This document shows positions 1 to 64,000 of a stretch of DNA of 64,000 bases, piece after piece (positions within the stretch are counted from its first letter, which is position 1; each line of letters opens with the position of its first letter). Source of the stretch: a bacterium (lineage in GTDB: Bacteria > Electryoneota > RPQS01); NCBI GenBank assembly GCA_023382385.1, contig JAHDVH010000001.1, positions 365,511-429,510 on the forward strand, read 5' to 3'. Below the pieces are notes generated by a model. It had not been told where the DNA came from. It saw only the letters and a program-made list of their open reading frames with translations, and did not search any database. The position numbers and the translations under genes are program-made.

Positions 1-172
1 GGGCCTTCAGACGAATAGTCGCTGCCGCTTGGCTCGGTTCCATAAGCAACTCTGAAAAGATCGCCGGGCGAGTTGAGGCGGATTTCATTTGCTCAAATCG
101 CGCAAGAGGACTTCTCACAGCGCATGCAGCGACAAAAATCAGGCAAGAAAGTAACAGTCCCCTAAGGAGCAA
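1..172 (-). CDS. Predicted lipoprotein, 3' end outside window
   Basis: This reading frame starts at a TTG (172..170) inside the last codons of the upstream TPR gene and runs off the left edge after 57 codons. The first 17 residues form a lipoprotein signal: a short Arg-containing n-region, a hydrophobic stretch, then the lipobox VAAC with Cys at residue 17. A GGGAG sequence lies four bases before the TTG. The rest seen (residues 18-57) has no motif I recognise. It follows the TPR gene with an overlap, so it is probably the next gene in the operon and would be exported and lipid-anchored. In Bacteroidetes a DUF4292 lipoprotein often follows a TPR gene, which is a guess only. The lipobox and ribosome site make a real gene likely. 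Confidence 0.6.
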   Translation of the reverse strand, partial: MLLRGLLLSCLIFVAACAVRSPLARFEQMKSASTRPAIFSELLMEPSQAAATIRLKA

Positions 173-1535
173 GTTTCTCCCTGACCGTCGTCAAGTTTGG
201 ATCATATTTCAGTGCCTGCTGCCAATACTTTCGGGCCAGCGATTTCTTTCCAAGCGCCGAATGAATATCGCCTAAATGTTCGAGAATTGGAGCACTCGTA
301 CGATCAAGCTTTAGTGCCCTTCTTACCCAGATTTCCGCATCCTCAAATCGCCCCATTCGGTAGTAGATCCATCCTTTAGTGTCGAGATACGAAGCATTGA
401 GAGGCTCAGTTTCAAGCGCTTTTTCAACGAGGAATAGAGCCCTTTCAAGCTCAATTCCACGCACTGCAAGTGTATAAGCCAGGTTATTCAAGTAAATCGC
501 CGCACTATCGGAGAAGCTGATAGCTTGCTCGTAATAGTTCACAGACAAGTCAGTACTGTCTCTCGCGTCATATAGAACGGCAAGGCTGCCAGCCGCAGAG
601 TAAAGCGTTGAATCAATATCTAAAGCACGCTGAAATCGCTCAATTGCTGCGGTGGTGTCCCCCAAACGCAATTGCGTCAAGCCCTCAAGATTCGCAGACC
701 GAGCATCTTCAAGGGCCGCCGTTCTTGCTGCCGAAGCAAGTCTCAAGACCTGCGCAAAATCACCCTTATTGAACTCAATAACAAGCTTAAGATACCAAGT
801 TCGTGAATCTGTGGAATCCAATGAAAGTGCTCTGTCGACCTCAACCAAAGCGCGGGCCGTATCGCCTGTCTGCAAATATAAAGTACCAAGCGTGTATGCA
901 ACTGGGGCACTCAGAGAGTCATCAATGGCAAGGGATTCCATGTATGGTAATGCTCTCTCCGTCTCGCCTGACATCAGATAGATTGCGACCACCTGTCGAG
1001 CAAGGTCAGAGTCTCGTGCAGAATCCGGCGATAGCTCACGATACATTTCGTCCACACGATCAAATCTGCCGTTAGTGAGTGACAAAGTCAATAGGTCGAT
1101 CTTATACTTCCGTTCATCTGGATAAGACTTGACAAGATGCTCGACCATTCGCTGTGCTTCGTCCACTTTCCCACGCGCCGAAAGCAATCGGCTCATTAGC
1201 TCAAGTGCTGGAGCATAATTGGGATCAAGCTCTAAGGCTTGCTTTAGCCTGGATTCGGCGCGGTCAAACGACTCTGTCGTCTCTGTGCGTTGCGCAAGCT
1301 GAATGTACTGTTCTGCTAAAGCTACATACAGGAAAGGTGAACTCGCATCGAGTCTCAGTGCTTCCTCAAAGAAGAAGCAGGCTTCGAATGTATTCCCCTG
1401 TTGTGCGGCTGTCGTTCCGCGAATAAACTGCTCAAGTGCTCTTGAGTTTAACTCACTCTCATCGGCCCAAGCCAGTCCGATACACAATAACGAAAACAGG
1501 ACAGCACTCGTGGCTCGCGCGAAGAAAGTACTCAC
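162..1535 (-). CDS. Exported TPR-repeat protein
   Basis: The 457-residue product begins with a signal peptide (residues 1-24, cleavage probably after the LAWA segment) and is then almost entirely tetratricopeptide repeats, recognisable by repeated A..LA..Y...G....A and ALELDP/ALSLDS segments from about residue 30 to the end. Such solenoids are protein-interaction scaffolds in the periplasm or at the inner face of the outer membrane. The start is GTG, three bases after the rseP stop, and the stop overlaps the start of a lipoprotein gene, so all three are likely cotranscribed. The partner protein cannot be told from sequence. Family membership is sure, function unknown. Confidence 0.8.
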   Translation of the reverse strand: MSTFFARATSAVLFSLLCIGLAWADESELNSRALEQFIRGTTAAQQGNTFEACFFFEEALRLDASSPFLYVALAEQYIQLAQRTETTESFDRAESRLKQALELDPNYAPALELMSRLLSARGKVDEAQRMVEHLVKSYPDERKYKIDLLTLSLTNGRFDRVDEMYRELSPDSARDSDLARQVVAIYLMSGETERALPYMESLAIDDSLSAPVAYTLGTLYLQTGDTARALVEVDRALSLDSTDSRTWYLKLVIEFNKGDFAQVLRLASAARTAALEDARSANLEGLTQLRLGDTTAAIERFQRALDIDSTLYSAAGSLAVLYDARDSTDLSVNYYEQAISFSDSAAIYLNNLAYTLAVRGIELERALFLVEKALETEPLNASYLDTKGWIYYRMGRFEDAEIWVRRALKLDRTSAPILEHLGDIHSALGKKSLARKYWQQALKYDPNLTTVREKLAP

Positions 1536-1538
1536 AGA

Positions 1539-2591
1539 CTACCCGCCAATCAACCGCAATATGTCGTGGTAGGAAACCACTACCAACAGCAAGAGTAGTG
1601 CTATCATTCCGGCCTGCTGAATCACGAGCTTCGTCTTCGTTGGGACAGGTCTTCTAATAATTGCTTCAATCAGTACTATAGCGATGTGACCGCCGTCCAA
1701 CACCGGAAACGGGAGGATATTCAAGAAGCCGATTGACACACTCACAAACGCGATAAAAAACAGAAACTCGCCGGCACCCTGCCTGGCGCTTTGACCGGAC
1801 AACTGTGCGACACCCACTGGTCCCGAAAGCTGCGAAAGGCTCCCTCTACCACCAATTAGATCGCCAATGAAGCCCGCAAGGTTTCTGGTTGTATTCCAAC
1901 AAAACATGAACGCTGAGCTACCGGCTTCGCCGATCCCCGCATCGCGAAATTCCACTTTGGGCGCAATTCCAATCACGCGGCGAGAGGAATCTCCAGCCGC
2001 TATCACTTCTGTCGGAACCGCAAAAGAAACACTTAGGCCATCACGTACAGCCGTTAGAAACACCGTATCCTTGGAAGAGGTGATTAATTGCACGACATCT
2101 TCCCACTTCTCCACAGCCTTCCCGTCTATCAAAGTGATTCTGTCTCCGGCTGATAGACCGGCAATTGCGGCCGGTCTCCCTTCGATCGCTTCACCAATGA
2201 CCGGCAAGTTGACTTCCGGAATGCCCATAGTCAGTGTCAAACTGATTAGTATGACAATAGCAGTTAGGTAATTCATAAGAACACCCGCAGAGAGTACAAA
2301 CACTTTCTGTGCAGCATTCTTTGACATAAATTCATCCGGAGCACCTGTAATCCCCTCGCCGTCCATGGATTCGTCGACCATACCTGCAATCTGCACATAC
2401 CCGCCAAGCGGAATCCAGGAAAGTGAAAACTCAGTCTCACCAATTTGTCTGGTGAAAATTCGTGGGGGAAAACCGATCGAGAACTTCTTCACGCGCATGC
2501 CCGTCAGCTTGGCGGCAAGAAAGTGCCCAAGCTCATGAATAGCTATTATTATGCCCGCAACGGCTACAAACGATAGAATGGTTATCAGCAT
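1539..2591 (-). CDS. rseP: Site-2 intramembrane zinc metalloprotease (RseP/M50B family)
   Basis: The 350-residue protein has the zinc site HELGH at residues 19-23 inside the first membrane helix and the second metal motif LDGGH at about 298-302 in a later helix. One PDZ domain lies between them at about 130-205, where E. coli RseP has two, so this is the shorter form common outside proteobacteria. Members cleave transmembrane segments such as those of anti-sigma factors or leftover signal peptides in the inner membrane. The start overlaps the dxr stop by seven bases. The dxr-rseP order is widespread in bacteria. An ECF sigma and presumed anti-sigma pair is encoded at 31924-33022, but a link between them is only inference. 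Confidence 0.93.
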   Translation of the reverse strand: MLITILSFVAVAGIIIAIHELGHFLAAKLTGMRVKKFSIGFPPRIFTRQIGETEFSLSWIPLGGYVQIAGMVDESMDGEGITGAPDEFMSKNAAQKVFVLSAGVLMNYLTAIVILISLTLTMGIPEVNLPVIGEAIEGRPAAIAGLSAGDRITLIDGKAVEKWEDVVQLITSSKDTVFLTAVRDGLSVSFAVPTEVIAAGDSSRRVIGIAPKVEFRDAGIGEAGSSAFMFCWNTTRNLAGFIGDLIGGRGSLSQLSGPVGVAQLSGQSARQGAGEFLFFIAFVSVSIGFLNILPFPVLDGGHIAIVLIEAIIRRPVPTKTKLVIQQAGMIALLLLLVVVSYHDILRLIGG

Positions 2592-3769
2592 AGTGGGGTT
2601 GAAGAACCGGCAGCCAAACGATTTATTGCCGACATGCCAACACGACGGGCGCTACTGTCCGCTCTCATGATCGACTCAAGATCTCCTCCGCTTCCTCCCG
2701 TCACCTTGTCTAAGCACTCGTTTAACACAATAGCTATCTGGTCAAATCTGATTCTTTCATCCAGAAATGCCTGAACAGCTACCTCGTCTGCCGCCGAGAG
2801 GACAGCAGGCGCAATACCACCCATTTCAATCGCACGGAAGGCACATTCAAGGCAAGGGTAATCGCTAATGCGAATCTCGTCAAAGTGTAACGCCCCAAAT
2901 GCTGCAGGATCTGAGTTCACCAGTTCACTTTCCCAGCGTTCAGGGTAGCTTAGCGAATACAAAATTGGAAGTCGCATGTCAGGGCGCGAGAGTTGGGCTT
3001 TGAAACTCCCGTCACAAAACTCCACAAGTGAGTGAATCACAGACTCCTTGTGGCGAATCACTCTAATCTTTTCAACCGGCATGCCAAACAGCATCACAGC
3101 TTCAATAACTTCAAGACCTTTGTTGAATAACGTCGCGGAGTCAACAGTATTCTTGGGTCCCATCACCCATGTGGGATGCTCAAGTGCCGTCTTTGGTGTA
3201 ACGGTTAACAACTCCGCAGAGTTCCAGCCCCAGAACGGCCCGCCTGATGCGGTAAGCCACAACCGTTTGACGGACGCCACTTCCTCACCAATCAAACATT
3301 GAAACAACGCGCTATGCTCGGAGTCGACTGGAATAAGATTAGCGCCGTTATCACGCGCACACTTTACGACTACTTCACCCGCTGCAACGAGCGTCTCTTT
3401 GTTTGCAAGAGCAACATCCTTTCCACGCGACAACGCTGCGATGGTTGGCATTATTCCGGAAGAGCCTGACACGGCATTCAGCAGAATGTCGTAATCACTC
3501 TGTCCAGCCTGCTGTACGAGAGCGTCCTCTCCGACAAATATTTCTGCGACGCCGAGCCTCTTTGCCTGCAGGGCAAACACATTCTCGCTTGATAGATGTA
3601 CGATAGCCAAACTCTGTGGTCGCCACTGTCGCGCGGTCTCAAGCAATTCTGAGACGCGACGTGAAGAAGAAAAACCAACCAACTTCAGGCGATCATGTTG
3701 TTCGGCCGCTATTGACAATGCGGATCTGCCAATTGAACCCGTCGCTCCTTGAATCAGCACCCGCTTCAA
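2585..3769 (-). CDS. dxr: 1-deoxy-D-xylulose 5-phosphate reductoisomerase
   Basis: This enzyme makes 2-C-methyl-D-erythritol 4-phosphate, the committed step of the MEP isoprenoid pathway, in the cytosol with NADPH. The 394-residue length is normal. The NADPH-binding GATGSIG is at residues 8-14, ALANKETLV at 119-128, the metal and substrate segment VDSEHSA at 148-154, TASGGPF at 173-179, and the flexible-loop region starting HPTWVMG at 198 with SATLFNKGLE at 211-220. It overlaps both neighbours by a few bases, so it is translated in a tight operon. Isoprenoid precursors feed UppS, which is encoded in the same operon at 15441-16139. Confidence 0.97.
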   Translation of the reverse strand: MKRVLIQGATGSIGRSALSIAAEQHDRLKLVGFSSSRRVSELLETARQWRPQSLAIVHLSSENVFALQAKRLGVAEIFVGEDALVQQAGQSDYDILLNAVSGSSGIMPTIAALSRGKDVALANKETLVAAGEVVVKCARDNGANLIPVDSEHSALFQCLIGEEVASVKRLWLTASGGPFWGWNSAELLTVTPKTALEHPTWVMGPKNTVDSATLFNKGLEVIEAVMLFGMPVEKIRVIRHKESVIHSLVEFCDGSFKAQLSRPDMRLPILYSLSYPERWESELVNSDPAAFGALHFDEIRISDYPCLECAFRAIEMGGIAPAVLSAADEVAVQAFLDERIRFDQIAIVLNECLDKVTGGSGGDLESIMRADSSARRVGMSAINRLAAGSSTPLC

Positions 3770-4515
3770 GCGACAGGAACACTCCGAATACTAATAGAGC
3801 GGAGAAAATCTCCGAAATGATAAGTAAAAGCCTGCGCAAGGGCTTTCCTCAACGGTTCACGCAAGTCTTGCGGTCCAATCTCGCGATTCACACATGTAGA
3901 CTTTGCTTCAAGTCTCCGCTTCAGCATCTCTCTTTCCGACTCAGACTTAACGACAAGAAAGTCCGATATCCGCAAGTGGTCATCGCCTAATAATATCGAA
4001 CCGTGCTGCAACAAGGCATCTCCCAAACGCCGTTGCGCACTTCCAACAATCTTCTTACCCCTTACAGCAACTTCCCATCGTGATGTTCGCACAAAACAAG
4101 ACGTACGGTTTTCCAACGGAGCCAACGCCTCACCACGCTCATCAAGTTCAGCTAAAACGCCAATCTCGTTCAGTGCTGACGCTATAGAGCGTCCAACATA
4201 CTCTTGCAACAAGGCCCCCGCTCGCAATTCTGGCACTTTCGGAATCACGATAGCGTAAGTTAATTCTTCACTGTGCAGTACAGCGGCGCCACCAGTAGGT
4301 CGTCGGACAAGCGGCACCTGACTATTAGCCAGCGCATCCAAGTCCAACTTGTCAGTTTTTTGGTGAAACCCGACCGACAAAGTCGGCACGTCCCACTCGT
4401 AGACCTTCAAACAAGGTCCCATAGAGTTAGAAGCAGCCGCTTCCAGATCCTTCTGGTCTCGCTCCATCAAGTACTGACCGGGTAACCTGCCGTCATGGCA
4501 AATCTCCAGAATCAC
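3766..4515 (-). CDS. Lipoate-protein ligase / octanoyltransferase family protein (LplA/LipM type)
   Basis: The 249-residue product belongs to the biotin/lipoate A/B protein ligase family. It carries RRPTGGAAVLH (about 70-80) followed by LTYAI, and GKKIVGSAQRR (about 154-164), where the lysine is the family's invariant catalytic or adenylate-contacting residue. Family members attach lipoyl or octanoyl groups to E2 subunits and GcvH. The sequence does not settle between a ligase (LplA), an octanoyltransferase (LipM) or an amidotransferase (LipL). It starts with GTG overlapping the lpxA stop, and its stop overlaps dxr. No lipA or lipoylated target is in this window. It is an odd metabolic gene inside a lipid A and isoprenoid block, probably carried by operon packing. 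Confidence 0.82.
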   Translation of the reverse strand: MILEICHDGRLPGQYLMERDQKDLEAAASNSMGPCLKVYEWDVPTLSVGFHQKTDKLDLDALANSQVPLVRRPTGGAAVLHSEELTYAIVIPKVPELRAGALLQEYVGRSIASALNEIGVLAELDERGEALAPLENRTSCFVRTSRWEVAVRGKKIVGSAQRRLGDALLQHGSILLGDDHLRISDFLVVKSESEREMLKRRLEAKSTCVNREIGPQDLREPLRKALAQAFTYHFGDFLRSISIRSVPVA

Positions 4516-5318
4516 AGAAGCTCCTCCTGGCTGAAATGTGACCTCCCCGGCATAAGCCCTCGTCTGGATGATTTGATGAACTCGGCGAGCTCTGCTGCGT
4601 ACTCTGAATCACCATGAAGGTCGAGTATCCTCTTGACTGCTTGGCTCGTGTTTTGTCCTGATCGATACAGCAAGTGGTAGATATCTCGAATTGTCTTTAT
4701 CTGCTCCGCGCTAAAACCCCTTCTTCTCAAACCGATGACGTTGAGTCCTCTGTAGGCAAGGGGCTGGCCAGCCGCGAGAACATAAGGGGGCACGTCTTTG
4801 GGGACGCGAAACCCTCCTCCAATCATGCAGTGCCTGCCAATGTGTACAAATTGATGAACTGGTACCAGTCCACCGAGAATCGCCCATTCATCAACATGAA
4901 CATGTCCAGCGAGCTGCACCCCGTTGGCAAGTATTACTTGATCCCCAACCACACAATCGTGCGCGATATGAGCGTAAGACATGATGAGGCAGTTCGCGCC
5001 AACAACTGTCCTTCCTGTGGCGGCCGTTCCCCGATTTACAGTCACAAACTCCCTGAGAACAGAATCGTCACCAATATACACACGGGTCTTCTCGCCACCA
5101 AACTTCTTGTCTTGCGGCTCTCCACCAAGTGAAACCATTGGCGAGATCTTGACGTTTCTTCCAATCCGAACGCCAGAAAAGAGCCGAGCCGAACTGCCGA
5201 TCCACGACCCCTCACCAATCTCGACATCGTCATCGATTACTGCGAAAGCGTCTACTCTTGCGTCATCTGCAATGATCGCTGAAGCCGATACCGACGCATG
5301 TGGATGTATAATTGGCAT
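4512..5318 (-). CDS. lpxA: UDP-N-acetylglucosamine O-acyltransferase
   Basis: LpxA adds the 3-hydroxyacyl chain to UDP-GlcNAc, the first step of lipid A synthesis, as a cytosolic homotrimer. The 268-residue protein shows left-handed beta-helix hexapeptide repeats from residue 3 to about 190 (patterns such as VRIGRNVKI and TVVGANC). The segment with AHIAHDCVVGD (about 116-126) contains the conserved active-site histidine region. A helical C-terminal domain covers roughly 190-268. It lies directly after lpxC/fabZ and four bases into the lipoate ligase gene. Length and order (lpxD, lpxC/fabZ, lpxA) match lipid A operons in FCB-type bacteria. No lpxB is present in the window. Confidence 0.96.
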   Translation of the reverse strand: MPIIHPHASVSASAIIADDARVDAFAVIDDDVEIGEGSWIGSSARLFSGVRIGRNVKISPMVSLGGEPQDKKFGGEKTRVYIGDDSVLREFVTVNRGTAATGRTVVGANCLIMSYAHIAHDCVVGDQVILANGVQLAGHVHVDEWAILGGLVPVHQFVHIGRHCMIGGGFRVPKDVPPYVLAAGQPLAYRGLNVIGLRRRGFSAEQIKTIRDIYHLLYRSGQNTSQAVKRILDLHGDSEYAAELAEFIKSSRRGLMPGRSHFSQEELL

Positions 5319-5324
5319 TCGTTG

Positions 5325-6719
5325 CTATCCCTCTCTATCTACAACTGCTGCAGTCATTTCTGCTTCTGCAACTAAGGCACCGTCTATATGAGCAGTTCCC
5401 TTCATCTTGCAGATGCCGCGCCGGAACAACAACATCTCGACAGTGAATCGAACTTGGTCGCCGGGCGTCACTGGCTTACGAAATTTGACATTATCCAGGC
5501 CGGTAAAATAAACAAGCTTGCTCTCAGGATTCTCGACTGAATTCAACAGCAAGACACCCCCGGTTTGCCCCATCGCTTCGACGATCAAAACACCAGGCAT
5601 TACAGGACGTCCTGGGAAATGTCCATCGAAGAACGGTTCATTTCGGGTCACATTCTTGATTCCAACGACTCGCTCGGAAGGCACTAACTCAAGAATACGA
5701 TCGACCATCAGCATTGGGTAACGATGCGGAAGTAGCCGCTCAATTGCCTCAGAGTCAAAGACGAAACCTCTGCCTCCTTTCCCGCCATAGCGGCGGGCAA
5801 TTCGCTGGGCCTCAAGAAGTCGGCGCAACATTCTTGCTACCTCAACATGTGAGGCATGTCCTGCGCGAGCAGCGAGCACATGGCCGCGCACAGGAACTCC
5901 TACGAGCGCTAAGTCGCCGACCAAATCGAGAGTTTTGTGTCTTACAGCCTCGTTCGGATAACGCAACTCTACGCCCCCAAGAATCGCGCCGTTGTGATTC
6001 AATTCCCCACGATAACCAAAAGCTGACTTTAGCTCTTCATACTCGTTCTCGCCCAAGTCCTGGTCCACAAAGACAACTGCGTTGTCAAGTGAACCTCCCT
6101 TAATCAAACCTCGATCCTTTAGAGCGCGCATCTCGGAGAGCAAGCAAAACGTCCGGGACCGAGCAAACTCTTCTACAAACTCACTAATTGAGTACATCGA
6201 AGTGTATTGAGTCCCAAGTTCCGTGTTCGGATAGTCAATCATATACGTGATACGAAACTCGGAAGAGGGTACAATTACGATGTCTATAGCGTTCTTGTCA
6301 TCATGGTAAGTCAAAGTCTTTTCGAGATCCAAGTACTCGCGTTCAGCCTCTTGCTCAACAATTTCCGCTCGGAGCAAGGCTTCTACAAAAGGCCCGGCAC
6401 TGCCATCCAGGGCAGGTGGTTCCTCGTCGGTCAACTCAATACGCAAATTGTCTATCCGCAATCCGGCAACCGCCGCTAAAACGTGTTCAACGGTATGGAT
6501 ACGCACTCCATCCTTGCCAAGTACCGTTCCCCGCGCGATATCTGTTACGTACTCAACAAGCGCTGGAATCGCGGCAGATCCAGGAATATCAGTTCGATGA
6601 AACACAATACCATGGCCCTCGGGAGCCGGCTTAAAGGTCATACTTACGGGCTTGCCTGTATGCAACCCGATTCCCGATATCGCGATCTCATTCGCAATGG
6701 TTCGTTGCTTATCAGGCAC
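5325..6719 (-). CDS. lpxC/fabZ: Bifunctional UDP-3-O-acyl-GlcNAc deacetylase / 3-hydroxyacyl-ACP dehydratase
   Basis: This is a fusion of two enzymes in 464 residues. Residues 1 to about 305 are LpxC, the zinc deacetylase committing lipid A synthesis: HTVEH gives His79, HKTLDLVGD gives His261 and Asp265 as likely zinc ligands, and His288 fits the catalytic histidine. Residues about 325-464 are FabZ, the fatty-acid dehydratase: [13 protein letters not shown], then [11 protein letters not shown] with active-site His367 and Glu381 in VEAMGQ. Both active sites look intact. The fusion is known in Bacteroidetes and relatives and may balance phospholipid against lipid A acyl chains. The start is GTG, overlapping the lpxD stop by eight bases. 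Confidence 0.97.
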
Positions 6720-7755
6720 GCTCTCGCTCCTTTTCTCCGCTTCCTATTCCGACTCGTTCCTCCAACCGGCGTACGCGCCTGAGCAACTCTGGTAAACGCG
6801 GAAGCGCGGCCTCAATTCTCTTCCAGACACTATGTGGCCTGCCTGGACTCCCTGACAGAACCTCGCCGGGCCGAACGTCATGTGAAATTCCGCTTTGAGC
6901 GCCGAATGCCGCACCGTCCCCAATCTTCAAGTGACCGACAAATCCCGCCTGCCCGCCGACGCGACAGTAGTCGCCTAAGACTGTGGAGCCTGAAATCCCG
7001 GCTTGCGCTGCAATGACACAGTGTCGACCGATTCTGACATTGTGTGCAATCTGCACCAAGTTATCTATCTTCGTGCCTTCTCCAATTCTGGTCTCGCCCA
7101 TCGTGGCACGATCCACCGTGGTGTTTGCTCCAATCTCAACATCATCATCGATGATCACGGTCCCAATCTGTGGAATTTTCTGATATCTGCCTGACTCGAA
7201 AGCAAAACCAAACCCGTCTGCTCCTATAACAGTGCCGGAGTGAATCGTCACACGATTCCCTATCTGAACATGATGGCGAATAGTCGCATGGGGATGTATT
7301 CGACAGTTGTTTCCAATGACACATTGTTCCCCAACAAATACGCCAGCTTCCAAGAGCGAATTATCGCCAATCTTAGCCCCTCTTTGAACCACGCAGCAAG
7401 GGCCAATCAATACATTTGCACCAATTTGAACATCGTCAGCGATTACTGCCGATTCATGAATGCCTTCACCGTGTTCCACTTCCGGATGAAAGTAGACCAG
7501 AGTTTTCACAAATGCTGCATATGGGTCTGCCGTTTCGATCACGTCACCTTGATCACGCCTCACACCAGATGAAACGAGGACAACACCTGCCGCCGTCTCG
7601 CTTAGCAGTGCGGCGTACCGGACGTTTGCCAGAAACGTCACGCTGTCAGATGAAGCATGCTCCAATGGTGCAACAGAACGCAGTACGCGTTCGCTGTCGC
7701 CGTAGAGGGTACCGCCGACCAATTCGGCAAGTTGTGCTGCCGTGATCGTTGGCAC
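6712..7755 (-). CDS. lpxD: UDP-3-O-acylglucosamine N-acyltransferase
   Basis: LpxD adds the second 3-hydroxyacyl chain, acting on the product of LpxC. The 347-residue protein has the N-terminal uridine-binding domain (about 1-100, including [13 protein letters not shown]), then a hexapeptide-repeat beta-helix (about 100-300) with [13 protein letters not shown] and [12 protein letters not shown], where the latter histidine is the expected catalytic residue. A C-terminal helix rich in Arg and Leu (from about 312) probably packs the trimer. It sits between the skp-like gene and lpxC/fabZ, as in many Gram-negative lpx clusters (bamA-skp-lpxD-...). Confidence 0.97.
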
Positions 7756-7757
7756 GA

Positions 7758-8279
7758 CTACTCCTTCTTCAGGGATTGAAGAACAAGCTCGGTGATATCA
7801 TACTGCGGGAGGGCGAAGACAATGTTTCCCCCAGCAGCATCAAACACCATGTCGTAGCCATCTTGCTGACTTATCTTTTCAATAGCTTGGTTCACCTTTT
7901 CCAGGATGGGACGGGATAATTCAAGGTTCTTATTGTAGAGCTTGCCACCCTCACCCCAAGTCTCAACGCGAAACTGTTCCAACTCTCTCTTCTTTTCCAG
8001 AACTTTCTGCTCACGTTCTTGACGCGCTTCGGCAGAGAGCATTAAACTCTGAGACTGTATCTCCTCAACCATAGTTTGAAGCACAGTTTCCTTCGCCTGG
8101 GCTTCTGCCATATACTTTAGCTCCTCTTCCTGAAGCTTGCGCTGCGCCTCCTGGAAGTCTGTGTACTGCGCGAGTATGGCTTCGGAATCGATGTAGCCGA
8201 TCTTCATCTCCTTCGCGATGGCAGGAATAACAGACAAGCTGACGGCAATGAGCACTAAGATGCTCTGTTTCATGATCAA
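7758..8279 (-). CDS. Periplasmic chaperone of the Skp/OmpH family
   Basis: The 173-residue product has a signal peptide (about residues 1-22, ending AIA) and a charged central coiled coil (about 35-120, rich in Glu, Gln and Lys) flanked by the two short strands [11 protein letters not shown] and [15 protein letters not shown] that form the trimer body in Skp. Skp-type proteins hold unfolded outer-membrane proteins in the periplasm and hand them to BamA. The placement directly after bamA and before lpxD is the classical order. Homology is clear from architecture; the symbol skp is withheld because sequence identity within this family is low. Confidence 0.9.
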
Positions 8280-8297
8280 CCCTTTTCTATGATGTCG

Positions 8298-10610
8298 TTA
8301 AAAAGTTCTACCAAATTGGAAATGCGGCAACCATTTCCCGCTTCGAATACCACGATAATCGTAATAGTCAAAACCATAACCATAATCAAGTCCGATCATG
8401 CCAATGAAAGGCATGAAAAGCCTCGCTCCGAATCCAATGGATTTGCGCACGTCGGCAGGATTCGTGTCCTCGTACCTTGCCCAGACATTTCCACCCTCTG
8501 CAAAGCTCAGCACGTAAATCGTCGGATTGCGAACTATCGGATACCGAAGTTCGAAGGACTGCTTGAACATGGTCTTTCCACCGACAGGATAGCCGCCGCT
8601 CTGTGGCCCGACATCCCGCTCGTCGTACCCCCTAAGACTTGTCCCCAGCGACAGTCCCGAACCCCCCATAAAGAAATAGTCAAAGTATGGAATGTCTCGC
8701 TGATTCGAACTGAGCAGCTCTACCGCGCCTATTCTTGTATCTGACACAAGCACAAGGTCGCCAAGAATCGGCGAAAACCATTGTGAACCCAATTCCGCTT
8801 TGAAGAACTGGTCATCCCCCAAAAGAGGACCACCCGTTAACTCTGTGCGAAGAGTGTTCACGGAACCTAACGAGGGGAACTCGGCCTCATTACGGCTGTC
8901 ACGTGAAATGATTTGCGTAATCCCTGATGAAACACGAGGATCGTCAGCTACCAGATTCCGCGGATTGCTTGCCTTGAAGTCCTCCGAGAATCTTGAATAT
9001 AGTGTGCGGTCAAGTCGATAAATGTAATCCAGTCTGAAATAGTCATCCGGCCAGCGCAGTCTGCGTCCTACGCGGAGTGTACCACCAATAATATCTTCAT
9101 CAAACCCGTAGTAGCTTCCACCACGATGAGTATCAAAGAAACTACAGCCTACCAGAGTCCGGGTGTTCCGGAACCATGGCTCCGTGAAGCTAATTGTAAA
9201 GGATCGGTACACTCGACCAAAGTTCCAGTCCAGTCCAAACTGCTGGCCATTGCCAAGCAGATTGTTCATTTGAAAACCGACTGAACCAATGAATCCATCA
9301 CGCTGACTGTACCCGGCAGAGACATTTGCCTGGTCAGTTGACTTCTCATCTACATCAATGTAAAGGTCTACTTGGTTCTCGGAAATGGGCACTACATCGG
9401 GTACAACACTTGCAAAGTAATTGAGAATTGTCACTTCACGAATTGAGCGTCTGAGCTTCGAGACGTCAAATGTCTCACCGGGATAGAGAACCAGTTCACG
9501 TCGAATCACCTTCTCTTTAGTCTTAGTGTTTCCAGTGACAAAAATTTGGTTTACTTTGAACTCATTCCCTTCAACAACTTCCATGGTTACATCAACAATT
9601 TGGCTATCTCGTACAGACTCAACCGGGTTTACCGTAGCGTAGATGTAACCACGATCGTAATACATGGATCCTATGTCGGCCATACTTCGATCAAATTCTT
9701 GACGGTTGTACCTCTCACCCGTCTCCACACGCATCTTAGCCGCCAACTCTTCCTGAGTGAACAATCTCTGGCCCGACCAGTTGAATGTCCCGTACTTGAA
9801 AACTGGTCCCTCAGCGATTCGAAAAGTCAGATAGATTCCGCGCTTGTCCTCAGTATATGTGACCGAGTCACTGAGCACTTCTGCGTCTCGAAAGCCTTCA
9901 CTCTGATAGAAAGCCACCAAAGCGAGCTTATCTGCGTCAATCTTCTCGCGTTTATATTCCCCCGACCTGAAGAAAGTCTTCTTGGTTGTGCGAACTCTCT
10001 TTCGCAGCTTCCTGTCTGTGAACGCCTCATTCCCTTCAAATTCGACGCGCCTTACTTTCACCTTGCTGCCTTCGCGTACTTCCAAATCAAGCCTGACACG
10101 ACCGTTGCTCTCAAGCGTATCTTGTTCCACGTGCACTTGTGCCAAAAGAAAACCCATCTCGCTGTACTTCTTTAGCATCGACTCACGCAGACGAGTGACG
10201 TCAGCCGGGCGCACAACTTGTCCGGGACTGAGCTTAAGGAGTGCGTTGAGATCCTCTCCCTTCAGCTTGCGATTTCCACGGATGTCAACGCGTTCGAGCC
10301 GCCTGAACTCTTGAACCTGCACTCGCAGGTATACGCCTTCGGTGGTGCTTCGCTCTTCAATGATCTGAATATCACTGAACAAATTAAGCTTCCAAAGTTG
10401 CTTGATACCTGATTGCACATCATCACCGGTAATCTCCTTCCCAACGGCCAACCCCGAATGAGCCCTTATGAGCCCCGCATCGGTGGAAGAATTTCCCTCA
10501 ATCGAAATGCCCAAAACGCGAAGTTTCTCCTGGGCTTGCGTCGGTACGCTCAAAAGAACAACAGCAACTAATAGGAATAGAAACTGAAGCCTCAATAGAT
10601 TCATGCTCAC
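8298..10610 (-). CDS. bamA: Outer-membrane protein assembly factor BamA
   Basis: BamA inserts beta-barrel proteins into the outer membrane. The 770-residue product has a signal peptide (to about residue 26), five POTRA repeats (about 28-410, each ending with strands such as VDIRGNRKLKG, VEFEGNEAFTD and IFVTGNTKTKE) and an Omp85 beta-barrel (about 420-770). The barrel contains the GFGARLFMPFIG segment and ends in Phe, as expected of a barrel-recognition C-terminus. GTG at 10610 is preceded by GGAG at eight bases; an ATG six bases further in is the alternative start. It follows the TamB-like gene by two bases and precedes the Skp gene. Confidence 0.97.
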   Translation of the reverse strand: MSMNLLRLQFLFLLVAVVLLSVPTQAQEKLRVLGISIEGNSSTDAGLIRAHSGLAVGKEITGDDVQSGIKQLWKLNLFSDIQIIEERSTTEGVYLRVQVQEFRRLERVDIRGNRKLKGEDLNALLKLSPGQVVRPADVTRLRESMLKKYSEMGFLLAQVHVEQDTLESNGRVRLDLEVREGSKVKVRRVEFEGNEAFTDRKLRKRVRTTKKTFFRSGEYKREKIDADKLALVAFYQSEGFRDAEVLSDSVTYTEDKRGIYLTFRIAEGPVFKYGTFNWSGQRLFTQEELAAKMRVETGERYNRQEFDRSMADIGSMYYDRGYIYATVNPVESVRDSQIVDVTMEVVEGNEFKVNQIFVTGNTKTKEKVIRRELVLYPGETFDVSKLRRSIREVTILNYFASVVPDVVPISENQVDLYIDVDEKSTDQANVSAGYSQRDGFIGSVGFQMNNLLGNGQQFGLDWNFGRVYRSFTISFTEPWFRNTRTLVGCSFFDTHRGGSYYGFDEDIIGGTLRVGRRLRWPDDYFRLDYIYRLDRTLYSRFSEDFKASNPRNLVADDPRVSSGITQIISRDSRNEAEFPSLGSVNTLRTELTGGPLLGDDQFFKAELGSQWFSPILGDLVLVSDTRIGAVELLSSNQRDIPYFDYFFMGGSGLSLGTSLRGYDERDVGPQSGGYPVGGKTMFKQSFELRYPIVRNPTIYVLSFAEGGNVWARYEDTNPADVRKSIGFGARLFMPFIGMIGLDYGYGFDYYDYRGIRSGKWLPHFQFGRTF

Positions 10611-10612
10611 GA

Positions 10613-13600
10613 CTACGGCTCCAGGGTAAACGAGTACTTGAGTGCGACAGATTCATCACGGCGTCGACTCGCTTCGTCATATTCAACGGCAAAATCTAGG
10701 ACGAAGTCGCGACTGAGCGGCACCACCCTGTACTGCAAGTTCCAGTAGTGAATCAAGCCCAGTCTGCCTCCTTCAGCCTCTCCGCTCGCTTCCGAGAGTT
10801 CTCCGGTATAGGTGACAAAGACATCGTTGTATAGGTATTTACCGACGGTAACGTGCGAACCTCTTAGTAAACGCACAAATCCCTCAGATTCGAGTGTGTC
10901 AGTCAGAACATTTTCGCGTTGCGCTCTAAACATGCTTGCACTTGGCCCTCCACCTGGCGACAAGGAAATCTGATCCAAAAAAGTTGCCCGTTCCAGTCTT
11001 CGAGAAATCGGATCAAGCCAAATGCGCTTAGCCGCAGACATCGCGGTCCTGGTTAGCAGTTTAGTTGCTTTCCCTTGCGAGAGGTTTGTCAAATCATAAC
11101 CAAGCAGTGCAAGCACCTGCTCAGGATCAGCATAACCATCCGCTTCGAGTACATACGTGACATCCTCAAAACGGCCATACGGAATTCGAGAGTTTGTTTC
11201 CGCGTCGATCTCGTAGATGGTCAGGTACACAGTGACTGTTCTGCCAAGCGAGTCGGCACCGTAGGTCGCCGCCCGCCCGCGCAGGACGGGGAAAATGTCA
11301 GTTTCGTCAAAGTCGGCTCGAAGAGATTCTATCCAGAAAGTCTGGTCCAGGTAGTCGGCACTCCCAGAAGAAGCACTAAGTTGGCCAACAAGTCGCAAAC
11401 TTGAATCAACCAAAGACCCTCGCATATCCAAGGGAGCATCAGTTGGCGTGACGATCGCGTCGACAGAGATGTGATCCAAGTACTCCGCGACGGTTCCCAA
11501 TAACGGATTGGAACCCATTTTAGCAAACAACTCTGAGTCCCTGAACCCCGTAACCTCCACATCATAGTGCAACCCGGTGCCTATGCCAATGTCTAAATCC
11601 CAGTATGCCTCGTAAAGACGATCAACAAGCCATTTGGTGACTGGTCGCATAGTTCCCCCCCCATAAGAGAGAAAAGGAAAGGCGAATCGCCCGTCTCGAA
11701 TGAAAGCATCACCCGCAATTAGCAATCGAGTTGAATCAAGTGCGGAGATTGTAAGGCCATCAAGATCGCCTGTTCCTGAAGAAAGGCGGCACAACCACTC
11801 CGGCTTCATGAAGCCCGGAAGTCGCACGAGGGCCCCCTGAGCTGCGGTCGAGATGTGCAGAATACCAAGCTCAATTCGCGGCGACGGGATAACCAGTGGC
11901 GAAAGATTCTCGACGGCTTTGCTTCCGGACGGCAAGAAATCCAATCGAAGGTAGTCAGCACCTTCGTCAACTTGTAGGAAGCCATTACTCACGTTGCCGT
12001 CGGCATTCAGAATGACATTCGCATTGAATCCCAGAATACCCGGTGCAGCCGGAGGGTAGGTAAACTTCCCTTCATTTACCTCAAGTCTCCCCCCCCTGAA
12101 TTCCGGCCTATCCCACGTTCCACCGAAGTCTATTCGCAAAGAACTGTTGCTTCCGGCGGAGGTAAAATCCGCGTCAACCTGCTGTAGAAGATCAAGAAAA
12201 TCACCCTGGCCTTCGAGCAGTGCTTGGAACTTCCCGCCTTTAACAGGCACCGTCATCATCTCCGCGTAGAAACGATACTTATCCGCCTTTGAAAACGAGA
12301 GTTGAGGTATCGCAAGCAGTCTTGTGCCGTCAGGCTCAGTGGTTAGAGTCGCGTCAACTGCGAGCCTGTCAATGGTTAACTCGCCAAATAGCTCCCCGTT
12401 CGTCACACGCATGCTTGCAAGAACTTCGGGCGACTTGAGGGAACCCGTGATCAAGACATCGCCCTCAAGTTGGCCACTGACGAGTCCACCACGACCGGTC
12501 AAAGCTTGAATGAAGTCCGAACACTCCGACGTTGGGAAACTTGCACGCAAATCGACATGTTCACTCGACAGATCGAGATTCCCTTCCATTTCGATGATGC
12601 TTCGCACACCACGACCAAAAGTGAAGTGCAAGGAATCCACTATTGTGTGACGGCTTCTTAACGTCAGAAGCCCCCAATAGCCCGGCAAACCCTGCGCCTT
12701 GCCTTCGATTAGACTCAAATCAGCAAACCAGTCAAGTGAGTCTACTTTACCGTCGACCGTCAGTTCTCCCGATACTAACCCCAACAGATTCCACTTTTCT
12801 GCCAAACTCGAAACAATAGGCATCTTTGCAAGGGGCAGCGCATCGATGGAGAGCTGCAGGTCAAGGACAGTCGGATCAAGGGAGACGAAGCCGCTTAGGA
12901 GGCCTGCTTCATCAATATACAGATCCACAATCTCAATCTGCTTTTCGCGGACCATCACTACACCGCGACCGAAGAAACCATCCCCTCTTCCCGTCTTCCC
13001 CTTCCACGCACCGTTCAGCTCGTAAGTTCGCTCGGCTTGCCGCGCATAGCCACCGTTAAACTGAAGTTCGCTCAAGACCTCCGAGACCACGCTACTTGAA
13101 GTTGAATCGCTTGTAACATCGATTTCAAGGTAGCCACTTGCCTCATCACCGGCAAAGTATACATTCAGAAACTGAACATCAGACAAAATGCTTTCAAGCG
13201 CAGGATACGCGATCGGGACAAGCGTATGCAGATTCTGAACTCGCGCAGTAACAAAGTCACCGCCCAGAGTTACCGTGACACCTCCTGTCCGTCCACTTGC
13301 ATCAGCAAATTCTACAGTGACGGCACTGTCAGAATATCTCAGTTTCCCATTACCGCTAACTCTATCTGATGAGTCGCGCGCAATCCACTCAATGATTGGT
13401 GCGGAGATCCCGCCAGACAGATGAACATCCACTCGCTGCAAAGTGCTTGTAGAGCCAAACAGATCTGGCATACTATCAACAACCAGCGTCACATTTGATT
13501 CTACTTGTGGATTTGCTCCAAAAGTGTATACGCCCGATCCGCTTATTCTTCCAATTTCAGATCCGCACGACATCGAGAGGACGTTTATGCTGTCCTTCGC

Positions 13601-14776
13601 AAAGCTCAGTTCAGATAGGAACGACCGAAAGACAGTCTTGCCGATTATGAGCGATTCAGAAGCGACCGTTGCGTGAATGAGTGGCAGCCTTGCGGTACCT
13701 GAAATGCTGGCCGAGACTTGCGCCGAACCGGAAACTACCGTTTTCCCCGCGTAAAAAACCTCCATCATCGACCGTGAATCTACCAACGCGGAAATGCTGC
13801 CTTTTAATCGTAGCGAGTCAGCAAAGGTGATAGATCCATGAAGACTCGCAGAGAAACCACGCCCCAAAATCTCTACTTCGTCCGCTCGCAACTCGGTACC
13901 TTCGAGCAGCAGACTCAGATCGGGTATAAAATAGCTGTTTCCGCTAACAATCGCTTCAATGCTGGAAAGCTGTACTCGACCTGAAACATCTAAGTTGCCT
14001 TCTGACTGCTGGAGTCGTACAACAACCTCCCCACCGTTCGAAGACAAATCGACAGGCACAAGACGCCCGAAGTCTAGTTCACCATCCGACAACTCAAACG
14101 ACGCCGTGATGTCCAGTTCACTATAAGCAGGGAAAATACTTCCGTCCACTCGAACTCCGAACGAGACAGGAAGCCCCCCCCGCCCATACGACTCTATTCT
14201 GAATTCGCCTGCCTGCGCCTGGGATAGATAACCACGCAACTCCCTTAGCCCAGTAATAACCGAGTCCTCCACCAGAAACAAGACTTGCCCGTTTTCGAAG
14301 GATAACGCGTGAAGGCTGTCTGTTCGCGCGAGCAACTCGAATAATCCATCAGGAATCGAACTCGTATTCGCTTTCGGACTATCACTCCCCCCAATGGCAA
14401 TCGTAAGTTCGGGCCCAACCACATGTACGCTTCTGAATACTCGCTCAATCGTTCCCGGCTGCGCAAAAACTATTAAGGGATCAATCCCCACGTCGATATG
14501 TCGAATAGAAAGCCGCGATCCGCGGTCATCGAGCGGTAAAACGATATCCCACATTCTAACATATCGCCAGCCGATCTCAACATCACCGCAGATTGCTTCG
14601 GTCCCGAGTTTTGCAACGAGGATTTCGGTTAGCCTTGCTGCTGCTTCCTGATTGATCAAAGCTCTCGGAAACAGGACAACTGTTGCCAGCATGAGCGCAA
14701 AGAAACTTACTAAAGTCCAGACAACACGCCGCCACCCGCGTCTCAATCTCGCGACTCTTCCGCCGTCTTCATCCAC
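10613..14776 (-). CDS. tamB: TamB-like (DUF490/AsmA-like) envelope protein
   Basis: The 1387-residue product has one membrane helix near the N-terminus (about 18-38) followed by a very long region of beta-rich repeats (patterns such as V.GSAQVSAS.SGTARLP and L.GSI.F.DSLRL.G) typical of TamB/AsmA proteins, which form a hydrophobic groove spanning the periplasm. The last 350 residues (from about 1030) resemble the DUF490 domain, with segments like YLDHISVDAIVTP. TamB relatives help move phospholipids or barrel proteins to the outer membrane. It lies directly upstream of bamA, which supports a role with an Omp85 partner. No separate tamA is present. The family is well supported; the cargo is not known. 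Confidence 0.88.
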   Translation of the reverse strand: MDEDGGRVARLRRGWRRVVWTLVSFFALMLATVVLFPRALINQEAAARLTEILVAKLGTEAICGDVEIGWRYVRMWDIVLPLDDRGSRLSIRHIDVGIDPLIVFAQPGTIERVFRSVHVVGPELTIAIGGSDSPKANTSSIPDGLFELLARTDSLHALSFENGQVLFLVEDSVITGLRELRGYLSQAQAGEFRIESYGRGGLPVSFGVRVDGSIFPAYSELDITASFELSDGELDFGRLVPVDLSSNGGEVVVRLQQSEGNLDVSGRVQLSSIEAIVSGNSYFIPDLSLLLEGTELRADEVEILGRGFSASLHGSITFADSLRLKGSISALVDSRSMMEVFYAGKTVVSGSAQVSASISGTARLPLIHATVASESLIIGKTVFRSFLSELSFAKDSINVLSMSCGSEIGRISGSGVYTFGANPQVESNVTLVVDSMPDLFGSTSTLQRVDVHLSGGISAPIIEWIARDSSDRVSGNGKLRYSDSAVTVEFADASGRTGGVTVTLGGDFVTARVQNLHTLVPIAYPALESILSDVQFLNVYFAGDEASGYLEIDVTSDSTSSSVVSEVLSELQFNGGYARQAERTYELNGAWKGKTGRGDGFFGRGVVMVREKQIEIVDLYIDEAGLLSGFVSLDPTVLDLQLSIDALPLAKMPIVSSLAEKWNLLGLVSGELTVDGKVDSLDWFADLSLIEGKAQGLPGYWGLLTLRSRHTIVDSLHFTFGRGVRSIIEMEGNLDLSSEHVDLRASFPTSECSDFIQALTGRGGLVSGQLEGDVLITGSLKSPEVLASMRVTNGELFGELTIDRLAVDATLTTEPDGTRLLAIPQLSFSKADKYRFYAEMMTVPVKGGKFQALLEGQGDFLDLLQQVDADFTSAGSNSSLRIDFGGTWDRPEFRGGRLEVNEGKFTYPPAAPGILGFNANVILNADGNVSNGFLQVDEGADYLRLDFLPSGSKAVENLSPLVIPSPRIELGILHISTAAQGALVRLPGFMKPEWLCRLSSGTGDLDGLTISALDSTRLLIAGDAFIRDGRFAFPFLSYGGGTMRPVTKWLVDRLYEAYWDLDIGIGTGLHYDVEVTGFRDSELFAKMGSNPLLGTVAEYLDHISVDAIVTPTDAPLDMRGSLVDSSLRLVGQLSASSGSADYLDQTFWIESLRADFDETDIFPVLRGRAATYGADSLGRTVTVYLTIYEIDAETNSRIPYGRFEDVTYVLEADGYADPEQVLALLGYDLTNLSQGKATKLLTRTAMSAAKRIWLDPISRRLERATFLDQISLSPGGGPSASMFRAQRENVLTDTLESEGFVRLLRGSHVTVGKYLYNDVFVTYTGELSEASGEAEGGRLGLIHYWNLQYRVVPLSRDFVLDFAVEYDEASRRRDESVALKYSFTLEP

Positions 14777-14782
14777 AACTCA

Positions 14783-15448
14783 TTACCAGTCAAAAAGTGA
14801 TGCTGGCTCTACCAAGCGATTGGCAAACTGGCGAGACAAAACCTGATTCACTTTGCCTTCGCCTAATGTATTAAGGGATTTTTTGCAAATGACAATCGGC
14901 AGTTCTGTCGCGTTGAGTTCCATGCCAATGACAACGCCAGCCTTGCCTCTCGACTCAAGAAACAGCGAACTGGTAGGAGACGCTACATAGTTCGGTGACG
15001 CAGGTCCCGCGTACGCGACGAGATTTCCACGAGCATCCGCAACTTCTATTCTACGAATTCTCTGCGCTACTTCAAGAGCAAGTTCGCGTGCTAAAGAGTT
15101 TCCTTTTGCGCAGAGCAGACCGCCCAAAGTCTTTCGATCTCCTTGATAATTCTCGCCCAACAAAGTGCTCAAAGAGATTCCAGACTCGATATGAAGAAAG
15201 CCACTGTCCAATCTGCTTGCCGAGTGCATTCGCAAAGTGGACAATGCAAGAGTTCTGTCACGCTTCAACTCATGGTTTGGAGCGAAGGAACTTCCGGAGC
15301 CCATCGGCAAAACGTTGAAGCCGTGATCCGCACAAACCATAATAATCTCAAGCACGGCCTCAACTGCGATCGGCGCAACAACGGGGTACGGCTCGGATTG
15401 CATCAATCCAAACCTTCTGTCTGCAAGTAGCTGTGTCCAATCAGGCAT
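14783..15448 (-). CDS. Short FAD-binding (PCMH-type) protein
   Basis: The 221-residue product resembles the FAD-binding domain of FAD-linked oxidases such as GlcE. Features include PMGSGSSF (the flavin pyrophosphate loop), HIESGISLSTLLGEN, KTLGGLLCAKGN and a strand pair around RRIEVADARGNLV. It stops shortly after this domain, so the substrate domain that completes GlcE (about 350 residues) or MurB is missing. I chose ATG 15448, whose codon overlaps the uppS stop and has AAAGG upstream; an in-frame upstream start would overlap uppS by 53 bases. It sits between uppS and tamB. Function unknown: it could be an oxidase subunit working with a separate partner, or a decayed gene, though the frame is intact. 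Confidence 0.65.
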   Translation of the reverse strand: MPDWTQLLADRRFGLMQSEPYPVVAPIAVEAVLEIIMVCADHGFNVLPMGSGSSFAPNHELKRDRTLALSTLRMHSASRLDSGFLHIESGISLSTLLGENYQGDRKTLGGLLCAKGNSLARELALEVAQRIRRIEVADARGNLVAYAGPASPNYVASPTSSLFLESRGKAGVVIGMELNATELPIVICKKSLNTLGEGKVNQVLSRQFANRLVEPASLFDW

Positions 15449-16139
15449 CGTTTGCCTTTGGTCGTGCGCCGTACCTTCGTTCACGTTGCGCATACTCGTT
15501 AAGCGCCAACATCAATTGCTCGCGGCGAAAGTCTGGCCAAAGTGTGGGAGTTACGACGAGTTCAGCGTATGCGGACTGCCAAAGCAGAAAGTTCGACAAT
15601 CGCATTTCACCGGAAGTGCGGACAATTAAGTCGGGATCTGGGATACCCTTGGTATATAGTGCTTTCGAGAGCATCGTTTCATCAACCTTGGTCGCGCCGG
15701 ATTCCATCAAATGGTTTACGGCGTCCAGAATCTCCTGTCGCGCACCGTAAGCTATTGCCAGCACAAGGTGAAGACCTGTGTTTTCCTTCAAAGTTTCTAC
15801 TGCGGATTCAAGCGCCCTACGCGTTCTATCGGGAACATGGTCTAGCCTGCCGATCACACTAAGACGAACGTTATTTTCAAGCAGATTGCGTACTTCACGG
15901 CCGATAGTTGTCACCAAGAGCGTCATCAACGCATCAACCTCGGACTTGGTGCGGTTGAAATTCTCCGTCGAAAATGTGTACAGAGTGAGCACTTCAATTC
16001 CCAATTCCCCGCATACTCTCACGATCTCTCTTGCTGAACGAACACCTTCGCGATGACCTGCCACGCGCGTTAGCCCCCGTGCTTTTGCCCATCGGCCATT
16101 TCCGTCCATTATGATTGCAACATGTCGCGGGACAGACAT
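15441..16139 (-). CDS. uppS: Undecaprenyl diphosphate synthase (cis-prenyltransferase)
   Basis: UppS condenses isopentenyl diphosphate onto farnesyl diphosphate to make the C55 carrier used for peptidoglycan and O-antigen. From ATG 16139 the protein is 232 residues. It begins MSVPRHVAIIMDGNGRWAK, with the catalytic Asp in DGNGRWA at residue 12, then RVAGHREGV, TLYTFSTENFNR and the C-terminal DPDLIVRTSGEMRLSNFLLWQ with the conserved RTSGE and SNFLLW. An in-frame GTG at 16172 would add 11 residues and overlap the upstream TPR gene; the ATG is preferred because it matches family N-termini and follows an AGGA/CTGAG region. The gene shares an operon with dxr and pairs functionally with uppP at 34884-35678. 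Confidence 0.96.
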   Translation of the reverse strand: MSVPRHVAIIMDGNGRWAKARGLTRVAGHREGVRSAREIVRVCGELGIEVLTLYTFSTENFNRTKSEVDALMTLLVTTIGREVRNLLENNVRLSVIGRLDHVPDRTRRALESAVETLKENTGLHLVLAIAYGARQEILDAVNHLMESGATKVDETMLSKALYTKGIPDPDLIVRTSGEMRLSNFLLWQSAYAELVVTPTLWPDFRREQLMLALNEYAQRERRYGARPKANDA

Positions 16140-16149
16140 TCGATCTAAC

Positions 16150-17463
16150 TCAGTTTCCTGAGAGCTTCTCACCCTTCTTGACGGCGGTTGCCCCTTCCTC
16201 GTTCTTACCGAGACGAATCAGTGCGATTCCATAGTTAATCCATGCAGCCCCATCATCCGGATCATTGTCCTTGATAGTACCGAACTTCTCAGCTGCCTTA
16301 TTCCAATCACCAAATTTGTCACCTTCAAGATAAATTAGGCCTTGAGTAAACAGCACATCGCGATCAGCGGGCGATCTGGTCAAATACTCATCGAAGGCCT
16401 GAAGTGCAGCGGCCGTGTCCTTAAGTTGGAGATTGAACTGCCCAATATAGTATAGAATGTTCTCATCGCTCGGGTTCGATTCCTTAGCCATGTCCAGCGC
16501 CCTTAACGCAACGCGCTTTAGCGAATCCCGTGAAGATTCTGTCAGACTTTGCTCGTTGGCCATGGTTGCGAGCGAGAAAGCCTTATACTGCACGGCTTCG
16601 ATTGAACCGGGGTCATCCGCAAGCATTTTATCAGCAATAGCCAAAGTATTCACATAATCTTCGGAGGCATAAAAATACTGAATCAACTGAAGACGAGCAT
16701 ACTCTCGATTCGTTTTGTAATTCTCCGGTTCCTCTGACTTCAAATTTGAGTTCTCAAGAGCCTCAAGCGCCTCATTCCAAGCTTTAACGTATTGGTCATC
16801 CTTGACCTTGAATCCAAGCAATTGTGCGAACACAAAGCGACTGCTCCAGTGCTTCGGATCAAGCATTATGGATGTTTGCGCTGCTTCCAATCCTGTTTCC
16901 AAGACTCGGGTTTGAAAAGCAGAGAATATCGAATCGGCAGCCTCATCGTCGCTCAGGAAGACTGCTTTGACATCCTCTTTTAGGCCAATTCGATCTGCTA
17001 TGGCAGTTCGCTCATTATTCTCAAATGATTGCGCATTTGCCCGGTAAGCTGAGTCGGTCGCCACAGCCTTACTATAGAATTCCCACCAATAGTCCTGAAG
17101 CAGCGTATCGATCTTCTTGATCAGCTTCTTTGCCTTCTTGTCATCACTCATGCTGCGAACTGCGTCAAAATCAGTCACCATTCGTTCGAGCAACGCGCGT
17201 TGCGGATCTACTGCATCACCAGCAAGCTTCTTTCGTAAACCAACCTGCTCGTCATCCATTGCAATCAGACCAAGTATTTCACCGCGCTCAAAGAGTACGT
17301 CTGCATTGCCCGGTTCCTCGACGACAGCCTCATCATAAAACTGAATTGATTTGGCAATTTCGCCTTGTTTCTTGTAGATCCGCGCCGACGTTAGCGCGAC
17401 TCCCGCAAATGTGGATGTCGCGGTTAAGACTGTAAGAAGTGTTGCTAAGAAAGTACGATGCAT
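16150..17463 (-). CDS. Exported TPR-repeat protein
   Basis: From ATG 17463 the product is 437 residues. It starts with a signal peptide (MHRTFLATLLTVLTATSTFAG) and carries TPR units at the N-terminal end (about 25-60) and throughout the C-terminal half (about 300-430, for example AALQAFDEYLTRSPADRDVLF and EGDKFGDWNKAAEKF). The middle is helical and acidic. AAGAAGGA lies about eight bases before this ATG; an in-frame start nine codons upstream lacks such a site and would spoil the signal peptide. Expected in the periplasm as an interaction scaffold. It lies between mtnA and uppS. The C-terminal segment GVALIRLGKNEEGATAVKKGEK-like pattern is a final TPR. Partner unknown. Confidence 0.82.
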   Translation of the reverse strand: MHRTFLATLLTVLTATSTFAGVALTSARIYKKQGEIAKSIQFYDEAVVEEPGNADVLFERGEILGLIAMDDEQVGLRKKLAGDAVDPQRALLERMVTDFDAVRSMSDDKKAKKLIKKIDTLLQDYWWEFYSKAVATDSAYRANAQSFENNERTAIADRIGLKEDVKAVFLSDDEAADSIFSAFQTRVLETGLEAAQTSIMLDPKHWSSRFVFAQLLGFKVKDDQYVKAWNEALEALENSNLKSEEPENYKTNREYARLQLIQYFYASEDYVNTLAIADKMLADDPGSIEAVQYKAFSLATMANEQSLTESSRDSLKRVALRALDMAKESNPSDENILYYIGQFNLQLKDTAAALQAFDEYLTRSPADRDVLFTQGLIYLEGDKFGDWNKAAEKFGTIKDNDPDDGAAWINYGIALIRLGKNEEGATAVKKGEKLSGN

Positions 17464-17506
17464 ACCAATATCCTTCTTGAAGGAAACCAATATTTTGGGA
17501 GAAACT

Positions 17507-18505
17507 CTAATCTGTGAATCGAAACGGCGGCATGTGTACGCCGTGTTCGGTAATTATTGAATGGATCATGTGTGCCGGAGTGACATCAAATGCAGGATTC
17601 CAGACTTTCGCACGCTTGAGAGACTTAAGCCCCGGAGTGCAACGCATGACTTCATTGGCATCCCGTTCTTCGATTTGAATCTCTGTCCCGGACTCAAGAG
17701 TATAGTCAAACGTAGAAGTCGGCGCAACAACGTGAAACGGGATTCCGAAATTAGATGCTGCTGTCGCGACGCCAAGTGTCCCAATCTTGTTGCTTGTATC
17801 GCCGTTTCTCGCAATTCGATCAGCACCGACAAACACTCGTTGCACTTTGCCCGAATTCATCAGCGAGGCGACCATATTGTCGCAAATGAGAGTAACGGGA
17901 ATTCGCTCCTTCACGCATTCCCAGACAGTCAATCTGGCGCCCTGTCCGACAGGCCGTGTTTCACAGGCAAATACTTCTCGAATCTTCTTTGACTTGTATC
18001 CTTCGCGGATGACACCAAGAGCAGTGCCGATTCCTCCCGTTGCAAGCGCCCCTGTGTTGCAATAGGTTAGTACGTTCTCTGACTCACTGAGCAGTGTTAG
18101 ACCTGCTTTGGCCATCGCAGAGCAAGCCGCGGCATCTTCTGCATGAATCGACTTAGCCTCACGAAGGATCGCTGCGCCTTGCACGCTCTCCGCACGCTCA
18201 ACAATTGCTTTCATGCGTTTAAGCGCCAAAAATAGATTGTAGCCAGTAGGTCTCGTCCTCCGAAGTCTCTCTATCGCGACCAGCAGGCTTTCGCGATTTG
18301 CGCGCGGTCGCAGCGCTTCGACTGCGACGCCGTAAGCTGCGGCGATTCCAATCGCGGGCGCACCGCGTATTGCAAGGCGCTCTATTGCCGTTGCAACGGC
18401 TTCAGCGCTTCTCGCTGTTATCCACTTCTCTTGCTTGGGCAGTAACCTCTGATCGAGAATTTGCAGCTCACCTTTGAACCACTTCAGTGCTACGACTTTA
18501 CTCAT
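17507..18505 (-). CDS. mtnA: Methylthioribose-1-phosphate isomerase
   Basis: MtnA converts 5-methylthioribose 1-phosphate to the ribulose form in methionine salvage. The 332-residue protein, of normal length, carries IRGAPAIGIAAAYG (about 46-59), CNTGALATGGIGTALGVI (about 149-166, with the conserved Cys), and VFVGADRIARNGDTSNKIG (about 224-242), in which Asp of GADRI is the proposed catalytic acid. The related eIF2B-alpha subunit lacks this combination. It overlaps the PfkB-type kinase by four bases. No other methionine-salvage gene is in the window. In some bacteria the same enzyme acts on 5-deoxyribose 1-phosphate, so the substrate is not fixed by sequence. Confidence 0.93.
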   Translation of the reverse strand: MSKVVALKWFKGELQILDQRLLPKQEKWITARSAEAVATAIERLAIRGAPAIGIAAAYGVAVEALRPRANRESLLVAIERLRRTRPTGYNLFLALKRMKAIVERAESVQGAAILREAKSIHAEDAAACSAMAKAGLTLLSESENVLTYCNTGALATGGIGTALGVIREGYKSKKIREVFACETRPVGQGARLTVWECVKERIPVTLICDNMVASLMNSGKVQRVFVGADRIARNGDTSNKIGTLGVATAASNFGIPFHVVAPTSTFDYTLESGTEIQIEERDANEVMRCTPGLKSLKRAKVWNPAFDVTPAHMIHSIITEHGVHMPPFRFTD

Positions 18506-19452
18506 GGCACTTGAGTCATAGCCGCAAGGGCGCGATGCCTCTCAACAAGTTCTTCTCTGCTCCGGTCCTTCAGTCCTTCAGGACCAAAACCCTCAACATA
18601 GAAAGATCCAATTACTGATGCCCACTGCATGCCACGGCGAAAGTTCACGTCTGTAATTTTCTCACATGCTGCAAGGTAGCCGAGCAATCCCCCCGCATAC
18701 GAATCACCGGCACCCGTTGGATCGACTACCTCTTCAACGGGATAGGTCTGCGTCATGAACATTCCCCGACTTGACGCAAGAAAACTGCCGTGCTCACCCT
18801 TCTTCACGATAACCCACTTGGGCCCGAACTTCAGTAACTCTCGCGCGGCACCAATCAAGCTTGAAGCTTCTGTAAGCCATCGAGCTTCATACTCGTCGAC
18901 AAACAGCAAATCCACTTGCTTAAGCACTTTCATGAAATCTTTGCGTGCGATATCTATCCAAAGCTGGAAGGTGTCAATCGCTACGAGTTGAGGGCGCTTA
19001 ACCTGCTTTAAGACCTCAATCTGAAGGCGAGGCTCTATCGCCGCTAAAAACAGAATGTCCGGTTGACGATAGTTCTCGGGAAGTTTTGGCGAGAAATGCT
19101 CGAACACGCCAAGCTCAGTGCGAATCGTCTCGCGCGTGCGGAATCCTTCATGATATCGTCCTTCCCAAAGAAAGGTCTGACCCTGCTTGACTTCGACTCC
19201 ATGAAAATCCACACTTCTTCTGCGCAGGAACTCCGCCTGCTCGAACGGATAGTCCTCGCCAACGGCACCGACCAGTCCTACCGAAGCGAATCGAGATGCG
19301 GCATTTGCGAAATGAAAAGCAGAACCGCCGAGAACGACTTTGCCCTCGACAACAGGTGTATGCAGAATATCAATTGCCACACTGCCGACAACAACAACGT
19401 CCGGCGAGGACACGCTGTTCAATCTCTTTACTCTTGGCTTTCTCGCGGAATT
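18502..19452 (-). CDS. PfkB/ribokinase-family sugar or nucleoside kinase
   Basis: The protein contains the PfkB fold: GSVAIDIL and LGGSAFHFANAASRF near the N-terminus and the signature DPTGAGDSYAGGLLGYLA near the C-terminus, where the Asp of GAGD is the catalytic base. The long open frame reaches 19626, deep inside argS, so a later start is needed. TTG 19452 has GGAG eight bases before it and lies just after the argS stop; TTG 19422 and GTG 19413 (giving MSSPDVVVVG) are alternatives. The substrate cannot be read from sequence. Its overlap with mtnA, which handles a pentose 1-phosphate, makes a nucleoside or pentose substrate attractive, but that is inference. Confidence 0.82.
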   Translation of the reverse strand, partial: NSARKPRVKRLNSVSSPDVVVVGSVAIDILHTPVVEGKVVLGGSAFHFANAASRFASVGLVGAVGEDYPFEQAEFLRRRSVDFHGVEVKQGQTFLWEGRYHEGFRTRETIRTELGVFEHFSPKLPENYRQPDILFLAAIEPRLQIEVLKQVKRPQLVAIDTFQLWIDIARKDFMKVLKQVDLLFVDEYEARWLTEASSLIGAARELLKFGPKWVIVKKGEHGSFLASSRGMFMTQTYPVEEVVDPTGAGDSYAGGLLGYLAACEKITDVNFRRGMQWASVIGSFYVEGFGPEGLKDRSREELVERHRALAAMTQVP

Positions 19453-19457
19453 CAAGG

Positions 19458-21098
19458 CTACATCTCCGTAGGTGCGCTCACCCCACACAGCGCTAGCCCG
19501 CGCTGCAGGGCAATTTGTGTGGCCCGGCATAAACACAACCGTGCCGTTTGAAGTTCTGCAGGCGTCGTCAACACACGACAATGATGATAGAACCTGTGAA
19601 ACTGTGCGGCAACTTCGCGCAGCCACACGGTCATCCCATGCGGATCACGGCTCGCAGCACAGTCGGTCAAGACGTCGGCGAGCTCTCTTATTCGGCGTAA
19701 TAGGATGAGCTCTTCTTCATGCGTAAGCAAATTCAAATGCTCAGCACTCTCAGGCAACGGAATCTCCCCGCGCCTGAAAATGGAAGCAATTCGTGCATGT
19801 GCATACTGCGCGTAAAACACGGGATTGTCATCCGAATGTCGTTTTGCCAACTCAATGTCAAAATCGAGTGGTGTCGACGTTCGTCGCAGCAGAAAGAAAT
19901 AGCGGGCGGCGTCAATTCCTACTTCGTCAAGCAACTCGTCCATCTCGATAATCTGCCCGGCACGCTTTGACATCTTGACAGGTTCTCCATCGCGGAGCAG
20001 ATTGATGTGCTGAAGCAGCATGATCTCCAGTCTCTTCGAATCTTCCCCCAATGCGGACATGGCGGCCGACATCTTCGTCAAATAGGAGTGGTGATCAGGT
20101 CCCAGAATGTCTAAAATGAGGTTGTATCCGCGTCTAAACTTGTCCCAGTGATACGCGATGTCAGGCAAAAAGTAGGTTGGCTTGCCCTGTGACGTAACGA
20201 TAACCCAGTCCTGCGTATCCCCGAAGTCAGAAGTCCTGACGAACATCGCGCCGTCCTTTTCGTAAACCGCGCCACGTGAATCAAGTGCTTCATACGCTTG
20301 CCACTCTGCATTGCTTGCACGCAAGGTGCTTTCCTGAAACCAGCGATCGATGTGTACTCGAAAGGATTCGAGTGACTTCCGATGAAGGGCAAGGTGGTGG
20401 TCAATCGCGAGTCTTCCTAAAACAGCGGCTGCCTCTTCCTCACCTTCAGATCGGAGCGTGGCGCCGTACTTCTGCACTATGGCCCGTGCAAACTCGATGA
20501 GATATTCCCCGTGGTAACCGCCTTCGGGAATCTCAATTTCATTTCCCAAGAGCGTCTCATAACGAGCACGCACGGACTTCCCCAGAAGTTCGACTTGATT
20601 GCCCGCGTCGTTGACATAGAACTCTGCCTCACACTCAGCACCTAGTTCGCGATAGATTCGACACAAAGTGTCGCCCACAGCTGCGGCACGAGCACTCACG
20701 ACGTTTAGCGGTCCCGTGGGATTTGCTGAGACAAACTCTATCAGGATTCGCTCGCCTTTGCGCTCATCGCTCCGGCTGATATGCTCGCCTTTTGCCAAAG
20801 CGAGTTCGACTATTGACTGCAGGTACTCTGGCGCGAACCTGAAGTTAATGAAGCCCGGTCCTGCGACCCCCGTACAGGACACGAGTGTCTCGTCAAGCTC
20901 GAGACTTGCAGTAAGTTTGTCAGCAAGAGTCCGCGGTGCGACCTTCGCAGTCTTCGCATTTACCAAAGCCGCATTGGTCGCGAGATCTCCGTGCGAAGCG
21001 TCGCGCGGTTTCTCAAGCGTTACGGCGGCTCCTTCTACTCCAAGCGAGTTCAGCGCTTGCGTGAGCGCGGATTTGAGATAGTCGTGCACCCTTCTCAC
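19458..21098 (-). CDS. argS: Arginyl-tRNA synthetase
   Basis: ArgRS charges tRNA-Arg with arginine using ATP. The 546-residue product has the N-terminal additional domain (about 1-90), the class I catalytic core from about 115, and the helical anticodon-binding domain ending near residue 546, including the YAQYAHARI segment. The class I HIGH position, within NPTGPLNVVSARAAAVGD (126-143), reads NVVS instead of H-x-G-H, while the second signature is a clear KMSKR at 375-379. I recall this combination from a subgroup of ArgRS. The start GTG overlaps the rsfS stop by four bases. Confidence 0.95.
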   Translation of the reverse strand: MRRVHDYLKSALTQALNSLGVEGAAVTLEKPRDASHGDLATNAALVNAKTAKVAPRTLADKLTASLELDETLVSCTGVAGPGFINFRFAPEYLQSIVELALAKGEHISRSDERKGERILIEFVSANPTGPLNVVSARAAAVGDTLCRIYRELGAECEAEFYVNDAGNQVELLGKSVRARYETLLGNEIEIPEGGYHGEYLIEFARAIVQKYGATLRSEGEEEAAAVLGRLAIDHHLALHRKSLESFRVHIDRWFQESTLRASNAEWQAYEALDSRGAVYEKDGAMFVRTSDFGDTQDWVIVTSQGKPTYFLPDIAYHWDKFRRGYNLILDILGPDHHSYLTKMSAAMSALGEDSKRLEIMLLQHINLLRDGEPVKMSKRAGQIIEMDELLDEVGIDAARYFFLLRRTSTPLDFDIELAKRHSDDNPVFYAQYAHARIASIFRRGEIPLPESAEHLNLLTHEEELILLRRIRELADVLTDCAASRDPHGMTVWLREVAAQFHRFYHHCRVLTTPAELQTARLCLCRATQIALQRGLALCGVSAPTEM

Positions 21099-21730
21099 GC
21101 TGAGGCGTCACGTTTGCGTCGAGTAACTTTCTTCGCAGCCTTCTTGACCGCCTTCTTGACTGCCTTCTTCGCAGCCTTCTTTGCTGTCTTCTTTTTCACT
21201 GCTTGCTTTTTGGCGGCGGACTTCTGCGTGATCACCAAAGCTTTCTTCTTGATTGCTGCGGTGCGCTTCGCGGACTCCTTCACTGCGCTTTTCGAAGTTG
21301 CTTGATCAACAACTTCGATTACTTTCGCATCACTCCACAGATCCTCGAGTCGATAGTAATCTCTGAAACTCGGGCGGAACACATGTACAACTACGTCGAT
21401 GTAGTCAATTAGAACCCAGTTCAATGCGTCCATGCCTTCGCGATGCGCGGCTTTCTCGCCAAGTGTTTCGCGCGTGCTCTTCTCGATATGTGTGGCAATG
21501 GCTTTGACCTGCTGATTCACTTCTCCCGTGCAAATAACAAAGTAATCCGTCACGGTATCCAACTGGGTCAAGTCAAGTATCGTAACGTCTTCTGCTTTCT
21601 TTTCCAAAGCAGCTTGGGCAATCTGTTTAGCCAATTGTAACGGACGAGCGTTTCTCAGTCGAAATCTCCGGTTTATACTCAAATGCCTATCGTTACACAA
21701 TTCTCTAAATCTATCGTCGTACCGCACCAT
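21095..21730 (-). CDS. rsfS: Ribosomal silencing factor RsfS with a Lys/Ala-rich C-terminal tail
   Basis: RsfS binds ribosomal protein uL14 and blocks subunit joining in slow growth. Residues about 31-138 are a complete RsfS domain: AEDVTILDLTQLDTVTDYFV, ICTGEVNQQVKAIA, GMDALNWVLIDYIDVVVHVF and YRLEDLW. Family members are usually 100-140 residues; here a tail of about 70 residues (141-211) follows, mostly Lys and Ala in KKxxKKA repeats like histone H1 or AlgP-type tails. The N-terminal 30 residues are Arg-rich and not part of the domain. It is the first gene of the long leftward operon and overlaps argS. RsfS itself is sure; the tail's role is unknown. Confidence 0.92.
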   Translation of the reverse strand: MVRYDDRFRELCNDRHLSINRRFRLRNARPLQLAKQIAQAALEKKAEDVTILDLTQLDTVTDYFVICTGEVNQQVKAIATHIEKSTRETLGEKAAHREGMDALNWVLIDYIDVVVHVFRPSFRDYYRLEDLWSDAKVIEVVDQATSKSAVKESAKRTAAIKKKALVITQKSAAKKQAVKKKTAKKAAKKAVKKAVKKAAKKVTRRKRDASA

Positions 21731-21913
21731 ATTCCCATGCCTTATAACGAACGCCTTTGTACTCTTTTGACCCTGGATACGCCATACAGTTTAACCGACG
21801 CCAGCATGACACGCTCTTGGAAGTCCTAAACGAGGTCGAAAAGCAGAAACTGACGTTTAGGCGGGATGGCCCATGCCGGACATGTGCGGGATCAACTTGG
21901 GAGGAACCGCCGC

Positions 21914-21947
21914 CAAAAAAATGACCGAGAAATTGTCACTCTCGGTC
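21914..21947 (-). terminator. Rho-independent terminator
   Basis: On the minus strand an eight-base-pair stem (GACCGAGA with TCTCGGTC, 21923-21930 and 21940-21947) with a nine-base loop is followed by ATTTTTTT. It lies 78 bases after the stop of the secreted protein gene at 22025 and ends that unit before rsfS. Confidence 0.85.
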
Positions 21948-22024
21948 GCAGCAATCAGCCAACCGATCCGGCAGGCAATACGATACTTCAGAAACAAGCG
22001 CTCGATCAACTCCCCCACGTGGAA

Positions 22025-22543
22025 CTACGGCCTGCCTGGAAACATCCAAGGATTATAACCGTATCCCCACGAACCGTACGGCGAATTGCCCCAGCGATCA
22101 ACCGGTGTCATTCCTTTCGCAACCGACAGCCTGAACAGCGAATTCGAACTCGGCTGCCAAGTCAAATCTGTCGCACCTACAAAGTCTTGGCCCGTATTTG
22201 CGGGATTCCACTCAGACGGACCACTCGGCTGGAATTGGTATCCAAGATGTGTAGTCAAGGTCAAAGGTCGTGCAATCTGATAGTCAATTCGATTCATGTA
22301 CAATCCCCGAGACACACTTGTCCCGCCTGAGCTCGCATAGCCAACGCTCATGGAATGCGACATCTTCATACGTGATGGGTCCAGCAGGCCCCGCAAAGAT
22401 CTGACTCCCAGCTGTTGCTGCTCATAATCCCGCAAATATTCCGATGTTGCACTGGTTGACTGCTGCGCACGGTACTGCGCTTCCGCAACTGATACACAAA
22501 AAAGTGCTACGGACAAAAAAGTCACAATGGCCAAGCGAGTCAT
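22025..22543 (-). CDS. Secreted protein of unknown function
   Basis: The 172-residue product has a clear signal peptide (residues 1-22, cleaved after AEA). The mature part starts Gln-rich, then contains a segment resembling two or three amphipathic beta-strand pairs (about 85-140, for example RPLTLTTHLGYQFQP and FRLSVAKG) and an aromatic Gly/Tyr/Trp/Pro-rich end. This could be a small outer-membrane or surface protein, but I recognise no family. It forms its own transcription unit, with a promoter at 22574-22602, a GGAGAG ribosome site five bases before ATG and a terminator at 21914-21947. Base use resembles its neighbours. It lies between the GlmU-like gene and rsfS. Confidence 0.75.
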   Translation of the reverse strand: MTRLAIVTFLSVALFCVSVAEAQYRAQQSTSATSEYLRDYEQQQLGVRSLRGLLDPSRMKMSHSMSVGYASSGGTSVSRGLYMNRIDYQIARPLTLTTHLGYQFQPSGPSEWNPANTGQDFVGATDLTWQPSSNSLFRLSVAKGMTPVDRWGNSPYGSWGYGYNPWMFPGRP

Positions 22544-22573
22544 GAATCTCTCCGTTGCTTCGGCATAGAACCT

Positions 22574-22602
22574 AAGTTAAGCACAAATACTTTGAAAATC
22601 AA
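22574..22602 (-). promoter_or_regulatory. Sigma-70-type promoter for the secreted protein gene
   Basis: Reading the minus strand, TTGATT (22602-22597), a 17-base spacer and TAACTT (22579-22574) precede the ATG at 22543 by about 30 bases. The same TAACTT -10 form occurs at 28413-28418. Confidence 0.6.
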
Positions 22603-22606
22603 CACT

Positions 22607-23356
22607 TCAGACGCTAAGACGTGCAAGAAACTGCCGCTCGGCGCGGGCCAGTTCATCGGGGGTGTTAATACCCTGAAGTTCTTCATATGAGCCGCCGTTA
22701 ATCGCCTGAATCCGTCCCCCAGCCATCCCCAATATCCCAACGATATCGGTAAGGTAATACTCTCCCTTGGCATTGTTTGGCTTCACGTGTCTCAACGCAT
22801 CAAACAGGGCATTTCGAGCAACCACATAAATTCCACTATTGATTTCATTGATCTTACGTTGTTCTGGGGTAGCATCTCTTTCTTCCACAATCCTCAGGAA
22901 TTCCCCATCATAACCCCGCAGAATCCGACCATACCCAAACGGGTCAGGCGCGATAGTCGATAATACAGTCAAGCAACTCTTGCTGTCAACATGGGCACCG
23001 TATAGATTGGCAAGAGTATCCTCCCGCAACAAGGGGACATCCCCAGACAGTATGAGAACGTCATCACAGCTCTGCGGAATGGCCTCGTTCGCCTGCAAAA
23101 CGGCGTGGCCGGTCCCTTTTGGAGGATCCTGAATGACAGTCGTGACGGCTTTCCCCGATAGAACCGACTTCACCAATTCCCGCCCATGGCCGATCACCAC
23201 AACGGTCTCACGCGGGCCAAGTTTCTCAGCGGTATCCAGAACATGCAGTATCAACTCGCGGCCGGCAATCTTGTGCAAGACTTTGGGCAAGTTGCTGTTC
23301 ATTCGCGTGCCCATTCCGGCAGCGAGAACAACTACGGCGAGTCTGGAGTCCCTCAT
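22607..23356 (-). CDS. GlmU-like nucleotidyltransferase, N-terminal domain only
   Basis: The 249-residue product is a sugar-phosphate nucleotidyltransferase. VVLAAGMGTRMNSNLPKVLH (residues 7-26) is the nucleotide-binding signature of GlmU uridyltransferase, followed by VIQDPPKGTGHAVL and GDVPLL with the metal-binding Asp, and INSGIYVVARNALFDAL. GlmU proper (about 450 residues) continues into a beta-helix acetyltransferase domain; here the protein stops after the pyrophosphorylase fold. It would make UDP-GlcNAc from GlcNAc 1-phosphate or a related UDP-sugar, if acetylation is done elsewhere. ATG 23356 gives the family N-terminus; an in-frame upstream start would overlap panC by 29 bases. It is the last gene of the desulfurase-mnmA-panBC unit. 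Confidence 0.82.
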   Translation of the reverse strand: MRDSRLAVVVLAAGMGTRMNSNLPKVLHKIAGRELILHVLDTAEKLGPRETVVVIGHGRELVKSVLSGKAVTTVIQDPPKGTGHAVLQANEAIPQSCDDVLILSGDVPLLREDTLANLYGAHVDSKSCLTVLSTIAPDPFGYGRILRGYDGEFLRIVEERDATPEQRKINEINSGIYVVARNALFDALRHVKPNNAKGEYYLTDIVGILGMAGGRIQAINGGSYEELQGINTPDELARAERQFLARLSV

Positions 23357-23369
23357 CTGGAAAACTGGC

Positions 23370-24230
23370 TCAGTCAATTGAAAGTTCCGAAACTGCATCG
23401 GACACAGGGAGATTATCTATCAGTCGCACGCTGCCCACCCGAACCGCGCCAATCAGCCGTGCGTTCTCCGGCACAGGATCAATCTCCATGAGAGTGTCAT
23501 CTGCAACAGCCGTCAAATAGTCAGTCGGAATGTCGCTTGGTATCAGACTCTTCATCGCGTCTTGAATGGCGCCAAGGCGCTTCTCGCCTGCCATGAACAA
23601 CGACCTCCCGGCATGCAATGCTTTGTACAAAAGGGTAGCACGTTCTCGCTCGGCTGACTTTAGAAAGCGATTCCTCGAAGACATTGCCAGTCCATCCGGC
23701 TCGCGGACCGTCTTTCCCGCCACAATTCTGACGTCAATATCCAAACTTCGGCACATCGCTCGGATAAGTGCCAATTGCTGGAAGTCCTTCTCCCCAAACA
23801 CAGCGAGGTCGGGCCTCACTCGGTGAAGAAGTTTGAGCACAACAGTCAGCACGCCGGCGAAATGACCTGGTCGAATCGCGCCTTCCCACACATCGCCCAT
23901 TGGCCCGGGAACGACCAGCACGGGCGAACGGTCTCCATACATATCGTTTGCGTCTGGTGCATACACATAATCTATACCTTCATGCTCGAGCAGATCAACA
24001 TCTTGCTCCAGCGTCCTTGGATATCTGGCCAGATCTTCATTCGGTCCAAATTGTGTCGGATTGACGAAGATCGAAACGACCCTCACGTCGCACGGTCCGC
24101 ACAGCCGGGCCAGACTCAGATGGCCTTCGTGCAGTGCCCCCATGGTAGGGATCAGCCCGATTGGCGCACCGCAACTCCACAGGATGTCAAGTTCTGCGGC
24201 GAGTTCTGAATACGACGTCAAGACCTTCAC
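23370..24230 (-). CDS. panC: Pantothenate synthetase
   Basis: PanC joins pantoate and beta-alanine with ATP to make pantothenate, the coenzyme A precursor. The 286-residue protein has PTMGALHEGHLSLARL (about 28-43, with the HxGH ATP site), FVNPTQFGPNEDLARYPRT, the FGEKDFQQLALIR segment (about 148-160) and SSRNRFL with the KMSKS-like loop region. It starts with GTG overlapping the panB stop by four bases, so the two are translationally coupled. No panD is visible in the window. Confidence 0.96.
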   Translation of the reverse strand: MKVLTSYSELAAELDILWSCGAPIGLIPTMGALHEGHLSLARLCGPCDVRVVSIFVNPTQFGPNEDLARYPRTLEQDVDLLEHEGIDYVYAPDANDMYGDRSPVLVVPGPMGDVWEGAIRPGHFAGVLTVVLKLLHRVRPDLAVFGEKDFQQLALIRAMCRSLDIDVRIVAGKTVREPDGLAMSSRNRFLKSAERERATLLYKALHAGRSLFMAGEKRLGAIQDAMKSLIPSDIPTDYLTAVADDTLMEIDPVPENARLIGAVRVGSVRLIDNLPVSDAVSELSID

Positions 24231-25099
24231 TGAGTCTTCCGCCCTCGCTTTGCACCTTTCGGAATTTCTCCTTGCTGCGGAGCTTCATACGATTCGTTCT
24301 CAGCAGGGAAACTGCCTTCCCGCACATCATTCACCCAAGCTGCGACCGCCTCGCGGACCAAATCAGCACCCTTCATGTAGTGACGTACAAATCTCGGCTT
24401 GAACTTGTCAAAAATCCCAAGCAGGTCATAGTTTACCAGAATTTGCCCGTCACAGCCGACACCCGATCCGATTCCGATAGTCGGAATCTTCACTTCTTTG
24501 CTGACACGGGACGCAAGGCTCGCAGGAATCTTCTCCAGCACGATCGAAAAGCAACCTGCCTGTTCAAGTTCGCACGCCTGCTGAATCAACTCCTCGCCTT
24601 CCTGCGCAGTCGTCGCCTGCACCCCATACCCTCCGAATACATTGATCATCTGCGGCGTCAATCCCAGGTGCCCCATGACCGGAATTCCTGCATCCACAAG
24701 TCGAGTAACAGTCGGCAAGAGGTAACCGGCGCCTTCCAGCTTTACAGCCTGTGCTCCACCCTCCTTGAGAAACCGTATCGCATTCCGAAGTGTATCCTCC
24801 ATCGACACCTGAAACGAGCCAAACGGCATATCGGCAACTACCATGACTCGAGATGTGCCTCGCGACACGCAACGGGTTAGAAACAGCATTGCTTCCATCG
24901 TCATAGGAATCGTGGTGGCGTGTCCCGCAATGACGTTTCCGGCGCTGTCACCAACGAGCAAGAAATCCACTCCTGCCTCTTCTTCGAGAGCGGCAAAAAC
25001 GGCGTCGTAGGCCGTGAGGCCAACGATCTTGCGCCCTTCTTCCTTGCAACGCACCAACTGCGGCGCGGTCACACGGGGGAATACATTGACTTTGCTCAT
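24227..25099 (-). CDS. panB: 3-methyl-2-oxobutanoate hydroxymethyltransferase
   Basis: PanB transfers a hydroxymethyl group from methylene-tetrahydrofolate to ketoisovalerate to form ketopantoate. The 290-residue product carries LTAYDAVFA, LLVGDSAGNVIAGHATTIPM with the metal-binding Asp, GGAQAVKLEGA, PVMGHLGLTPQ and IGIGSGVGCDGQILV, covering the whole TIM barrel. The C-terminal 25 residues, after about residue 265, are charged and Gln/Gly/Lys-rich, an extension beyond most family members. It overlaps mnmA upstream and panC downstream by four bases each. Confidence 0.96.
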   Translation of the reverse strand: MSKVNVFPRVTAPQLVRCKEEGRKIVGLTAYDAVFAALEEEAGVDFLLVGDSAGNVIAGHATTIPMTMEAMLFLTRCVSRGTSRVMVVADMPFGSFQVSMEDTLRNAIRFLKEGGAQAVKLEGAGYLLPTVTRLVDAGIPVMGHLGLTPQMINVFGGYGVQATTAQEGEELIQQACELEQAGCFSIVLEKIPASLASRVSKEVKIPTIGIGSGVGCDGQILVNYDLLGIFDKFKPRFVRHYMKGADLVREAVAAWVNDVREGSFPAENESYEAPQQGEIPKGAKRGRKTQ

Positions 25100-26247
25100 G
25101 CTGGACCTCCGTTAAAACTGGAGAGAATCGCACCGCCAAGCACATAGTCGTCTCGATAGAAAACAGCCGACTGCCCCGGCGTCACCGCACGCACCGCGTG
25201 CTTAAACTCAATGCGAATCTGACCGTCAGGTTGCGCCTCAATCACAGCCGGCACCGGTTCAGAACGATAGCGCACCTTGACGTCGCACTTAATCGGCTCA
25301 TTCGGCTCTGCGATGGACACCCAATTCGCATCCTGTGCAAAAGCGAACGTGGTCAGACAGTTTTCCTCGTAGTCAACGTAGACTCTGTCGGTTTCCGGTT
25401 CGATTCGAGTCACATAGAGTGGACGTTCTGCCGCCAAGCCAATTCCCTTGCGCTGGCCAACAGTGAAATTCGTGATTCCGTCATGACGGCCAACAACTTT
25501 GCCTTCTGGCCCGACAATTTCGCCTCCGCCTAAGACCCGCAGTTGAGACGAATAGTTGTCTTCCAGGAACCTGCGATAGTTATTGTCTGGCACAAAGCAG
25601 ATGTCCTGGCTATCGGGCTTCTCTGCGGTGACCAGACCAAGCCCCCGTGCAAGCTCGCGCACTCGTGATTTCGGCAAATCACCAAGCGGGAACAGAGTGT
25701 GACTCAAACTGTCCTGAGACAGGCCCCATAAGGCGTACGACTGATCCTTTTCCGGATATGCGGCGCGCTTTAACTTAGTCCTGGCTCCTCCCCGCTCTAT
25801 CCTTGCATAATGCCCTGTTGCCAAGTACTCACAACCAAGCTTCCGCGCCTTCTCGAGCAGAGTCTGCCATTTCACGAATGTGTTGCAGCGAACGCAGGGA
25901 TTCGGGGTCCTTCCCCTCAGATACTCTCCTGCGAAATTCTCCACAACAGCTCCGTGAAACTCCTTGGACAGGTTTAGCACATAGTGCTTGAAACCCATTC
26001 GATCGGCAACCGCCCGTGCATCCTGTGCCATTGTAATACTGCAGCACCCGCTGGCGCGATTCAAGGACATCTCCTCTCCCCTCTCATCTGTCCAAAGGTG
26101 CATCGTTAAGCCGATCACCTCATAGCCCTGCTCGACCAGCAGCGCTGCAGCCACCGAACTGTCGACTCCGCCGGACATGGCAATTGCCACGACTGTTTTT
26201 GTTGTCGTCTTGGAGGGCGTCAGAATGCTTGGCACGGATGTTGACAT
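25096..26247 (-). CDS. mnmA: tRNA-specific 2-thiouridylase MnmA
   Basis: MnmA thiolates U34 of tRNA-Lys, Glu and Gln. The 383-residue protein has the PP-loop SGGVDSS at 25-31, the catalytic Cys118 in TPNPCVRCN, GHYARI at 145-150, and the second catalytic Cys217 in DSQDICFVP; both cysteines needed for persulfide transfer are there. The N-terminal 17 residues are a Ser/Thr-rich extension. The upstream gene cluster contains a cysteine desulfurase, the usual sulfur donor, which supports function. The stop overlaps panB. Confidence 0.96.
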   Translation of the reverse strand: MSTSVPSILTPSKTTTKTVVAIAMSGGVDSSVAAALLVEQGYEVIGLTMHLWTDERGEEMSLNRASGCCSITMAQDARAVADRMGFKHYVLNLSKEFHGAVVENFAGEYLRGRTPNPCVRCNTFVKWQTLLEKARKLGCEYLATGHYARIERGGARTKLKRAAYPEKDQSYALWGLSQDSLSHTLFPLGDLPKSRVRELARGLGLVTAEKPDSQDICFVPDNNYRRFLEDNYSSQLRVLGGGEIVGPEGKVVGRHDGITNFTVGQRKGIGLAAERPLYVTRIEPETDRVYVDYEENCLTTFAFAQDANWVSIAEPNEPIKCDVKVRYRSEPVPAVIEAQPDGQIRIEFKHAVRAVTPGQSAVFYRDDYVLGGAILSSFNGGPA

Positions 26248-26251
26248 TTCT

Positions 26252-27175
26252 TCAGGAATCTATATTTACGGCGCGGGTATAAACTGAGTCCGGAATTCCG
26301 GGCTTCGTTTCAAGTATCACATCATCGCCCACAACCCAGCGCAAGACCGCCGACGCACCTTTCTTCAGACTTTGATCATTCGTTGATGCATAGGCCTCCG
26401 ACAAGGCTATATGCTCACCGTCCACTGTGTAGAGCTTCTTGTTCGAAACCTGAGGCGCACCTGATTCAACATAGGCAACCTTACCCATTGCCGCATCGCG
26501 CAGCCACTTTTGCGGAGCCGAGAATCTCGACGGAGCCGACTCTTTCCAGTCCTCAACGCCCTGCGTATAGTCTATCAGCGCGATGCCGGCACGATGATAG
26601 GGTAAACCTGCCAATGCCGCAAGCATCGGACTATTGGCCCAGCCCGCACCGGCTATGTATATCTGCGAACTATCAACCACGTGGTGCTTTCTGAGGAACT
26701 GGAATATCACATCCAACCCTCGACGCGTTTTGGACAATCCTTGCCAGTAGTCGTTCGTCGCAGTGCTTGGCTTGCCGTCTCGATCTTTGACAAAATTCAC
26801 CGACGTATTGTAGGACATAACGGCGGCATGCCGGGCTTCCGGAATGTCATCCAACAGAGCGCGCACGTCAACATCCTGCGGAGCGTCATATACGAGAATC
26901 ACGGCTTTGATCCGACGCTCCGTCGCTGGCAGCCTGTAAAGTGTCCTCACGGTGTCATTTTGCATCGTCGTGAGCGCGACATCGTAGCAGGCAAACTCCC
27001 GCCCTCGTGATATTAAAGTCAGGTCGTGGCGCTTTAACTCTGCGCGCTGATTTTGCAGCGCTTCGGCGGAATACTCCGCTCCTCGCGCAAACATTAGATA
27101 CATGAGAATCGCTGCGGCCAACAGCCCCAGCAGGATTAACCACAACAGTTTTGTACGGGTGGTAGTCTGAATCAT
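26252..27175 (-). CDS. Membrane-anchored alpha/beta-hydrolase-like protein
   Basis: The 307-residue product has one N-terminal membrane helix (about 9-29) and an extracytoplasmic domain. The pattern AVILVYDAPQDVDVRALLD, a helix, then SQIYIAGAGWANSPMLAAL looks like an alpha/beta-hydrolase core, with the latter at the place of the nucleophile elbow. The usual G-x-S-x-G is replaced by G-A-G-W-A, so a Ser nucleophile is absent and catalysis is doubtful. Possible partners of a His/Asp pair near the C-terminus were not identified. It lies between the cysteine desulfurase (four-base overlap) and mnmA. I do not recognise the family with confidence. Confidence 0.6.
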   Translation of the reverse strand: MIQTTTRTKLLWLILLGLLAAAILMYLMFARGAEYSAEALQNQRAELKRHDLTLISRGREFACYDVALTTMQNDTVRTLYRLPATERRIKAVILVYDAPQDVDVRALLDDIPEARHAAVMSYNTSVNFVKDRDGKPSTATNDYWQGLSKTRRGLDVIFQFLRKHHVVDSSQIYIAGAGWANSPMLAALAGLPYHRAGIALIDYTQGVEDWKESAPSRFSAPQKWLRDAAMGKVAYVESGAPQVSNKKLYTVDGEHIALSEAYASTNDQSLKKGASAVLRWVVGDDVILETKPGIPDSVYTRAVNIDS

Positions 27176-28332
27176 GAATGTACCTGAAATGCAGATCGCT
27201 GCTTGGAGACAATTCCCGGCAGTGCCGACACGATTTCGTCAACCTCCTGCGCAGTGCTGAAACGGCCAAAGCTAATTCGAATACTGGAACGAGCCTCTTC
27301 GACTGTCAATCCCAACGCACGCATCACGTGCGAAGCACCTGTTGCCCCGGCACTGCAGGCCGCGCCTGTCGAAACACATATGCCGCGCAGATCCAAGGCG
27401 ATCAACAGCTCCTCCCCGTCACAACCGGGAATCCGCACGTTTAGTATCCCGTCAGAGCGAGGACCGTCAAGTGGCGTCACAATGAGATCCGGAATCAACT
27501 CACGAAGTTCGCGTTCACATCGGTCGCGCAGTTCGCGTATCCTGATCGCGTCTTCTTCCATCATCCTCTGGCAGAGTTCCGCAGCTTTGCCGAAGCCGAC
27601 TGCCCCCGGCATGTTCTCCGTGCCGGTTCGCTTGCCTCGCTCTTGACTGCCGCCATACTGCCTCTGGGCGATCTTGGTTCCTCTGCGAACTATCAGCGCA
27701 CCGATTCCTTTCGGTCCATGAATCTTGTGTGCTGAGATTGATATCATATCCAGAGGAGAACCCGCGAACTTGAAGGGAAGTTTACCAAAGCTTTGGACAA
27801 AGTCGCTGTGCAACAACACACCACTCTCTCGACATATCTCCCCAATCTCGACTATCGGCTGCACAGTTCCCAATTCGTTGTTCACATGCATTACCGAAAC
27901 TAAAACTGTCTCGGGTCGGATAGCCTTCCGAATCTCTTCCGGATTGACGAACCCCGAACTCGATACCGGAACGATAGTCAGCGCAACACCAGACTTCTCT
28001 GCAGCCTTCGAGGCATCAAGCACTGCATGATGCTCAATCGCCGAAACGATAACATGCTTGTTGACCTTGTCGCTCGCCGCGATCGTTCCAAGCACCGCCC
28101 AGTTGTCGGCTTCAGTGCCGCCCGAAGTGAAATACACTTCATCGGCATGACAACCGGCAAGCGTTGCGATGGACTGCCGCGCGCGTTCAATGGCCAGCTT
28201 AGCCTGCTTTCCCCGCTCGTGGATGCTTGAGGGGTTGCCCCAGGACTCAGTCAAAGCGGAGCGAACGGCCTCCACCACTGCGGGATCAGGCTGCGTTGTC
28301 GCGGCATTATCAAGATAAACGACTTTGGACAT
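27172..28332 (-). CDS. Cysteine desulfurase, NifS/IscS family
   Basis: This PLP enzyme takes sulfur from cysteine as a persulfide for Fe-S clusters or thiolated tRNA. The 386-residue protein has YLDNAATTQPDP (6-17), SGGTEADN (70-77), the PLP-binding Lys203 in ISAHKIHGPKG, and the catalytic Cys326 in STGAACSAG on a short loop-type segment of the IscS/NifS kind. It heads an operon leading to mnmA, so supply of sulfur to MnmA is a reasonable inference; no iscU or iscR is nearby. A TATATT -10 element lies only about 9 bases before ATG, so the mRNA may be leaderless. Confidence 0.94.
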   Translation of the reverse strand: MSKVVYLDNAATTQPDPAVVEAVRSALTESWGNPSSIHERGKQAKLAIERARQSIATLAGCHADEVYFTSGGTEADNWAVLGTIAASDKVNKHVIVSAIEHHAVLDASKAAEKSGVALTIVPVSSSGFVNPEEIRKAIRPETVLVSVMHVNNELGTVQPIVEIGEICRESGVLLHSDFVQSFGKLPFKFAGSPLDMISISAHKIHGPKGIGALIVRRGTKIAQRQYGGSQERGKRTGTENMPGAVGFGKAAELCQRMMEEDAIRIRELRDRCERELRELIPDLIVTPLDGPRSDGILNVRIPGCDGEELLIALDLRGICVSTGAACSAGATGASHVMRALGLTVEEARSSIRISFGRFSTAQEVDEIVSALPGIVSKQRSAFQVHS

Positions 28333-28340
28333 AACCTATA

Positions 28341-28369
28341 AATATAACCCTTGCCCCACGAAAAAGCAA
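28341..28369 (-). promoter_or_regulatory. Promoter of the cysteine desulfurase operon, possibly leaderless
   Basis: On the minus strand TTGCTT (28369-28364), 17 bases, TATATT (28346-28341). Transcription would start near 28334, zero to two bases before the ATG at 28332. No ribosome-binding site can fit in such a leader. Confidence 0.6.
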
Positions 28370-28389
28370 GTTTTCTCACAGCTTAAGAC

Positions 28390-28418
28390 TTGACAAACCT
28401 CACCAATTTACGTAACTT
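28390..28418 (+). promoter_or_regulatory. Promoter of the plus-strand outer-membrane protein gene, possibly leaderless
   Basis: TTGACA (28390-28395), 17 bases, TAACTT (28413-28418). The expected start near 28425 leaves only about three bases before ATG 28429. It lies back to back with the desulfurase promoter. Confidence 0.6.
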
Positions 28419-28428
28419 AACCAGCATT

Positions 28429-29877
28429 ATGGCCCCGTTCACCCGAGTCCTCTTAATGCTGTGCGCTCTGCTGCTGGCTTGCCCGGCTTCCCCGCAGGAA
28501 GCGCTCGACCCGGCCTTTGATCCCCCCTTCCGACCCAGTGACTCCGGCGGTCGCCGTATTCGCTGGAACGGCACGATCGGCATGGTCATTATCAACGGCA
28601 AACTGTATCAACAGTTTGGGTTGCGGCCTGACATTCCTCTGGGCAAATGGGGACTCGGCCTTGACCTGACTCTGCGAGTGGATGAAGAAGGCAATCTCAA
28701 GGAAGACGAATGGGATGAGCCGCTCGATGCGGTCGAGAAGATATACTACATCCGCTATGGAGCACCCGGCGATCCGCTCTACATGCGTGTCGGCGCGCTG
28801 GACAACGTCACGCTCGGTTACGGCATGGTCATGCACCGCTACGCGAATACGATTCAGTATCCCGAGATCAAGCGCGTTGGCGTGTATGTGGAAGGAGAGT
28901 ATGGCAAGAAAGGCCTGATAAGCTATCAGGGCATGACGAACAATGTTCGTGAACTCGACGGCCCGGGTGTCTTAGCAGGGAGAATTGCCCTACGGCCGCC
29001 GATCAAGCTCAGTCCAGTCTTCGGTGCCACTTTCGGCATGGACGGAAATCAGTTCAACGGACTCAACGATTCGGACGATGACGGCGTCCCCAACCGTCTG
29101 GATCTCTTCAGAGACATTGACGATCGCCGCAGAGTTGAAGAACTATTCAATCTGCTGGAACCCGAGGAGATCGATCAGCTCATCGAATGGGGACATCTGC
29201 CGAATATCTACCGCCTGCCGCGGGACTATCGTGATCGCACAGATGAAGTCATGCTCACCGGACTGGACGTGGGTTTTCCTTTGGCCAAGTCCAAAGGTTT
29301 TTCGCTTTGGGGTTACGCGCAGGCCGCGCAGGTTCATGACTACGGTTGGGGCTGGGCTTTTCCGGGCGTGCGAACTGTCTTCAAGCCCCTTGAGATCGGC
29401 CTCGAGTATCGCCGCTATGAAAAAGAATTCATCGGAAACTACTTTGATTTTGCCTATGAACTTGAGCGCACGCAAGTCGTCGGCGACACCACGTATCGCA
29501 CGAAAGAGTCGCGGCTGAAAGGTCTCGGCAAAGCCGAAGGGTTCTACAGCGACATAACCTTGTCCTTGACAGATCTCGGATATCTCTATGCGTGGGCGAT
29601 TGACATGCACGGCCCCAACTATCCAAGCGGCAAAACATTGTACGGCGAAGCGGCCTTCACCCCGCCCAACCTAAGTCGTTTGAAGAAACTCGCGGCCTAC
29701 TACTTTCAACCGAACCGCGAGAAGTTCTTTGAAAAGCCCTACGATGGCACTGTCTTCGGCGGCAAAGTCTTCTTCGCGCTCGCAGAAAACGTCAACCTCG
29801 TTTATGACCACCGTGTAAGCTATGCCAACGGGGAAAAGTATCGCACCGTTCGCATCGAAACAATGGTAAGTTTCTGA
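28429..29877 (+). CDS. Predicted outer-membrane beta-barrel protein
   Basis: From ATG 28429 the product is 482 residues with a signal peptide (about 1-22, hydrophobic LLMLCALLLACPASPQ; the Cys could make it a lipoprotein but the lipobox is poor). The mature part is rich in alternating beta strands with aromatic ends (for example WGLGLDLTLRVDEEG, YIRYGAPGDPLYMRVGALDNV, GLEYRRYEKEF) and ends in VSF, with a terminal Phe, as in outer-membrane barrels. NDSDDDGVPNRLDLF (about residues 214-228) resembles a thrombospondin type 3 calcium-binding loop. An in-frame TTG at 28390 is the -35 box and not a start. It is the only long plus-strand gene besides the epimerase. Family not recognised; export and barrel nature likely. 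Confidence 0.72.
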   Translation: MAPFTRVLLMLCALLLACPASPQEALDPAFDPPFRPSDSGGRRIRWNGTIGMVIINGKLYQQFGLRPDIPLGKWGLGLDLTLRVDEEGNLKEDEWDEPLDAVEKIYYIRYGAPGDPLYMRVGALDNVTLGYGMVMHRYANTIQYPEIKRVGVYVEGEYGKKGLISYQGMTNNVRELDGPGVLAGRIALRPPIKLSPVFGATFGMDGNQFNGLNDSDDDGVPNRLDLFRDIDDRRRVEELFNLLEPEEIDQLIEWGHLPNIYRLPRDYRDRTDEVMLTGLDVGFPLAKSKGFSLWGYAQAAQVHDYGWGWAFPGVRTVFKPLEIGLEYRRYEKEFIGNYFDFAYELERTQVVGDTTYRTKESRLKGLGKAEGFYSDITLSLTDLGYLYAWAIDMHGPNYPSGKTLYGEAAFTPPNLSRLKKLAAYYFQPNREKFFEKPYDGTVFGGKVFFALAENVNLVYDHRVSYANGEKYRTVRIETMVSF

Positions 29878-29952
29878 GACACAAAATCCGCTTCACGAGC
29901 GGATACGTTCTGGCCTGCGGGGATCAAACCCTTCAATAAACCCGTTCGCTTT

Positions 29953-30561
29953 TCAAGGCTGATTCTCCAGCAGCCACGATAGCAGCTTCTTCACTTTCTC
30001 AACCGCTTGTCCGCGATGCGACAGGCGGTTTTTTTCGGCAAGCTCAAGCTCCGCAAGCGTTCTGCCGTCCGCAAGCTCAAAAATCGGGTCATATCCAAAC
30101 CCTTTGTCCCCGCGCTTAGCAGAAGCAATTCTCCCCGGCAAAACACCTTCAACGCAATGCAGCGTGTCGGCGGACTTCAAGGCAATAACTGTTTTGAAGT
30201 GTGCGCCGCGTTCTTCTTGCGGAACTTCACTCATCACGCGCAGCATCTTTGCACAGTTCTCGGTGTACGTCGCATTCTCACCCGCAAACCGCGCCGTAAA
30301 CACTCCCGGCGCACCGCCCAGCGCGTCAACTTCCAACCCCGTGTCGTCGGCCATTGCCCACAACCCCGTTCCGTCGTGGGCTTCACGTGCTTTCTTGATG
30401 GCGTTGCCCAGCAAATCCGGTGCGTCTTCGTCTGTCGCAGGCAGAGAAGAGAATTCCGCGAGGCTCAGGAGCTGAATCGGCAGGTCCGACAGCTTCTCCT
30501 GAATCTCGCGGAACTTATCCGCGTTGCGCGTGGCGACGACTAACTTGGCCTGCGGCTTAAC
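29953..30561 (-). CDS. rdgB: Non-canonical purine NTP pyrophosphatase (RdgB/HAM1)
   Basis: RdgB hydrolyses dITP, ITP and XTP to monophosphates, cleaning the nucleotide pool. The conserved protein starts at KLVVATRNADKFREI and contains LGNAIKKAREAHDGTGLWAM (partly), ADDTGLEVDALGGAPGVFTARFAG, KGFGYDPIF and NRLSHRGQA, all intact, to a total of about 195 core residues. No ATG, GTG or TTG lies in frame between the end of the preceding zinc-ribbon gene and this core; the nearest in-frame GTG (30675) is inside that gene. A GAGGTG site lies six bases (from GAGG) before an in-frame GTT at 30561, used here as a provisional start. The 3' end contains a plus-strand terminator at 30001-30035. Confidence 0.85.
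   Translation of the reverse strand, partial: VKPQAKLVVATRNADKFREIQEKLSDLPIQLLSLAEFSSLPATDEDAPDLLGNAIKKAREAHDGTGLWAMADDTGLEVDALGGAPGVFTARFAGENATYTENCAKMLRVMSEVPQEERGAHFKTVIALKSADTLHCVEGVLPGRIASAKRGDKGFGYDPIFELADGRTLAELELAEKNRLSHRGQAVEKVKKLLSWLLENQP
30001..30035 (+). terminator. Terminator of the outer-membrane protein gene, inside rdgB
   Basis: An 11-base-pair stem with one G-U pair (30001-30011 with 30020-30030) and an eight-base loop is followed by TTTTT on the plus strand. It lies 124 bases after the outer-membrane protein stop, within antisense DNA coding for the NRLSHRGQA motif of RdgB. Confidence 0.6.
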
Positions 30562-30748
30562 CGTACACCTCGTTTTGATTGCACTTGCAAATCTTGACCA
30601 TCTTGGTCGTCTGGCGGCGGCGACCTCCTTCGGTCGAGAATTCGCGCACGCGAACTGGGTGGAGGATGTCGTCACATACCGGGCAGTGCGCCGCACCGGA
30701 GCTCTTCTTCTTCGAGAGCTTGTCAGTAAAGGTCTGTTTCTTAGCCAT
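30557..30748 (-). CDS. Small zinc-ribbon-like basic protein
   Basis: The 63-residue protein begins MAKKQTFTDKLSKKKSSG and has a CPVC pair (residues 22-25) and a CKC pair (54-56), a possible four-cysteine metal site, with basic residues between. It has a consensus promoter at 30782-30810 and AAGGAA eight bases before ATG, so the gene is well supported though short. Its last codons overlap the provisional rdgB start. Such proteins are often nucleic-acid or ribosome associated, but no family is recognised. Confidence 0.72.
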   Translation of the reverse strand: MAKKQTFTDKLSKKKSSGAAHCPVCDDILHPVRVREFSTEGGRRRQTTKMVKICKCNQNEVYG

Positions 30749-30781
30749 TTATTGTTTCCTTCAGGGTTTTCAACAAGAGGG

Positions 30782-30810
30782 AATATAACGCATTTCCTCC
30801 TGCTTGTCAA
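30782..30810 (-). promoter_or_regulatory. Consensus promoter for the zinc-ribbon/rdgB unit
   Basis: On the minus strand TTGACA (30810-30805), 17 bases, TATATT (30787-30782); start expected near 30775, about 27 bases before ATG 30748. The -35 box begins at an in-frame TTG that could be mistaken for an rdgB start. Confidence 0.85.
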
Positions 30811-30905
30811 GCTAACGCACCACAGCTCCCTCCGGTTCCCGCTACTTTGGACCCTAAGGAAGAACTAAGCCGGACCAATGACATGTTCGCCTTGTGCAGT
30901 CCCCC

Positions 30906-31565
30906 TCATTCAAAAGAGAAGAACTCTTCGGCGAGATTCCCGTCTGTGTCTACAGCACGGATACCGAACGAGTAGCTGAAGTTGATACCGGCAGTGTTCC
31001 AATGCTCACCTTCCAAATCACCGTCCTGATCCGAATCGCTCAAGTCAATTGTGACCGTGTTCTGGCCGGAGTTATCGCTGAGGTGAGCTGTAACCGTACT
31101 GATACCCACCGCATCGTAAACCCGCACGTCGTAGAACAAATAGTGCGTGACTCCGCCCGGTGTGTCCACGTGTCCGTGAGCTTCAAGAATGCGCGGAAAC
31201 CTTTCTGTCAACTGCACATTGTGGGTGTAGTCGCTCGTGTTCAGGCCAAGCAGCGCCGTTGCAGCATCCCATTGTTGACCCTCAAAGTGGAGACTATAAG
31301 CACCGAATGGCACATTCGCAAATGAGTAGTCTCCGCTTTGCGTCGTGAACTGGTCGGCGTACAGTTGACCGTTGGAAAGCAAGCGAACATGTATGTTCGG
31401 AAGTGCGCTGCCACTAACTGCGTCACTGACATGTCCGTGCAAGAGACAGGCTTGTGGGTTACCTCCGTTAGAGTCATCGTCCGAGTCGCTGCCGTCACAC
31501 CCGAACATCAGACTCAAAACAAAGAGGAAACATAGTGATTTGATAAAGAGCCGGATAGATTTCAT
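30906..31565 (-). CDS. Predicted lipoprotein with carboxypeptidase-regulatory-like domain
   Basis: The 219-residue product has a lipoprotein signal with the lipobox LMFGC (Cys at 23) followed by an acidic Asp/Ser linker, which is a common outer-membrane retention context in FCB bacteria. Residues about 40-110 fit a CarboxypepD_reg-like beta-sandwich: LHGHVSDAVSGSALPNIHVRL, GDYSFANVPFGAYSLHFEG. A second beta domain (about 125-219) has the Asp-rich DLSDSDQDGDLEGE, a possible calcium site. No enzyme motif is seen. It has its own consensus promoter at 31616-31644 and no clear terminator before the rdgB unit's promoter. Confidence 0.75.
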   Translation of the reverse strand: MKSIRLFIKSLCFLFVLSLMFGCDGSDSDDDSNGGNPQACLLHGHVSDAVSGSALPNIHVRLLSNGQLYADQFTTQSGDYSFANVPFGAYSLHFEGQQWDAATALLGLNTSDYTHNVQLTERFPRILEAHGHVDTPGGVTHYLFYDVRVYDAVGISTVTAHLSDNSGQNTVTIDLSDSDQDGDLEGEHWNTAGINFSYSFGIRAVDTDGNLAEEFFSFE

Positions 31566-31615
31566 GACTATTCTCGCTTATAAGACGGAACCTAATAGTC
31601 CAAGCATATGAATTG

Positions 31616-31644
31616 AATATAGACACGAATCCGAGGTTTGTCAA
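31616..31644 (-). promoter_or_regulatory. Consensus promoter of the lipoprotein gene
   Basis: On the minus strand TTGACA (31644-31639), 17 bases, TATATT (31621-31616). The start would fall near 31609, giving a leader of about 44 bases. The remaining part of the 31566-31923 gap holds the two elements listed next and otherwise nothing I can identify. Confidence 0.8.
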
Positions 31645-31791
31645 TTGGTCGGGAAGCTGTGATTTAGGCGCAAGTTGCCCTTGTAACCACGAACCGTTTT
31701 CAGGGCATCTTGTAAAGGTTTTTCGATTCTACCCGGCTGTCACCCTATCTTCAATTTGCCCAAACGTTTACAACATTTTATCGAAAAAGTC

Positions 31792-31820
31792 TTGACTTTT
31801 CGTAAATTTTGTATTATATT
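31792..31820 (+). promoter_or_regulatory. Orphan plus-strand promoter
   Basis: TTGACT (31792-31797), 17 bases, TATATT (31815-31820), with an AT-rich spacer. Start expected near 31826-31828. No open reading frame follows on this strand, so it may drive a small RNA running into the hairpin at 31863-31896 or antisense to the 3' end of the anti-sigma gene. Confidence 0.6.
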
Positions 31821-31856
31821 AGCATCACATTGGTAAGGGCTTCTGATCCCAGCACC

Positions 31857-31896
31857 CAAATAAAAGCGACCCCAACATCTCTGCTGAGGCCGCTTT
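31857..31896 (-). terminator. Terminator of the sigma/anti-sigma unit
   Basis: On the minus strand a nine-base-pair stem with one G-U pair (AAAGCGGCC with GGTCGCTTT) encloses a 16-base loop and is followed by TTATTT. It lies 28 bases after the stop at 31924. Confidence 0.65.
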
Positions 31897-31923
31897 GTCC
31901 ATCCGAACCCTTTGCTACTTAGG

Positions 31924-32445
31924 CTATCTTCCCCCGCCCGGCTTATTCACCACCTGATAATTTCCATCAGGCAACGTTCCCGGCTTCGTCTTATCCTTCA
32001 TACTGTCAGGCGTAGCCGCAAGCTGCTCTGATTCCTTTGGGGTGGCTTTCTCTTGAGCCATGTTCATCGGCTGCTCAGTCGTCGGCGTAATGGTCGCAGG
32101 CTGCTCAACTGCTGAACCGGACTTCGTGGCCGTAGGCACCATACCTGCAGGGCTGATTGTGGTTCCGCCGAAATCGAACACGAACACCGCCAATACCATC
32201 GCGGTTGCGAATCCCACTCCCGCTCCCAGCCAACCCATGCTCCAACTCTTGGGGGTCTCTCCGACCGGCTTGCCTGCCAATTTGCGTTCCAGTCGAAATT
32301 CGAATCCAACCGGACAAGTTGCTTTAGGTAGAGTTTTCAACGCCGACCGGACTCGCGCATGTGCAGCCGTCATGTCCGGCTCGACGCTTCCCCAATCGTT
32401 GGTCGTGTTGTTGTTGTCGGGACTAACCACGATCTGACTCCTCAT
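31924..32445 (-). CDS. Putative anti-sigma factor, single-pass membrane protein
   Basis: The 173-residue protein has a soluble N-terminal part (about 1-68), one membrane helix (about 70-92, GWLGAGVGFATAMVLAVFVF) and a Pro/Thr/Gln-rich, presumably periplasmic tail (93-173). It overlaps the 3' end of the ECF sigma gene by 23 bases, the usual place for an anti-sigma factor. The zinc anti-sigma motif HxxxCxxC is not present; only one Cys is seen in the cytosolic part. Assignment rests on position and topology, so it is inference. Cleavage by the site-2 protease encoded at 1539-2591 would be the familiar release route. Confidence 0.55.
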   Translation of the reverse strand: MRSQIVVSPDNNNTTNDWGSVEPDMTAAHARVRSALKTLPKATCPVGFEFRLERKLAGKPVGETPKSWSMGWLGAGVGFATAMVLAVFVFDFGGTTISPAGMVPTATKSGSAVEQPATITPTTEQPMNMAQEKATPKESEQLAATPDSMKDKTKPGTLPDGNYQVVNKPGGGR

Positions 32446-33022
32446 TCTCCAAAAACTTTAAAGCTTCTTGCAAGCGGGTTCTCCCTCTATTGACCCGTGA
32501 TTTAACGGTGCCCAACGGCACTTTAAGTACATCTGATATCTCTTCGTAGGACAGATCCTGCACGTCTCTGAGCAAGACGGCTTCCTTGAAGTGGTACGGC
32601 AGTTTCTCGATCGCCCGCAGGATTATCTCCGTGCGCACTTTGCCGTCCACGTCCCTCTCTACGTCCGCATGCTGATCAATGATGTCGTAGTCACGCTCAT
32701 CATTGCCCTTGGAACTGATGGAAAAGAAATTCCGCACTTTGCGCCGCCGCAATTCGGTCTTGGCAAGATTCGACGCGATCGTATAGATCCACGTGGAAAA
32801 TTTGGCCACCTGATGATACCGGTGCTTGTTCCGGTAGACCCTGACAAAGGTCTCTTGAACAATGTCCTCGCTGAAGAGTGTATCCCCTAACAGCCGGACC
32901 ACAAAGTTATAGAGCGGATCTCGATAGCGACGAACTATCTCATCGAAGGCAGCCTGGTTCTCATCTTGGAACGCGGCGATCAGCTCTTCGTCGGTATGTG
33001 CTGCGAACGGCTTGTTGTCCAT
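32423..33022 (-). CDS. ECF-type RNA polymerase sigma factor (RpoE-like)
   Basis: The 199-residue protein has region 2 (about 15-85: FDEIVRRYRDPLYNFVVRLLG, EDIVQETFVRVYRN, FSTWIYTIASNLAKTELRRR) and region 4 (about 135-190: ILRAIEKLPYHFKEAVLLRDVQDLSYEEISDVLKVPLGTVKSRVNRGRTRL in pieces, a helix-turn-helix). It lacks region 3, as is usual for group 4 factors. It begins three bases after holA and is followed by a probable anti-sigma factor. Such factors often serve envelope stress, which fits the envelope-rich setting, but the regulon is not shown by sequence. Confidence 0.93.
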   Translation of the reverse strand: MDNKPFAAHTDEELIAAFQDENQAAFDEIVRRYRDPLYNFVVRLLGDTLFSEDIVQETFVRVYRNKHRYHQVAKFSTWIYTIASNLAKTELRRRKVRNFFSISSKGNDERDYDIIDQHADVERDVDGKVRTEIILRAIEKLPYHFKEAVLLRDVQDLSYEEISDVLKVPLGTVKSRVNRGRTRLQEALKFLENEESDRG

Positions 33023-33025
33023 CGC

Positions 33026-34120
33026 TTACTTGACAAACTCCTGCTGATTGACCTTGGTTCCAAGTGTTCCCGAACTTTTTTGAGAACACGCATTCCATAA
33101 CCATTCCAAGATTAAAGACCTAACATCAGACGACTTTGACTTCAGGTGCAATTCGATTTGAAGCAAATTCAACATCAACTCTTGCATTCGAGCGTCCCCG
33201 ATTCGACGAGACGCTTGTATAAAACTATTTTTCTTAAACACTTGGCCGCCAAGCAATCGCTTGAAGTCATCATCTGGCAGCCTGCGCGCGGCCATCCCAC
33301 CGCATAACCAGACTTTTTGAGTCAACAATCGTAACCGACCCAGCAATTCCAACGGTGCCATCCCTTTGTCCATTAATTCACGAGCATCGGCCAAAACTCG
33401 AGAGGCATTTCCCTCCAATAATGCGTCCTCAAACCCGAAAATCTCCACCTCCGCTGTAACTCCGGTTACCCTCATAGCCATCTCCGGCGTGATCTCAGCA
33501 GCCTCCCCCGCGAACAAAATGAGATGTTCAAGCTTTGCTTTAAGGTCGCGCAGCTGAGCCAATGAGTTCTCGATCAAGTAATCTACTGCGGGTCCGGCGA
33601 TCGATTTGCCGGCAGACGCCACAAAGTTGCGAACAAACTTGGCAAGTTCATCACTCCGCAATTCAAAGAACCAATAACTATTCGCATCCGCCTGCAATCT
33701 TTCCAATTCAAACTTCCCGGGCTTGCGCTCCAACGGCTGAATCAGAATCAGACTGCTCGTCGGTGAAGGACTCGCAACATACCGCTTAAGCAACTGCTGT
33801 TTTGCCTCATTGTCCGCCGATTCACGCTGCCTCTTCAAACCGTCCGGATCGACAAGAACAACGACTCTCCGCTTCCCGAACATCGGGAGCGCAGACAGTT
33901 GCGAATTCAGATCTTTCGAATCGAGCGCCGCAGCCTCCGCCTCAAAATAGTCAAAATCCGCGCTCGCCTCACGCAAGAGGTGCCTGCACACAAGGTCTTT
34001 CGCCTCACTTAGCAAGAATTCCTCTGTCCCCCCAAGCAGCACCACAGGGAACGAATGCCCTTCTTCGACCGCCTTGGCAAGACGGCGAAACGTCGGGATG
34101 GAGTCAGCTAACCACTTCAC
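33026..34120 (-). CDS. holA: DNA polymerase III delta subunit
   Basis: The delta subunit opens the sliding clamp within the clamp loader. From GTG 34120 the product is 364 residues, close to family length. It contains VVLLGGTEEFLLSEA near the N-terminus, the LPMFGKRRVVVLVDPDGL segment (clamp-binding region), RDLKAKLEHLILFAG and VTGVTAEVEIFGFEDALLEGN, with the collar domain at the C-terminus, LLTQKVWL. An upstream in-frame start at 34240 would overlap the preceding gene by 137 bases; GTG overlaps by only 17. The C-terminal 30 residues show low conservation. It precedes the ECF sigma gene. Confidence 0.88.
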   Translation of the reverse strand: MKWLADSIPTFRRLAKAVEEGHSFPVVLLGGTEEFLLSEAKDLVCRHLLREASADFDYFEAEAAALDSKDLNSQLSALPMFGKRRVVVLVDPDGLKRQRESADNEAKQQLLKRYVASPSPTSSLILIQPLERKPGKFELERLQADANSYWFFELRSDELAKFVRNFVASAGKSIAGPAVDYLIENSLAQLRDLKAKLEHLILFAGEAAEITPEMAMRVTGVTAEVEIFGFEDALLEGNASRVLADARELMDKGMAPLELLGRLRLLTQKVWLCGGMAARRLPDDDFKRLLGGQVFKKNSFIQASRRIGDARMQELMLNLLQIELHLKSKSSDVRSLILEWLWNACSQKSSGTLGTKVNQQEFVK

Positions 34121-34883
34121 ACTGCTCACGCGCACATGCACTGACGAAATGTTGGAATAATGACTCTTGCTGTTCCGAGTCGCGCATGCGTTCAGGGTGC
34201 CATTGAACAGAAAGCAGGTAAGGATGCGTCTCGTGCTCAAAGACTTCGATTAGTCCCTCTTCAGACCACCCGACAGCTCTCAGGCCCTGACCGAGTTTCT
34301 CAACAGTTTGATGGTGAAAGCTATTCACGTCAATCGAGGTCTCACCGAGAATACTATGCAGAAGCGAACCTTCTTCGAGGCGAACCGAATGAGCTATGCT
34401 GGTAGAACCGGGTGTTTGCAGGTGATGCACCGGTCCGATGTGCGACGGTATATCCTGCACAAGCGAACCACCGAAGGCGATGTTCACAAGTTGAAAGCCG
34501 CGACAAATCGCAAAGATCGGCTTCTCTCGCTCCCAAAACACCTCAAGAAACCGCAGCTCAAACTCATCACGTTCCGGCACGGGAACCTGTTCGGTAGCCT
34601 CAGGTTCCTGCCCGTATCGTGACGGATGGATATCCACGCCGCCGATCAGTACCACACCATCAAGGTGATCTGCATACCGTTCCAATTGATCGCGCTCACT
34701 TGTATATCCGATCAGGAGCGGCAAACCACCTGCCTTGGCCACCCCTTCAACGTAGTTCAAATCACTGAAAATAATGCGGCCCGCCGGAGCGAAGTTTCGC
34801 TTCAAGTCGGGTCCCGCATAGCCCGGAGATATTCCAATCACCGGCACCGTCTGTCCAAACTTTTTCACAGTCTTCATCCTCAA
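34104..34883 (-). CDS. Class I glutamine amidotransferase, gamma-glutamyl hydrolase type (peptidase C26)
   Basis: The 259-residue protein has PVIGISPGYAG at the N-terminus, VLIGGVDIHPSRYG (about 76-89), the nucleophile elbow FAICRGFQLVNIAFGG with Cys (about 122-137) and VQWHPE near the C-terminus with the catalytic His and Glu. This is the pattern of PuuD-like gamma-glutamyl-GABA hydrolases. It could act on gamma-glutamyl amines, folate polyglutamates or peptides; substrate is not determined. It ends inside the holA start and follows uppP, so it has no clear pathway partner here. Confidence 0.85.
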   Translation of the reverse strand: MRMKTVKKFGQTVPVIGISPGYAGPDLKRNFAPAGRIIFSDLNYVEGVAKAGGLPLLIGYTSERDQLERYADHLDGVVLIGGVDIHPSRYGQEPEATEQVPVPERDEFELRFLEVFWEREKPIFAICRGFQLVNIAFGGSLVQDIPSHIGPVHHLQTPGSTSIAHSVRLEEGSLLHSILGETSIDVNSFHHQTVEKLGQGLRAVGWSEEGLIEVFEHETHPYLLSVQWHPERMRDSEQQESLFQHFVSACAREQCEVVS

Positions 34884-35678
34884 TCAATTACCGGTCACAA
34901 AAAGCAGAACAAGCGTGATGACCGAGACAACAACACAGTAGATACCAAAAGGTCGAATTATTCCTCGCCCGAGCAGTCGCAATAGCCAAGCAATCGCGGC
35001 ATATCCTACAAGGAATGCGCTTGCCCCGCCGGCGAGCATGACCGGATCCGTAAACACACCCGACATAGAAGTGTCCTTCAGATGAAGGACAGCTGCACCG
35101 GCGATTGCCGGAATCGCCATGAGAAATGAGAAATCGGCTGCGGAGGCGGGTCGCACTTTGCGAATCATGCCGGCGATGATCGTTGATCCGGAACGAGACA
35201 CGCCCGGCAGAATTGCAATCGCCTGAGCACAACCGATGAACAGCGCCTCGCCGTAACCCATACTCTCAAAAGATCGCGTTCCTGTCGTCCAGCGTGCGCT
35301 GACGATAGCCAGGAGGCCGAAGGCCATCCACATCAGAGCAACAAAGAATGGACTTCCAAACACATGTTCAATCGCGTCCTTGAAGGCAAGCCCAAATACA
35401 ACGGCGGGAAGCGTCGCGATGACGAGCAACATTACAACGCGGAATGCCTCGCCGCGTTTCGCCCCGAACAGATTTGCGATTATCTCAAAGAGTCGCTTTC
35501 GATAATAGATCAGGACCGCAGCCAGCGTCCCGAGATGAACCATAATGTCAAAAGTCAGCTGTGGCTCTCGCAAGCCGAGCACATTTTGCGTGACAACAAG
35601 ATGACCAGAACTGGATACCGGCAGAAACTCGGTGAGTCCCTGCACTATCCCCAGCACAATCGCTTCCCAGAGCTGCAC
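34884..35678 (-). CDS. uppP: Undecaprenyl-diphosphatase (BacA family)
   Basis: UppP removes a phosphate from undecaprenyl diphosphate so the carrier can be reused for cell wall synthesis. The 264-residue polytopic membrane protein has QGLTEFLPVSSSGHLVV (about 14-30) with the essential Glu and the PGVSRSGSTI segment (about 158-167) with the catalytic Arg, and about seven or eight hydrophobic helices. It begins at the stop of the LpoA-like gene and sits with glmS, so the local block has a cell-wall theme. It pairs with uppS at 15441-16139. Confidence 0.96.
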   Translation of the reverse strand: MQLWEAIVLGIVQGLTEFLPVSSSGHLVVTQNVLGLREPQLTFDIMVHLGTLAAVLIYYRKRLFEIIANLFGAKRGEAFRVVMLLVIATLPAVVFGLAFKDAIEHVFGSPFFVALMWMAFGLLAIVSARWTTGTRSFESMGYGEALFIGCAQAIAILPGVSRSGSTIIAGMIRKVRPASAADFSFLMAIPAIAGAAVLHLKDTSMSGVFTDPVMLAGGASAFLVGYAAIAWLLRLLGRGIIRPFGIYCVVVSVITLVLLFVTGN

Positions 35679-37303
35679 TATTTGACCACGGTCAGGTCTT
35701 GACCGTCAAAGGTAAGAATCCGAGAGCGTTGATTCTCTCCGTTTGCTCCGATCTCCGCCCGCACGGACGCGCCGCGAAACTCTCCGACTTCGCGCGCAGC
35801 TTGCACAAAATCCCCGCCGGAAGACTTTTGCTTCGCATAAACCGCGCTGACGAATTGAGCTGCATCCAGGCCCAGAAGCTCCCAGACTGTCGCATCAAGT
35901 GAGTTGTGTGCTTCGTAGTCCGCCAATAACTCGGTCCGAACATCGGCTTCCGGCAGCAGCGGCGCACCTATCAGCATGCCGTCCGTGATGTGCGACTGCG
36001 CGGTTAACGCGCGCTCATCCAGCCACGAACTGTTTCCGACAAGAACTGTGCTGCGAGGCAAGTTTCCAAGCTGCGAACAATAGTTATTGATCTGGTCACT
36101 GGAAAGCGAAAAGAAAAAGGCTTCGTTGGGTCCGGTGTTGCCGCTGTCACTGAATTCCACAGTAGTAGCTTGAACACTGACTTCACCCGCACGCTGATCA
36201 CCGAAGAGCCTTTCACGCTCTTCACGGCTTAACAAGGCATCCACCATGCTGCCACCACGGGCAAGCCGGTCCGGTGCGGAAAAGACGTCATGTAGCTCCC
36301 GTCGCAAAGTCTTTGTTTCCGCAGGATAACTAAGATCCGCATCTAACTCCAGACCGCTATCTGACCCTCTTCTGAACCCTTCACGGTTCGCCTTGCCCAT
36401 ATCGCTATCAGGAGTCAGCATAATCGCGTGTCTAATTCCCAACTCGTGCACAACATACTTCGCCGAATTCGCCGCAATCGTCTCATGACTCGAAAGAAAC
36501 TCTACCATCCCTTCGCACAAAAGCGCAAGTGAATGCGGTGTGCTGGTTATCTTCAGAATCGGAAGGCCGTATTCTTCATTGGCCAGTGCCAAAGCGGTGG
36601 CGGATCCCTCGTCACCCGCGAAAACAATCAAATCTACTTCGCGCTTCGCCACAGAATCAAGCAGCTGAACCGTGCGATACGCGGAACCTGCGGCCCTGAC
36701 GTGCGTCTCAAATGTATTGTTCACCCGTGCCGCAAACTTGAACGCTTCCTCGAGCTGGCGCGGTGCAGGATCATTTGCATCGGGGAAAGCCAGCAGAAGC
36801 AGAACATGCGGACGGTGCTCGCTCCCATAAGTTTCACTCCGTCGTGCAACATTATCCGTTGGAAACAGATACTCAGCTTGCGCAAAACTCGCGTGTTCGG
36901 CAAGAATCTCGGCGGCTCGCTCTCTGAGTCTGGAGTCGCCCGAACTGTCGGCGCACCACTGCAATTCTCGCCGGCTTCGTTCCACGTCTCCCGACAGGAA
37001 TAGCGCCTCCGCCAGTGTAAACCTTGCGAACGGGTAATATACTCCTTGCGGAAAGGCGCGAATGATGCGCTCCGCCCCTCTCTGCGCGGACTCCGGTTCC
37101 TTCAGCGCCAGATCAATCCGCGCAAGCAGATACAGCGAAGCTTCCAACTCTTCACCACACCCGGACAGCAGAATATCCTGAGTGGACTTGCGAGCCGCGG
37201 CAAACTCTCCGGCCTCAAACTGAGTCAGCGCTCGCTTGAGATCCGCCGACTGCGACGCAAACGCCCCGAATGAAAATACCAGAATGGCGAGCAGCAGTCT
37301 CAC
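35678..37303 (-). CDS. TPR plus periplasmic-binding-fold protein, LpoA-like
   Basis: The 541-residue product has a signal peptide (about 1-19), TPR-like helices (about 22-135, ALTQFEAGEFAAARKS and ARFTLAEALFLSGDVERS) and then a type 1 periplasmic-binding fold (about 165-540, including IVFAGDEGSATALALANEEYGLPILK and RHAIMLTPDSDMGKANREGFRRG). This TPR plus binding-fold order is that of LpoA, the outer-membrane activator of penicillin-binding protein 1A. A lipobox Cys is not seen at the signal cleavage site, so it is probably periplasmic rather than a lipoprotein. Branched-chain amino-acid receptors share the second fold. It lies between glmS and uppP, which supports a cell-wall role by inference. 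Confidence 0.65.
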   Translation of the reverse strand: MRLLLAILVFSFGAFASQSADLKRALTQFEAGEFAAARKSTQDILLSGCGEELEASLYLLARIDLALKEPESAQRGAERIIRAFPQGVYYPFARFTLAEALFLSGDVERSRRELQWCADSSGDSRLRERAAEILAEHASFAQAEYLFPTDNVARRSETYGSEHRPHVLLLLAFPDANDPAPRQLEEAFKFAARVNNTFETHVRAAGSAYRTVQLLDSVAKREVDLIVFAGDEGSATALALANEEYGLPILKITSTPHSLALLCEGMVEFLSSHETIAANSAKYVVHELGIRHAIMLTPDSDMGKANREGFRRGSDSGLELDADLSYPAETKTLRRELHDVFSAPDRLARGGSMVDALLSREERERLFGDQRAGEVSVQATTVEFSDSGNTGPNEAFFFSLSSDQINNYCSQLGNLPRSTVLVGNSSWLDERALTAQSHITDGMLIGAPLLPEADVRTELLADYEAHNSLDATVWELLGLDAAQFVSAVYAKQKSSGGDFVQAAREVGEFRGASVRAEIGANGENQRSRILTFDGQDLTVVK

Positions 37304-39127
37304 TTATTCCACCGTGACGCTTTTCGCAAGGTTTCGCGGTTGATCTACGTCGCAGCCCCGATGCACTGCCATGTAGTAGGCCAGCAATTGCAGCGGCACG
37401 ACTGTCAGGAGCGGTGTGAGAAGCGCGTCAGTCTCCGGGACATAGACGACTTCATCCACCCGCTTGACGATCTCCGTATCGCCTTCTGTCGCGATGGCCA
37501 GAACCCGTCCGCCACGTGCGCGCACTTCCTCAATATTGGAAATGACTTTTTCGTATGTTCCGTCGTGCGTCGCAATGAACACAACCGGCATATCGCGATC
37601 AATGAGGGCGATGGGGCCGTGCTTCATCTCGGCGGCGGGGTAGCCCTCTGCGTGGACGTAGGAGATTTCCTTGAGTTTCAGAGCACCCTCTAACGCAACT
37701 GGAAAGTTCAAGCCGCGACCGAGGTAAAGAAAATTATTGCTGTCGCGGTAACGGTGCGCAATGGTTTCAATCTTTTCGCGCGAGGCCAGTATCCGTGAAA
37801 TCTTCTGCGGAATGTCCTTCAATTGCTGCACAAGTTCGCGTCCACGGCCCGCTCCGACGCGTCGACTCCGGCCCATTTGCAGGGCGAGCATGAATAGCAC
37901 CGTAATCTGCGACGTAAACGCTTTCGTCGAAGCGACGCCAATTTCAGGGCCGGCATGAAGAAACACTCCGGCATCCGTTTCACGCGCGATCGCTGATCCC
38001 ACAACGTTACAAATTCCGAATACCGGAGCGCCGTGCCGCTTTGCCTCCCGAATCGCGGCAAGGGTATCCGCGGTTTCACCGGATTGAGAAATCGCAAACA
38101 CGATCGTTCCCGGCTCCAGAATCGGCGAGCGATAGCGGAACTCAGACGAGTACTCGACTTCTACAGGGATGCCTGCAAGTTCTTCGAAGAGATACTCGCC
38201 AACCAAACCGGCATGCCAGCTGGTCCCGCATCCAAGAAAGATAACTCGCTTTGCTTCACTAAGTATCTCTTTCGCTTGGGCCATTCCACCAAACTTGACG
38301 GCACCTTCTTCTATCAAGAGTCGGCCACGCATGGAGTCTGCCACAGTTTGCGGCTGCTCGCAAATTTCCTTGAGCATAAAATGCGCAAAACCGCCTTTTT
38401 CGATGGCCGCGATATCATATGTAATCTGCTCGAGCTTCTTGTCGATTGGCTCATCGGACAACGTGCGATACTCGACTTTGTCTGGTGTCAGCACGGCAAT
38501 CTCGCCGTCTTCCAGATACGTCGCTTCGCGAGTCATGCTTAGGAAAGCCGCAGGGTCGGACGCGACAAAATTCTCACCGTGACCGTGACCGATCACCATC
38601 GGCGAGCCCATCCGCGCGGCGATTACCATTCCGGGATGGTGGCGGCTGACAATCGCAAGCCCGTAGGTTCCCCGAATCAGTCGCAAAGCCTTTTGCACGG
38701 CGCGCGGAAAATCCCCCTCGTAAAGCTCTTCAATCAGATGCGCAATCGTTTCCGTATCCGTGTCACTGGCAAACGCATGGCCACTCCGAATCAACTCCTG
38801 CCGAAGAGAAGAGTAGTTCTCAATGATACCATTGTGCGCAAGCGCAATGGAGGCGGATTCGTCCGTGTGCGGATGAGCGTTGACTTGGTTGGGTGCCCCG
38901 TGCGTGGCCCAGCGTGTGTGTCCGATACCGCTGTGCCCTTTGACAGCCGCGTCACGTACGAGTTGTTCCAAGTTTGAGACTTTACCGGCATCCTTGACAA
39001 TGCGCAATGACCCGTCATTGACGGCAATTCCCGCCGAGTCGTAGCCGCGATACTCCATGCGTTTAAGCCCGGCGATGAGCAAAGGCACGACGTCGCGAGG
39101 ACCGCAATATCCGATTATTCCACACAT
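37304..39127 (-). CDS. glmS: Glutamine-fructose-6-phosphate aminotransferase (isomerizing)
   Basis: GlmS makes glucosamine 6-phosphate, the entry to UDP-GlcNAc for peptidoglycan and lipid A. The 607-residue protein begins MCGIIGY with the catalytic Cys2 of the glutaminase domain (1-240; RWATHGAPN and GHNG-like AHNGIIENY), followed by two SIS isomerase domains (about 285-430 and 460-600) with GCGTSWHAG, SQSGETADT and KEISYVHAEGYPAAEMKHGP. It ends LAKSVTVE as is typical. No glmS ribozyme is recognisable in the 59-base gap from guaA. Confidence 0.97.
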   Translation of the reverse strand: MCGIIGYCGPRDVVPLLIAGLKRMEYRGYDSAGIAVNDGSLRIVKDAGKVSNLEQLVRDAAVKGHSGIGHTRWATHGAPNQVNAHPHTDESASIALAHNGIIENYSSLRQELIRSGHAFASDTDTETIAHLIEELYEGDFPRAVQKALRLIRGTYGLAIVSRHHPGMVIAARMGSPMVIGHGHGENFVASDPAAFLSMTREATYLEDGEIAVLTPDKVEYRTLSDEPIDKKLEQITYDIAAIEKGGFAHFMLKEICEQPQTVADSMRGRLLIEEGAVKFGGMAQAKEILSEAKRVIFLGCGTSWHAGLVGEYLFEELAGIPVEVEYSSEFRYRSPILEPGTIVFAISQSGETADTLAAIREAKRHGAPVFGICNVVGSAIARETDAGVFLHAGPEIGVASTKAFTSQITVLFMLALQMGRSRRVGAGRGRELVQQLKDIPQKISRILASREKIETIAHRYRDSNNFLYLGRGLNFPVALEGALKLKEISYVHAEGYPAAEMKHGPIALIDRDMPVVFIATHDGTYEKVISNIEEVRARGGRVLAIATEGDTEIVKRVDEVVYVPETDALLTPLLTVVPLQLLAYYMAVHRGCDVDQPRNLAKSVTVE

Positions 39128-39186
39128 AAATTGATAACTCCTGCGTCTTCGAGTTTCTACAGATCAAGACACGAGCGCAAGTTTCT

Positions 39187-40728
39187 CTATTCCCACTCCA
39201 CAGTTGCCGGAGGTTTCGTACTGACGTCATAAGCGACACGGTTGATGCCGCGCACTTCGTTGATAATTCGCGAAGACGCTCGACCAAGTAACTCGTAGGG
39301 AAGACGCGTGAAGTCCGCAGTCATAAAGTCATCCGTGTTGACCGCTCGCAGGACACACACGTTCTCATATGTGCGTTCGTCGCCCATTACACCCACGGTC
39401 TTGACCGGCAGCAACACAGCAAAAGCCTGACGGGTTTTATCGTACCAGTCCGCCGTGCGCAGCTCGTGCATGAAAATGGCATCTGCTTCGCGCAAGATAT
39501 CGCAGCGCTCGCGTGTCACTTCACCCAAAACTCTAACTGCAAGACCAGGCCCGGGAAACGGATGTCTGTGCGTAATGGCTCTGGGTAATCCGAGAAGTTC
39601 ACCAAGTTTGCGAGCTTCATCCTTGAACAATTCGCGCAACGGCTCAATCAATCTCAGCCGCAAAGTATCCGGCAGCCCTCCGACATTGTGATGCGATTTG
39701 ATGGTGGCCGACGGCCCTTTGACAGAGACACTCTCAATCACGTCAGGATATAGTGTCCCTTGGGCAAGGAAATCCACTTCTGGATGGCGCGCCGCCTCCT
39801 CTTGAAACACGTCAATGAACAGCCGTCCTATCGTCTTGCGTTTCAGCTCAGGTTCTGTGATTCCGGCTAAAGCTCCAAAGAAGCGGTCCGACGCATCAAT
39901 CACCTCCAGAGCAAGATGACCATGACTGCGAAATGTGGCTTCGATCTGCTCGCGCTCTCCCAATCGGCCAAGCCCAGTGTCCACATAAAAGCACAGCACC
40001 TGACCGGGAATCGCGCGATTTAGCAGCATCGCTGTAACAGCAGAATCCAGACCTCCGGAAAGTGCGCAAAGGACTTTCCGAGTTCCTACGACAGACCGAA
40101 TCTCGGCGACCGCATCATCAATGAACGATTCCATGCTCCATCCACCCAGACAGCCGCAAACATCGTAGGCAAAATTGCGCAACAGCTTGCCGCCATCGGG
40201 CGTGTGCGTGACTTCGGGATGAAACTGGACTCCGAAAGCCGAGTCATCGTTCATCCGCACCGCCGCAACCAATCCTCCTTCGCTCTTGCCCGCCAATTGC
40301 AGCGGGCCGCGAACTTCTTCGATGTGGTCACCGTGACTCATCCACACCTTCATAGGCAGCTCTACATCGCGAAGCCAGCGTGACTGTTCAGTGAACTCTA
40401 CCAAAGCCGGACCGAATTCACCGGAGCTTCCTTTGACAACAGGACTCCCAAAGTGTTCTCCGAGTAGCTGCATGCCGTAGCAAATTCCGAAAATGGGCAG
40501 CTTCAAGTTATAAACTTCTTTAGTGGGATGCGGCGAACCCGGAGCATGAACACTGGCGGGTCCACCGGAAAAGACGATGCCCTTGGTCTCAGGTGTCGCA
40601 ATTTCGTCTGGCGACGCGTTGAACGGGAGGATTTCGCAGTATACCCCCTGCTCGCGGAGACGGCGCGCTATCAATTGTGTGGTCTGACCTCCAAAATCGA
40701 GGATCGCGATGCGCTCAGCGTGCTTCAT
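39187..40728 (-). CDS. guaA: GMP synthase (glutamine-hydrolysing)
   Basis: GuaA aminates XMP to GMP. The 513-residue product has the class I amidotransferase domain (1-195) with FGICYGMQLL carrying the nucleophile Cys, and QFHPEVTHT with the catalytic His and Glu. The ATP pyrophosphatase domain has the P-loop ALSGGLDSAV (about 228-237) and the dimerisation domain ends in PPATVEWE. All family landmarks are intact. It lies four bases into surE upstream. No guaB is in the window. Confidence 0.97.
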   Translation of the reverse strand: MKHAERIAILDFGGQTTQLIARRLREQGVYCEILPFNASPDEIATPETKGIVFSGGPASVHAPGSPHPTKEVYNLKLPIFGICYGMQLLGEHFGSPVVKGSSGEFGPALVEFTEQSRWLRDVELPMKVWMSHGDHIEEVRGPLQLAGKSEGGLVAAVRMNDDSAFGVQFHPEVTHTPDGGKLLRNFAYDVCGCLGGWSMESFIDDAVAEIRSVVGTRKVLCALSGGLDSAVTAMLLNRAIPGQVLCFYVDTGLGRLGEREQIEATFRSHGHLALEVIDASDRFFGALAGITEPELKRKTIGRLFIDVFQEEAARHPEVDFLAQGTLYPDVIESVSVKGPSATIKSHHNVGGLPDTLRLRLIEPLRELFKDEARKLGELLGLPRAITHRHPFPGPGLAVRVLGEVTRERCDILREADAIFMHELRTADWYDKTRQAFAVLLPVKTVGVMGDERTYENVCVLRAVNTDDFMTADFTRLPYELLGRASSRIINEVRGINRVAYDVSTKPPATVEWE

Positions 40729-41495
40729 GGGATAATCTTATTATACTCGTTCGCCCAGCACGAAAGTTCCGGAAGAAACTCATGGTGTGTCAAATCGAAG
40801 TGAATCGGCGTGATTGCGACATATCCCTGCGCAATGGCAATACCGTCGGTATCCGTCTCCTGTAAAGGTAGCTTGTGTCCGTCCATCCAATAATAGATGC
40901 GTCCGCGCTGGTCATTCCTCTTCAAGAAAGTCTCTTTGAACCTCCCTTTACCTTGCCGAACAACACGTGTGCCCATGATCTCATTCAGCGGGAGAGCGGG
41001 AACATTGACATTCAACAACGTTCCTTCAGGAAGTCCCTTCGACAAAATGAGTTCCGCAGTTCTTTTGGCGATCGTGGCGGAGGCTTGGTAGTCAGTGGGC
41101 GTAAACGAGTCCACTGAGATCGCCGCCGCAGGTATACCGTTGATTGCACCTTCCGTTGCAGCAGAAACCGTCCCCGAGTATATAACGGATATCCCCGTAT
41201 TCTCACCGCGATTGATGCCTGAAAGTACCAAGGCCGGAGATTCCGGCAAGAGTTCAGAGAGCGCAAGTTTCACGCAATCTGCCGGGCTTCCGTTGACGGC
41301 GAACGTCCTAAAGGCTCCTTCCAACTCAAAATCAACATAGCGAATCGGCTCGGAAATTGTAATGGAGTGCCCGACTGCGGATTGCTCGCGATCCGGAGCG
41401 ACGACCCAAACCTGCCCTAAGTCAGCGACGGCCCGCACAAGCGCGTGCAGACCGCCGGATTGAATGCCGTCGTCATTCGAAATCAAGATGATCAC
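40725..41495 (-). CDS. surE: 5'/3'-nucleotidase SurE
   Basis: SurE is a metal-dependent nucleotidase of stationary phase. The 256-residue protein has ILISNDDGIQSGGLHALV (3-20) with the metal-binding Asp pair, VVAPDREQSAVGHSIT (about 35-50), FAVNGSPADCVKLAL and LVLSGINRGENTG (about 91-103) with a further metal Asn. It overlaps accD and guaA by four bases each. The specific nucleotide in this organism is unknown. Confidence 0.95.
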   Translation of the reverse strand: MIILISNDDGIQSGGLHALVRAVADLGQVWVVAPDREQSAVGHSITISEPIRYVDFELEGAFRTFAVNGSPADCVKLALSELLPESPALVLSGINRGENTGISVIYSGTVSAATEGAINGIPAAAISVDSFTPTDYQASATIAKRTAELILSKGLPEGTLLNVNVPALPLNEIMGTRVVRQGKGRFKETFLKRNDQRGRIYYWMDGHKLPLQETDTDGIAIAQGYVAITPIHFDLTHHEFLPELSCWANEYNKIIP

Positions 41496-42355
41496 GTGTG
41501 GGCGGCTTCCGCATGCATGAATGCCTTGAGAACCAGCGCGATAGTTGGTTTTAGAGCCTGTCGATTCACAATTCTGTCGAGGAAACCCTTTTCGAGTAAG
41601 AACTCGCTTCGTTGAAAACCGGGCGGCAGGTCCTGCCCGATGGTTTGCTTGATGACTCTCGGACCGGCAAATCCGATGAGCGCGCCAGGCTCCGCAATGA
41701 TTATGTCGCCCAGCATGGAGAAGCTGGCGGTTGTCCCACCAGTTGTCGGATTCGTGATCACGGAAATATACGGAAGCCCCGCGTCGCCAAGTTGCGTCAG
41801 TTTCACGCTGGTCTTCGCCATTTGCATGAGGGAGATCATCCCCTCCTGCATCCGCATGCCGCCTGAGCGAGAGACAAGAATCAGAGCACGTCGTTCGGCT
41901 ATCGCGCGATCCACAGCGCGAGCGATCTTCTCGCCCACTACGCTGCCGACACTGCCTCCCATGAAGGCGAATTCCATGATCCCAAGCTCCACGGGAAATC
42001 CGCTCAGCGAGCAGGATCCGATCGTGATCGCATCATACTTCCCAGTCGCTTTGATGGATGCTGTGACGCGTTCGCTGTATTTCTTGGAGTCTTTGAATTG
42101 CAGAGGATCCTGCGGATGCAGCGTGTGATCGCTCTCCTGCCAGGTGCCTTCGTCGGCGAGCAGTGCGATGTAGGACTCCGCCGGCATGGCGAAGTGGAAC
42201 GAGCACTTAGGACAAACGAGCTGTAGTTTTTCAAGCTCACGCTTGAAGACGATTTCGCCGCAGCTCTCGCATTTCACCCACAGCGAATCCTGCGTCGTCT
42301 TCTTTTGTCCGGGAACGATCGGACCCTTTTCCCTGCGAAACCACTCAAGCGCCAT
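41492..42355 (-). CDS. accD: Acetyl-CoA carboxylase carboxyltransferase subunit beta
   Basis: AccD pairs with AccA to move the carboxyl group from carboxybiotin to acetyl-CoA, starting fatty acid synthesis. The 287-residue protein carries the N-terminal zinc ribbon (CESCGEIVF and VCPKCSFHF, Cys at about 33, 36, 52 and 55), then the crotonase-like core with ELGIMEFAFMGGSVGSVVGEK and RSGGMRMQEGMISLMQMAK and GPRVIKQTIGQ. Length is normal. accA is not in the window. It follows rimI by 11 bases. Confidence 0.96.
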   Translation of the reverse strand: MALEWFRREKGPIVPGQKKTTQDSLWVKCESCGEIVFKRELEKLQLVCPKCSFHFAMPAESYIALLADEGTWQESDHTLHPQDPLQFKDSKKYSERVTASIKATGKYDAITIGSCSLSGFPVELGIMEFAFMGGSVGSVVGEKIARAVDRAIAERRALILVSRSGGMRMQEGMISLMQMAKTSVKLTQLGDAGLPYISVITNPTTGGTTASFSMLGDIIIAEPGALIGFAGPRVIKQTIGQDLPPGFQRSEFLLEKGFLDRIVNRQALKPTIALVLKAFMHAEAAHT

Positions 42356-42366
42356 TTTCAGACTCC

Positions 42367-42849
42367 TTACGCTTCATCGGGACGATCACTCTTTCGAACT
42401 CGCCGGCGCATCACCAGCGCATTCTCGCCATCATGATAGTAACTCTTGCGAATACCGAGTTCGGCAAATCCGTAGCGGCCATACAAAGCCCGCGCAGCTT
42501 CATTCGATTCGCGGACTTCAAGGTAAACATCAGACATCTTCTGTTTGGCGGCCCGCTCAAACAGGAAGTCGAGCAACGCCGACGCGATTCCCTTTCGGCG
42601 CACGGTCTTGTCCACCGCGACATTCAGAATGTGAACCTCGTCAAGCACCCACTGTGTGACGATGTATCCGGCAATTTGCCCTTCATTCAGAGCAACCCAG
42701 CTTGTGCGGTAAAGCACAATGAAATTCCGGAAAGCGGACAGTGACCACGGATCGCGAAAGGCCTCACGCTCAATCGCAAGCACGTGGTGCAAATGATCGG
42801 CGGTCAGCTCGGCAATCTTGAGACTAATCTGGTCGGACATCGTTGACAT
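42367..42849 (-). CDS. rimI: Ribosomal-protein-alanine N-acetyltransferase-like GNAT protein
   Basis: The 160-residue protein is a GNAT acetyltransferase: AIEREAFRDPWSLSAF near the N-terminus, HILNVAVDKTVRRKGIASALLDFLFERA (in pieces; the R/Q-x-x-G-x-A acetyl-CoA loop is RRKGIA) and ESNEAARALYGRYGF. This matches RimI, which acetylates the N-terminus of ribosomal protein bS18 and other proteins. The WSLSAF and EVRESNEAARALY pieces support RimI over other GNATs. The start overlaps folP by 26 bases, so an ATG inside the overlap is the only choice seen. Confidence 0.85.
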   Translation of the reverse strand: MSTMSDQISLKIAELTADHLHHVLAIEREAFRDPWSLSAFRNFIVLYRTSWVALNEGQIAGYIVTQWVLDEVHILNVAVDKTVRRKGIASALLDFLFERAAKQKMSDVYLEVRESNEAARALYGRYGFAELGIRKSYYHDGENALVMRRRVRKSDRPDEA

Positions 42850-43693
42850 CCATGAAGCGGTCGCACAATTGAACCACTTCCCTCATTTCCGCAACGTCGT
42901 GGACTCGAATCACGTCTGCTCCGTGCAGCGCCGCGATGGCAACGGCTGCGGCCGTTGAGAATTGCCTTTTGTCGGGAGCACGATTCGAGAACTCGCCCGT
43001 GAACGCTTTGCGCGACGGTCCGATCAGCACACCTGCGGCAAGTAATTGAAGGTCTCCGAGGTTTCCGAGCAACAAGTGATTCTGCTCAAAGCTCTTACCA
43101 AAACCGAGTCCGGGGTCGACCAGAATGCTCTCGCGCGCAACGCCGCGACTCACAGCACGCTCGACCGCGTCGGCCAGAAACTCCCGAACTTCTCCCAGAA
43201 CATCTTGGTAACTCAGGTCGGATTGCATGTTTTGGGGCTGCCCGCGCATATGCATCAGAACCAACCCGGCGCCAAACTCGGAGCACACTTCTGCAATCGC
43301 ATCGTCTTCCGCCAAGCCGGACACGTCATTTATCATATCCGCACCGGCCACCAAACACTCGCGTGCAACCTTCGCGGATTTCGTGTCTATGGAAATAATA
43401 CTATTCGTCTGTCCGTGTAACAGATCAAGCACAGGCAGCAAGCGCTCCAGTTGAATCTCATCCGAAGTGCCAAGACTGCCCGGGCGTGTGGATTCCGCGC
43501 CGAGGTCAATGATTCGTGCACCTTCCGCGGCGAGCCGCAACGCATGCTGAAATGCGGCTTCTGCCTGCAGAAACTTTCCGCCGTCAGAGAAGGAATCCGG
43601 TGTGACATTCACGATTCCCATCAGGTGCGTATGCGCACCAAGCTCAAGACTGCCACGGCGGTGCCGAAAGGCGCGGGTCTTAGGTCCGGCCAT
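42824..43693 (-). CDS. folP: Dihydropteroate synthase
   Basis: FolP joins p-aminobenzoate to 6-hydroxymethyldihydropterin diphosphate in folate synthesis and is the sulfonamide target. The 289-residue protein has GIVNVTPDSFSDGG (about 26-39), IDLGAESTRPGS (about 61-72) and IISIDTKSAKVA, and DPGLGFGKSFEQNH further on, all of the standard TIM-barrel enzyme. It overlaps folE by 14 bases; with folE the two give adjacent folate steps. folK and folB are not visible here. Confidence 0.96.
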   Translation of the reverse strand: MAGPKTRAFRHRRGSLELGAHTHLMGIVNVTPDSFSDGGKFLQAEAAFQHALRLAAEGARIIDLGAESTRPGSLGTSDEIQLERLLPVLDLLHGQTNSIISIDTKSAKVARECLVAGADMINDVSGLAEDDAIAEVCSEFGAGLVLMHMRGQPQNMQSDLSYQDVLGEVREFLADAVERAVSRGVARESILVDPGLGFGKSFEQNHLLLGNLGDLQLLAAGVLIGPSRKAFTGEFSNRAPDKRQFSTAAAVAIAALHGADVIRVHDVAEMREVVQLCDRFMDVNDVRPD

Positions 43694-44240
43694 CCATGAG
43701 CATTAGAGCTTCCATCCGCGTTGCCTGCTTGGACAATGCTCCGCGCACGGCGGACGTCACCGTCCAGCTTCCGTGAACCCGCTCTCCGCGCATCATCAGG
43801 CACAGGTGCTGCGCTCGAATGACGACGAATGCGCCCATAGGTTTCAGCTTCTCCATTAGTGTATCCGCGATGGCTGTGGTCATGCTTTCCTGAAGCTGAG
43901 GCCGCTGTGCCAGAACACGAACCACCCGCGCCAAGGCGGAAAACCCTGTAACTTGCTCGTTAGAGGGAATGTACGCGATTGAAACAAATCCCCAGAACGG
44001 CAGGAGGTGGTGTTCACACATCGAGTAAAACGGAATATCCCGATGAATGATCATCTCCGTCGCATTCTCGGCAGGATAAAGCGAAATCGTTTCTGCCGGA
44101 TTGGAACCGATACCTGAGAAGACCTCTTCGAACATCGAAGCCACCCGCTTCGGTGTGTCTTTCAAGCCAGCACGATCCGGGTTTTCTCCGATCGCGACCA
44201 AAATCTCGCGGACGGCAGCTTCAATTCTGGCCTTGTCCAT
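43680..44240 (-). CDS. folE: GTP cyclohydrolase I
   Basis: FolE opens GTP to dihydroneopterin triphosphate, the first folate step. From ATG 44240 the protein is 186 residues. It has the zinc site YSMCEHHLLPFWGFVSIAYI (Cys and two His), SKLARV-like FSALARVVRVLAQRPQLQE and the second Cys/His part near the C-terminus RAQHLCLMMRGERVHGSW. This is the classical FolE form, not the FolE2 form. An upstream in-frame start at 44294 would overlap the PEGA gene more; the ATG overlaps it by 20 bases. Confidence 0.96.
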   Translation of the reverse strand: MDKARIEAAVREILVAIGENPDRAGLKDTPKRVASMFEEVFSGIGSNPAETISLYPAENATEMIIHRDIPFYSMCEHHLLPFWGFVSIAYIPSNEQVTGFSALARVVRVLAQRPQLQESMTTAIADTLMEKLKPMGAFVVIRAQHLCLMMRGERVHGSWTVTSAVRGALSKQATRMEALMLMDGRT

Positions 44241-44843
44241 TTTTCCGCTGGTTTGGTTCAAGATTGAACGTGACAATCTCCTCTTTGCCTGCACGAACTT
44301 CGATTTTCCGCGTCGATTCGCCGACTACGCCATAACCGGATTTCGCAACACTGATCAGGTGCGGTCCCGGCGACAAGTTACGCAGGACATGATCCGTTTT
44401 GAACTCCGTTGCCTGCCCATTCAAGTAGATTGTCGCACCTGCGACATTTGACAGAATTTGAACACTTCCATGCTGCTGTCGAAGCAAGAGGAACAACAAA
44501 GTGCCAACGACAAACACCAGAATCGTGCTGATCAGGAAATAGTTTCGGACTTTTCGCTGCCCCGCTTCAAGCTCTTCAACATCGACGGGAATCTGCCGTT
44601 CGCGTTCCGCGATTTCCGCATCGGTCAGCCACTCAACTTCTCCGTCTTCATTCTCGTAGCGACGGTATTTGCCTTTGGATTCATAAAATCTGCGAATCTC
44701 ATCGTCAATGATGCGCTGGCGTTCGGCAAAACTAAGTGCGGTTTCGGCAGACTCCCCGACGCGCTCTTTGGAACGAAGCTCTTCACGAGCTTCGAGTTCC
44801 TTGCGAATCATTTCGCGCAGTTTCTGTTCTTCGTTCCGCTCCA

Positions 44844-44844
<1 letters not shown>
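44221..44844 (-). CDS. PEGA-domain membrane protein
   Basis: The 207-residue protein has a charged coiled-coil cytosolic part (about 1-98, rich in Glu, Arg and Lys), one membrane helix (about 100-121, NYFLISTILVFVVGTLLFLLL) and a C-terminal PEGA domain (about 128-195, NVAGATIYLNGQ, then HVLRNLSPGPHLISVAKSGYG), a beta-sandwich of the extracytoplasmic side that usually binds surface or cell-wall components. Topology would place PEGA outside. It starts at the ftsH stop and overlaps folE. Its role is unknown; some PEGA proteins sense or tether the wall. Confidence 0.75.
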
Positions 44845-46732
<1,888 letters not shown>

Positions 46733-46736
<4 letters not shown>

Positions 46737-47299
46737 GGTGATTCGATTTCATCCAAGATGTACAGGTCGGGCAGGTGACGTCCCGTGCCGGCGTAGTCCA
46801 GCCCATACCCAATCACGAATTTGTCCGGCAAGTCGACTGCAACAAAATCAACATCGACACCGGCTCTGACTGATTTGGGTTTGCGGAAACAAGCCGCCAT
46901 GCTCAGGCTCTTGGGATTGCGCACCATCAGAAATCGCTTCAGGAAGTCCCATGAATTGCCGGTATCAACAATGTCATCGACGACGATAACGTGACGGTCA
47001 CGGATGTCGCAGTCAATATCTTTGATCAATCTGACTCTTCCCGACTCCATGCCGTCCCCGTAACTTGACAACTTGATGAAATCGATAGTACAAGACAGTC
47101 CAGCCGCGCGAACAATGTCCGCCATGAACATGAAACAACCGGTTAAAACACCTATGAAGACGGGTTGTTCGCCTTCGAATCTGTATCCGATCTCTTCACC
47201 CGCACGCACGACGGCGCGTTCGATCTCCGCGCGGCTTAACAAACGTGAAAAGCGGCGCGGCGGCTCGCCTAAAATGATATGCTCAGGATATGTGTGCAT
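46733..47299 (-). CDS. hpt: Hypoxanthine phosphoribosyltransferase
   Basis: Hpt salvages hypoxanthine and guanine with PRPP. From ATG 47299, which overlaps the tilS stop in ATGA, the protein is 188 residues, the family norm. It has VFIGVLTGCFMFMADIVRA, KLSSYGDG (pyrophosphate loop) and the PRPP signature HVIVVDDIVDTGNSWDFL, then DFVAVDLPDKFVIGYGLDY with the substrate-binding loop. An upstream in-frame start (47356) lies inside tilS and is less likely. Confidence 0.95.
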
Positions 47300-48627
47300 C
47301 AAGAAGTACTTTGCGCATGCCAGCAAATCTTCAGTGTCGGCTCGCCGGCGCGACACGGAGTAACTCGGCCGCTGGTACCAAGACCGGGAACCGCGACAAC
47401 CCCATTGTCATCCGCGATAACCGGCCACTCTCGACGATACGCCGGATGAATTCCGATGTCATGAAGCCAGTCCGAAATCTTTCTTGTCTTCCTGTTGAGC
47501 GGCCGAAATCGCTCGCCAGCCTCCCACGTCCGCACATGCAGCGAACCTTCAAGAGACTGGGGATCCAGCAGCATCACTCCGTTTGAAACTGACTTCACGG
47601 CACTTGGTACTTGGATGAGGCATAGCTGCTTTTCGTCCCAATCCGCCCGCGCCTGCCAGGGAGGAGACTTTTCGCCTGAAATCCAACACGTTCCCCCGCC
47701 TCGGCACAAGGTGTATCCGAAAGGCAGTTCTAAGGAAGCTTCGGGAGCGCGACCGCGCACAAACTGATTGACCTGCCTCCTCTGGGGTGCTGCGAGCCGA
47801 AAATCAGAGTGGCCAGTTGTTTGTTGAAGTGCAGACTCCACCCATACGAAATCTAAACCTTCAAGATACAGGTTTTTCGGCAATTTCTCAACACTCTGGA
47901 CGCGACCACAAATTGCCTTTTGAAGATTCTTTCTATGTGATTTTACAAGACTTGCAGTTAAATCGCAGACCTTGCGAACTCGACCACCATGGTCCGCAAG
48001 CAGTTCTACAATCCCAGGTTGCAAATCGGCCAATCCTTGTAATGTCTGACGGGCAATCACCCGACGATGACGGGTATCTGTGTTCATGGGGTCGTCGTCA
48101 ATCAAATCGTCAGCGGACAACAAGCTGCGAAGCTCAGCTCTTGAGACTCCAAGAAACGGTCGCAGGATTCTGTCCCTCATTGCCGGAATCCCCGTGCACT
48201 CGAACCATGAGGAGGAAAGTTGCAGCTTCATGAGCACAGTCTCAGCGTCGTCATCGCGCGTATGGGCGGTAATAATCCACTCACACACCGACGTCTTGCG
48301 CAGTCGCTCCAGCGCCTCATAGCGCAGGCGGCGGGCCACGGCTTCGATTGAGGCCGGCTTTCGAGCCAATTCAGAAGGGACGTCGACGTGCTCCAGAACC
48401 AGTGGAACCCCCAGAAGCTGAGTTTGTCGACGGACCAAATCGGCCACAGCATTTGCATCATCGCGAAGTCCGTGATGCACGTGTGCGGCGACGATGCGAC
48501 TCTTCCAATGGCTTTGAGTGCAAAACCATCGGAGCATCGCAAGGGAATCCCCCCCTCCCGATACGGCCAAGAGGAGCCTTTGCTCCGATCGAACAACCGA
48601 TAATCTCTGTTCGATATCAGACAGCAC
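47299..48627 (-). CDS. tilS: tRNA(Ile)-lysidine synthase
   Basis: TilS converts C34 of tRNA-Ile(CAU) to lysidine, switching it from Met to Ile decoding. The 442-residue protein has the PP-loop SGGGDS at 23-28, AAHVHHGLRDDAN (about 46-58), TAHTRDDDAETVLM (about 119-132) and the C-terminal TilS substrate-binding domain with RFRPLNRKTRKISDWLHD. All are intact. It overlaps the upstream methyltransferase gene by 11 bases and hpt by three. A tRNA with anticodon CAT lies only 950 bases upstream, but whether that tRNA is its substrate is open. Confidence 0.95.
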   Translation of the reverse strand: MLSDIEQRLSVVRSEQRLLLAVSGGGDSLAMLRWFCTQSHWKSRIVAAHVHHGLRDDANAVADLVRRQTQLLGVPLVLEHVDVPSELARKPASIEAVARRLRYEALERLRKTSVCEWIITAHTRDDDAETVLMKLQLSSSWFECTGIPAMRDRILRPFLGVSRAELRSLLSADDLIDDDPMNTDTRHRRVIARQTLQGLADLQPGIVELLADHGGRVRKVCDLTASLVKSHRKNLQKAICGRVQSVEKLPKNLYLEGLDFVWVESALQQTTGHSDFRLAAPQRRQVNQFVRGRAPEASLELPFGYTLCRGGGTCWISGEKSPPWQARADWDEKQLCLIQVPSAVKSVSNGVMLLDPQSLEGSLHVRTWEAGERFRPLNRKTRKISDWLHDIGIHPAYRREWPVIADDNGVVAVPGLGTSGRVTPCRAGEPTLKICWHAQSTS

Positions 48628-49489
48628 CGGGTTTTACCGCCTTGAATACCAACGAACCGCAAAAGCCCAAGCGAACTCGGTCGGGAACGGCTCTGCCTTT
48701 CAAACTGTAAGCGAACTTCCAAAGGGCCATGCCTACGAGATAGCGAAAGCGTCGCCACGGTCTCGTCAGACGGTTAATCTTCGAAAAGTTGTTCCAGAGC
48801 CAGAATCTGCCGTTCAGTGATTCGACAAACGACCAGCCCGGAAAGATCTCGATTCCTGTCAGCCCTGCTCTGCTGAAGATCTCAGTCAGACCGAGGTGAC
48901 TCATGTGGAAATAGGAATTCGCGTGATAAGCTTCAAGAAATGCCGCAGAGCCGATGAGTGTGCCACCGGGCTTCAATACTCTGGCGATTTCCTTGGCCGC
49001 CTGAAACGGGTTGTAGAGATGCTCGAACACTGAAGTTGTGACCACAAGATCAAACTGATTGTCTGCAAACGGAAGTTCATGCCCGTCACAAACCACGTCG
49101 GTGTAGGGACCCGGGTAAATGTCAAAACTCACCAGTTTGTAGCCCGCCTGTTCGAGAAAGGCACGGTCTCCGCCATCACCGCTGCCGAAATTCAGAACCG
49201 TCTTGCCTTTCGACTGGTTCAACAAGTCACGCAGCGCACCTGTCTTCCAATGTGCCATTGCGACCCGCAGATCAAGCTGTTCGCTGGCCACAGTGTGACT
49301 GAGGATTTCCCGAATGTCCAAGGGTGAACGGCTACTCACAAGAACGGGTGTTTTTGAAGGGGAATGCAACGGGAAGCGAGCACCGCACGTCAGGCAAGCA
49401 TAGCTATCTTCCGAGGGCGATAGCTCTCCCGCGCCGCATTCGACGCAAACCAGTTTTGGCCACTCACCGAGTTTCATTTTGTCATCCAA
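48617..49489 (-). CDS. SAM-dependent methyltransferase with N-terminal zinc ribbon
   Basis: The 290-residue protein has an N-terminal zinc ribbon (CVECGAGEL at about 14-22 and CLTCGARFP at about 32-40, similar to the Trm112 type) and a class I methyltransferase core (about 90-240) with the SAM loop VLNFGSGDGGDRAFL, LVSFDIYPGPYTD, ADNQFDLVVTTSVFEHL. It resembles methyltransferase type 11 proteins often found in lipopolysaccharide or wall-sugar gene sets. The substrate cannot be told. It is preceded by the tRNA-CAT unit and ends within the tilS start. Confidence 0.8.
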   Translation of the reverse strand: MDDKMKLGEWPKLVCVECGAGELSPSEDSYACLTCGARFPLHSPSKTPVLVSSRSPLDIREILSHTVASEQLDLRVAMAHWKTGALRDLLNQSKGKTVLNFGSGDGGDRAFLEQAGYKLVSFDIYPGPYTDVVCDGHELPFADNQFDLVVTTSVFEHLYNPFQAAKEIARVLKPGGTLIGSAAFLEAYHANSYFHMSHLGLTEIFSRAGLTGIEIFPGWSFVESLNGRFWLWNNFSKINRLTRPWRRFRYLVGMALWKFAYSLKGRAVPDRVRLGFCGSLVFKAVKPGAV

Positions 49490-49530
49490 GTTTGTGATAA
49501 GACTTCTGGAATCTGGCCACAGTGCGAAGC

Positions 49531-49562
49531 AAAACAGCCGCCGGAAAAAGTGCCGGCGGCTG
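49531..49562 (-). terminator. Terminator after the CAT tRNA
   Basis: A ten-base-pair perfect stem (CAGCCGCCGG with CCGGCGGCTG on the minus strand) with an eight-base loop, followed by TTTTGC. It lies 11 bases after the tRNA. Confidence 0.85.
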
Positions 49563-49572
49563 AATGAGTGCG

Positions 49573-49646
49573 TAGCGGAGGAGGGACTCGAACCCCCGAC
49601 ACCAGGATTATGATTCCCGTGCTCTAACCAACTGAGCTACTCCGCC
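49573..49646 (-). tRNA. tRNA with anticodon CAT (Met, or Ile2 if lysidine-modified)
   Basis: The minus strand folds into a full 74-base cloverleaf: acceptor GGCGGAG with CTCCGCT (first pair G-U), a D-arm with GCTC/GAGC, anticodon stem CGGGA/TCCTG with loop ATCATAA, and a TTCGAGT T-loop. The anticodon is CAT. CCA is not encoded. Elongator Met and Ile(CAT) share this anticodon, and the sequence alone does not separate them with certainty; the overall sequence looks like an elongator Met tRNA. It has its own promoter and terminator. Confidence 0.95.
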
Positions 49647-49685
49647 GGAATCTGACAGGCATCCGCCTGCTTAAGCAAGAACATA

Positions 49686-49714
49686 AACATACACTCTGCA
49701 CGGCAAATAGTCAA
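49686..49714 (-). promoter_or_regulatory. Promoter of the CAT tRNA
   Basis: On the minus strand TTGACT (49714-49709), 17 bases, TATGTT (49691-49686), ending about 40 bases before the tRNA. The 49490-49878 gap between the methyltransferase and the epimerase otherwise holds the tRNA, its terminator and the promoter below. Confidence 0.75.
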
Positions 49715-49807
49715 GTTGGAAGTGCGCTCAAGAGACTGCTGACATCTGCATTAAACTTATATATATCAAATATTTAATAAAGAATGAAAGAGGACAGGTC
49801 GGGTCAG

Positions 49808-49837
49808 TTGCAAAAGTTATCAAAATTCCCCTATCTT
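49808..49837 (+). promoter_or_regulatory. Possible promoter of the epimerase gene
   Basis: TTGCAA (49808-49813), 18 bases, TATCTT (49832-49837), with a start expected near 49844 and about 35 bases of leader. Match to consensus is moderate. Confidence 0.4.
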
Positions 49838-49878
49838 GACTGGCCCCGGCCTTGCACAGAATGGGGCAAACCAAACTT

Positions 49879-50841
49879 ATGAATAAGATACTCATTACCG
49901 GCGCGGCCGGTTTCATCGGGTCACACCTGACGGAGTCTCTGCTTGACAGTGGCCATACGGTCATCGGCTACGACAACTTCGACCCGTACTATCCTCGTAT
50001 TCTCAAGGAAGCGAATCTAAGCAGATCCCTGAAGTCCCAGAACTTTAGGTTTGTGGAGGGCGACATACGGGACAGAGAACTGCTTGAGCGCACTTTTGCG
50101 GAATCCAAGCCGGACGCGATCGTGCATCTCGCCGCGCGCGCAGGGGTTAGGCCGTCCCTTGAGCAACCCGAACTGTACGCTCAAGTGAACGTGGACGCGA
50201 CCGTGCAGCTGCTCGAGCTATGCAGAAAACAGCACGTCACCAAAGTTGTGTTCGCATCAAGTTCATCCGTCTACGGAGATCGCGACGGTGGGCCTTTTCG
50301 CGAAACGGACAATACCGACAGGCCGTTAAGTCCCTACGGATCGACCAAGAAGGCAGGAGAAGTGATTTCTCACGTCTATTCGCATCTCTACGGCTTCTCG
50401 ATTGCGTGTCTGCGCTTCTTTACCGTCTACGGACCTCGGCAGCGGCCGGACCTGGCCATACGCAAGTTCGTCCATAAGGCACTTCACGGAGAATCCATTC
50501 CGGTGTTCGGTGACGGCACATCCCGCCGCGACTATACCCATGTCAAAGATATCGTTGGCGGCATTCATGGATCGCTGAACTGGGTACATGCCGAATCAGG
50601 CCGCTACGGAATCTTTAACTTGGGGTCAAGCTCACCCGTCGAACTTCGCGAGTTGCTGGCGGGAATCGAAAAGGGAGTCGGCCCTCTCAAGATTGAACAT
50701 CTTCCGAAACAGCCCGGCGATGTATTTCAAACTTTTGCCGACACAACCCTCGCTGAGCGTGAACTTGGTTTTCGTCACGACGTCAAGTTCGATGACGGCT
50801 TGGCTGACTTCATCCAGTGGATGAAAGAGAACAACGGCTAA
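49879..50841 (+). CDS. NAD-dependent sugar-nucleotide epimerase (SDR family)
   Basis: From ATG 49879 the protein is 320 residues: MNKILITGAAGFIGSHLTESL gives the NAD-binding GxxGxxG at the N-terminus, then VHLAARAGVRPSLEQPELYAQVN, SSSSVYGDR, and the catalytic Tyr/Lys in SPYGSTKKAGE (about 151-161), plus TVYGPRQRPDLAI and RDYTHVKDI. The AAxAGVRxS pattern and R-P-D-L-A-I are typical of UDP-glucuronate 4-epimerases and related GalE-like enzymes. In-frame starts upstream (ATG 49861, TTG 49852) are less likely. It is isolated on the plus strand and its stop shares bases with that of the converging amidohydrolase. It would feed capsule or lipopolysaccharide sugars. Confidence 0.85.
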   Translation: MNKILITGAAGFIGSHLTESLLDSGHTVIGYDNFDPYYPRILKEANLSRSLKSQNFRFVEGDIRDRELLERTFAESKPDAIVHLAARAGVRPSLEQPELYAQVNVDATVQLLELCRKQHVTKVVFASSSSVYGDRDGGPFRETDNTDRPLSPYGSTKKAGEVISHVYSHLYGFSIACLRFFTVYGPRQRPDLAIRKFVHKALHGESIPVFGDGTSRRDYTHVKDIVGGIHGSLNWVHAESGRYGIFNLGSSSPVELRELLAGIEKGVGPLKIEHLPKQPGDVFQTFADTTLAERELGFRHDVKFDDGLADFIQWMKENNG

Positions 50842-52409
50842 TCAGACTCGTGCGAAAACACAGTCTTTCCGCCGACAAGCGTTCGTACGACCTTAAGGTC
50901 ATGCAACTCTGCCGGAGGACACATGAAAGGATCACGGTTCAGCACGCATAGGTCCGCAAGCTTTCCTTCCGCAATTTCGCCTGTTTCTTTTTCCCACCCC
51001 GCAGCGTAGGCCGCACCTTTGGTGTACGCGCACAACGCTTCTTCAACCGAAATACACTCCTGCGAATTCCAACCTCCGGCGGGCGAGCCATCCGCTCTCG
51101 TCCGCGTGACGGCCGCATGAACACCCTCCATCGGGTTCATCGATTCGATAGGCCAGTCGCTACCGAACGCAAGCATTGCCCCCGCATCAAGCAGGCTTTT
51201 CCACGCGTAAGAACCCTTCTCTCTCTCTTCGCCCAATCTGCGCGGAACGAAACTCATGTCCGCCGTGCAGTGAACAGGCTGCATTGAAGCGATCACTCCG
51301 AGTTTTGAGAAACGCGGCATATCCCGATCGCGGAGATGTTGACAATGTTCAATCCGCGGACGAAGTTCCGGTCCAATTCCGTTTGATGTAGCCATCTCAA
51401 TCGCGTCAAGCACGACGCTGTTTGCGCGATCACCGATCGCATGCATCGCGATTTGGTACCCTTCGCGATGGGCGGCGCGGATGAACCTCGCTAAAACTCC
51501 CTCACGGACCAGCAGTGAGCCGGTTGTCGACGCATCGTCGGCGTAGGGCTGCCAGAATGAGGCCGTGCGAGACCCGAGCGCACCGTCCGTAAATCCTTTG
51601 AAGCAAGCATAGCGAAACATCGCTGATTTTCGCGGTTCAAATCGATCAGATTCAAAGTCAAAGTCGTTCGTAACTTTCCAGATGTTAAGTCGAATAGACT
51701 GATCAACTGAATCCGCAAGGTCGAGGTAGTGCGGAAGTAATCCCGGACGTACGCTGGCACTCGCCGCTGTCACTCCATAAGAATGCGCAAGCGATTGTGC
51801 GCGCAAGAATGCCTCGCGGCATTGGATGTGATCTGGTTCAGGAATGTAATCACATACACGGTATGCAGCGGACTCACGCAGCACGCCGTTCAGCTTTCCG
51901 TCAGCGCCGCGCTCGAAGACCGCGCCGTCCGCGTTCTTTACCGAGCCATCTATTTTCGCAACAATAAGGGCCTTCGAGTTCACAACCGCTGAGTGCAGAT
52001 CATGCGTCCAAACAAAGAGCGGCACATCAGGAGAAACGCGATCAAAGTCCAGTCGAGTGACACTCACTTCCGTCTGCTCAAGACCAAAACCGAGTATCCA
52101 TTCGCCACGGCCCGGTTTACGGTGCGACAGGAAATCCGAAACTCTTCCCAAGACCTGGTCAACTGTAGTGGCGCCGGTGAAGTCAATTTGCGCAAGCTGC
52201 AATCCACCGGTCAGCAGATGCAGGTGGGCGTCATGAAACCCGGGCAATAGGACCTGCTGCGGTTCGAGTCTGAAAGTGTCAGGCGAGCTATCCTGAAACA
52301 ACCCTCGTTCCACGGACGCGATTCTCTCTCTTTCAATACGCACGCGGACTGGCTCGGTTTGCGATCCACCCAGCCATGCCTGACCAATAACCGTGCGAAT
52401 CTCTTTCAT
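50838..52409 (-). CDS. Amidohydrolase family protein (YtcJ-like)
   Basis: The 523-residue product is a metal-dependent amidohydrolase. LLPGFHDAHLHL (about 53-64) has the HxH metal site, and later His and Asp residues lie in RIEHCQHL, MQPVHCTAD and AFGSDWPIESMNP (about 415-427), as in the YtcJ subfamily. The N-terminal beta-sandwich domain and the C-terminal LADLCVLNRDPF are also family features. Substrate unknown; relatives hydrolyse varied amides. Start overlaps ymdB-type gene by four bases. It has no signal peptide, so it acts in the cytosol. Confidence 0.85.
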   Translation of the reverse strand: MKEIRTVIGQAWLGGSQTEPVRVRIERERIASVERGLFQDSSPDTFRLEPQQVLLPGFHDAHLHLLTGGLQLAQIDFTGATTVDQVLGRVSDFLSHRKPGRGEWILGFGLEQTEVSVTRLDFDRVSPDVPLFVWTHDLHSAVVNSKALIVAKIDGSVKNADGAVFERGADGKLNGVLRESAAYRVCDYIPEPDHIQCREAFLRAQSLAHSYGVTAASASVRPGLLPHYLDLADSVDQSIRLNIWKVTNDFDFESDRFEPRKSAMFRYACFKGFTDGALGSRTASFWQPYADDASTTGSLLVREGVLARFIRAAHREGYQIAMHAIGDRANSVVLDAIEMATSNGIGPELRPRIEHCQHLRDRDMPRFSKLGVIASMQPVHCTADMSFVPRRLGEEREKGSYAWKSLLDAGAMLAFGSDWPIESMNPMEGVHAAVTRTRADGSPAGGWNSQECISVEEALCAYTKGAAYAAGWEKETGEIAEGKLADLCVLNRDPFMCPPAELHDLKVVRTLVGGKTVFSHESD

Positions 52410-53230
52410 GCCAGCGGGCGTTTCAGTCGATGAATTCCCAACGCCTTCCCGCTCGTTATGTCTGCATCCACAAGCACACCGTGCAAAATGATATCGCCGT
52501 CCGCCACGCCAGAACGCCCGCCTGCCATCGGGTGCAGGAAGCGATGCAGCGCGCTGGCCGTGTCCATACCGATTACTCCATTATGAGGACCTGTCATGCC
52601 AGCATCGGTAAGATAGGCGGTACCACCGGAAAGAATCTGCTCGTCTGCGGTTTGTACATGCGTATGAGTTCCGATCAGCGCGGTGACTGTGCCGTCAAGA
52701 AAACGCGCAAGGGCGAGTTTCTCGGCAGTCGCTTCGGCATGGAAATCCACCAAAACAAGTAGAGTCTGTTCGCGACACTGTTCCACAGCCTGTTTGCCAA
52801 GTCTGAACGGATCGTCTGAGGGCAGCATCATCGCGCGGCCGATGAGATTGATAATCGCCCACCTCACGCGCGGGGAGACTTCGACAATCGCCGATCCCCT
52901 TCCCGGGGCCTCATCAGGGAAGTTCAACGGGCGCAGCACGCGGCTGTTCTCTGCGATTGCCGCAAGCGACTTGTCCCGATAGAGCGTGTGATTCCCGCCA
53001 GACAGCACATCGGCGCCGGCATCAAACAGCTTGCGAATGATGCTCGGAGAAAGCCCTTTGCCGCCATCTGAGTTCTCAGCATTGACGACACACACATCTG
53101 AAGAGACTTCACGAAGGAGCCCGGGCAGCAAGGCTGTGACGGCCTTTTGACCGGGCTCTCCATACACATCTCCGATGAATAGCAGACGACTGGCGCCCGC
53201 AGGCTTACTTGGCAACGCCGGTGGCAACAA
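52406..53230 (-). CDS. YmdB-type metallophosphoesterase (TIGR00282 family)
   Basis: The 274-residue protein has LLFIGDVYGEPG (about 16-27), NAENSDGGKG with a metal Asn/Asp, GADVLSGGNHT and ALIGTHTHVQTADEQIL, then TDAGMTGPHNGVIGMD. These match the calcineurin-like phosphodiesterase family represented by B. subtilis YmdB, which hydrolyses cyclic nucleotides. In Firmicutes ymdB follows rny, as here, so a link to RNA or second-messenger metabolism is plausible. The start is TTG with GAGGGAG just upstream and overlaps the rny stop by 26 bases; a TTG five codons later is an alternative. Confidence 0.88.
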   Translation of the reverse strand: MLPPALPSKPAGASRLLFIGDVYGEPGQKAVTALLPGLLREVSSDVCVVNAENSDGGKGLSPSIIRKLFDAGADVLSGGNHTLYRDKSLAAIAENSRVLRPLNFPDEAPGRGSAIVEVSPRVRWAIINLIGRAMMLPSDDPFRLGKQAVEQCREQTLLVLVDFHAEATAEKLALARFLDGTVTALIGTHTHVQTADEQILSGGTAYLTDAGMTGPHNGVIGMDTASALHRFLHPMAGGRSGVADGDIILHGVLVDADITSGKALGIHRLKRPLA

Positions 53231-54770
53231 ACTCCCTCAATACGGTGACTTTGATTTGTCCGGGATACTCGAGTTCCTCTTCAACCCGCTTCGCAATATC
53301 TGCCGCGAGCGCTTCGGCCAATGCATCACTGACCTTTTGCGGTTCAACGATAATTCTGATTTCACGGCCAGCTTGAATTGCAAACGTCTTTTGGACGCCT
53401 TTGAAGCTGGAAGCGATTTCTTCGAGCTGCTGCAACCGCTTCACATACAATTCCAGCGTTTCACGACGTGCCCCTGGACGTGCTCCGGAAATCGCGTCCG
53501 CCGCCTGCACCAAAACACCGATAGGAGAAATGAACTCAGTATCATTGTGGTGCGCGGCAATAGTATTGATCACGATTTTCGGTTCACGATACTTCTTGGC
53601 AATCTCGACTCCAATCTCGACATGCGTTCCTTCGGTGTAGCGATCGATCGCTTTGCCGATATCGTGAAGCAGACCTGCGCGGCGCCCCATCTTCGCGTCG
53701 AAACCGAGCTGCGCGCACATTAAGGCAGAAAGGTGCGCTACCTCAATGGAGTGATGCAGAATATTCTGGCCGTAGCTCGTGCGGTATTTCAGACGACCGA
53801 CCAACTTGATCAGCTCGCGATGCAATCCGGTAACGCCAGCCTCAAGGCAGGCGGCATCACCAATCTGCATGAGCTTCTCATCCATCTCCTTTTCGATCTT
53901 CTTGACCAATTCTTCGATACGCTGGGGATGAATGCGGCCGTCTGCCATGAGTTGTTCGAGCGCAAGACGCGCGATTTCGCGGCGGTAGGGATCGAAGCCG
54001 GACACTACGACGGTTTCAGGAGTATCGTCCACGATAATGTCTACGCCGGTGGCCTGTTCGAAAGCGCGGATATTGCGGCCTTCTCGGCCGATGATGCGGC
54101 CCTTAATCTCGTCATTGGGAATGTGGACGACGGAAACCGTGCTCTCGACGCTGTGGTCCGCCGCGGAGCGCTGAATTGCGGAGACGATTATCTCACGGGC
54201 CTCACGATTGGCAGTTGCCTTGGCCTCATCGCGCATATTCTTAATCAGGTCTGCCGTGGCCGCACGCGCCTCACTCAGCAGCGACTCTTTGAGCTGTTCG
54301 AGCGCATCGTCCTTCGATAATCCGGCAGCCCGTTCCAATTCAGCCTGAGCGTGCTTTAGAGTCTCTTCGAGCTGGGTTTCCAGCTCGGCGACACGTTTCT
54401 CTTTCTGGGCATTCTGGCCGAGCAGACGATCGACTTCCTTACGCTTGCGTTCCGTTTCGTCGCGCACGTTCCGCAGATTGGCGTCCTTGTCTTTCAAAGA
54501 ACGTTCGTGCCGAGCGAGTTCGTCCCTTATCTCACGGATTTCATTTTCGAGCGCGGTGCGCTGGCGGAGTTGCTCGTCTCGAAGCTCGAGCATCTTTTCT
54601 TTGTACATCGTCTCAGCCTCTTTTTGGGCGTCGGCGACGATACGTTCAGCTTCCTGCTGGGAAGCAGCAATGCGCTCTTTGGTTATCGATCGACTGAGAA
54701 ACCAGCCGATAAGAAACGCCGCGATGCCGGAACCGGCGGCAAGCGCAACGACGAGAATTATATTGTCCAT
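53205..54770 (-). CDS. rny: Ribonuclease Y
   Basis: RNase Y is a membrane-anchored endoribonuclease starting mRNA decay. From ATG 54770 the protein is 521 residues: an N-terminal membrane helix (about 3-24), a long coiled coil (about 30-200), a KH domain (about 210-275, IKGRIIGREGRNIRAFE) and an HD domain (LLHDIGKAID at about 365, catalytic His-Asp). GGGGAG lies nine to ten bases upstream of this ATG, and a longer in-frame start lacks support. It follows a 6S RNA candidate and precedes a ymdB-type gene. Confidence 0.96.
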   Translation of the reverse strand: MDNIILVVALAAGSGIAAFLIGWFLSRSITKERIAASQQEAERIVADAQKEAETMYKEKMLELRDEQLRQRTALENEIREIRDELARHERSLKDKDANLRNVRDETERKRKEVDRLLGQNAQKEKRVAELETQLEETLKHAQAELERAAGLSKDDALEQLKESLLSEARAATADLIKNMRDEAKATANREAREIIVSAIQRSAADHSVESTVSVVHIPNDEIKGRIIGREGRNIRAFEQATGVDIIVDDTPETVVVSGFDPYRREIARLALEQLMADGRIHPQRIEELVKKIEKEMDEKLMQIGDAACLEAGVTGLHRELIKLVGRLKYRTSYGQNILHHSIEVAHLSALMCAQLGFDAKMGRRAGLLHDIGKAIDRYTEGTHVEIGVEIAKKYREPKIVINTIAAHHNDTEFISPIGVLVQAADAISGARPGARRETLELYVKRLQQLEEIASSFKGVQKTFAIQAGREIRIIVEPQKVSDALAEALAADIAKRVEEELEYPGQIKVTVLREFVATGVAK

Positions 54771-54787
54771 GTATGGGATGCTCCCCG

Positions 54788-55004
54788 AAAAAAAAGAAAT
54801 CCCTGAATGGCAGAACGTGGTACCAAGAACCTGGTACAACACGGTGGGAATCCGCCTGCACGGTTTTCACTTCCACTATCCACATCCGTCCAAAGACGGG
54901 GGGAGCCCGCCGAAGCGGGTTAGGCTTGTGATAGACGCCAGAGTCAGACTCCCTATTCTTAGACTAATGGTTCTTGAATCAAGAATCTGCCAAGACAGGG
55001 ATTT
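54788..55004 (-). ncRNA. ssrS: Structured RNA, probable 6S RNA
   Basis: Between zapA and rny the minus strand can form one long rod. The 5' end AAATCCCTG pairs with CAGGGATTT at the 3' end (9 base pairs), and after a small internal loop TGGCAGA pairs with TCTGCCA (7 base pairs). Inside are the hairpins TTCTTG/CAAGAA, GTACCA/TGGTAC and a stable CCCGC-TTCG-GCGGG, and a CCGTC/GACGG stem. The 3' end is followed by a TTTTTTTT run, a terminator. Length about 208 bases without the tail. 6S RNA is about 180-200 bases with closed ends, and zapA is its common neighbour. No promoter of good quality was seen at the 5' end. This is a structural inference. Confidence 0.65.
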
Positions 55005-55088
55005 TGTCAAATGACTGTTTAATCAACCAAGTATCTGTTCGAGTAATCCGTCCTTTTTGTATCAACTCAGAACCGAAGGAGAATGCCG

Positions 55089-55409
55089 TTAAGCGCCAAG
55101 CTCGCGCAGTTTCTCATCGAGCACGCTCTCGAGCCTGCGTGCTTTTGACGTCACCAAACTTTCATGATCGGACAATTCAGACTGAGCCTCAGTCAGTTCG
55201 TGTGCGAGTTGCAGCGCCGCGAGCACAGCAAGTTCGCTGGCAGGCCGCGATCGATCCATCGTGTGAACGTTTCGCATTCGTTCATCCACGATTCCCGCCA
55301 CCCGATGCAAATACTCGGGTTCAGCGGTCCGTTGCAATCGATAGGCCCGATCAAAGATCGTCACAACCACAGCTTCTTCCTGATTGCTATCTCGAAGTAA
55401 GTCGGTCAT
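55089..55409 (-). CDS. zapA: Cell division protein ZapA
   Basis: ZapA binds FtsZ polymers and stabilises the division ring. The 106-residue protein has a short N-terminal beta domain (TIFDRAYRLQRTAEPEYLHRVAGIVDERM-type pattern, about 16-45, split here) followed by a coiled coil (about 60-105, LALQLAHELTEAQSELSDHE). AGGTG lies seven bases before ATG 55409; the GTG three codons upstream is less likely. It is downstream of a short coiled-coil gene, as in many bacteria. Confidence 0.9.
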   Translation of the reverse strand: MTDLLRDSNQEEAVVVTIFDRAYRLQRTAEPEYLHRVAGIVDERMRNVHTMDRSRPASELAVLAALQLAHELTEAQSELSDHESLVTSKARRLESVLDEKLRELGA

Positions 55410-55434
55410 GGTCGGCACCTATTCAAATGCGGCC

Positions 55435-55692
55435 TCAGGCTGCCTCAAGTTTGTCAAGCAGCGCTGCGATACGAGAGCGAATGAGTTCTTCACGATGCGG
55501 ATCCCGCTGATTCTCTTCCAGAGAAGCGCACTTCCTGCGAAGAGCATCTACTTCCTGCGCGGCGGCGGATTGCTGCGTCCGGAGGGTCTCAACCAGCCCT
55601 TCCAACTCGCGATTCTGACTTTGCAGTTCGTTGAGCTTTGTCAGAAGTCGCGTTACTTTCTGGTCGAGAGCATCAAAAGTTTGGATATCCAT
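55435..55692 (-). CDS. Small coiled-coil protein, ZapB-like
   Basis: The 85-residue protein is a single coiled coil (about 8-70, LDQKVTRLLTKLNELQ then LEGLVETLRTQQ) with a charged tail. Its size, all-helical nature and position just before zapA fit ZapB or a related division-ring protein. It has no enzyme motif. The match is architectural, so the symbol is not assigned. It begins 36 bases after pheT. Confidence 0.7.
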   Translation of the reverse strand: MDIQTFDALDQKVTRLLTKLNELQSQNRELEGLVETLRTQQSAAAQEVDALRRKCASLEENQRDPHREELIRSRIAALLDKLEAA

Positions 55693-55728
55693 GCAAGAGC
55701 TTGTTCAGGTCTGAGGTGAAAAAAGAAC

Positions 55729-58113
55729 TCAGCGCAGTGAGGCTGAGTGTCTTTGCTGCAATTTTGAGACAATAGATTGAATCGCCGCATCAACTTCGGC
55801 GGCATCAAGGCTTCTATCGGGATGCAAAAACTCAAGTCGAAATGCCACGGATTTCTTTCCGGTACCAAGTTTGTCGCTGACAAAGACGTCGAACGGCCAG
55901 ACTTTCAATAGAGTAGGGCCGCCAGCCTCCCGTGCAGTTACAGCCAACTCGGCAAACGGGACGGTCTTGTCGACGATGACGGAAAGATCACGCCAAGCGG
56001 TTGGGAAGCGCGGAAGTGTCTGAAAAGCGAAATCGCTTGAGCGGCTCTGCGCCATAAGACCCAAATCCAGCTCAAACCAGGCGACAGGGGCGTCAATGTC
56101 GCGAACAGCACATTCCTCACGTGGCCAGATGCCGAACTCTCCGGCATTCAGGCCGTTGAGACGAAGCTGACCGCTCAGAAAACCAACGGTATCAAGATCA
56201 TAGCAAAAAATTTCCGGTTTGTCAAGGGAAAGCTTGAGGGCCAGAAACTCCAGCACACTCTTCAGATCGAAGAAGTCGACAGGATCCTTCGGCTGGCTCC
56301 AGCCCTGTGGATAGCGGCGACCAACCATTAGCCCGGCCACAACCTGACGCTCCCACGTTCGGGGATCGCCGACTTCGCCCTGCCTAAAGACGCGGGTCGT
56401 TTCGAACAGGCGTAGATCCTTGTCGCCTCGTTCGAAATTTGCGGCGGCGGCCCGGAATATGGGGGCCAGGACGCTACCCTGCAGAAACTTCATTTCGTCT
56501 GTGACCGGGTTTGCAAGCTCAACACCCAGTGGTAATCCAGGAGGGTCCAGACGCGGTTCAGGGTTCCACATTGACAGAGATACGGATTGCAGGAAGCCTA
56601 ACGACACCAGCACATCTTCAACCTGTCGACGAACCTGCACGACAAGATCATCCTGCCCGGTGAGCACGACTTTGCCGGATTCAGATGTTGGAATCTGTTC
56701 ATATCCATGGACGCGAACTACTTCTTCGATCAAGTCAACTTCACGCTCAAGGTCAGGACGATGAGTAGGAGCATTGACTTGCCATGGCGTCTTCTGGCGG
56801 TTAACTTCGCATCCTAGACGAGCGAAGATCTCCGCAATCTCCTCCGGCTGATAGTCCATTCCAATTAACGCGGACGCACGCTCGGGTCTGAATGAGATCT
56901 GAACTTGCGTGATCGGTCGCACATACTCATCCACAGCTCCCGACCAAACCTCTCCTCCACCCCACTTCTGCATGAGCGATGCCGTGGCGGCAGCGACATA
57001 AGGCACATTACCGGGATCGCAACCGCGCTCGAAACGGCGGGACGAGTCAGTGGACATACCCAGCGACTTCGCCGTTCGCCGAATGTGAACGGGATCAAAG
57101 TACGCACATTCGATAATCACGTCGCTCGTATCGTCGCGAATCTCGCTGTTCTGCCCGCCCATTACACCCGCCAGCGCAATTCCGTGCTTGGAATCGGCAA
57201 TCAGCAGATCGTGCGCTGCGAGCTTATGCTCCTTCTCGTCCAGCGTAACAAACTTTTCGCCGGCGGCGGCATAGCGAACATTGATCGCTCTGTCCGCAAT
57301 GAAACGCGCGTCGAACGCGTGAAGCGGCTGTCCCGTTTCGAGCATCAGATAGTTGGTCACGTCCACGACGTTGGAAATCGGTCTAATCCCGCAACGCAGC
57401 AGTCGGATGCGAACGTCGAACGGCGAAGGAGTGATTCTGAGTCCGGTCACCGCTCGTGCGACGTAGCGCGGGCAGGCCTCGGGTGCAGTGATCTTCACCC
57501 GCACGAAATCCGCCGCCTTGCGAGATGACTCCTGCAGGGTGTATGCTTTGGGTTGCCAAGGCAGCTTGAACTTCGCAGCGATGTCCCGTGCCACGCCGAT
57601 ATGTGACAGAAAATCCGGACGATTTGGCGTGACTTCCACATCGTAAACCGTATCTGTATCCTGCAGGTAGCGCGCAGCTGAAGCGCCAACCTCCCACTCC
57701 TTGGGACACTCGATGATTCCCGAATGAGAAGGAGCCAAGCCAAGCTCCTGCTCGGAAGCGAGCATGCCGTGCGATTCGTGGCCGCGTAACTTTGCCTTCT
57801 TGATCGTCATTCCCTCAGCGGTCTTGGCACCCGGCAGCATGACCACAACTTTCAGTCCGGCGCGTGCGTTCGGCGCTCCGCAGACGACAGACAGCGACTC
57901 GCCACCTACGTTCGTCCGCGTAATCGAGAGATGGTCGGTTCCCGCAATGGGTGCACATTCGACGATTTCGCCAATCACCACGTTGTCAAGCAACGGAGCG
58001 TAGGTGTTGACTGCTTCAACTTCCAACCCGAGCCACGTCAAAACGTCGGCGAGCTGCTCCTGCGACACAGGCAGATCAAGGAATTCGGAAAGCCACTTAT
58101 AGCTGATCAGCAT
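55729..58113 (-). CDS. pheT: Phenylalanyl-tRNA synthetase beta subunit
   Basis: PheT forms the alpha2-beta2 PheRS with PheS. The 794-residue protein has the N-terminal tRNA-binding EMAP-like domain (about 40-150), B3/B4 editing region (about 210-380), B5 (about 400-470), the catalytic-like core and a C-terminal FDX-ACB anticodon-binding domain (about 700-794, RFPTAWRDLSVIVDKTVPF). Length is normal. It starts 12 bases after pheS. The stop overlaps a small gene's region by 36 bases of spacing only. Confidence 0.96.
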   Translation of the reverse strand: MLISYKWLSEFLDLPVSQEQLADVLTWLGLEVEAVNTYAPLLDNVVIGEIVECAPIAGTDHLSITRTNVGGESLSVVCGAPNARAGLKVVVMLPGAKTAEGMTIKKAKLRGHESHGMLASEQELGLAPSHSGIIECPKEWEVGASAARYLQDTDTVYDVEVTPNRPDFLSHIGVARDIAAKFKLPWQPKAYTLQESSRKAADFVRVKITAPEACPRYVARAVTGLRITPSPFDVRIRLLRCGIRPISNVVDVTNYLMLETGQPLHAFDARFIADRAINVRYAAAGEKFVTLDEKEHKLAAHDLLIADSKHGIALAGVMGGQNSEIRDDTSDVIIECAYFDPVHIRRTAKSLGMSTDSSRRFERGCDPGNVPYVAAATASLMQKWGGGEVWSGAVDEYVRPITQVQISFRPERASALIGMDYQPEEIAEIFARLGCEVNRQKTPWQVNAPTHRPDLEREVDLIEEVVRVHGYEQIPTSESGKVVLTGQDDLVVQVRRQVEDVLVSLGFLQSVSLSMWNPEPRLDPPGLPLGVELANPVTDEMKFLQGSVLAPIFRAAAANFERGDKDLRLFETTRVFRQGEVGDPRTWERQVVAGLMVGRRYPQGWSQPKDPVDFFDLKSVLEFLALKLSLDKPEIFCYDLDTVGFLSGQLRLNGLNAGEFGIWPREECAVRDIDAPVAWFELDLGLMAQSRSSDFAFQTLPRFPTAWRDLSVIVDKTVPFAELAVTAREAGGPTLLKVWPFDVFVSDKLGTGKKSVAFRLEFLHPDRSLDAAEVDAAIQSIVSKLQQRHSASLR

Positions 58114-58125
58114 AATAAAGGTTAG

Positions 58126-59151
58126 TTAGCGTGGCGTAATGCCGGAGAATTGCTTCAGAAAACGTACGTCGCTGTCGAACAGAAGTCTGATATTCGGAAT
58201 GCCGAAGCGCAGCATGGCAATCCGATCTATTCCCAGTCCGAAGGCGAAACCCGAGTAGATTTCCGGGTCGTAACCGACACCTGAGAGCACATTCGGGTCC
58301 ACCATTCCACTGCCGCCCATTTCCAGCCACGTTGTGTACTTGCAGATACGGCAGCCATCGCCTTTGCAAAACGGACATGTGATATCCACCTCGGCGGAAG
58401 GTTCTGTAAACGGGAAAAAGTGCGGACGAAACCGCAGTTTCGTCTGCTGGCCGAACAACTCTCTGTAGAACGCAAGCAGCGTCCCCTTAAGCTCTGCCAT
58501 CGTCACCCCCTTGTCCACATACAACCCTTCCACTTGATGGAACATCGGAGAATGCGTAGCGTCCGGCCGGTCGCGTCGATAGACCCGTCCGGGTGAAATG
58601 ATGCGCACAGGCGGGTCCTGCCTTTCCATCGTGCGGACTTGAACCGGCGATGTCTCAGTTCGGACCACGAAGCCATTCGGCAGATAAATCGTGTCGCTCT
58701 CATCACGCGAAGGATGCCACGCGGGAGTGTTGAGCATGTCAAAATTATACTTGACCAGCTCAATCTCGGGACCGTCTGCAACACGAAAGCCCATACTTCG
58801 AAAGATGTCGGTAATCTCACGCATGACTATCGTCAACGGATGATACCCTCCCACCCACGTGCCGCGACCCGGCAGCGACGTATCAATATCCGGCCCCTTC
58901 GACTTGGGAGTGAGAGCATTCCTGCGCTCAGCTTCCAGAGCTTCGAGCTGTTGCTTCAAATCGTTCAGCAGCTGGCCGACAGCCGGACGCTCCGCCGCAT
59001 CGACCTTCCCGAGCTGCTTGAACAAGTTGGCCACGAGCCCTTTGCGACTCAGGTATTTTATTGAAACAAGTTCCAGTGCGGCGAGGTCCGAAGCGGTTTG
59101 AAGTGCTTCGGAAGCTTCGCGACGCAGGTTATCAATTTCTTCTCTCATCAT
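58126..59151 (-). CDS. pheS: Phenylalanyl-tRNA synthetase alpha subunit
   Basis: The 341-residue class II synthetase has the N-terminal coiled coil (about 1-85), the catalytic core with HPLTIVMREITDIFRSMGF (motif 1 region), PVQVRTMERQDPPVRIISPGRVYRRD (motif 2 region, split), GMVDPNVL and the motif 3 end GIDRIAMLRFGI with Arg. It has the zinc-ribbon-like CPFCKGDGCRICK insert at about 257-269, present in many bacterial PheS. It follows rplT by 90 bases that contain a possible attenuator. Confidence 0.96.
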   Translation of the reverse strand: MMREEIDNLRREASEALQTASDLAALELVSIKYLSRKGLVANLFKQLGKVDAAERPAVGQLLNDLKQQLEALEAERRNALTPKSKGPDIDTSLPGRGTWVGGYHPLTIVMREITDIFRSMGFRVADGPEIELVKYNFDMLNTPAWHPSRDESDTIYLPNGFVVRTETSPVQVRTMERQDPPVRIISPGRVYRRDRPDATHSPMFHQVEGLYVDKGVTMAELKGTLLAFYRELFGQQTKLRFRPHFFPFTEPSAEVDITCPFCKGDGCRICKYTTWLEMGGSGMVDPNVLSGVGYDPEIYSGFAFGLGIDRIAMLRFGIPNIRLLFDSDVRFLKQFSGITPR

Positions 59152-59162
59152 CCGCCGTGGTT

Positions 59163-59203
59163 CGAAAATAGAGAAAGGCGATTCCCGCCGTGCAGGAACC
59201 GCC
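59163..59203 (-). terminator. Terminator or attenuator before pheS
   Basis: On the minus strand GGCGGTTCC pairs with GGAATCGCC (nine pairs, one G-U) around an eight to nine base loop, followed by the U-rich TTTCTCTATTTT. It lies between rplT and pheS, ending about 12 bases before the pheS ATG, so partial termination could set PheST levels. No Phe-rich leader peptide is seen. Confidence 0.45.
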
Positions 59204-59241
59204 CGTCAACATTAGCACAAAAATTGGAGGGCCTGTGTAGG

Positions 59242-59592
59242 CTATGCAGCCTTGACCGAATCGGTCAAGTGCTTGAAGCCTTGAGGGTCATGCACGGCCA
59301 ACTCCGCGAGCTGACGACGGTCAAGGGCGATTCCCTGTTGTTTCAGCCCGTTTATAAATCGGGAGTAGGACAAACCGTTCTCACGGGCGGCGGCATTGAT
59401 GCGAACGACCCACAGATTCCGATAGACGCGCTTTTTCTTGCGACGGTCGCCGAAGCTGCGCGCCCACGCTTTTTCCACAGTTTCGGTAGCCGCACGAATC
59501 AGCGTGCCGCGGCGACCGATATAGCCCTTGGCGGCCTTGAAGACTTTGTTCTTCCGGCGGCGTGTGGCGGGATTATTTGTTGCTCTTGGCAT
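59242..59592 (-). CDS. rplT: 50S ribosomal protein L20
   Basis: L20 is an early assembly protein that binds 23S rRNA. The 116-residue basic protein starts MPRATNNPATRRRKNKVFKAAKGYIG and includes RGTLIRAATETVEKAW and NGLSYSRFINGLKQQGI, all standard. It is the third gene of infC-rpmI-rplT. In E. coli L20 represses this operon through an mRNA pseudoknot; no such site was tested here. Confidence 0.98.
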   Translation of the reverse strand: MPRATNNPATRRRKNKVFKAAKGYIGRRGTLIRAATETVEKAWARSFGDRRKKKRVYRNLWVVRINAAARENGLSYSRFINGLKQQGIALDRRQLAELAVHDPQGFKHLTDSVKAA

Positions 59593-59683
59593 GGTTATAC
59601 CTGAATACGATAAATGTTCAAATCAAATCTCGTCCGACACACTGAACGACGCAATGCGGCGCAGCATGTCTCGACAGAGGCTC

Positions 59684-59881
59684 TCAGGCCATTGCCATCA
59701 TCTTCTTGACTTTAGCCTCTTCGCCACCCACAAAGGTCTGCGTGCCCGTCAAGCGATTCTTCTGGGCGGTAGTCTTGTGAGTCAATTTGTGCCGACGGCG
59801 CGTCTTGTAGAAGACAATCTTCCCTGAGCCGGTGACTTTGCACCGCTTCGCCATCGAACGCTTGGTTTTCATCTTGGGCAT
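59684..59881 (-). CDS. rpmI: 50S ribosomal protein L35
   Basis: The 65-residue basic protein MPKMKTKRSMAKRCKVTGSGKI and so on is a normal L35, with RRRHKLTHKTTAQKNRL in the middle. It lies 18 bases after infC and 91 before rplT. The last residues are Met/Ala rather than the more common Gly/Arg end, a small variant. Confidence 0.97.
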   Translation of the reverse strand: MPKMKTKRSMAKRCKVTGSGKIVFYKTRRRHKLTHKTTAQKNRLTGTQTFVGGEEAKVKKMMAMA

Positions 59882-59899
59882 GTGACCCTCTATTTCCGG

Positions 59900-60433
59900 T
59901 TACTTTCTAATTAACATCAGGACCAGCTGATTGTGCCCTTCCATTCTGGGCGGCGCCTCGGGCTTTGCGACCTCGGCGACTTCTTCAGCGATCCGCTGCA
60001 TCATGCGAACCCCGAACTCCTGGTGCGTGATCATGCGGCCACGAAACCAGATGATAACTTTGACCTTTGAACCTTCTTCAACGAACCGCTTGACCATCCG
60101 AGCTTTTGTCAGCAGGTCATGGTCATCTGTGGCGGGAGAAAGGCGAATGGTCTTGACTGTCGAGCTTGCAGACTTCTTGCGGGAGGTCTTGTCCTTCTTG
60201 GACACCGAGTATTTGTACTTCCCGAAGTCCATGATTCGCACGACAGGGGGAGTTGCCGCAGATGCTATCTCCACCAGATCCAGCTCCTCCTGCCGCGCCA
60301 ATTCAAGCGCCTTGGAGGGGTGCATGACGCCAATCTGCTGACCATCACTACCAATGACCCGTACTTCGGGAGCGACTATACCTTCGTTAATACGAGTCGA
60401 GTTTGCTTTACTGGTAGTTGGCGGTGTGCGCAG
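59900..60433 (-). CDS. infC: Translation initiation factor IF-3, CTG start
   Basis: IF-3 controls start-codon choice and subunit splitting. The C-domain is complete (RKKSASSTVKTIRLSPATDDHDL and RFVEEGSKVKVIIWFRGRM in pieces). The first ATG in the frame (60325) would delete the N-domain; reading upstream in frame gives 36 more codons with TRINEGIVAPEVRVIGSDGQ, typical IF-3 N-terminus. The first possible start is CTG at 60433, with AGGAGG four bases before it. IF-3 genes commonly use rare starts (AUU, AUC, AUA, CUG), which lets IF-3 repress itself. With CTG the protein is 177 residues, as in the family. It follows thrS by 14 bases. Confidence 0.88.
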   Translation of the reverse strand: MRTPPTTSKANSTRINEGIVAPEVRVIGSDGQQIGVMHPSKALELARQEELDLVEIASAATPPVVRIMDFGKYKYSVSKKDKTSRKKSASSTVKTIRLSPATDDHDLLTKARMVKRFVEEGSKVKVIIWFRGRMITHQEFGVRMMQRIAEEVAEVAKPEAPPRMEGHNQLVLMLIRK

Positions 60434-60447
60434 AGTTCCTCCTGAAT

Positions 60448-62361
60448 CTAATGCGTCGTGCGATTTCTAATCTCGGTGAGCAGTCGCGAGGCTGTCTCTT
60501 CTACAGACAGTCCTCCGAGGTCGCCTTCCTTGCGGCGACGGAGAGAGACTTGCTCGTTTTCAACTTCCTTCGGGCCGATGACGGCCATGTAAGGTATCTT
60601 GCTCAATTCGCCGTCGCGAATCTTGAAGCCCAGCTTTTCGTTGCGGTCGTCAAGCTTTGCGCGAATGCCGCGCGATACAAGCTCGTCGGTCACCTTCACC
60701 GCGTAATCCAGAGTACGATCGGATACCGGCAGGATCCGGATCTGCTCAGGAGACAGCCACAGCGGCAGGTCTCCTGCATAGTGCTCGACCAGAATACCGA
60801 TGAAGCGCTCCATCGATCCCAGCAGTGCGCGGTGAATCATCACCGGAGTATGCCGTCCGCCATCCGATCCCACGTATTCGAGGCCGAAGCGGTCCGGCAT
60901 CGAGAAGTCACATTGCACGGTTCCGCACTGCCACGTTCTGCCGATCGCGTCCTTGATGTGGAAATCGATTTTCGGGCCGTAGAATGCACCGTCGCCGGGA
61001 TTGAGTTGAAACTCGACACCGAGAGTCTTCAGTGCATTCTCCAGCGCGGTTTCCGCTTTGTCCCACACATCATCAGAACCTACCCGTGATTCGGGACGCG
61101 TCGAGAGTTCGACGCGATACTCTTCGAAACCGAAATCGCGGTACATGTCAAAGATAAACCTGACGACTTTCGCGACTTCCTCTTCGATCTGATCGGTCGT
61201 CACGAAAATATGCGCGTCATCTTGAGTAAAGACCCTGACACGGAACAAGCCGTGCAGCACACCGCTCTTTTCAAAGCGGTGAACCGTCCCGAGTTCGCAG
61301 AGCTTCAAGGGCAAGTCGCGGTAGGACACTTGATGCGTACCGTAGACCAGACAGTGTCCGGGGCAGTTCATCGGCTTTAGCGCGTAGGACTGCTCATCCA
61401 CGACCGTGAAGTACATATTCTCTTTGTAATGGTCGTAGTGCCCGGACTTTCGCCAGAGCTCTTCGTTCATCACAAAGGGCGTACGAATCTCCCTATATCC
61501 CGCAGCGGCATGCTTGGCGCGCCAATAGCGCGTAATCTCATCCCAGATGATTTGGCCGCGCGGGTGAAAGAACACAGCTCCCGGCGATTCATTGTGGAAG
61601 CTGAAGAGGTCAAGCTGCTTACCAAGCTTGCGATGATCGCGCTTGGCCGCTTCTTCCAGACGATGAAGATGCTCTTCGAGCAATTCTTTGCTCGGATAGG
61701 CGGTCGCGTAGAGCCGCTGGAGCATCTTATTCTTCTCGTCACCTCGCCAGTAGGCGCCGGCCACGGAAAGAATCTTGAAATGCTTAATCCGGCTTGTGCG
61801 GTCGAGGTGCGGCCCGCGGCAGAGGTCGACAAAGTTACCCTGCTCGTAGACAGTCAGCCCTTCTTCAAGGCCGTCAATCAGTTCAAGTTTGTAGCCCTCA
61901 CCCATCCCCCGGAAGAGCGAGACAGCGTCAGCTTCGCTTAAGTCCTTGCGAACCAGCGGTAAGTTCCGCTTGGCGATTTCGCGCATCTTTTCTTCGATGA
62001 CAGGAAAGTCTTCCTGAGTGAAGACGTGCGGGGAATCGATGTCATAGTAGAAGCCATCTGCTATGGGAGGGCCGATTGCCAATTGTGACTCGGGCCACAG
62101 CTCTTTGATGGCATGTGCCATAAGATGCGCCGCCGAGTGCCAGTAGACGAACTTGCCTTCAGGGTGCTCGAAGGTGACAAATTTCAGTTTGCCGCCATGT
62201 TCGAGCGGGCGGTGCAAGTCCCAGATATCTTTGTCAACGACGGCGGCCAAGACTCCCTGCGCGCCGACTTCCTGCCCATCGGGAAGGAGGTCTATCGGCT
62301 TGGCGCCGCTCTGGGCCTTGACGGCTTTGCCGTCGATTAGTTCGAGCAAAAGTTCGGACAT
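60448..62361 (-). CDS. thrS: Threonyl-tRNA synthetase
   Basis: The 637-residue class II synthetase has a TGS domain (1-65), the SAD editing domain (about 68-225, with HSAAHLMAHAIKELWP zinc/His segment), the catalytic core with KPMNCPGHCLVYG (zinc-binding Cys at about 335) and RFEKSGVLHGLFRVR (motif 2), MIHRALLGSMERF (motif 3), and the anticodon-binding domain (from about 540). Length is normal. It heads infC-rpmI-rplT-pheST, a common order. A 142-base leader lies between tRNA-Val and its ATG; I see no clear promoter or terminator, so readthrough from the tRNAs is possible. Confidence 0.97.
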   Translation of the reverse strand: MSELLLELIDGKAVKAQSGAKPIDLLPDGQEVGAQGVLAAVVDKDIWDLHRPLEHGGKLKFVTFEHPEGKFVYWHSAAHLMAHAIKELWPESQLAIGPPIADGFYYDIDSPHVFTQEDFPVIEEKMREIAKRNLPLVRKDLSEADAVSLFRGMGEGYKLELIDGLEEGLTVYEQGNFVDLCRGPHLDRTSRIKHFKILSVAGAYWRGDEKNKMLQRLYATAYPSKELLEEHLHRLEEAAKRDHRKLGKQLDLFSFHNESPGAVFFHPRGQIIWDEITRYWRAKHAAAGYREIRTPFVMNEELWRKSGHYDHYKENMYFTVVDEQSYALKPMNCPGHCLVYGTHQVSYRDLPLKLCELGTVHRFEKSGVLHGLFRVRVFTQDDAHIFVTTDQIEEEVAKVVRFIFDMYRDFGFEEYRVELSTRPESRVGSDDVWDKAETALENALKTLGVEFQLNPGDGAFYGPKIDFHIKDAIGRTWQCGTVQCDFSMPDRFGLEYVGSDGGRHTPVMIHRALLGSMERFIGILVEHYAGDLPLWLSPEQIRILPVSDRTLDYAVKVTDELVSRGIRAKLDDRNEKLGFKIRDGELSKIPYMAVIGPKEVENEQVSLRRRKEGDLGGLSVEETASRLLTEIRNRTTH

Positions 62362-62503
62362 GTGAGTACCTCTACGAACGGTAACTACAGTTAACCCAGT
62401 TTACAAATGACTGCATGCGACAACCCAATGAAACGAAACGCAAAGCAACAAGACAGAACTTCATTCAGCGTCACCATTGGGTCCAGCGTCCACGCTGGGT
62501 AGT

Positions 62504-62577
62504 GGGCGATACTAGATTCGAACTAGTGACCTCTTGCATGTCACGCAAGCGCTCTAACCAACTGAGCTAATCGCCCA
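62504..62577 (-). tRNA. tRNA-Val (anticodon GAC)
   Basis: A full 74-base cloverleaf: acceptor GGGCGAT with ATCGCCC, D-arm GCTC/GAGC, anticodon stem CTTGC/GCAAG with loop GTGACAT (anticodon GAC), T-loop TTCGAAT, discriminator A. CCA is not encoded. It is the last tRNA of the five-gene cluster. Confidence 0.96.
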
Positions 62578-62664
62578 AAAACAAATCAACCGGCAGAAGC
62601 CGGTACGCGCGACCGCAAGGGCAGACGAAGCAGGCGGCAGTAAGATCGCGACTGACGGCTATTG

Positions 62665-62750
62665 TGCCGGGAGCCGGACTCGAACCGGCACGGGAATTTT
62701 GTTCCCTGGGGATTTTAAGTCCCCTGTGTCTACCATTTCACCATCCCGGC
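62665..62750 (-). tRNA. tRNA-Leu (anticodon TAA)
   Basis: An 86-base cloverleaf with a long variable arm: acceptor GCCGGGA with TCCCGGC, anticodon stem GGGGA/TCCCC with loop CTTAAAA (anticodon TAA), T-arm GCCGG/CCGGC. CCA is not encoded. Confidence 0.96.
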
Positions 62751-62783
62751 CAACAGGAGTATGTTCGCGGAACGGATGCGGCT

Positions 62784-62858
62784 TGGAGGCGCCGAGCGGA
62801 TTCGAACCGCTGAATAGAGGTTTTGCAGACCTCCGCCTTACCACTTGGCTACGGCGCC
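62784..62858 (-). tRNA. tRNA-Cys (anticodon GCA), CCA encoded
   Basis: A 75-base gene with acceptor GGCGCCG with CGGCGCC, anticodon stem GAGGT/ACCTC with loop CTGCAAA (anticodon GCA), T-arm AGCGG/CCGCT, discriminator T then CCA in the DNA. Confidence 0.95.
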
Positions 62859-62942
62859 GTGCAGGACATCAGGCGGAGTTCGCACAGAGAGACGCCTTGC
62901 GAAGCCTAACCTTATTCCACGGCAAGGCCAACTTCCTGCGGT

Positions 62943-63017
<75 letters not shown>

Positions 63018-63049
63018 GAGAAAGAACCCAATACCAAACCGGGATCGTC

Positions 63050-63125
<76 letters not shown>

Positions 63126-63147
63126 TCGGCAATGTGCGCGAACCCGA

Positions 63148-63176
63148 AATATACGCAACAGCCCTCAGTCTGTCAA
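63148..63176 (-). promoter_or_regulatory. Consensus promoter of the five-tRNA cluster
   Basis: On the minus strand TTGACA (63176-63171), 17 bases, TATATT (63153-63148), followed by a short G/C-rich discriminator (TCGGG). Start expected near 63141. Confidence 0.9.
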
Positions 63177-63262
63177 GCGATTTGGGAAGAGATGCTGCCC
63201 AATGTCTTCAGATTGATTTGTCACTTATGTTAATATTTACAGTATCTTACAATGGGCTTGAG

Positions 63263-63300
63263 CAAAAAGAAGAGGCCGCGCCGTTTCTCGGCGCGGCCTC
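63263..63300 (-). terminator. Rho-independent terminator after the Cys-rich repeat gene
   Basis: A perfect 12-base-pair stem (GAGGCCGCGCCG with CGGCGCGGCCTC) with a five-base loop, followed by TTCTTTTT on the minus strand. It lies 23 bases after the stop at 63324. Confidence 0.92.
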
Positions 63301-63323
63301 CGAAATATGCAACAATTCTGGGA

Positions 63324-64000
63324 TTACAGGCCCATGTAGTTGTGCGCACAGCCTTCGCCGCAGAAGTAGGTCTTCTGACCGTCAACCACAACTGCCGGCG
63401 TAGCAGCGGTCACTTCAAAGCTGTGACCGGACATATTGCAGGTAGCAATCTTCTTGCCGCCTTCCGTCTTCACATTGGACTCCAACGTAGCCAGCTGAGC
63501 AGTCTCGTGAACGTAGCTGTCGGCCTTTGAAGCCATCGTCTGGCTGCACTTGATCGCGCACTCGTCATCCGCGAAGTAGAAACGAGCATTGCCCACCTGC
63601 GTATACGGAGTCTTGTCGGTCACGACAAACTTCTTGCCATCCGACACGGCGTACATCGTGCCATTTTCAATCTTGTAGACATTAGCATTGAAGTAGCCCT
63701 TATCGCCGCACGCCTTCTTGGCCGCGCTCGACGCACAAGTCTCGTTGGAAGCCATAGATGCGCTTGCACCCTTGCTCATGCAGCACGCGCCGCCCGATGC
63801 CTTGCTGGCATTCGTAGACGAGCAGGACGAACCGGACGCCATTGAGGCGCTCTTGCTCATCGTCGAGCACATCGCCGGGTCACAGGCACCGGCCGAAGCA
63901 TTCTTGGCCGAAGCGCTCTTGCTCATCGTCGAGCACATCGCCGGATCACAGGCACCGGCCGAAGCATTCTTGGCCGAAGCGCTCTTGCTCATCGTCGAGC
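63324..64000 (-). CDS. Cys-rich tandem-repeat protein with YHS-like metal-binding domains, 5' end outside window
   Basis: At least 225 residues are visible and the frame is still open at the window edge. The N-terminal visible part is a 22-residue repeat (MSKSASAKNASAGACDPAMC then ST), two full copies and the end of a third, then degenerate Ser/Ala/Cys-rich copies. The C-terminal half (about 95-222 from the first visible Met) has two domains that resemble YHS metal-binding modules: ARFYFADDECAIKCSQ and GHSFEVTAATPAVVVDGQKT with TYFCGEGCAHNY. Many Cys pairs suggest metal or redox binding. A start, signal peptide or lipobox would be outside the window. Family assignment of the domains is tentative. 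Confidence 0.65.
   Translation of the reverse strand, partial: STMSKSASAKNASAGACDPAMCSTMSKSASAKNASAGACDPAMCSTMSKSASMASGSSCSSTNASKASGGACCMSKGASASMASNETCASSAAKKACGDKGYFNANVYKIENGTMYAVSDGKKFVVTDKTPYTQVGNARFYFADDECAIKCSQTMASKADSYVHETAQLATLESNVKTEGGKKIATCNMSGHSFEVTAATPAVVVDGQKTYFCGEGCAHNYMGL
63848..64000 (-). repeat. 66-base tandem repeat, 2.3 copies
   Basis: Two complete 66-base units (63848-63913 and 63914-63979) differ at one base, and a third begins at 63980 and meets the window end. Each codes for one 22-residue protein repeat. Near identity implies recent duplication or gene conversion; copy number may continue outside the window. Confidence 0.9.

Follow-up and report, generated by a model that had tools for sequence, protein, structure and literature searches.

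The question raised by this locus is what is encoded on the minus strand between zapA and rny in the window (the whole stretch of 64,000 nucleotides that was analysed), for which the preliminary description proposed a probable 6S RNA. The upstream neighbour zapA lies at positions 55089-55409 of the minus strand (PF05164, 62 bits) and the downstream neighbour rny, encoding RNase Y, at 53205-54770 of the same strand (PF12072, PF00013 and PF01966), preceded by a Shine-Dalgarno-like GGGGAG at 54786-54781. Open reading frames overlapping the locus were disregarded, since its behaviour is that of an RNA.

The closed rod claimed for the minus strand is present. The RNA proper occupies positions 54796-55004, and its length, taken from the RF00013 match and the closing-stem boundaries, is about 209 nt, typical 6S RNAs being about 160-210 nt. 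Its ends are joined by the closing stem P1 of 9 bp (5' strand AAAUCCCUG, 55004-54996; 3' strand CAGGGAUUU, 54805-54797) and a second lower stem of 7 bp (UGGCAGA, 54992-54986, with UCUGCCA, 54814-54808). The helix P2 is assigned from the alignment and helix pairing, with the 5' strand CAAGAACC at 54969-54976 and the 3' strand GGUUCUUG at 54824-54831, and the upper stem, helix 4 of the hand-written structure, consists of GGGAGUCU (54946-54953) and GGAUUCCC (54846-54853). The apical hairpin CCCGC-UUCG-GCGGG, also described beforehand, is found at 54919-54906 on the minus strand and is variable among relatives. The U-run said to follow the rod is a tract of eight U residues (54795-54788, minus strand) directly 3' of the closing stem, a possible terminator or processing site, and a U-rich tail is present in most relatives. 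A terminator scan at the locus found nothing because the closing stem is long-range, and upstream of the RNA no sigma-70 promoter scored above chance (mean score 7.5, against 6.9 +/- 1.2 for shuffled sequences). For the 217-nt strand the folding energy is -81.4 kcal/mol, compared with -62.6 +/- 5.1 kcal/mol for dinucleotide shuffles (z -3.67), and none of 200 shuffles was as good. When the RNA of the window's genome folds freely, local hairpins are favoured over the state containing P2 by 2.0 kcal/mol, which counts against the 6S reading.

The comparison with the Rfam 6S model that the preliminary description recommended gave a match over the full length of RF00013 (positions 1-187) on the predicted strand, yet with only 27.0 bits and an E value of 0.0015, the latter referring to a scan of 601 bases against all 4227 Rfam families. 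This is below the curated gathering score of the family, 46.4 bits, which is a curation cut-off and not a biological trait. 6S was the only RNA-polymerase-binding family matched in the Rfam scan. At the gathering threshold, Rfam reported only tRNAs in the window; five tRNA genes stand within 630 bases at 62503-63125 on the minus strand, and a sixth at 49573-49646. The search of the window's whole genome with RF00013 listed no match, neither at the locus nor elsewhere. Taken alone, the match is an unaccepted hit and is suggestive; since the RNA's own score is sub-threshold, its membership in the 6S family has to be argued from relatives.

Equivalent regions were pulled from 41 genomes via RNase Y. 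With RF00013 at a relaxed threshold (cmscan), the same gap was matched in many genomes of this set, two of them marginally over the cut-off. A covariance model, R1, was built from 28 aligned RNAs taken from zapA-rny gaps, one of which (L020) comes from outside the phylum. R1 finds the locus in 37 of 39 genomes of the phylum, whereas the RF00013 cut-off is passed at the orthologous locus in 6 of them, and by 0.1 bit in a seventh (G015) in a scan of its locus only (L026). Of the two genomes missed by R1, G004 has a completeness of 56%, and in G005 the contig with rny starts within that gene. Since the training set of R1 comprises 28 of these loci, only matches outside it are independent; they include G024, G027, G030, G033 and G036 of family f5, G014 and G019 of f4, G037 of f3 and G021 of f8. 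The score of the window's own RNA with R1, 142 bits, belongs to a sequence within the training set. The RNA of G021 (L019) has a longer and different closing stem, CGGGAUG..GGCUGCGG with CCGCAGCC..CAUUCCCG, and therefore R1 matches it at positions 32-174 only. Two genomes classed outside the phylum, G039 (L020, L095) and G092 (L096, L109), carry 6S RNAs at 113-118 bits with R1, far above the other outside genomes, although L020 is in the R1 training set. Neither RF00013 nor R1 found a second 6S RNA elsewhere in the window's genome.

Compensatory changes in relatives, named beforehand as a check of the proposal, were found. Among the 28 aligned RNAs the GAACC and GGUUC blocks are invariant and the GGGAG and CCCA blocks nearly so, while the stems are variable. 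With the hand-written structure, 88.0% of the cells pair in the 28 sequences versus 82.6% after shuffling, and none of 500 shuffles was as high; when the partner was slid by one column, pairing fell to 50-53%. Twelve pairs show changes on both sides. The shuffle control ignores relatedness, and therefore swapping of the closing stems is the stronger test. These stems differ by family (UCCCUG/CAGGGA, ACCCGCC/GGCGGGU and CCCCUGCG/CGCAGGGG) and keep their complementarity. In f3 the closing stem is one column out of register in the automatic alignment, and so the stem was tested by duplexes: native pairs have a mean of -17.4 kcal/mol, against -10.9 kcal/mol with ends swapped between families. The rod, with its closed ends, central bubble and upper stem, is thus preserved by compensatory change.

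The relation to accepted 6S RNAs is given by the RF00013 match and by R1 across phyla. In Acidobacteriota and Nitrospinota, loci near or upstream of rny score 60-94 bits with RF00013, over the cut-off, and for seven of these eight R1 gives a match at identical coordinates, with E values between 5.7e-8 and 0.0075, a homology in both sequence and structure. The gene neighbourhood is likewise that of 6S RNA. In the window the gene order by Pfam is pheT-zapB-zapA-6S-rny, then a ymdB-like gene; the acidobacterial locus L035 has zapA-6S-rny, and the Nitrospinota locus L042 has pheT-zapB-zapA-6S-5-FTHF cyclo-ligase-rny, the gene between 6S and rny in the latter (L042:2334-2918) being a 5-formyltetrahydrofolate cyclo-ligase. 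In beta- and gamma-proteobacteria the reported order is zapA-ssrS-(ygfA), and annotation of ssrS there is inconsistent, conceivably from divergence (PMC7641849); ygfA adjoining 6S has been reported from several groups (PMC9130861). The zapA and cyclo-ligase neighbours of the Nitrospinota RNA agree with these reports on ssrS (PMC7641849, PMC9130861). The gene order of L042 is intermediate between zapA-ssrS-ygfA and zapA-6S-rny.

The position of the RNA directly upstream of rny, seen in most relatives as well, together with a U-tract and Shine-Dalgarno sequence no more than 30 nt from the rny start in the window, would also suit a structured 5' leader of rny, such as one for attenuation or for autoregulation of RNase Y, and not a free RNA. 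Two nearly complete genomes, G014 (100% complete) and G019 (98% complete), decide against this: neither has a match to RNase_Y_N, and both keep the RNA in the arrangement pheT-zapA-6S-ymdB (L099 and L100), so that the leader reading was rejected. In both, ymdB directly follows pheT-zapA-6S as if rny had been excised. The cyclo-ligase gene separating the RNA from rny in Nitrospinota and the agreement of the fold with 6S also speak against a leader, which we consider very improbable. Just as improbable is a 6S-like RNA of the Ms1 type; Ms1 of Actinobacteria has a related rod structure and binds the core polymerase in the absence of sigma (PMC9130861). The polymerase partner of the window's RNA is itself only predicted, but of the RNA-polymerase-binding families 6S alone gave an alignment, the GAACC core, which resembles a template, does not vary, and the flanking genes are the ones known from 6S. 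Complementary segments that arose by chance between two genes would fit the Rfam score under the curated cut-off, but this reading is ruled out by the fold (z -3.67), by the occurrence of the RNA in 37 of 39 genomes and by the compensatory changes.

Four things are thereby in place for the locus: homology, conservation of the paired structure, synteny and persistence where rny is absent. The identification as 6S RNA is based on the first three of these, from which a 6S-like working would be inherited. With 37 of the 39 genomes carrying the RNA, six of them above the RF00013 cut-off, the reading of the preliminary description is supported, and the minus strand of 54796-55004 most likely encodes 6S RNA. 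We put the probability at about 95% that the region is the genome's single detected 6S RNA gene (ssrS), whose product would form a rod mimicking an open promoter and let the polymerase go by pRNA synthesis.

In E. coli and B. subtilis, 6S RNA mimics an open promoter and is the template for pRNAs, and its refolding frees the polymerase; release involves an extended 3' bubble hairpin in E. coli and a collapse helix in B. subtilis and Aquifex (PMC8876501, PMC12005410, PMC4227106). By analogy, the transcript of about 209 nt would fold into a rod of closing stems, P2 (CAAGAACC/GGUUCUUG), central bubble and upper stem, and would sequester the housekeeping sigma-RNA polymerase as growth slows. When nucleotides rise, the polymerase would initiate in the bubble and copy AAGAACCA into pRNA, which would open P2 and free GGUUCUUG, so that the 3' strand could fold its own hairpin and the polymerase be released. 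Binding of polymerase and its release by a pRNA templated from AAGAACCA are probable. The most conserved blocks lie in AAGAACCA, the template strand, and in GGUUCUU, with which it pairs, and the P2 5' strand, the predicted pRNA template, has GAACC invariant in 28 of 28 aligned sequences. From the B. subtilis pRNA GUUCGGUCAAAACUA, starting 5'-GUUCGGUC... (PMC12005410), we infer a pRNA start opposite U54966 +/-2, and the pRNA would begin near 5'-AAUGGUUCUUG in the window's own genome or 5'-GUUGGUUCUU in relatives.

Folding of the bubble strands differs between families. In the RNAs of the window's order (f1/f2), the 3' strand alone folds at -9 to -14 kcal/mol, using the P2 3' strand; in the window this is the hairpin CGUG-UU-GUACCAGGUUCUUGGUAC-CACG (54816-54843, minus strand), which cannot coexist with P2 and is predicted to serve in release, so that the design expected for the order is the E. 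coli one with a 3' release hairpin. A 5' central-bubble hairpin (54954-54987, minus strand, in the window) holds the predicted template in its loop; its arms occur in four different sequences in the order, each self-complementary, and exchanging arms between subgroups weakens the pairing (native versus swapped: -11.0 versus -4.8, -6.1 versus -4.3, -6.7 versus -3.1 and -8.0 versus -6.5 kcal/mol). The AGAACC of this 5' loop could kiss the GGUUCU of the 3' hairpin loop. Family f3 has no strong 3' hairpin (mean -6.3) and possesses a second AGAACC copy that can pair with GGUUCU (mean -8.8), the majority of nine sequences beating their shuffles with p of about 0.05 or better; a collapse-helix design is predicted here, in which the second copy, in the distal 5' bubble, would capture GGUUCU once the pRNA has been made, as in B. 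subtilis and Aquifex. All these results are folding predictions uncorrected for multiple tests. In the comparison of the two designs the f5 averages are void, since GGUUC is missing from two of the f5 sequences, as it is from one outside sequence, and L099 and L010 were cut at wrong motifs. It is possible, but somewhat doubtful, that one phylum holds two release designs, a 5' hairpin with E. coli-like release in f1/f2 and a collapse helix in f3; if true, this would provide a natural comparison of polymerase release by 6S RNA.

The window's RNA belongs to a known kind, of which it is a new and divergent member. A whole uncultured phylum has 6S RNA that Rfam largely overlooks, its cut-off being passed in 6 of 39 genomes as against 37 of 39 found with R1, and a conclusion from Rfam alone that 6S is absent would be wrong in this phylum. 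The orders zapA-6S-rny and zapA-6S-cyclo-ligase-rny tie the locus to the proteobacterial zapA-ssrS-ygfA.

Compared with the 6S/SsrS RNAs of RF00013, the window's RNA shares the full-length alignment, the rod, the central bubble, the CCCAC-type upper-stem motif and the zapA neighbour; it differs in exceeding the model by about 20 nt, for the most part in the apical hairpins, and in having a hairpin in the 5' bubble strand. Like the 6S RNAs of Nitrospinota and Acidobacteriota (L037, L042, L035 and others) it is near rny and is found by both models, and zapA is also upstream in L035, L037 and L042, the loci tested for it; unlike it, those RNAs have much higher Rfam scores, and in L042 the cyclo-ligase gene stands between 6S and rny. 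With ssrS of E. coli it has in common the upstream zapA and the extended 3' bubble hairpin, here predicted once P2 opens (PMC8876501), whereas downstream there is rny instead of ygfA, and the free RNA is predicted to carry the template within a 5' hairpin. The collapse helix of B. subtilis 6S-1 is predicted in f3 and not in the window's order, while the position of the pRNA template would be alike in the two RNAs, GACCGAAC aligning with GAACCAAC.
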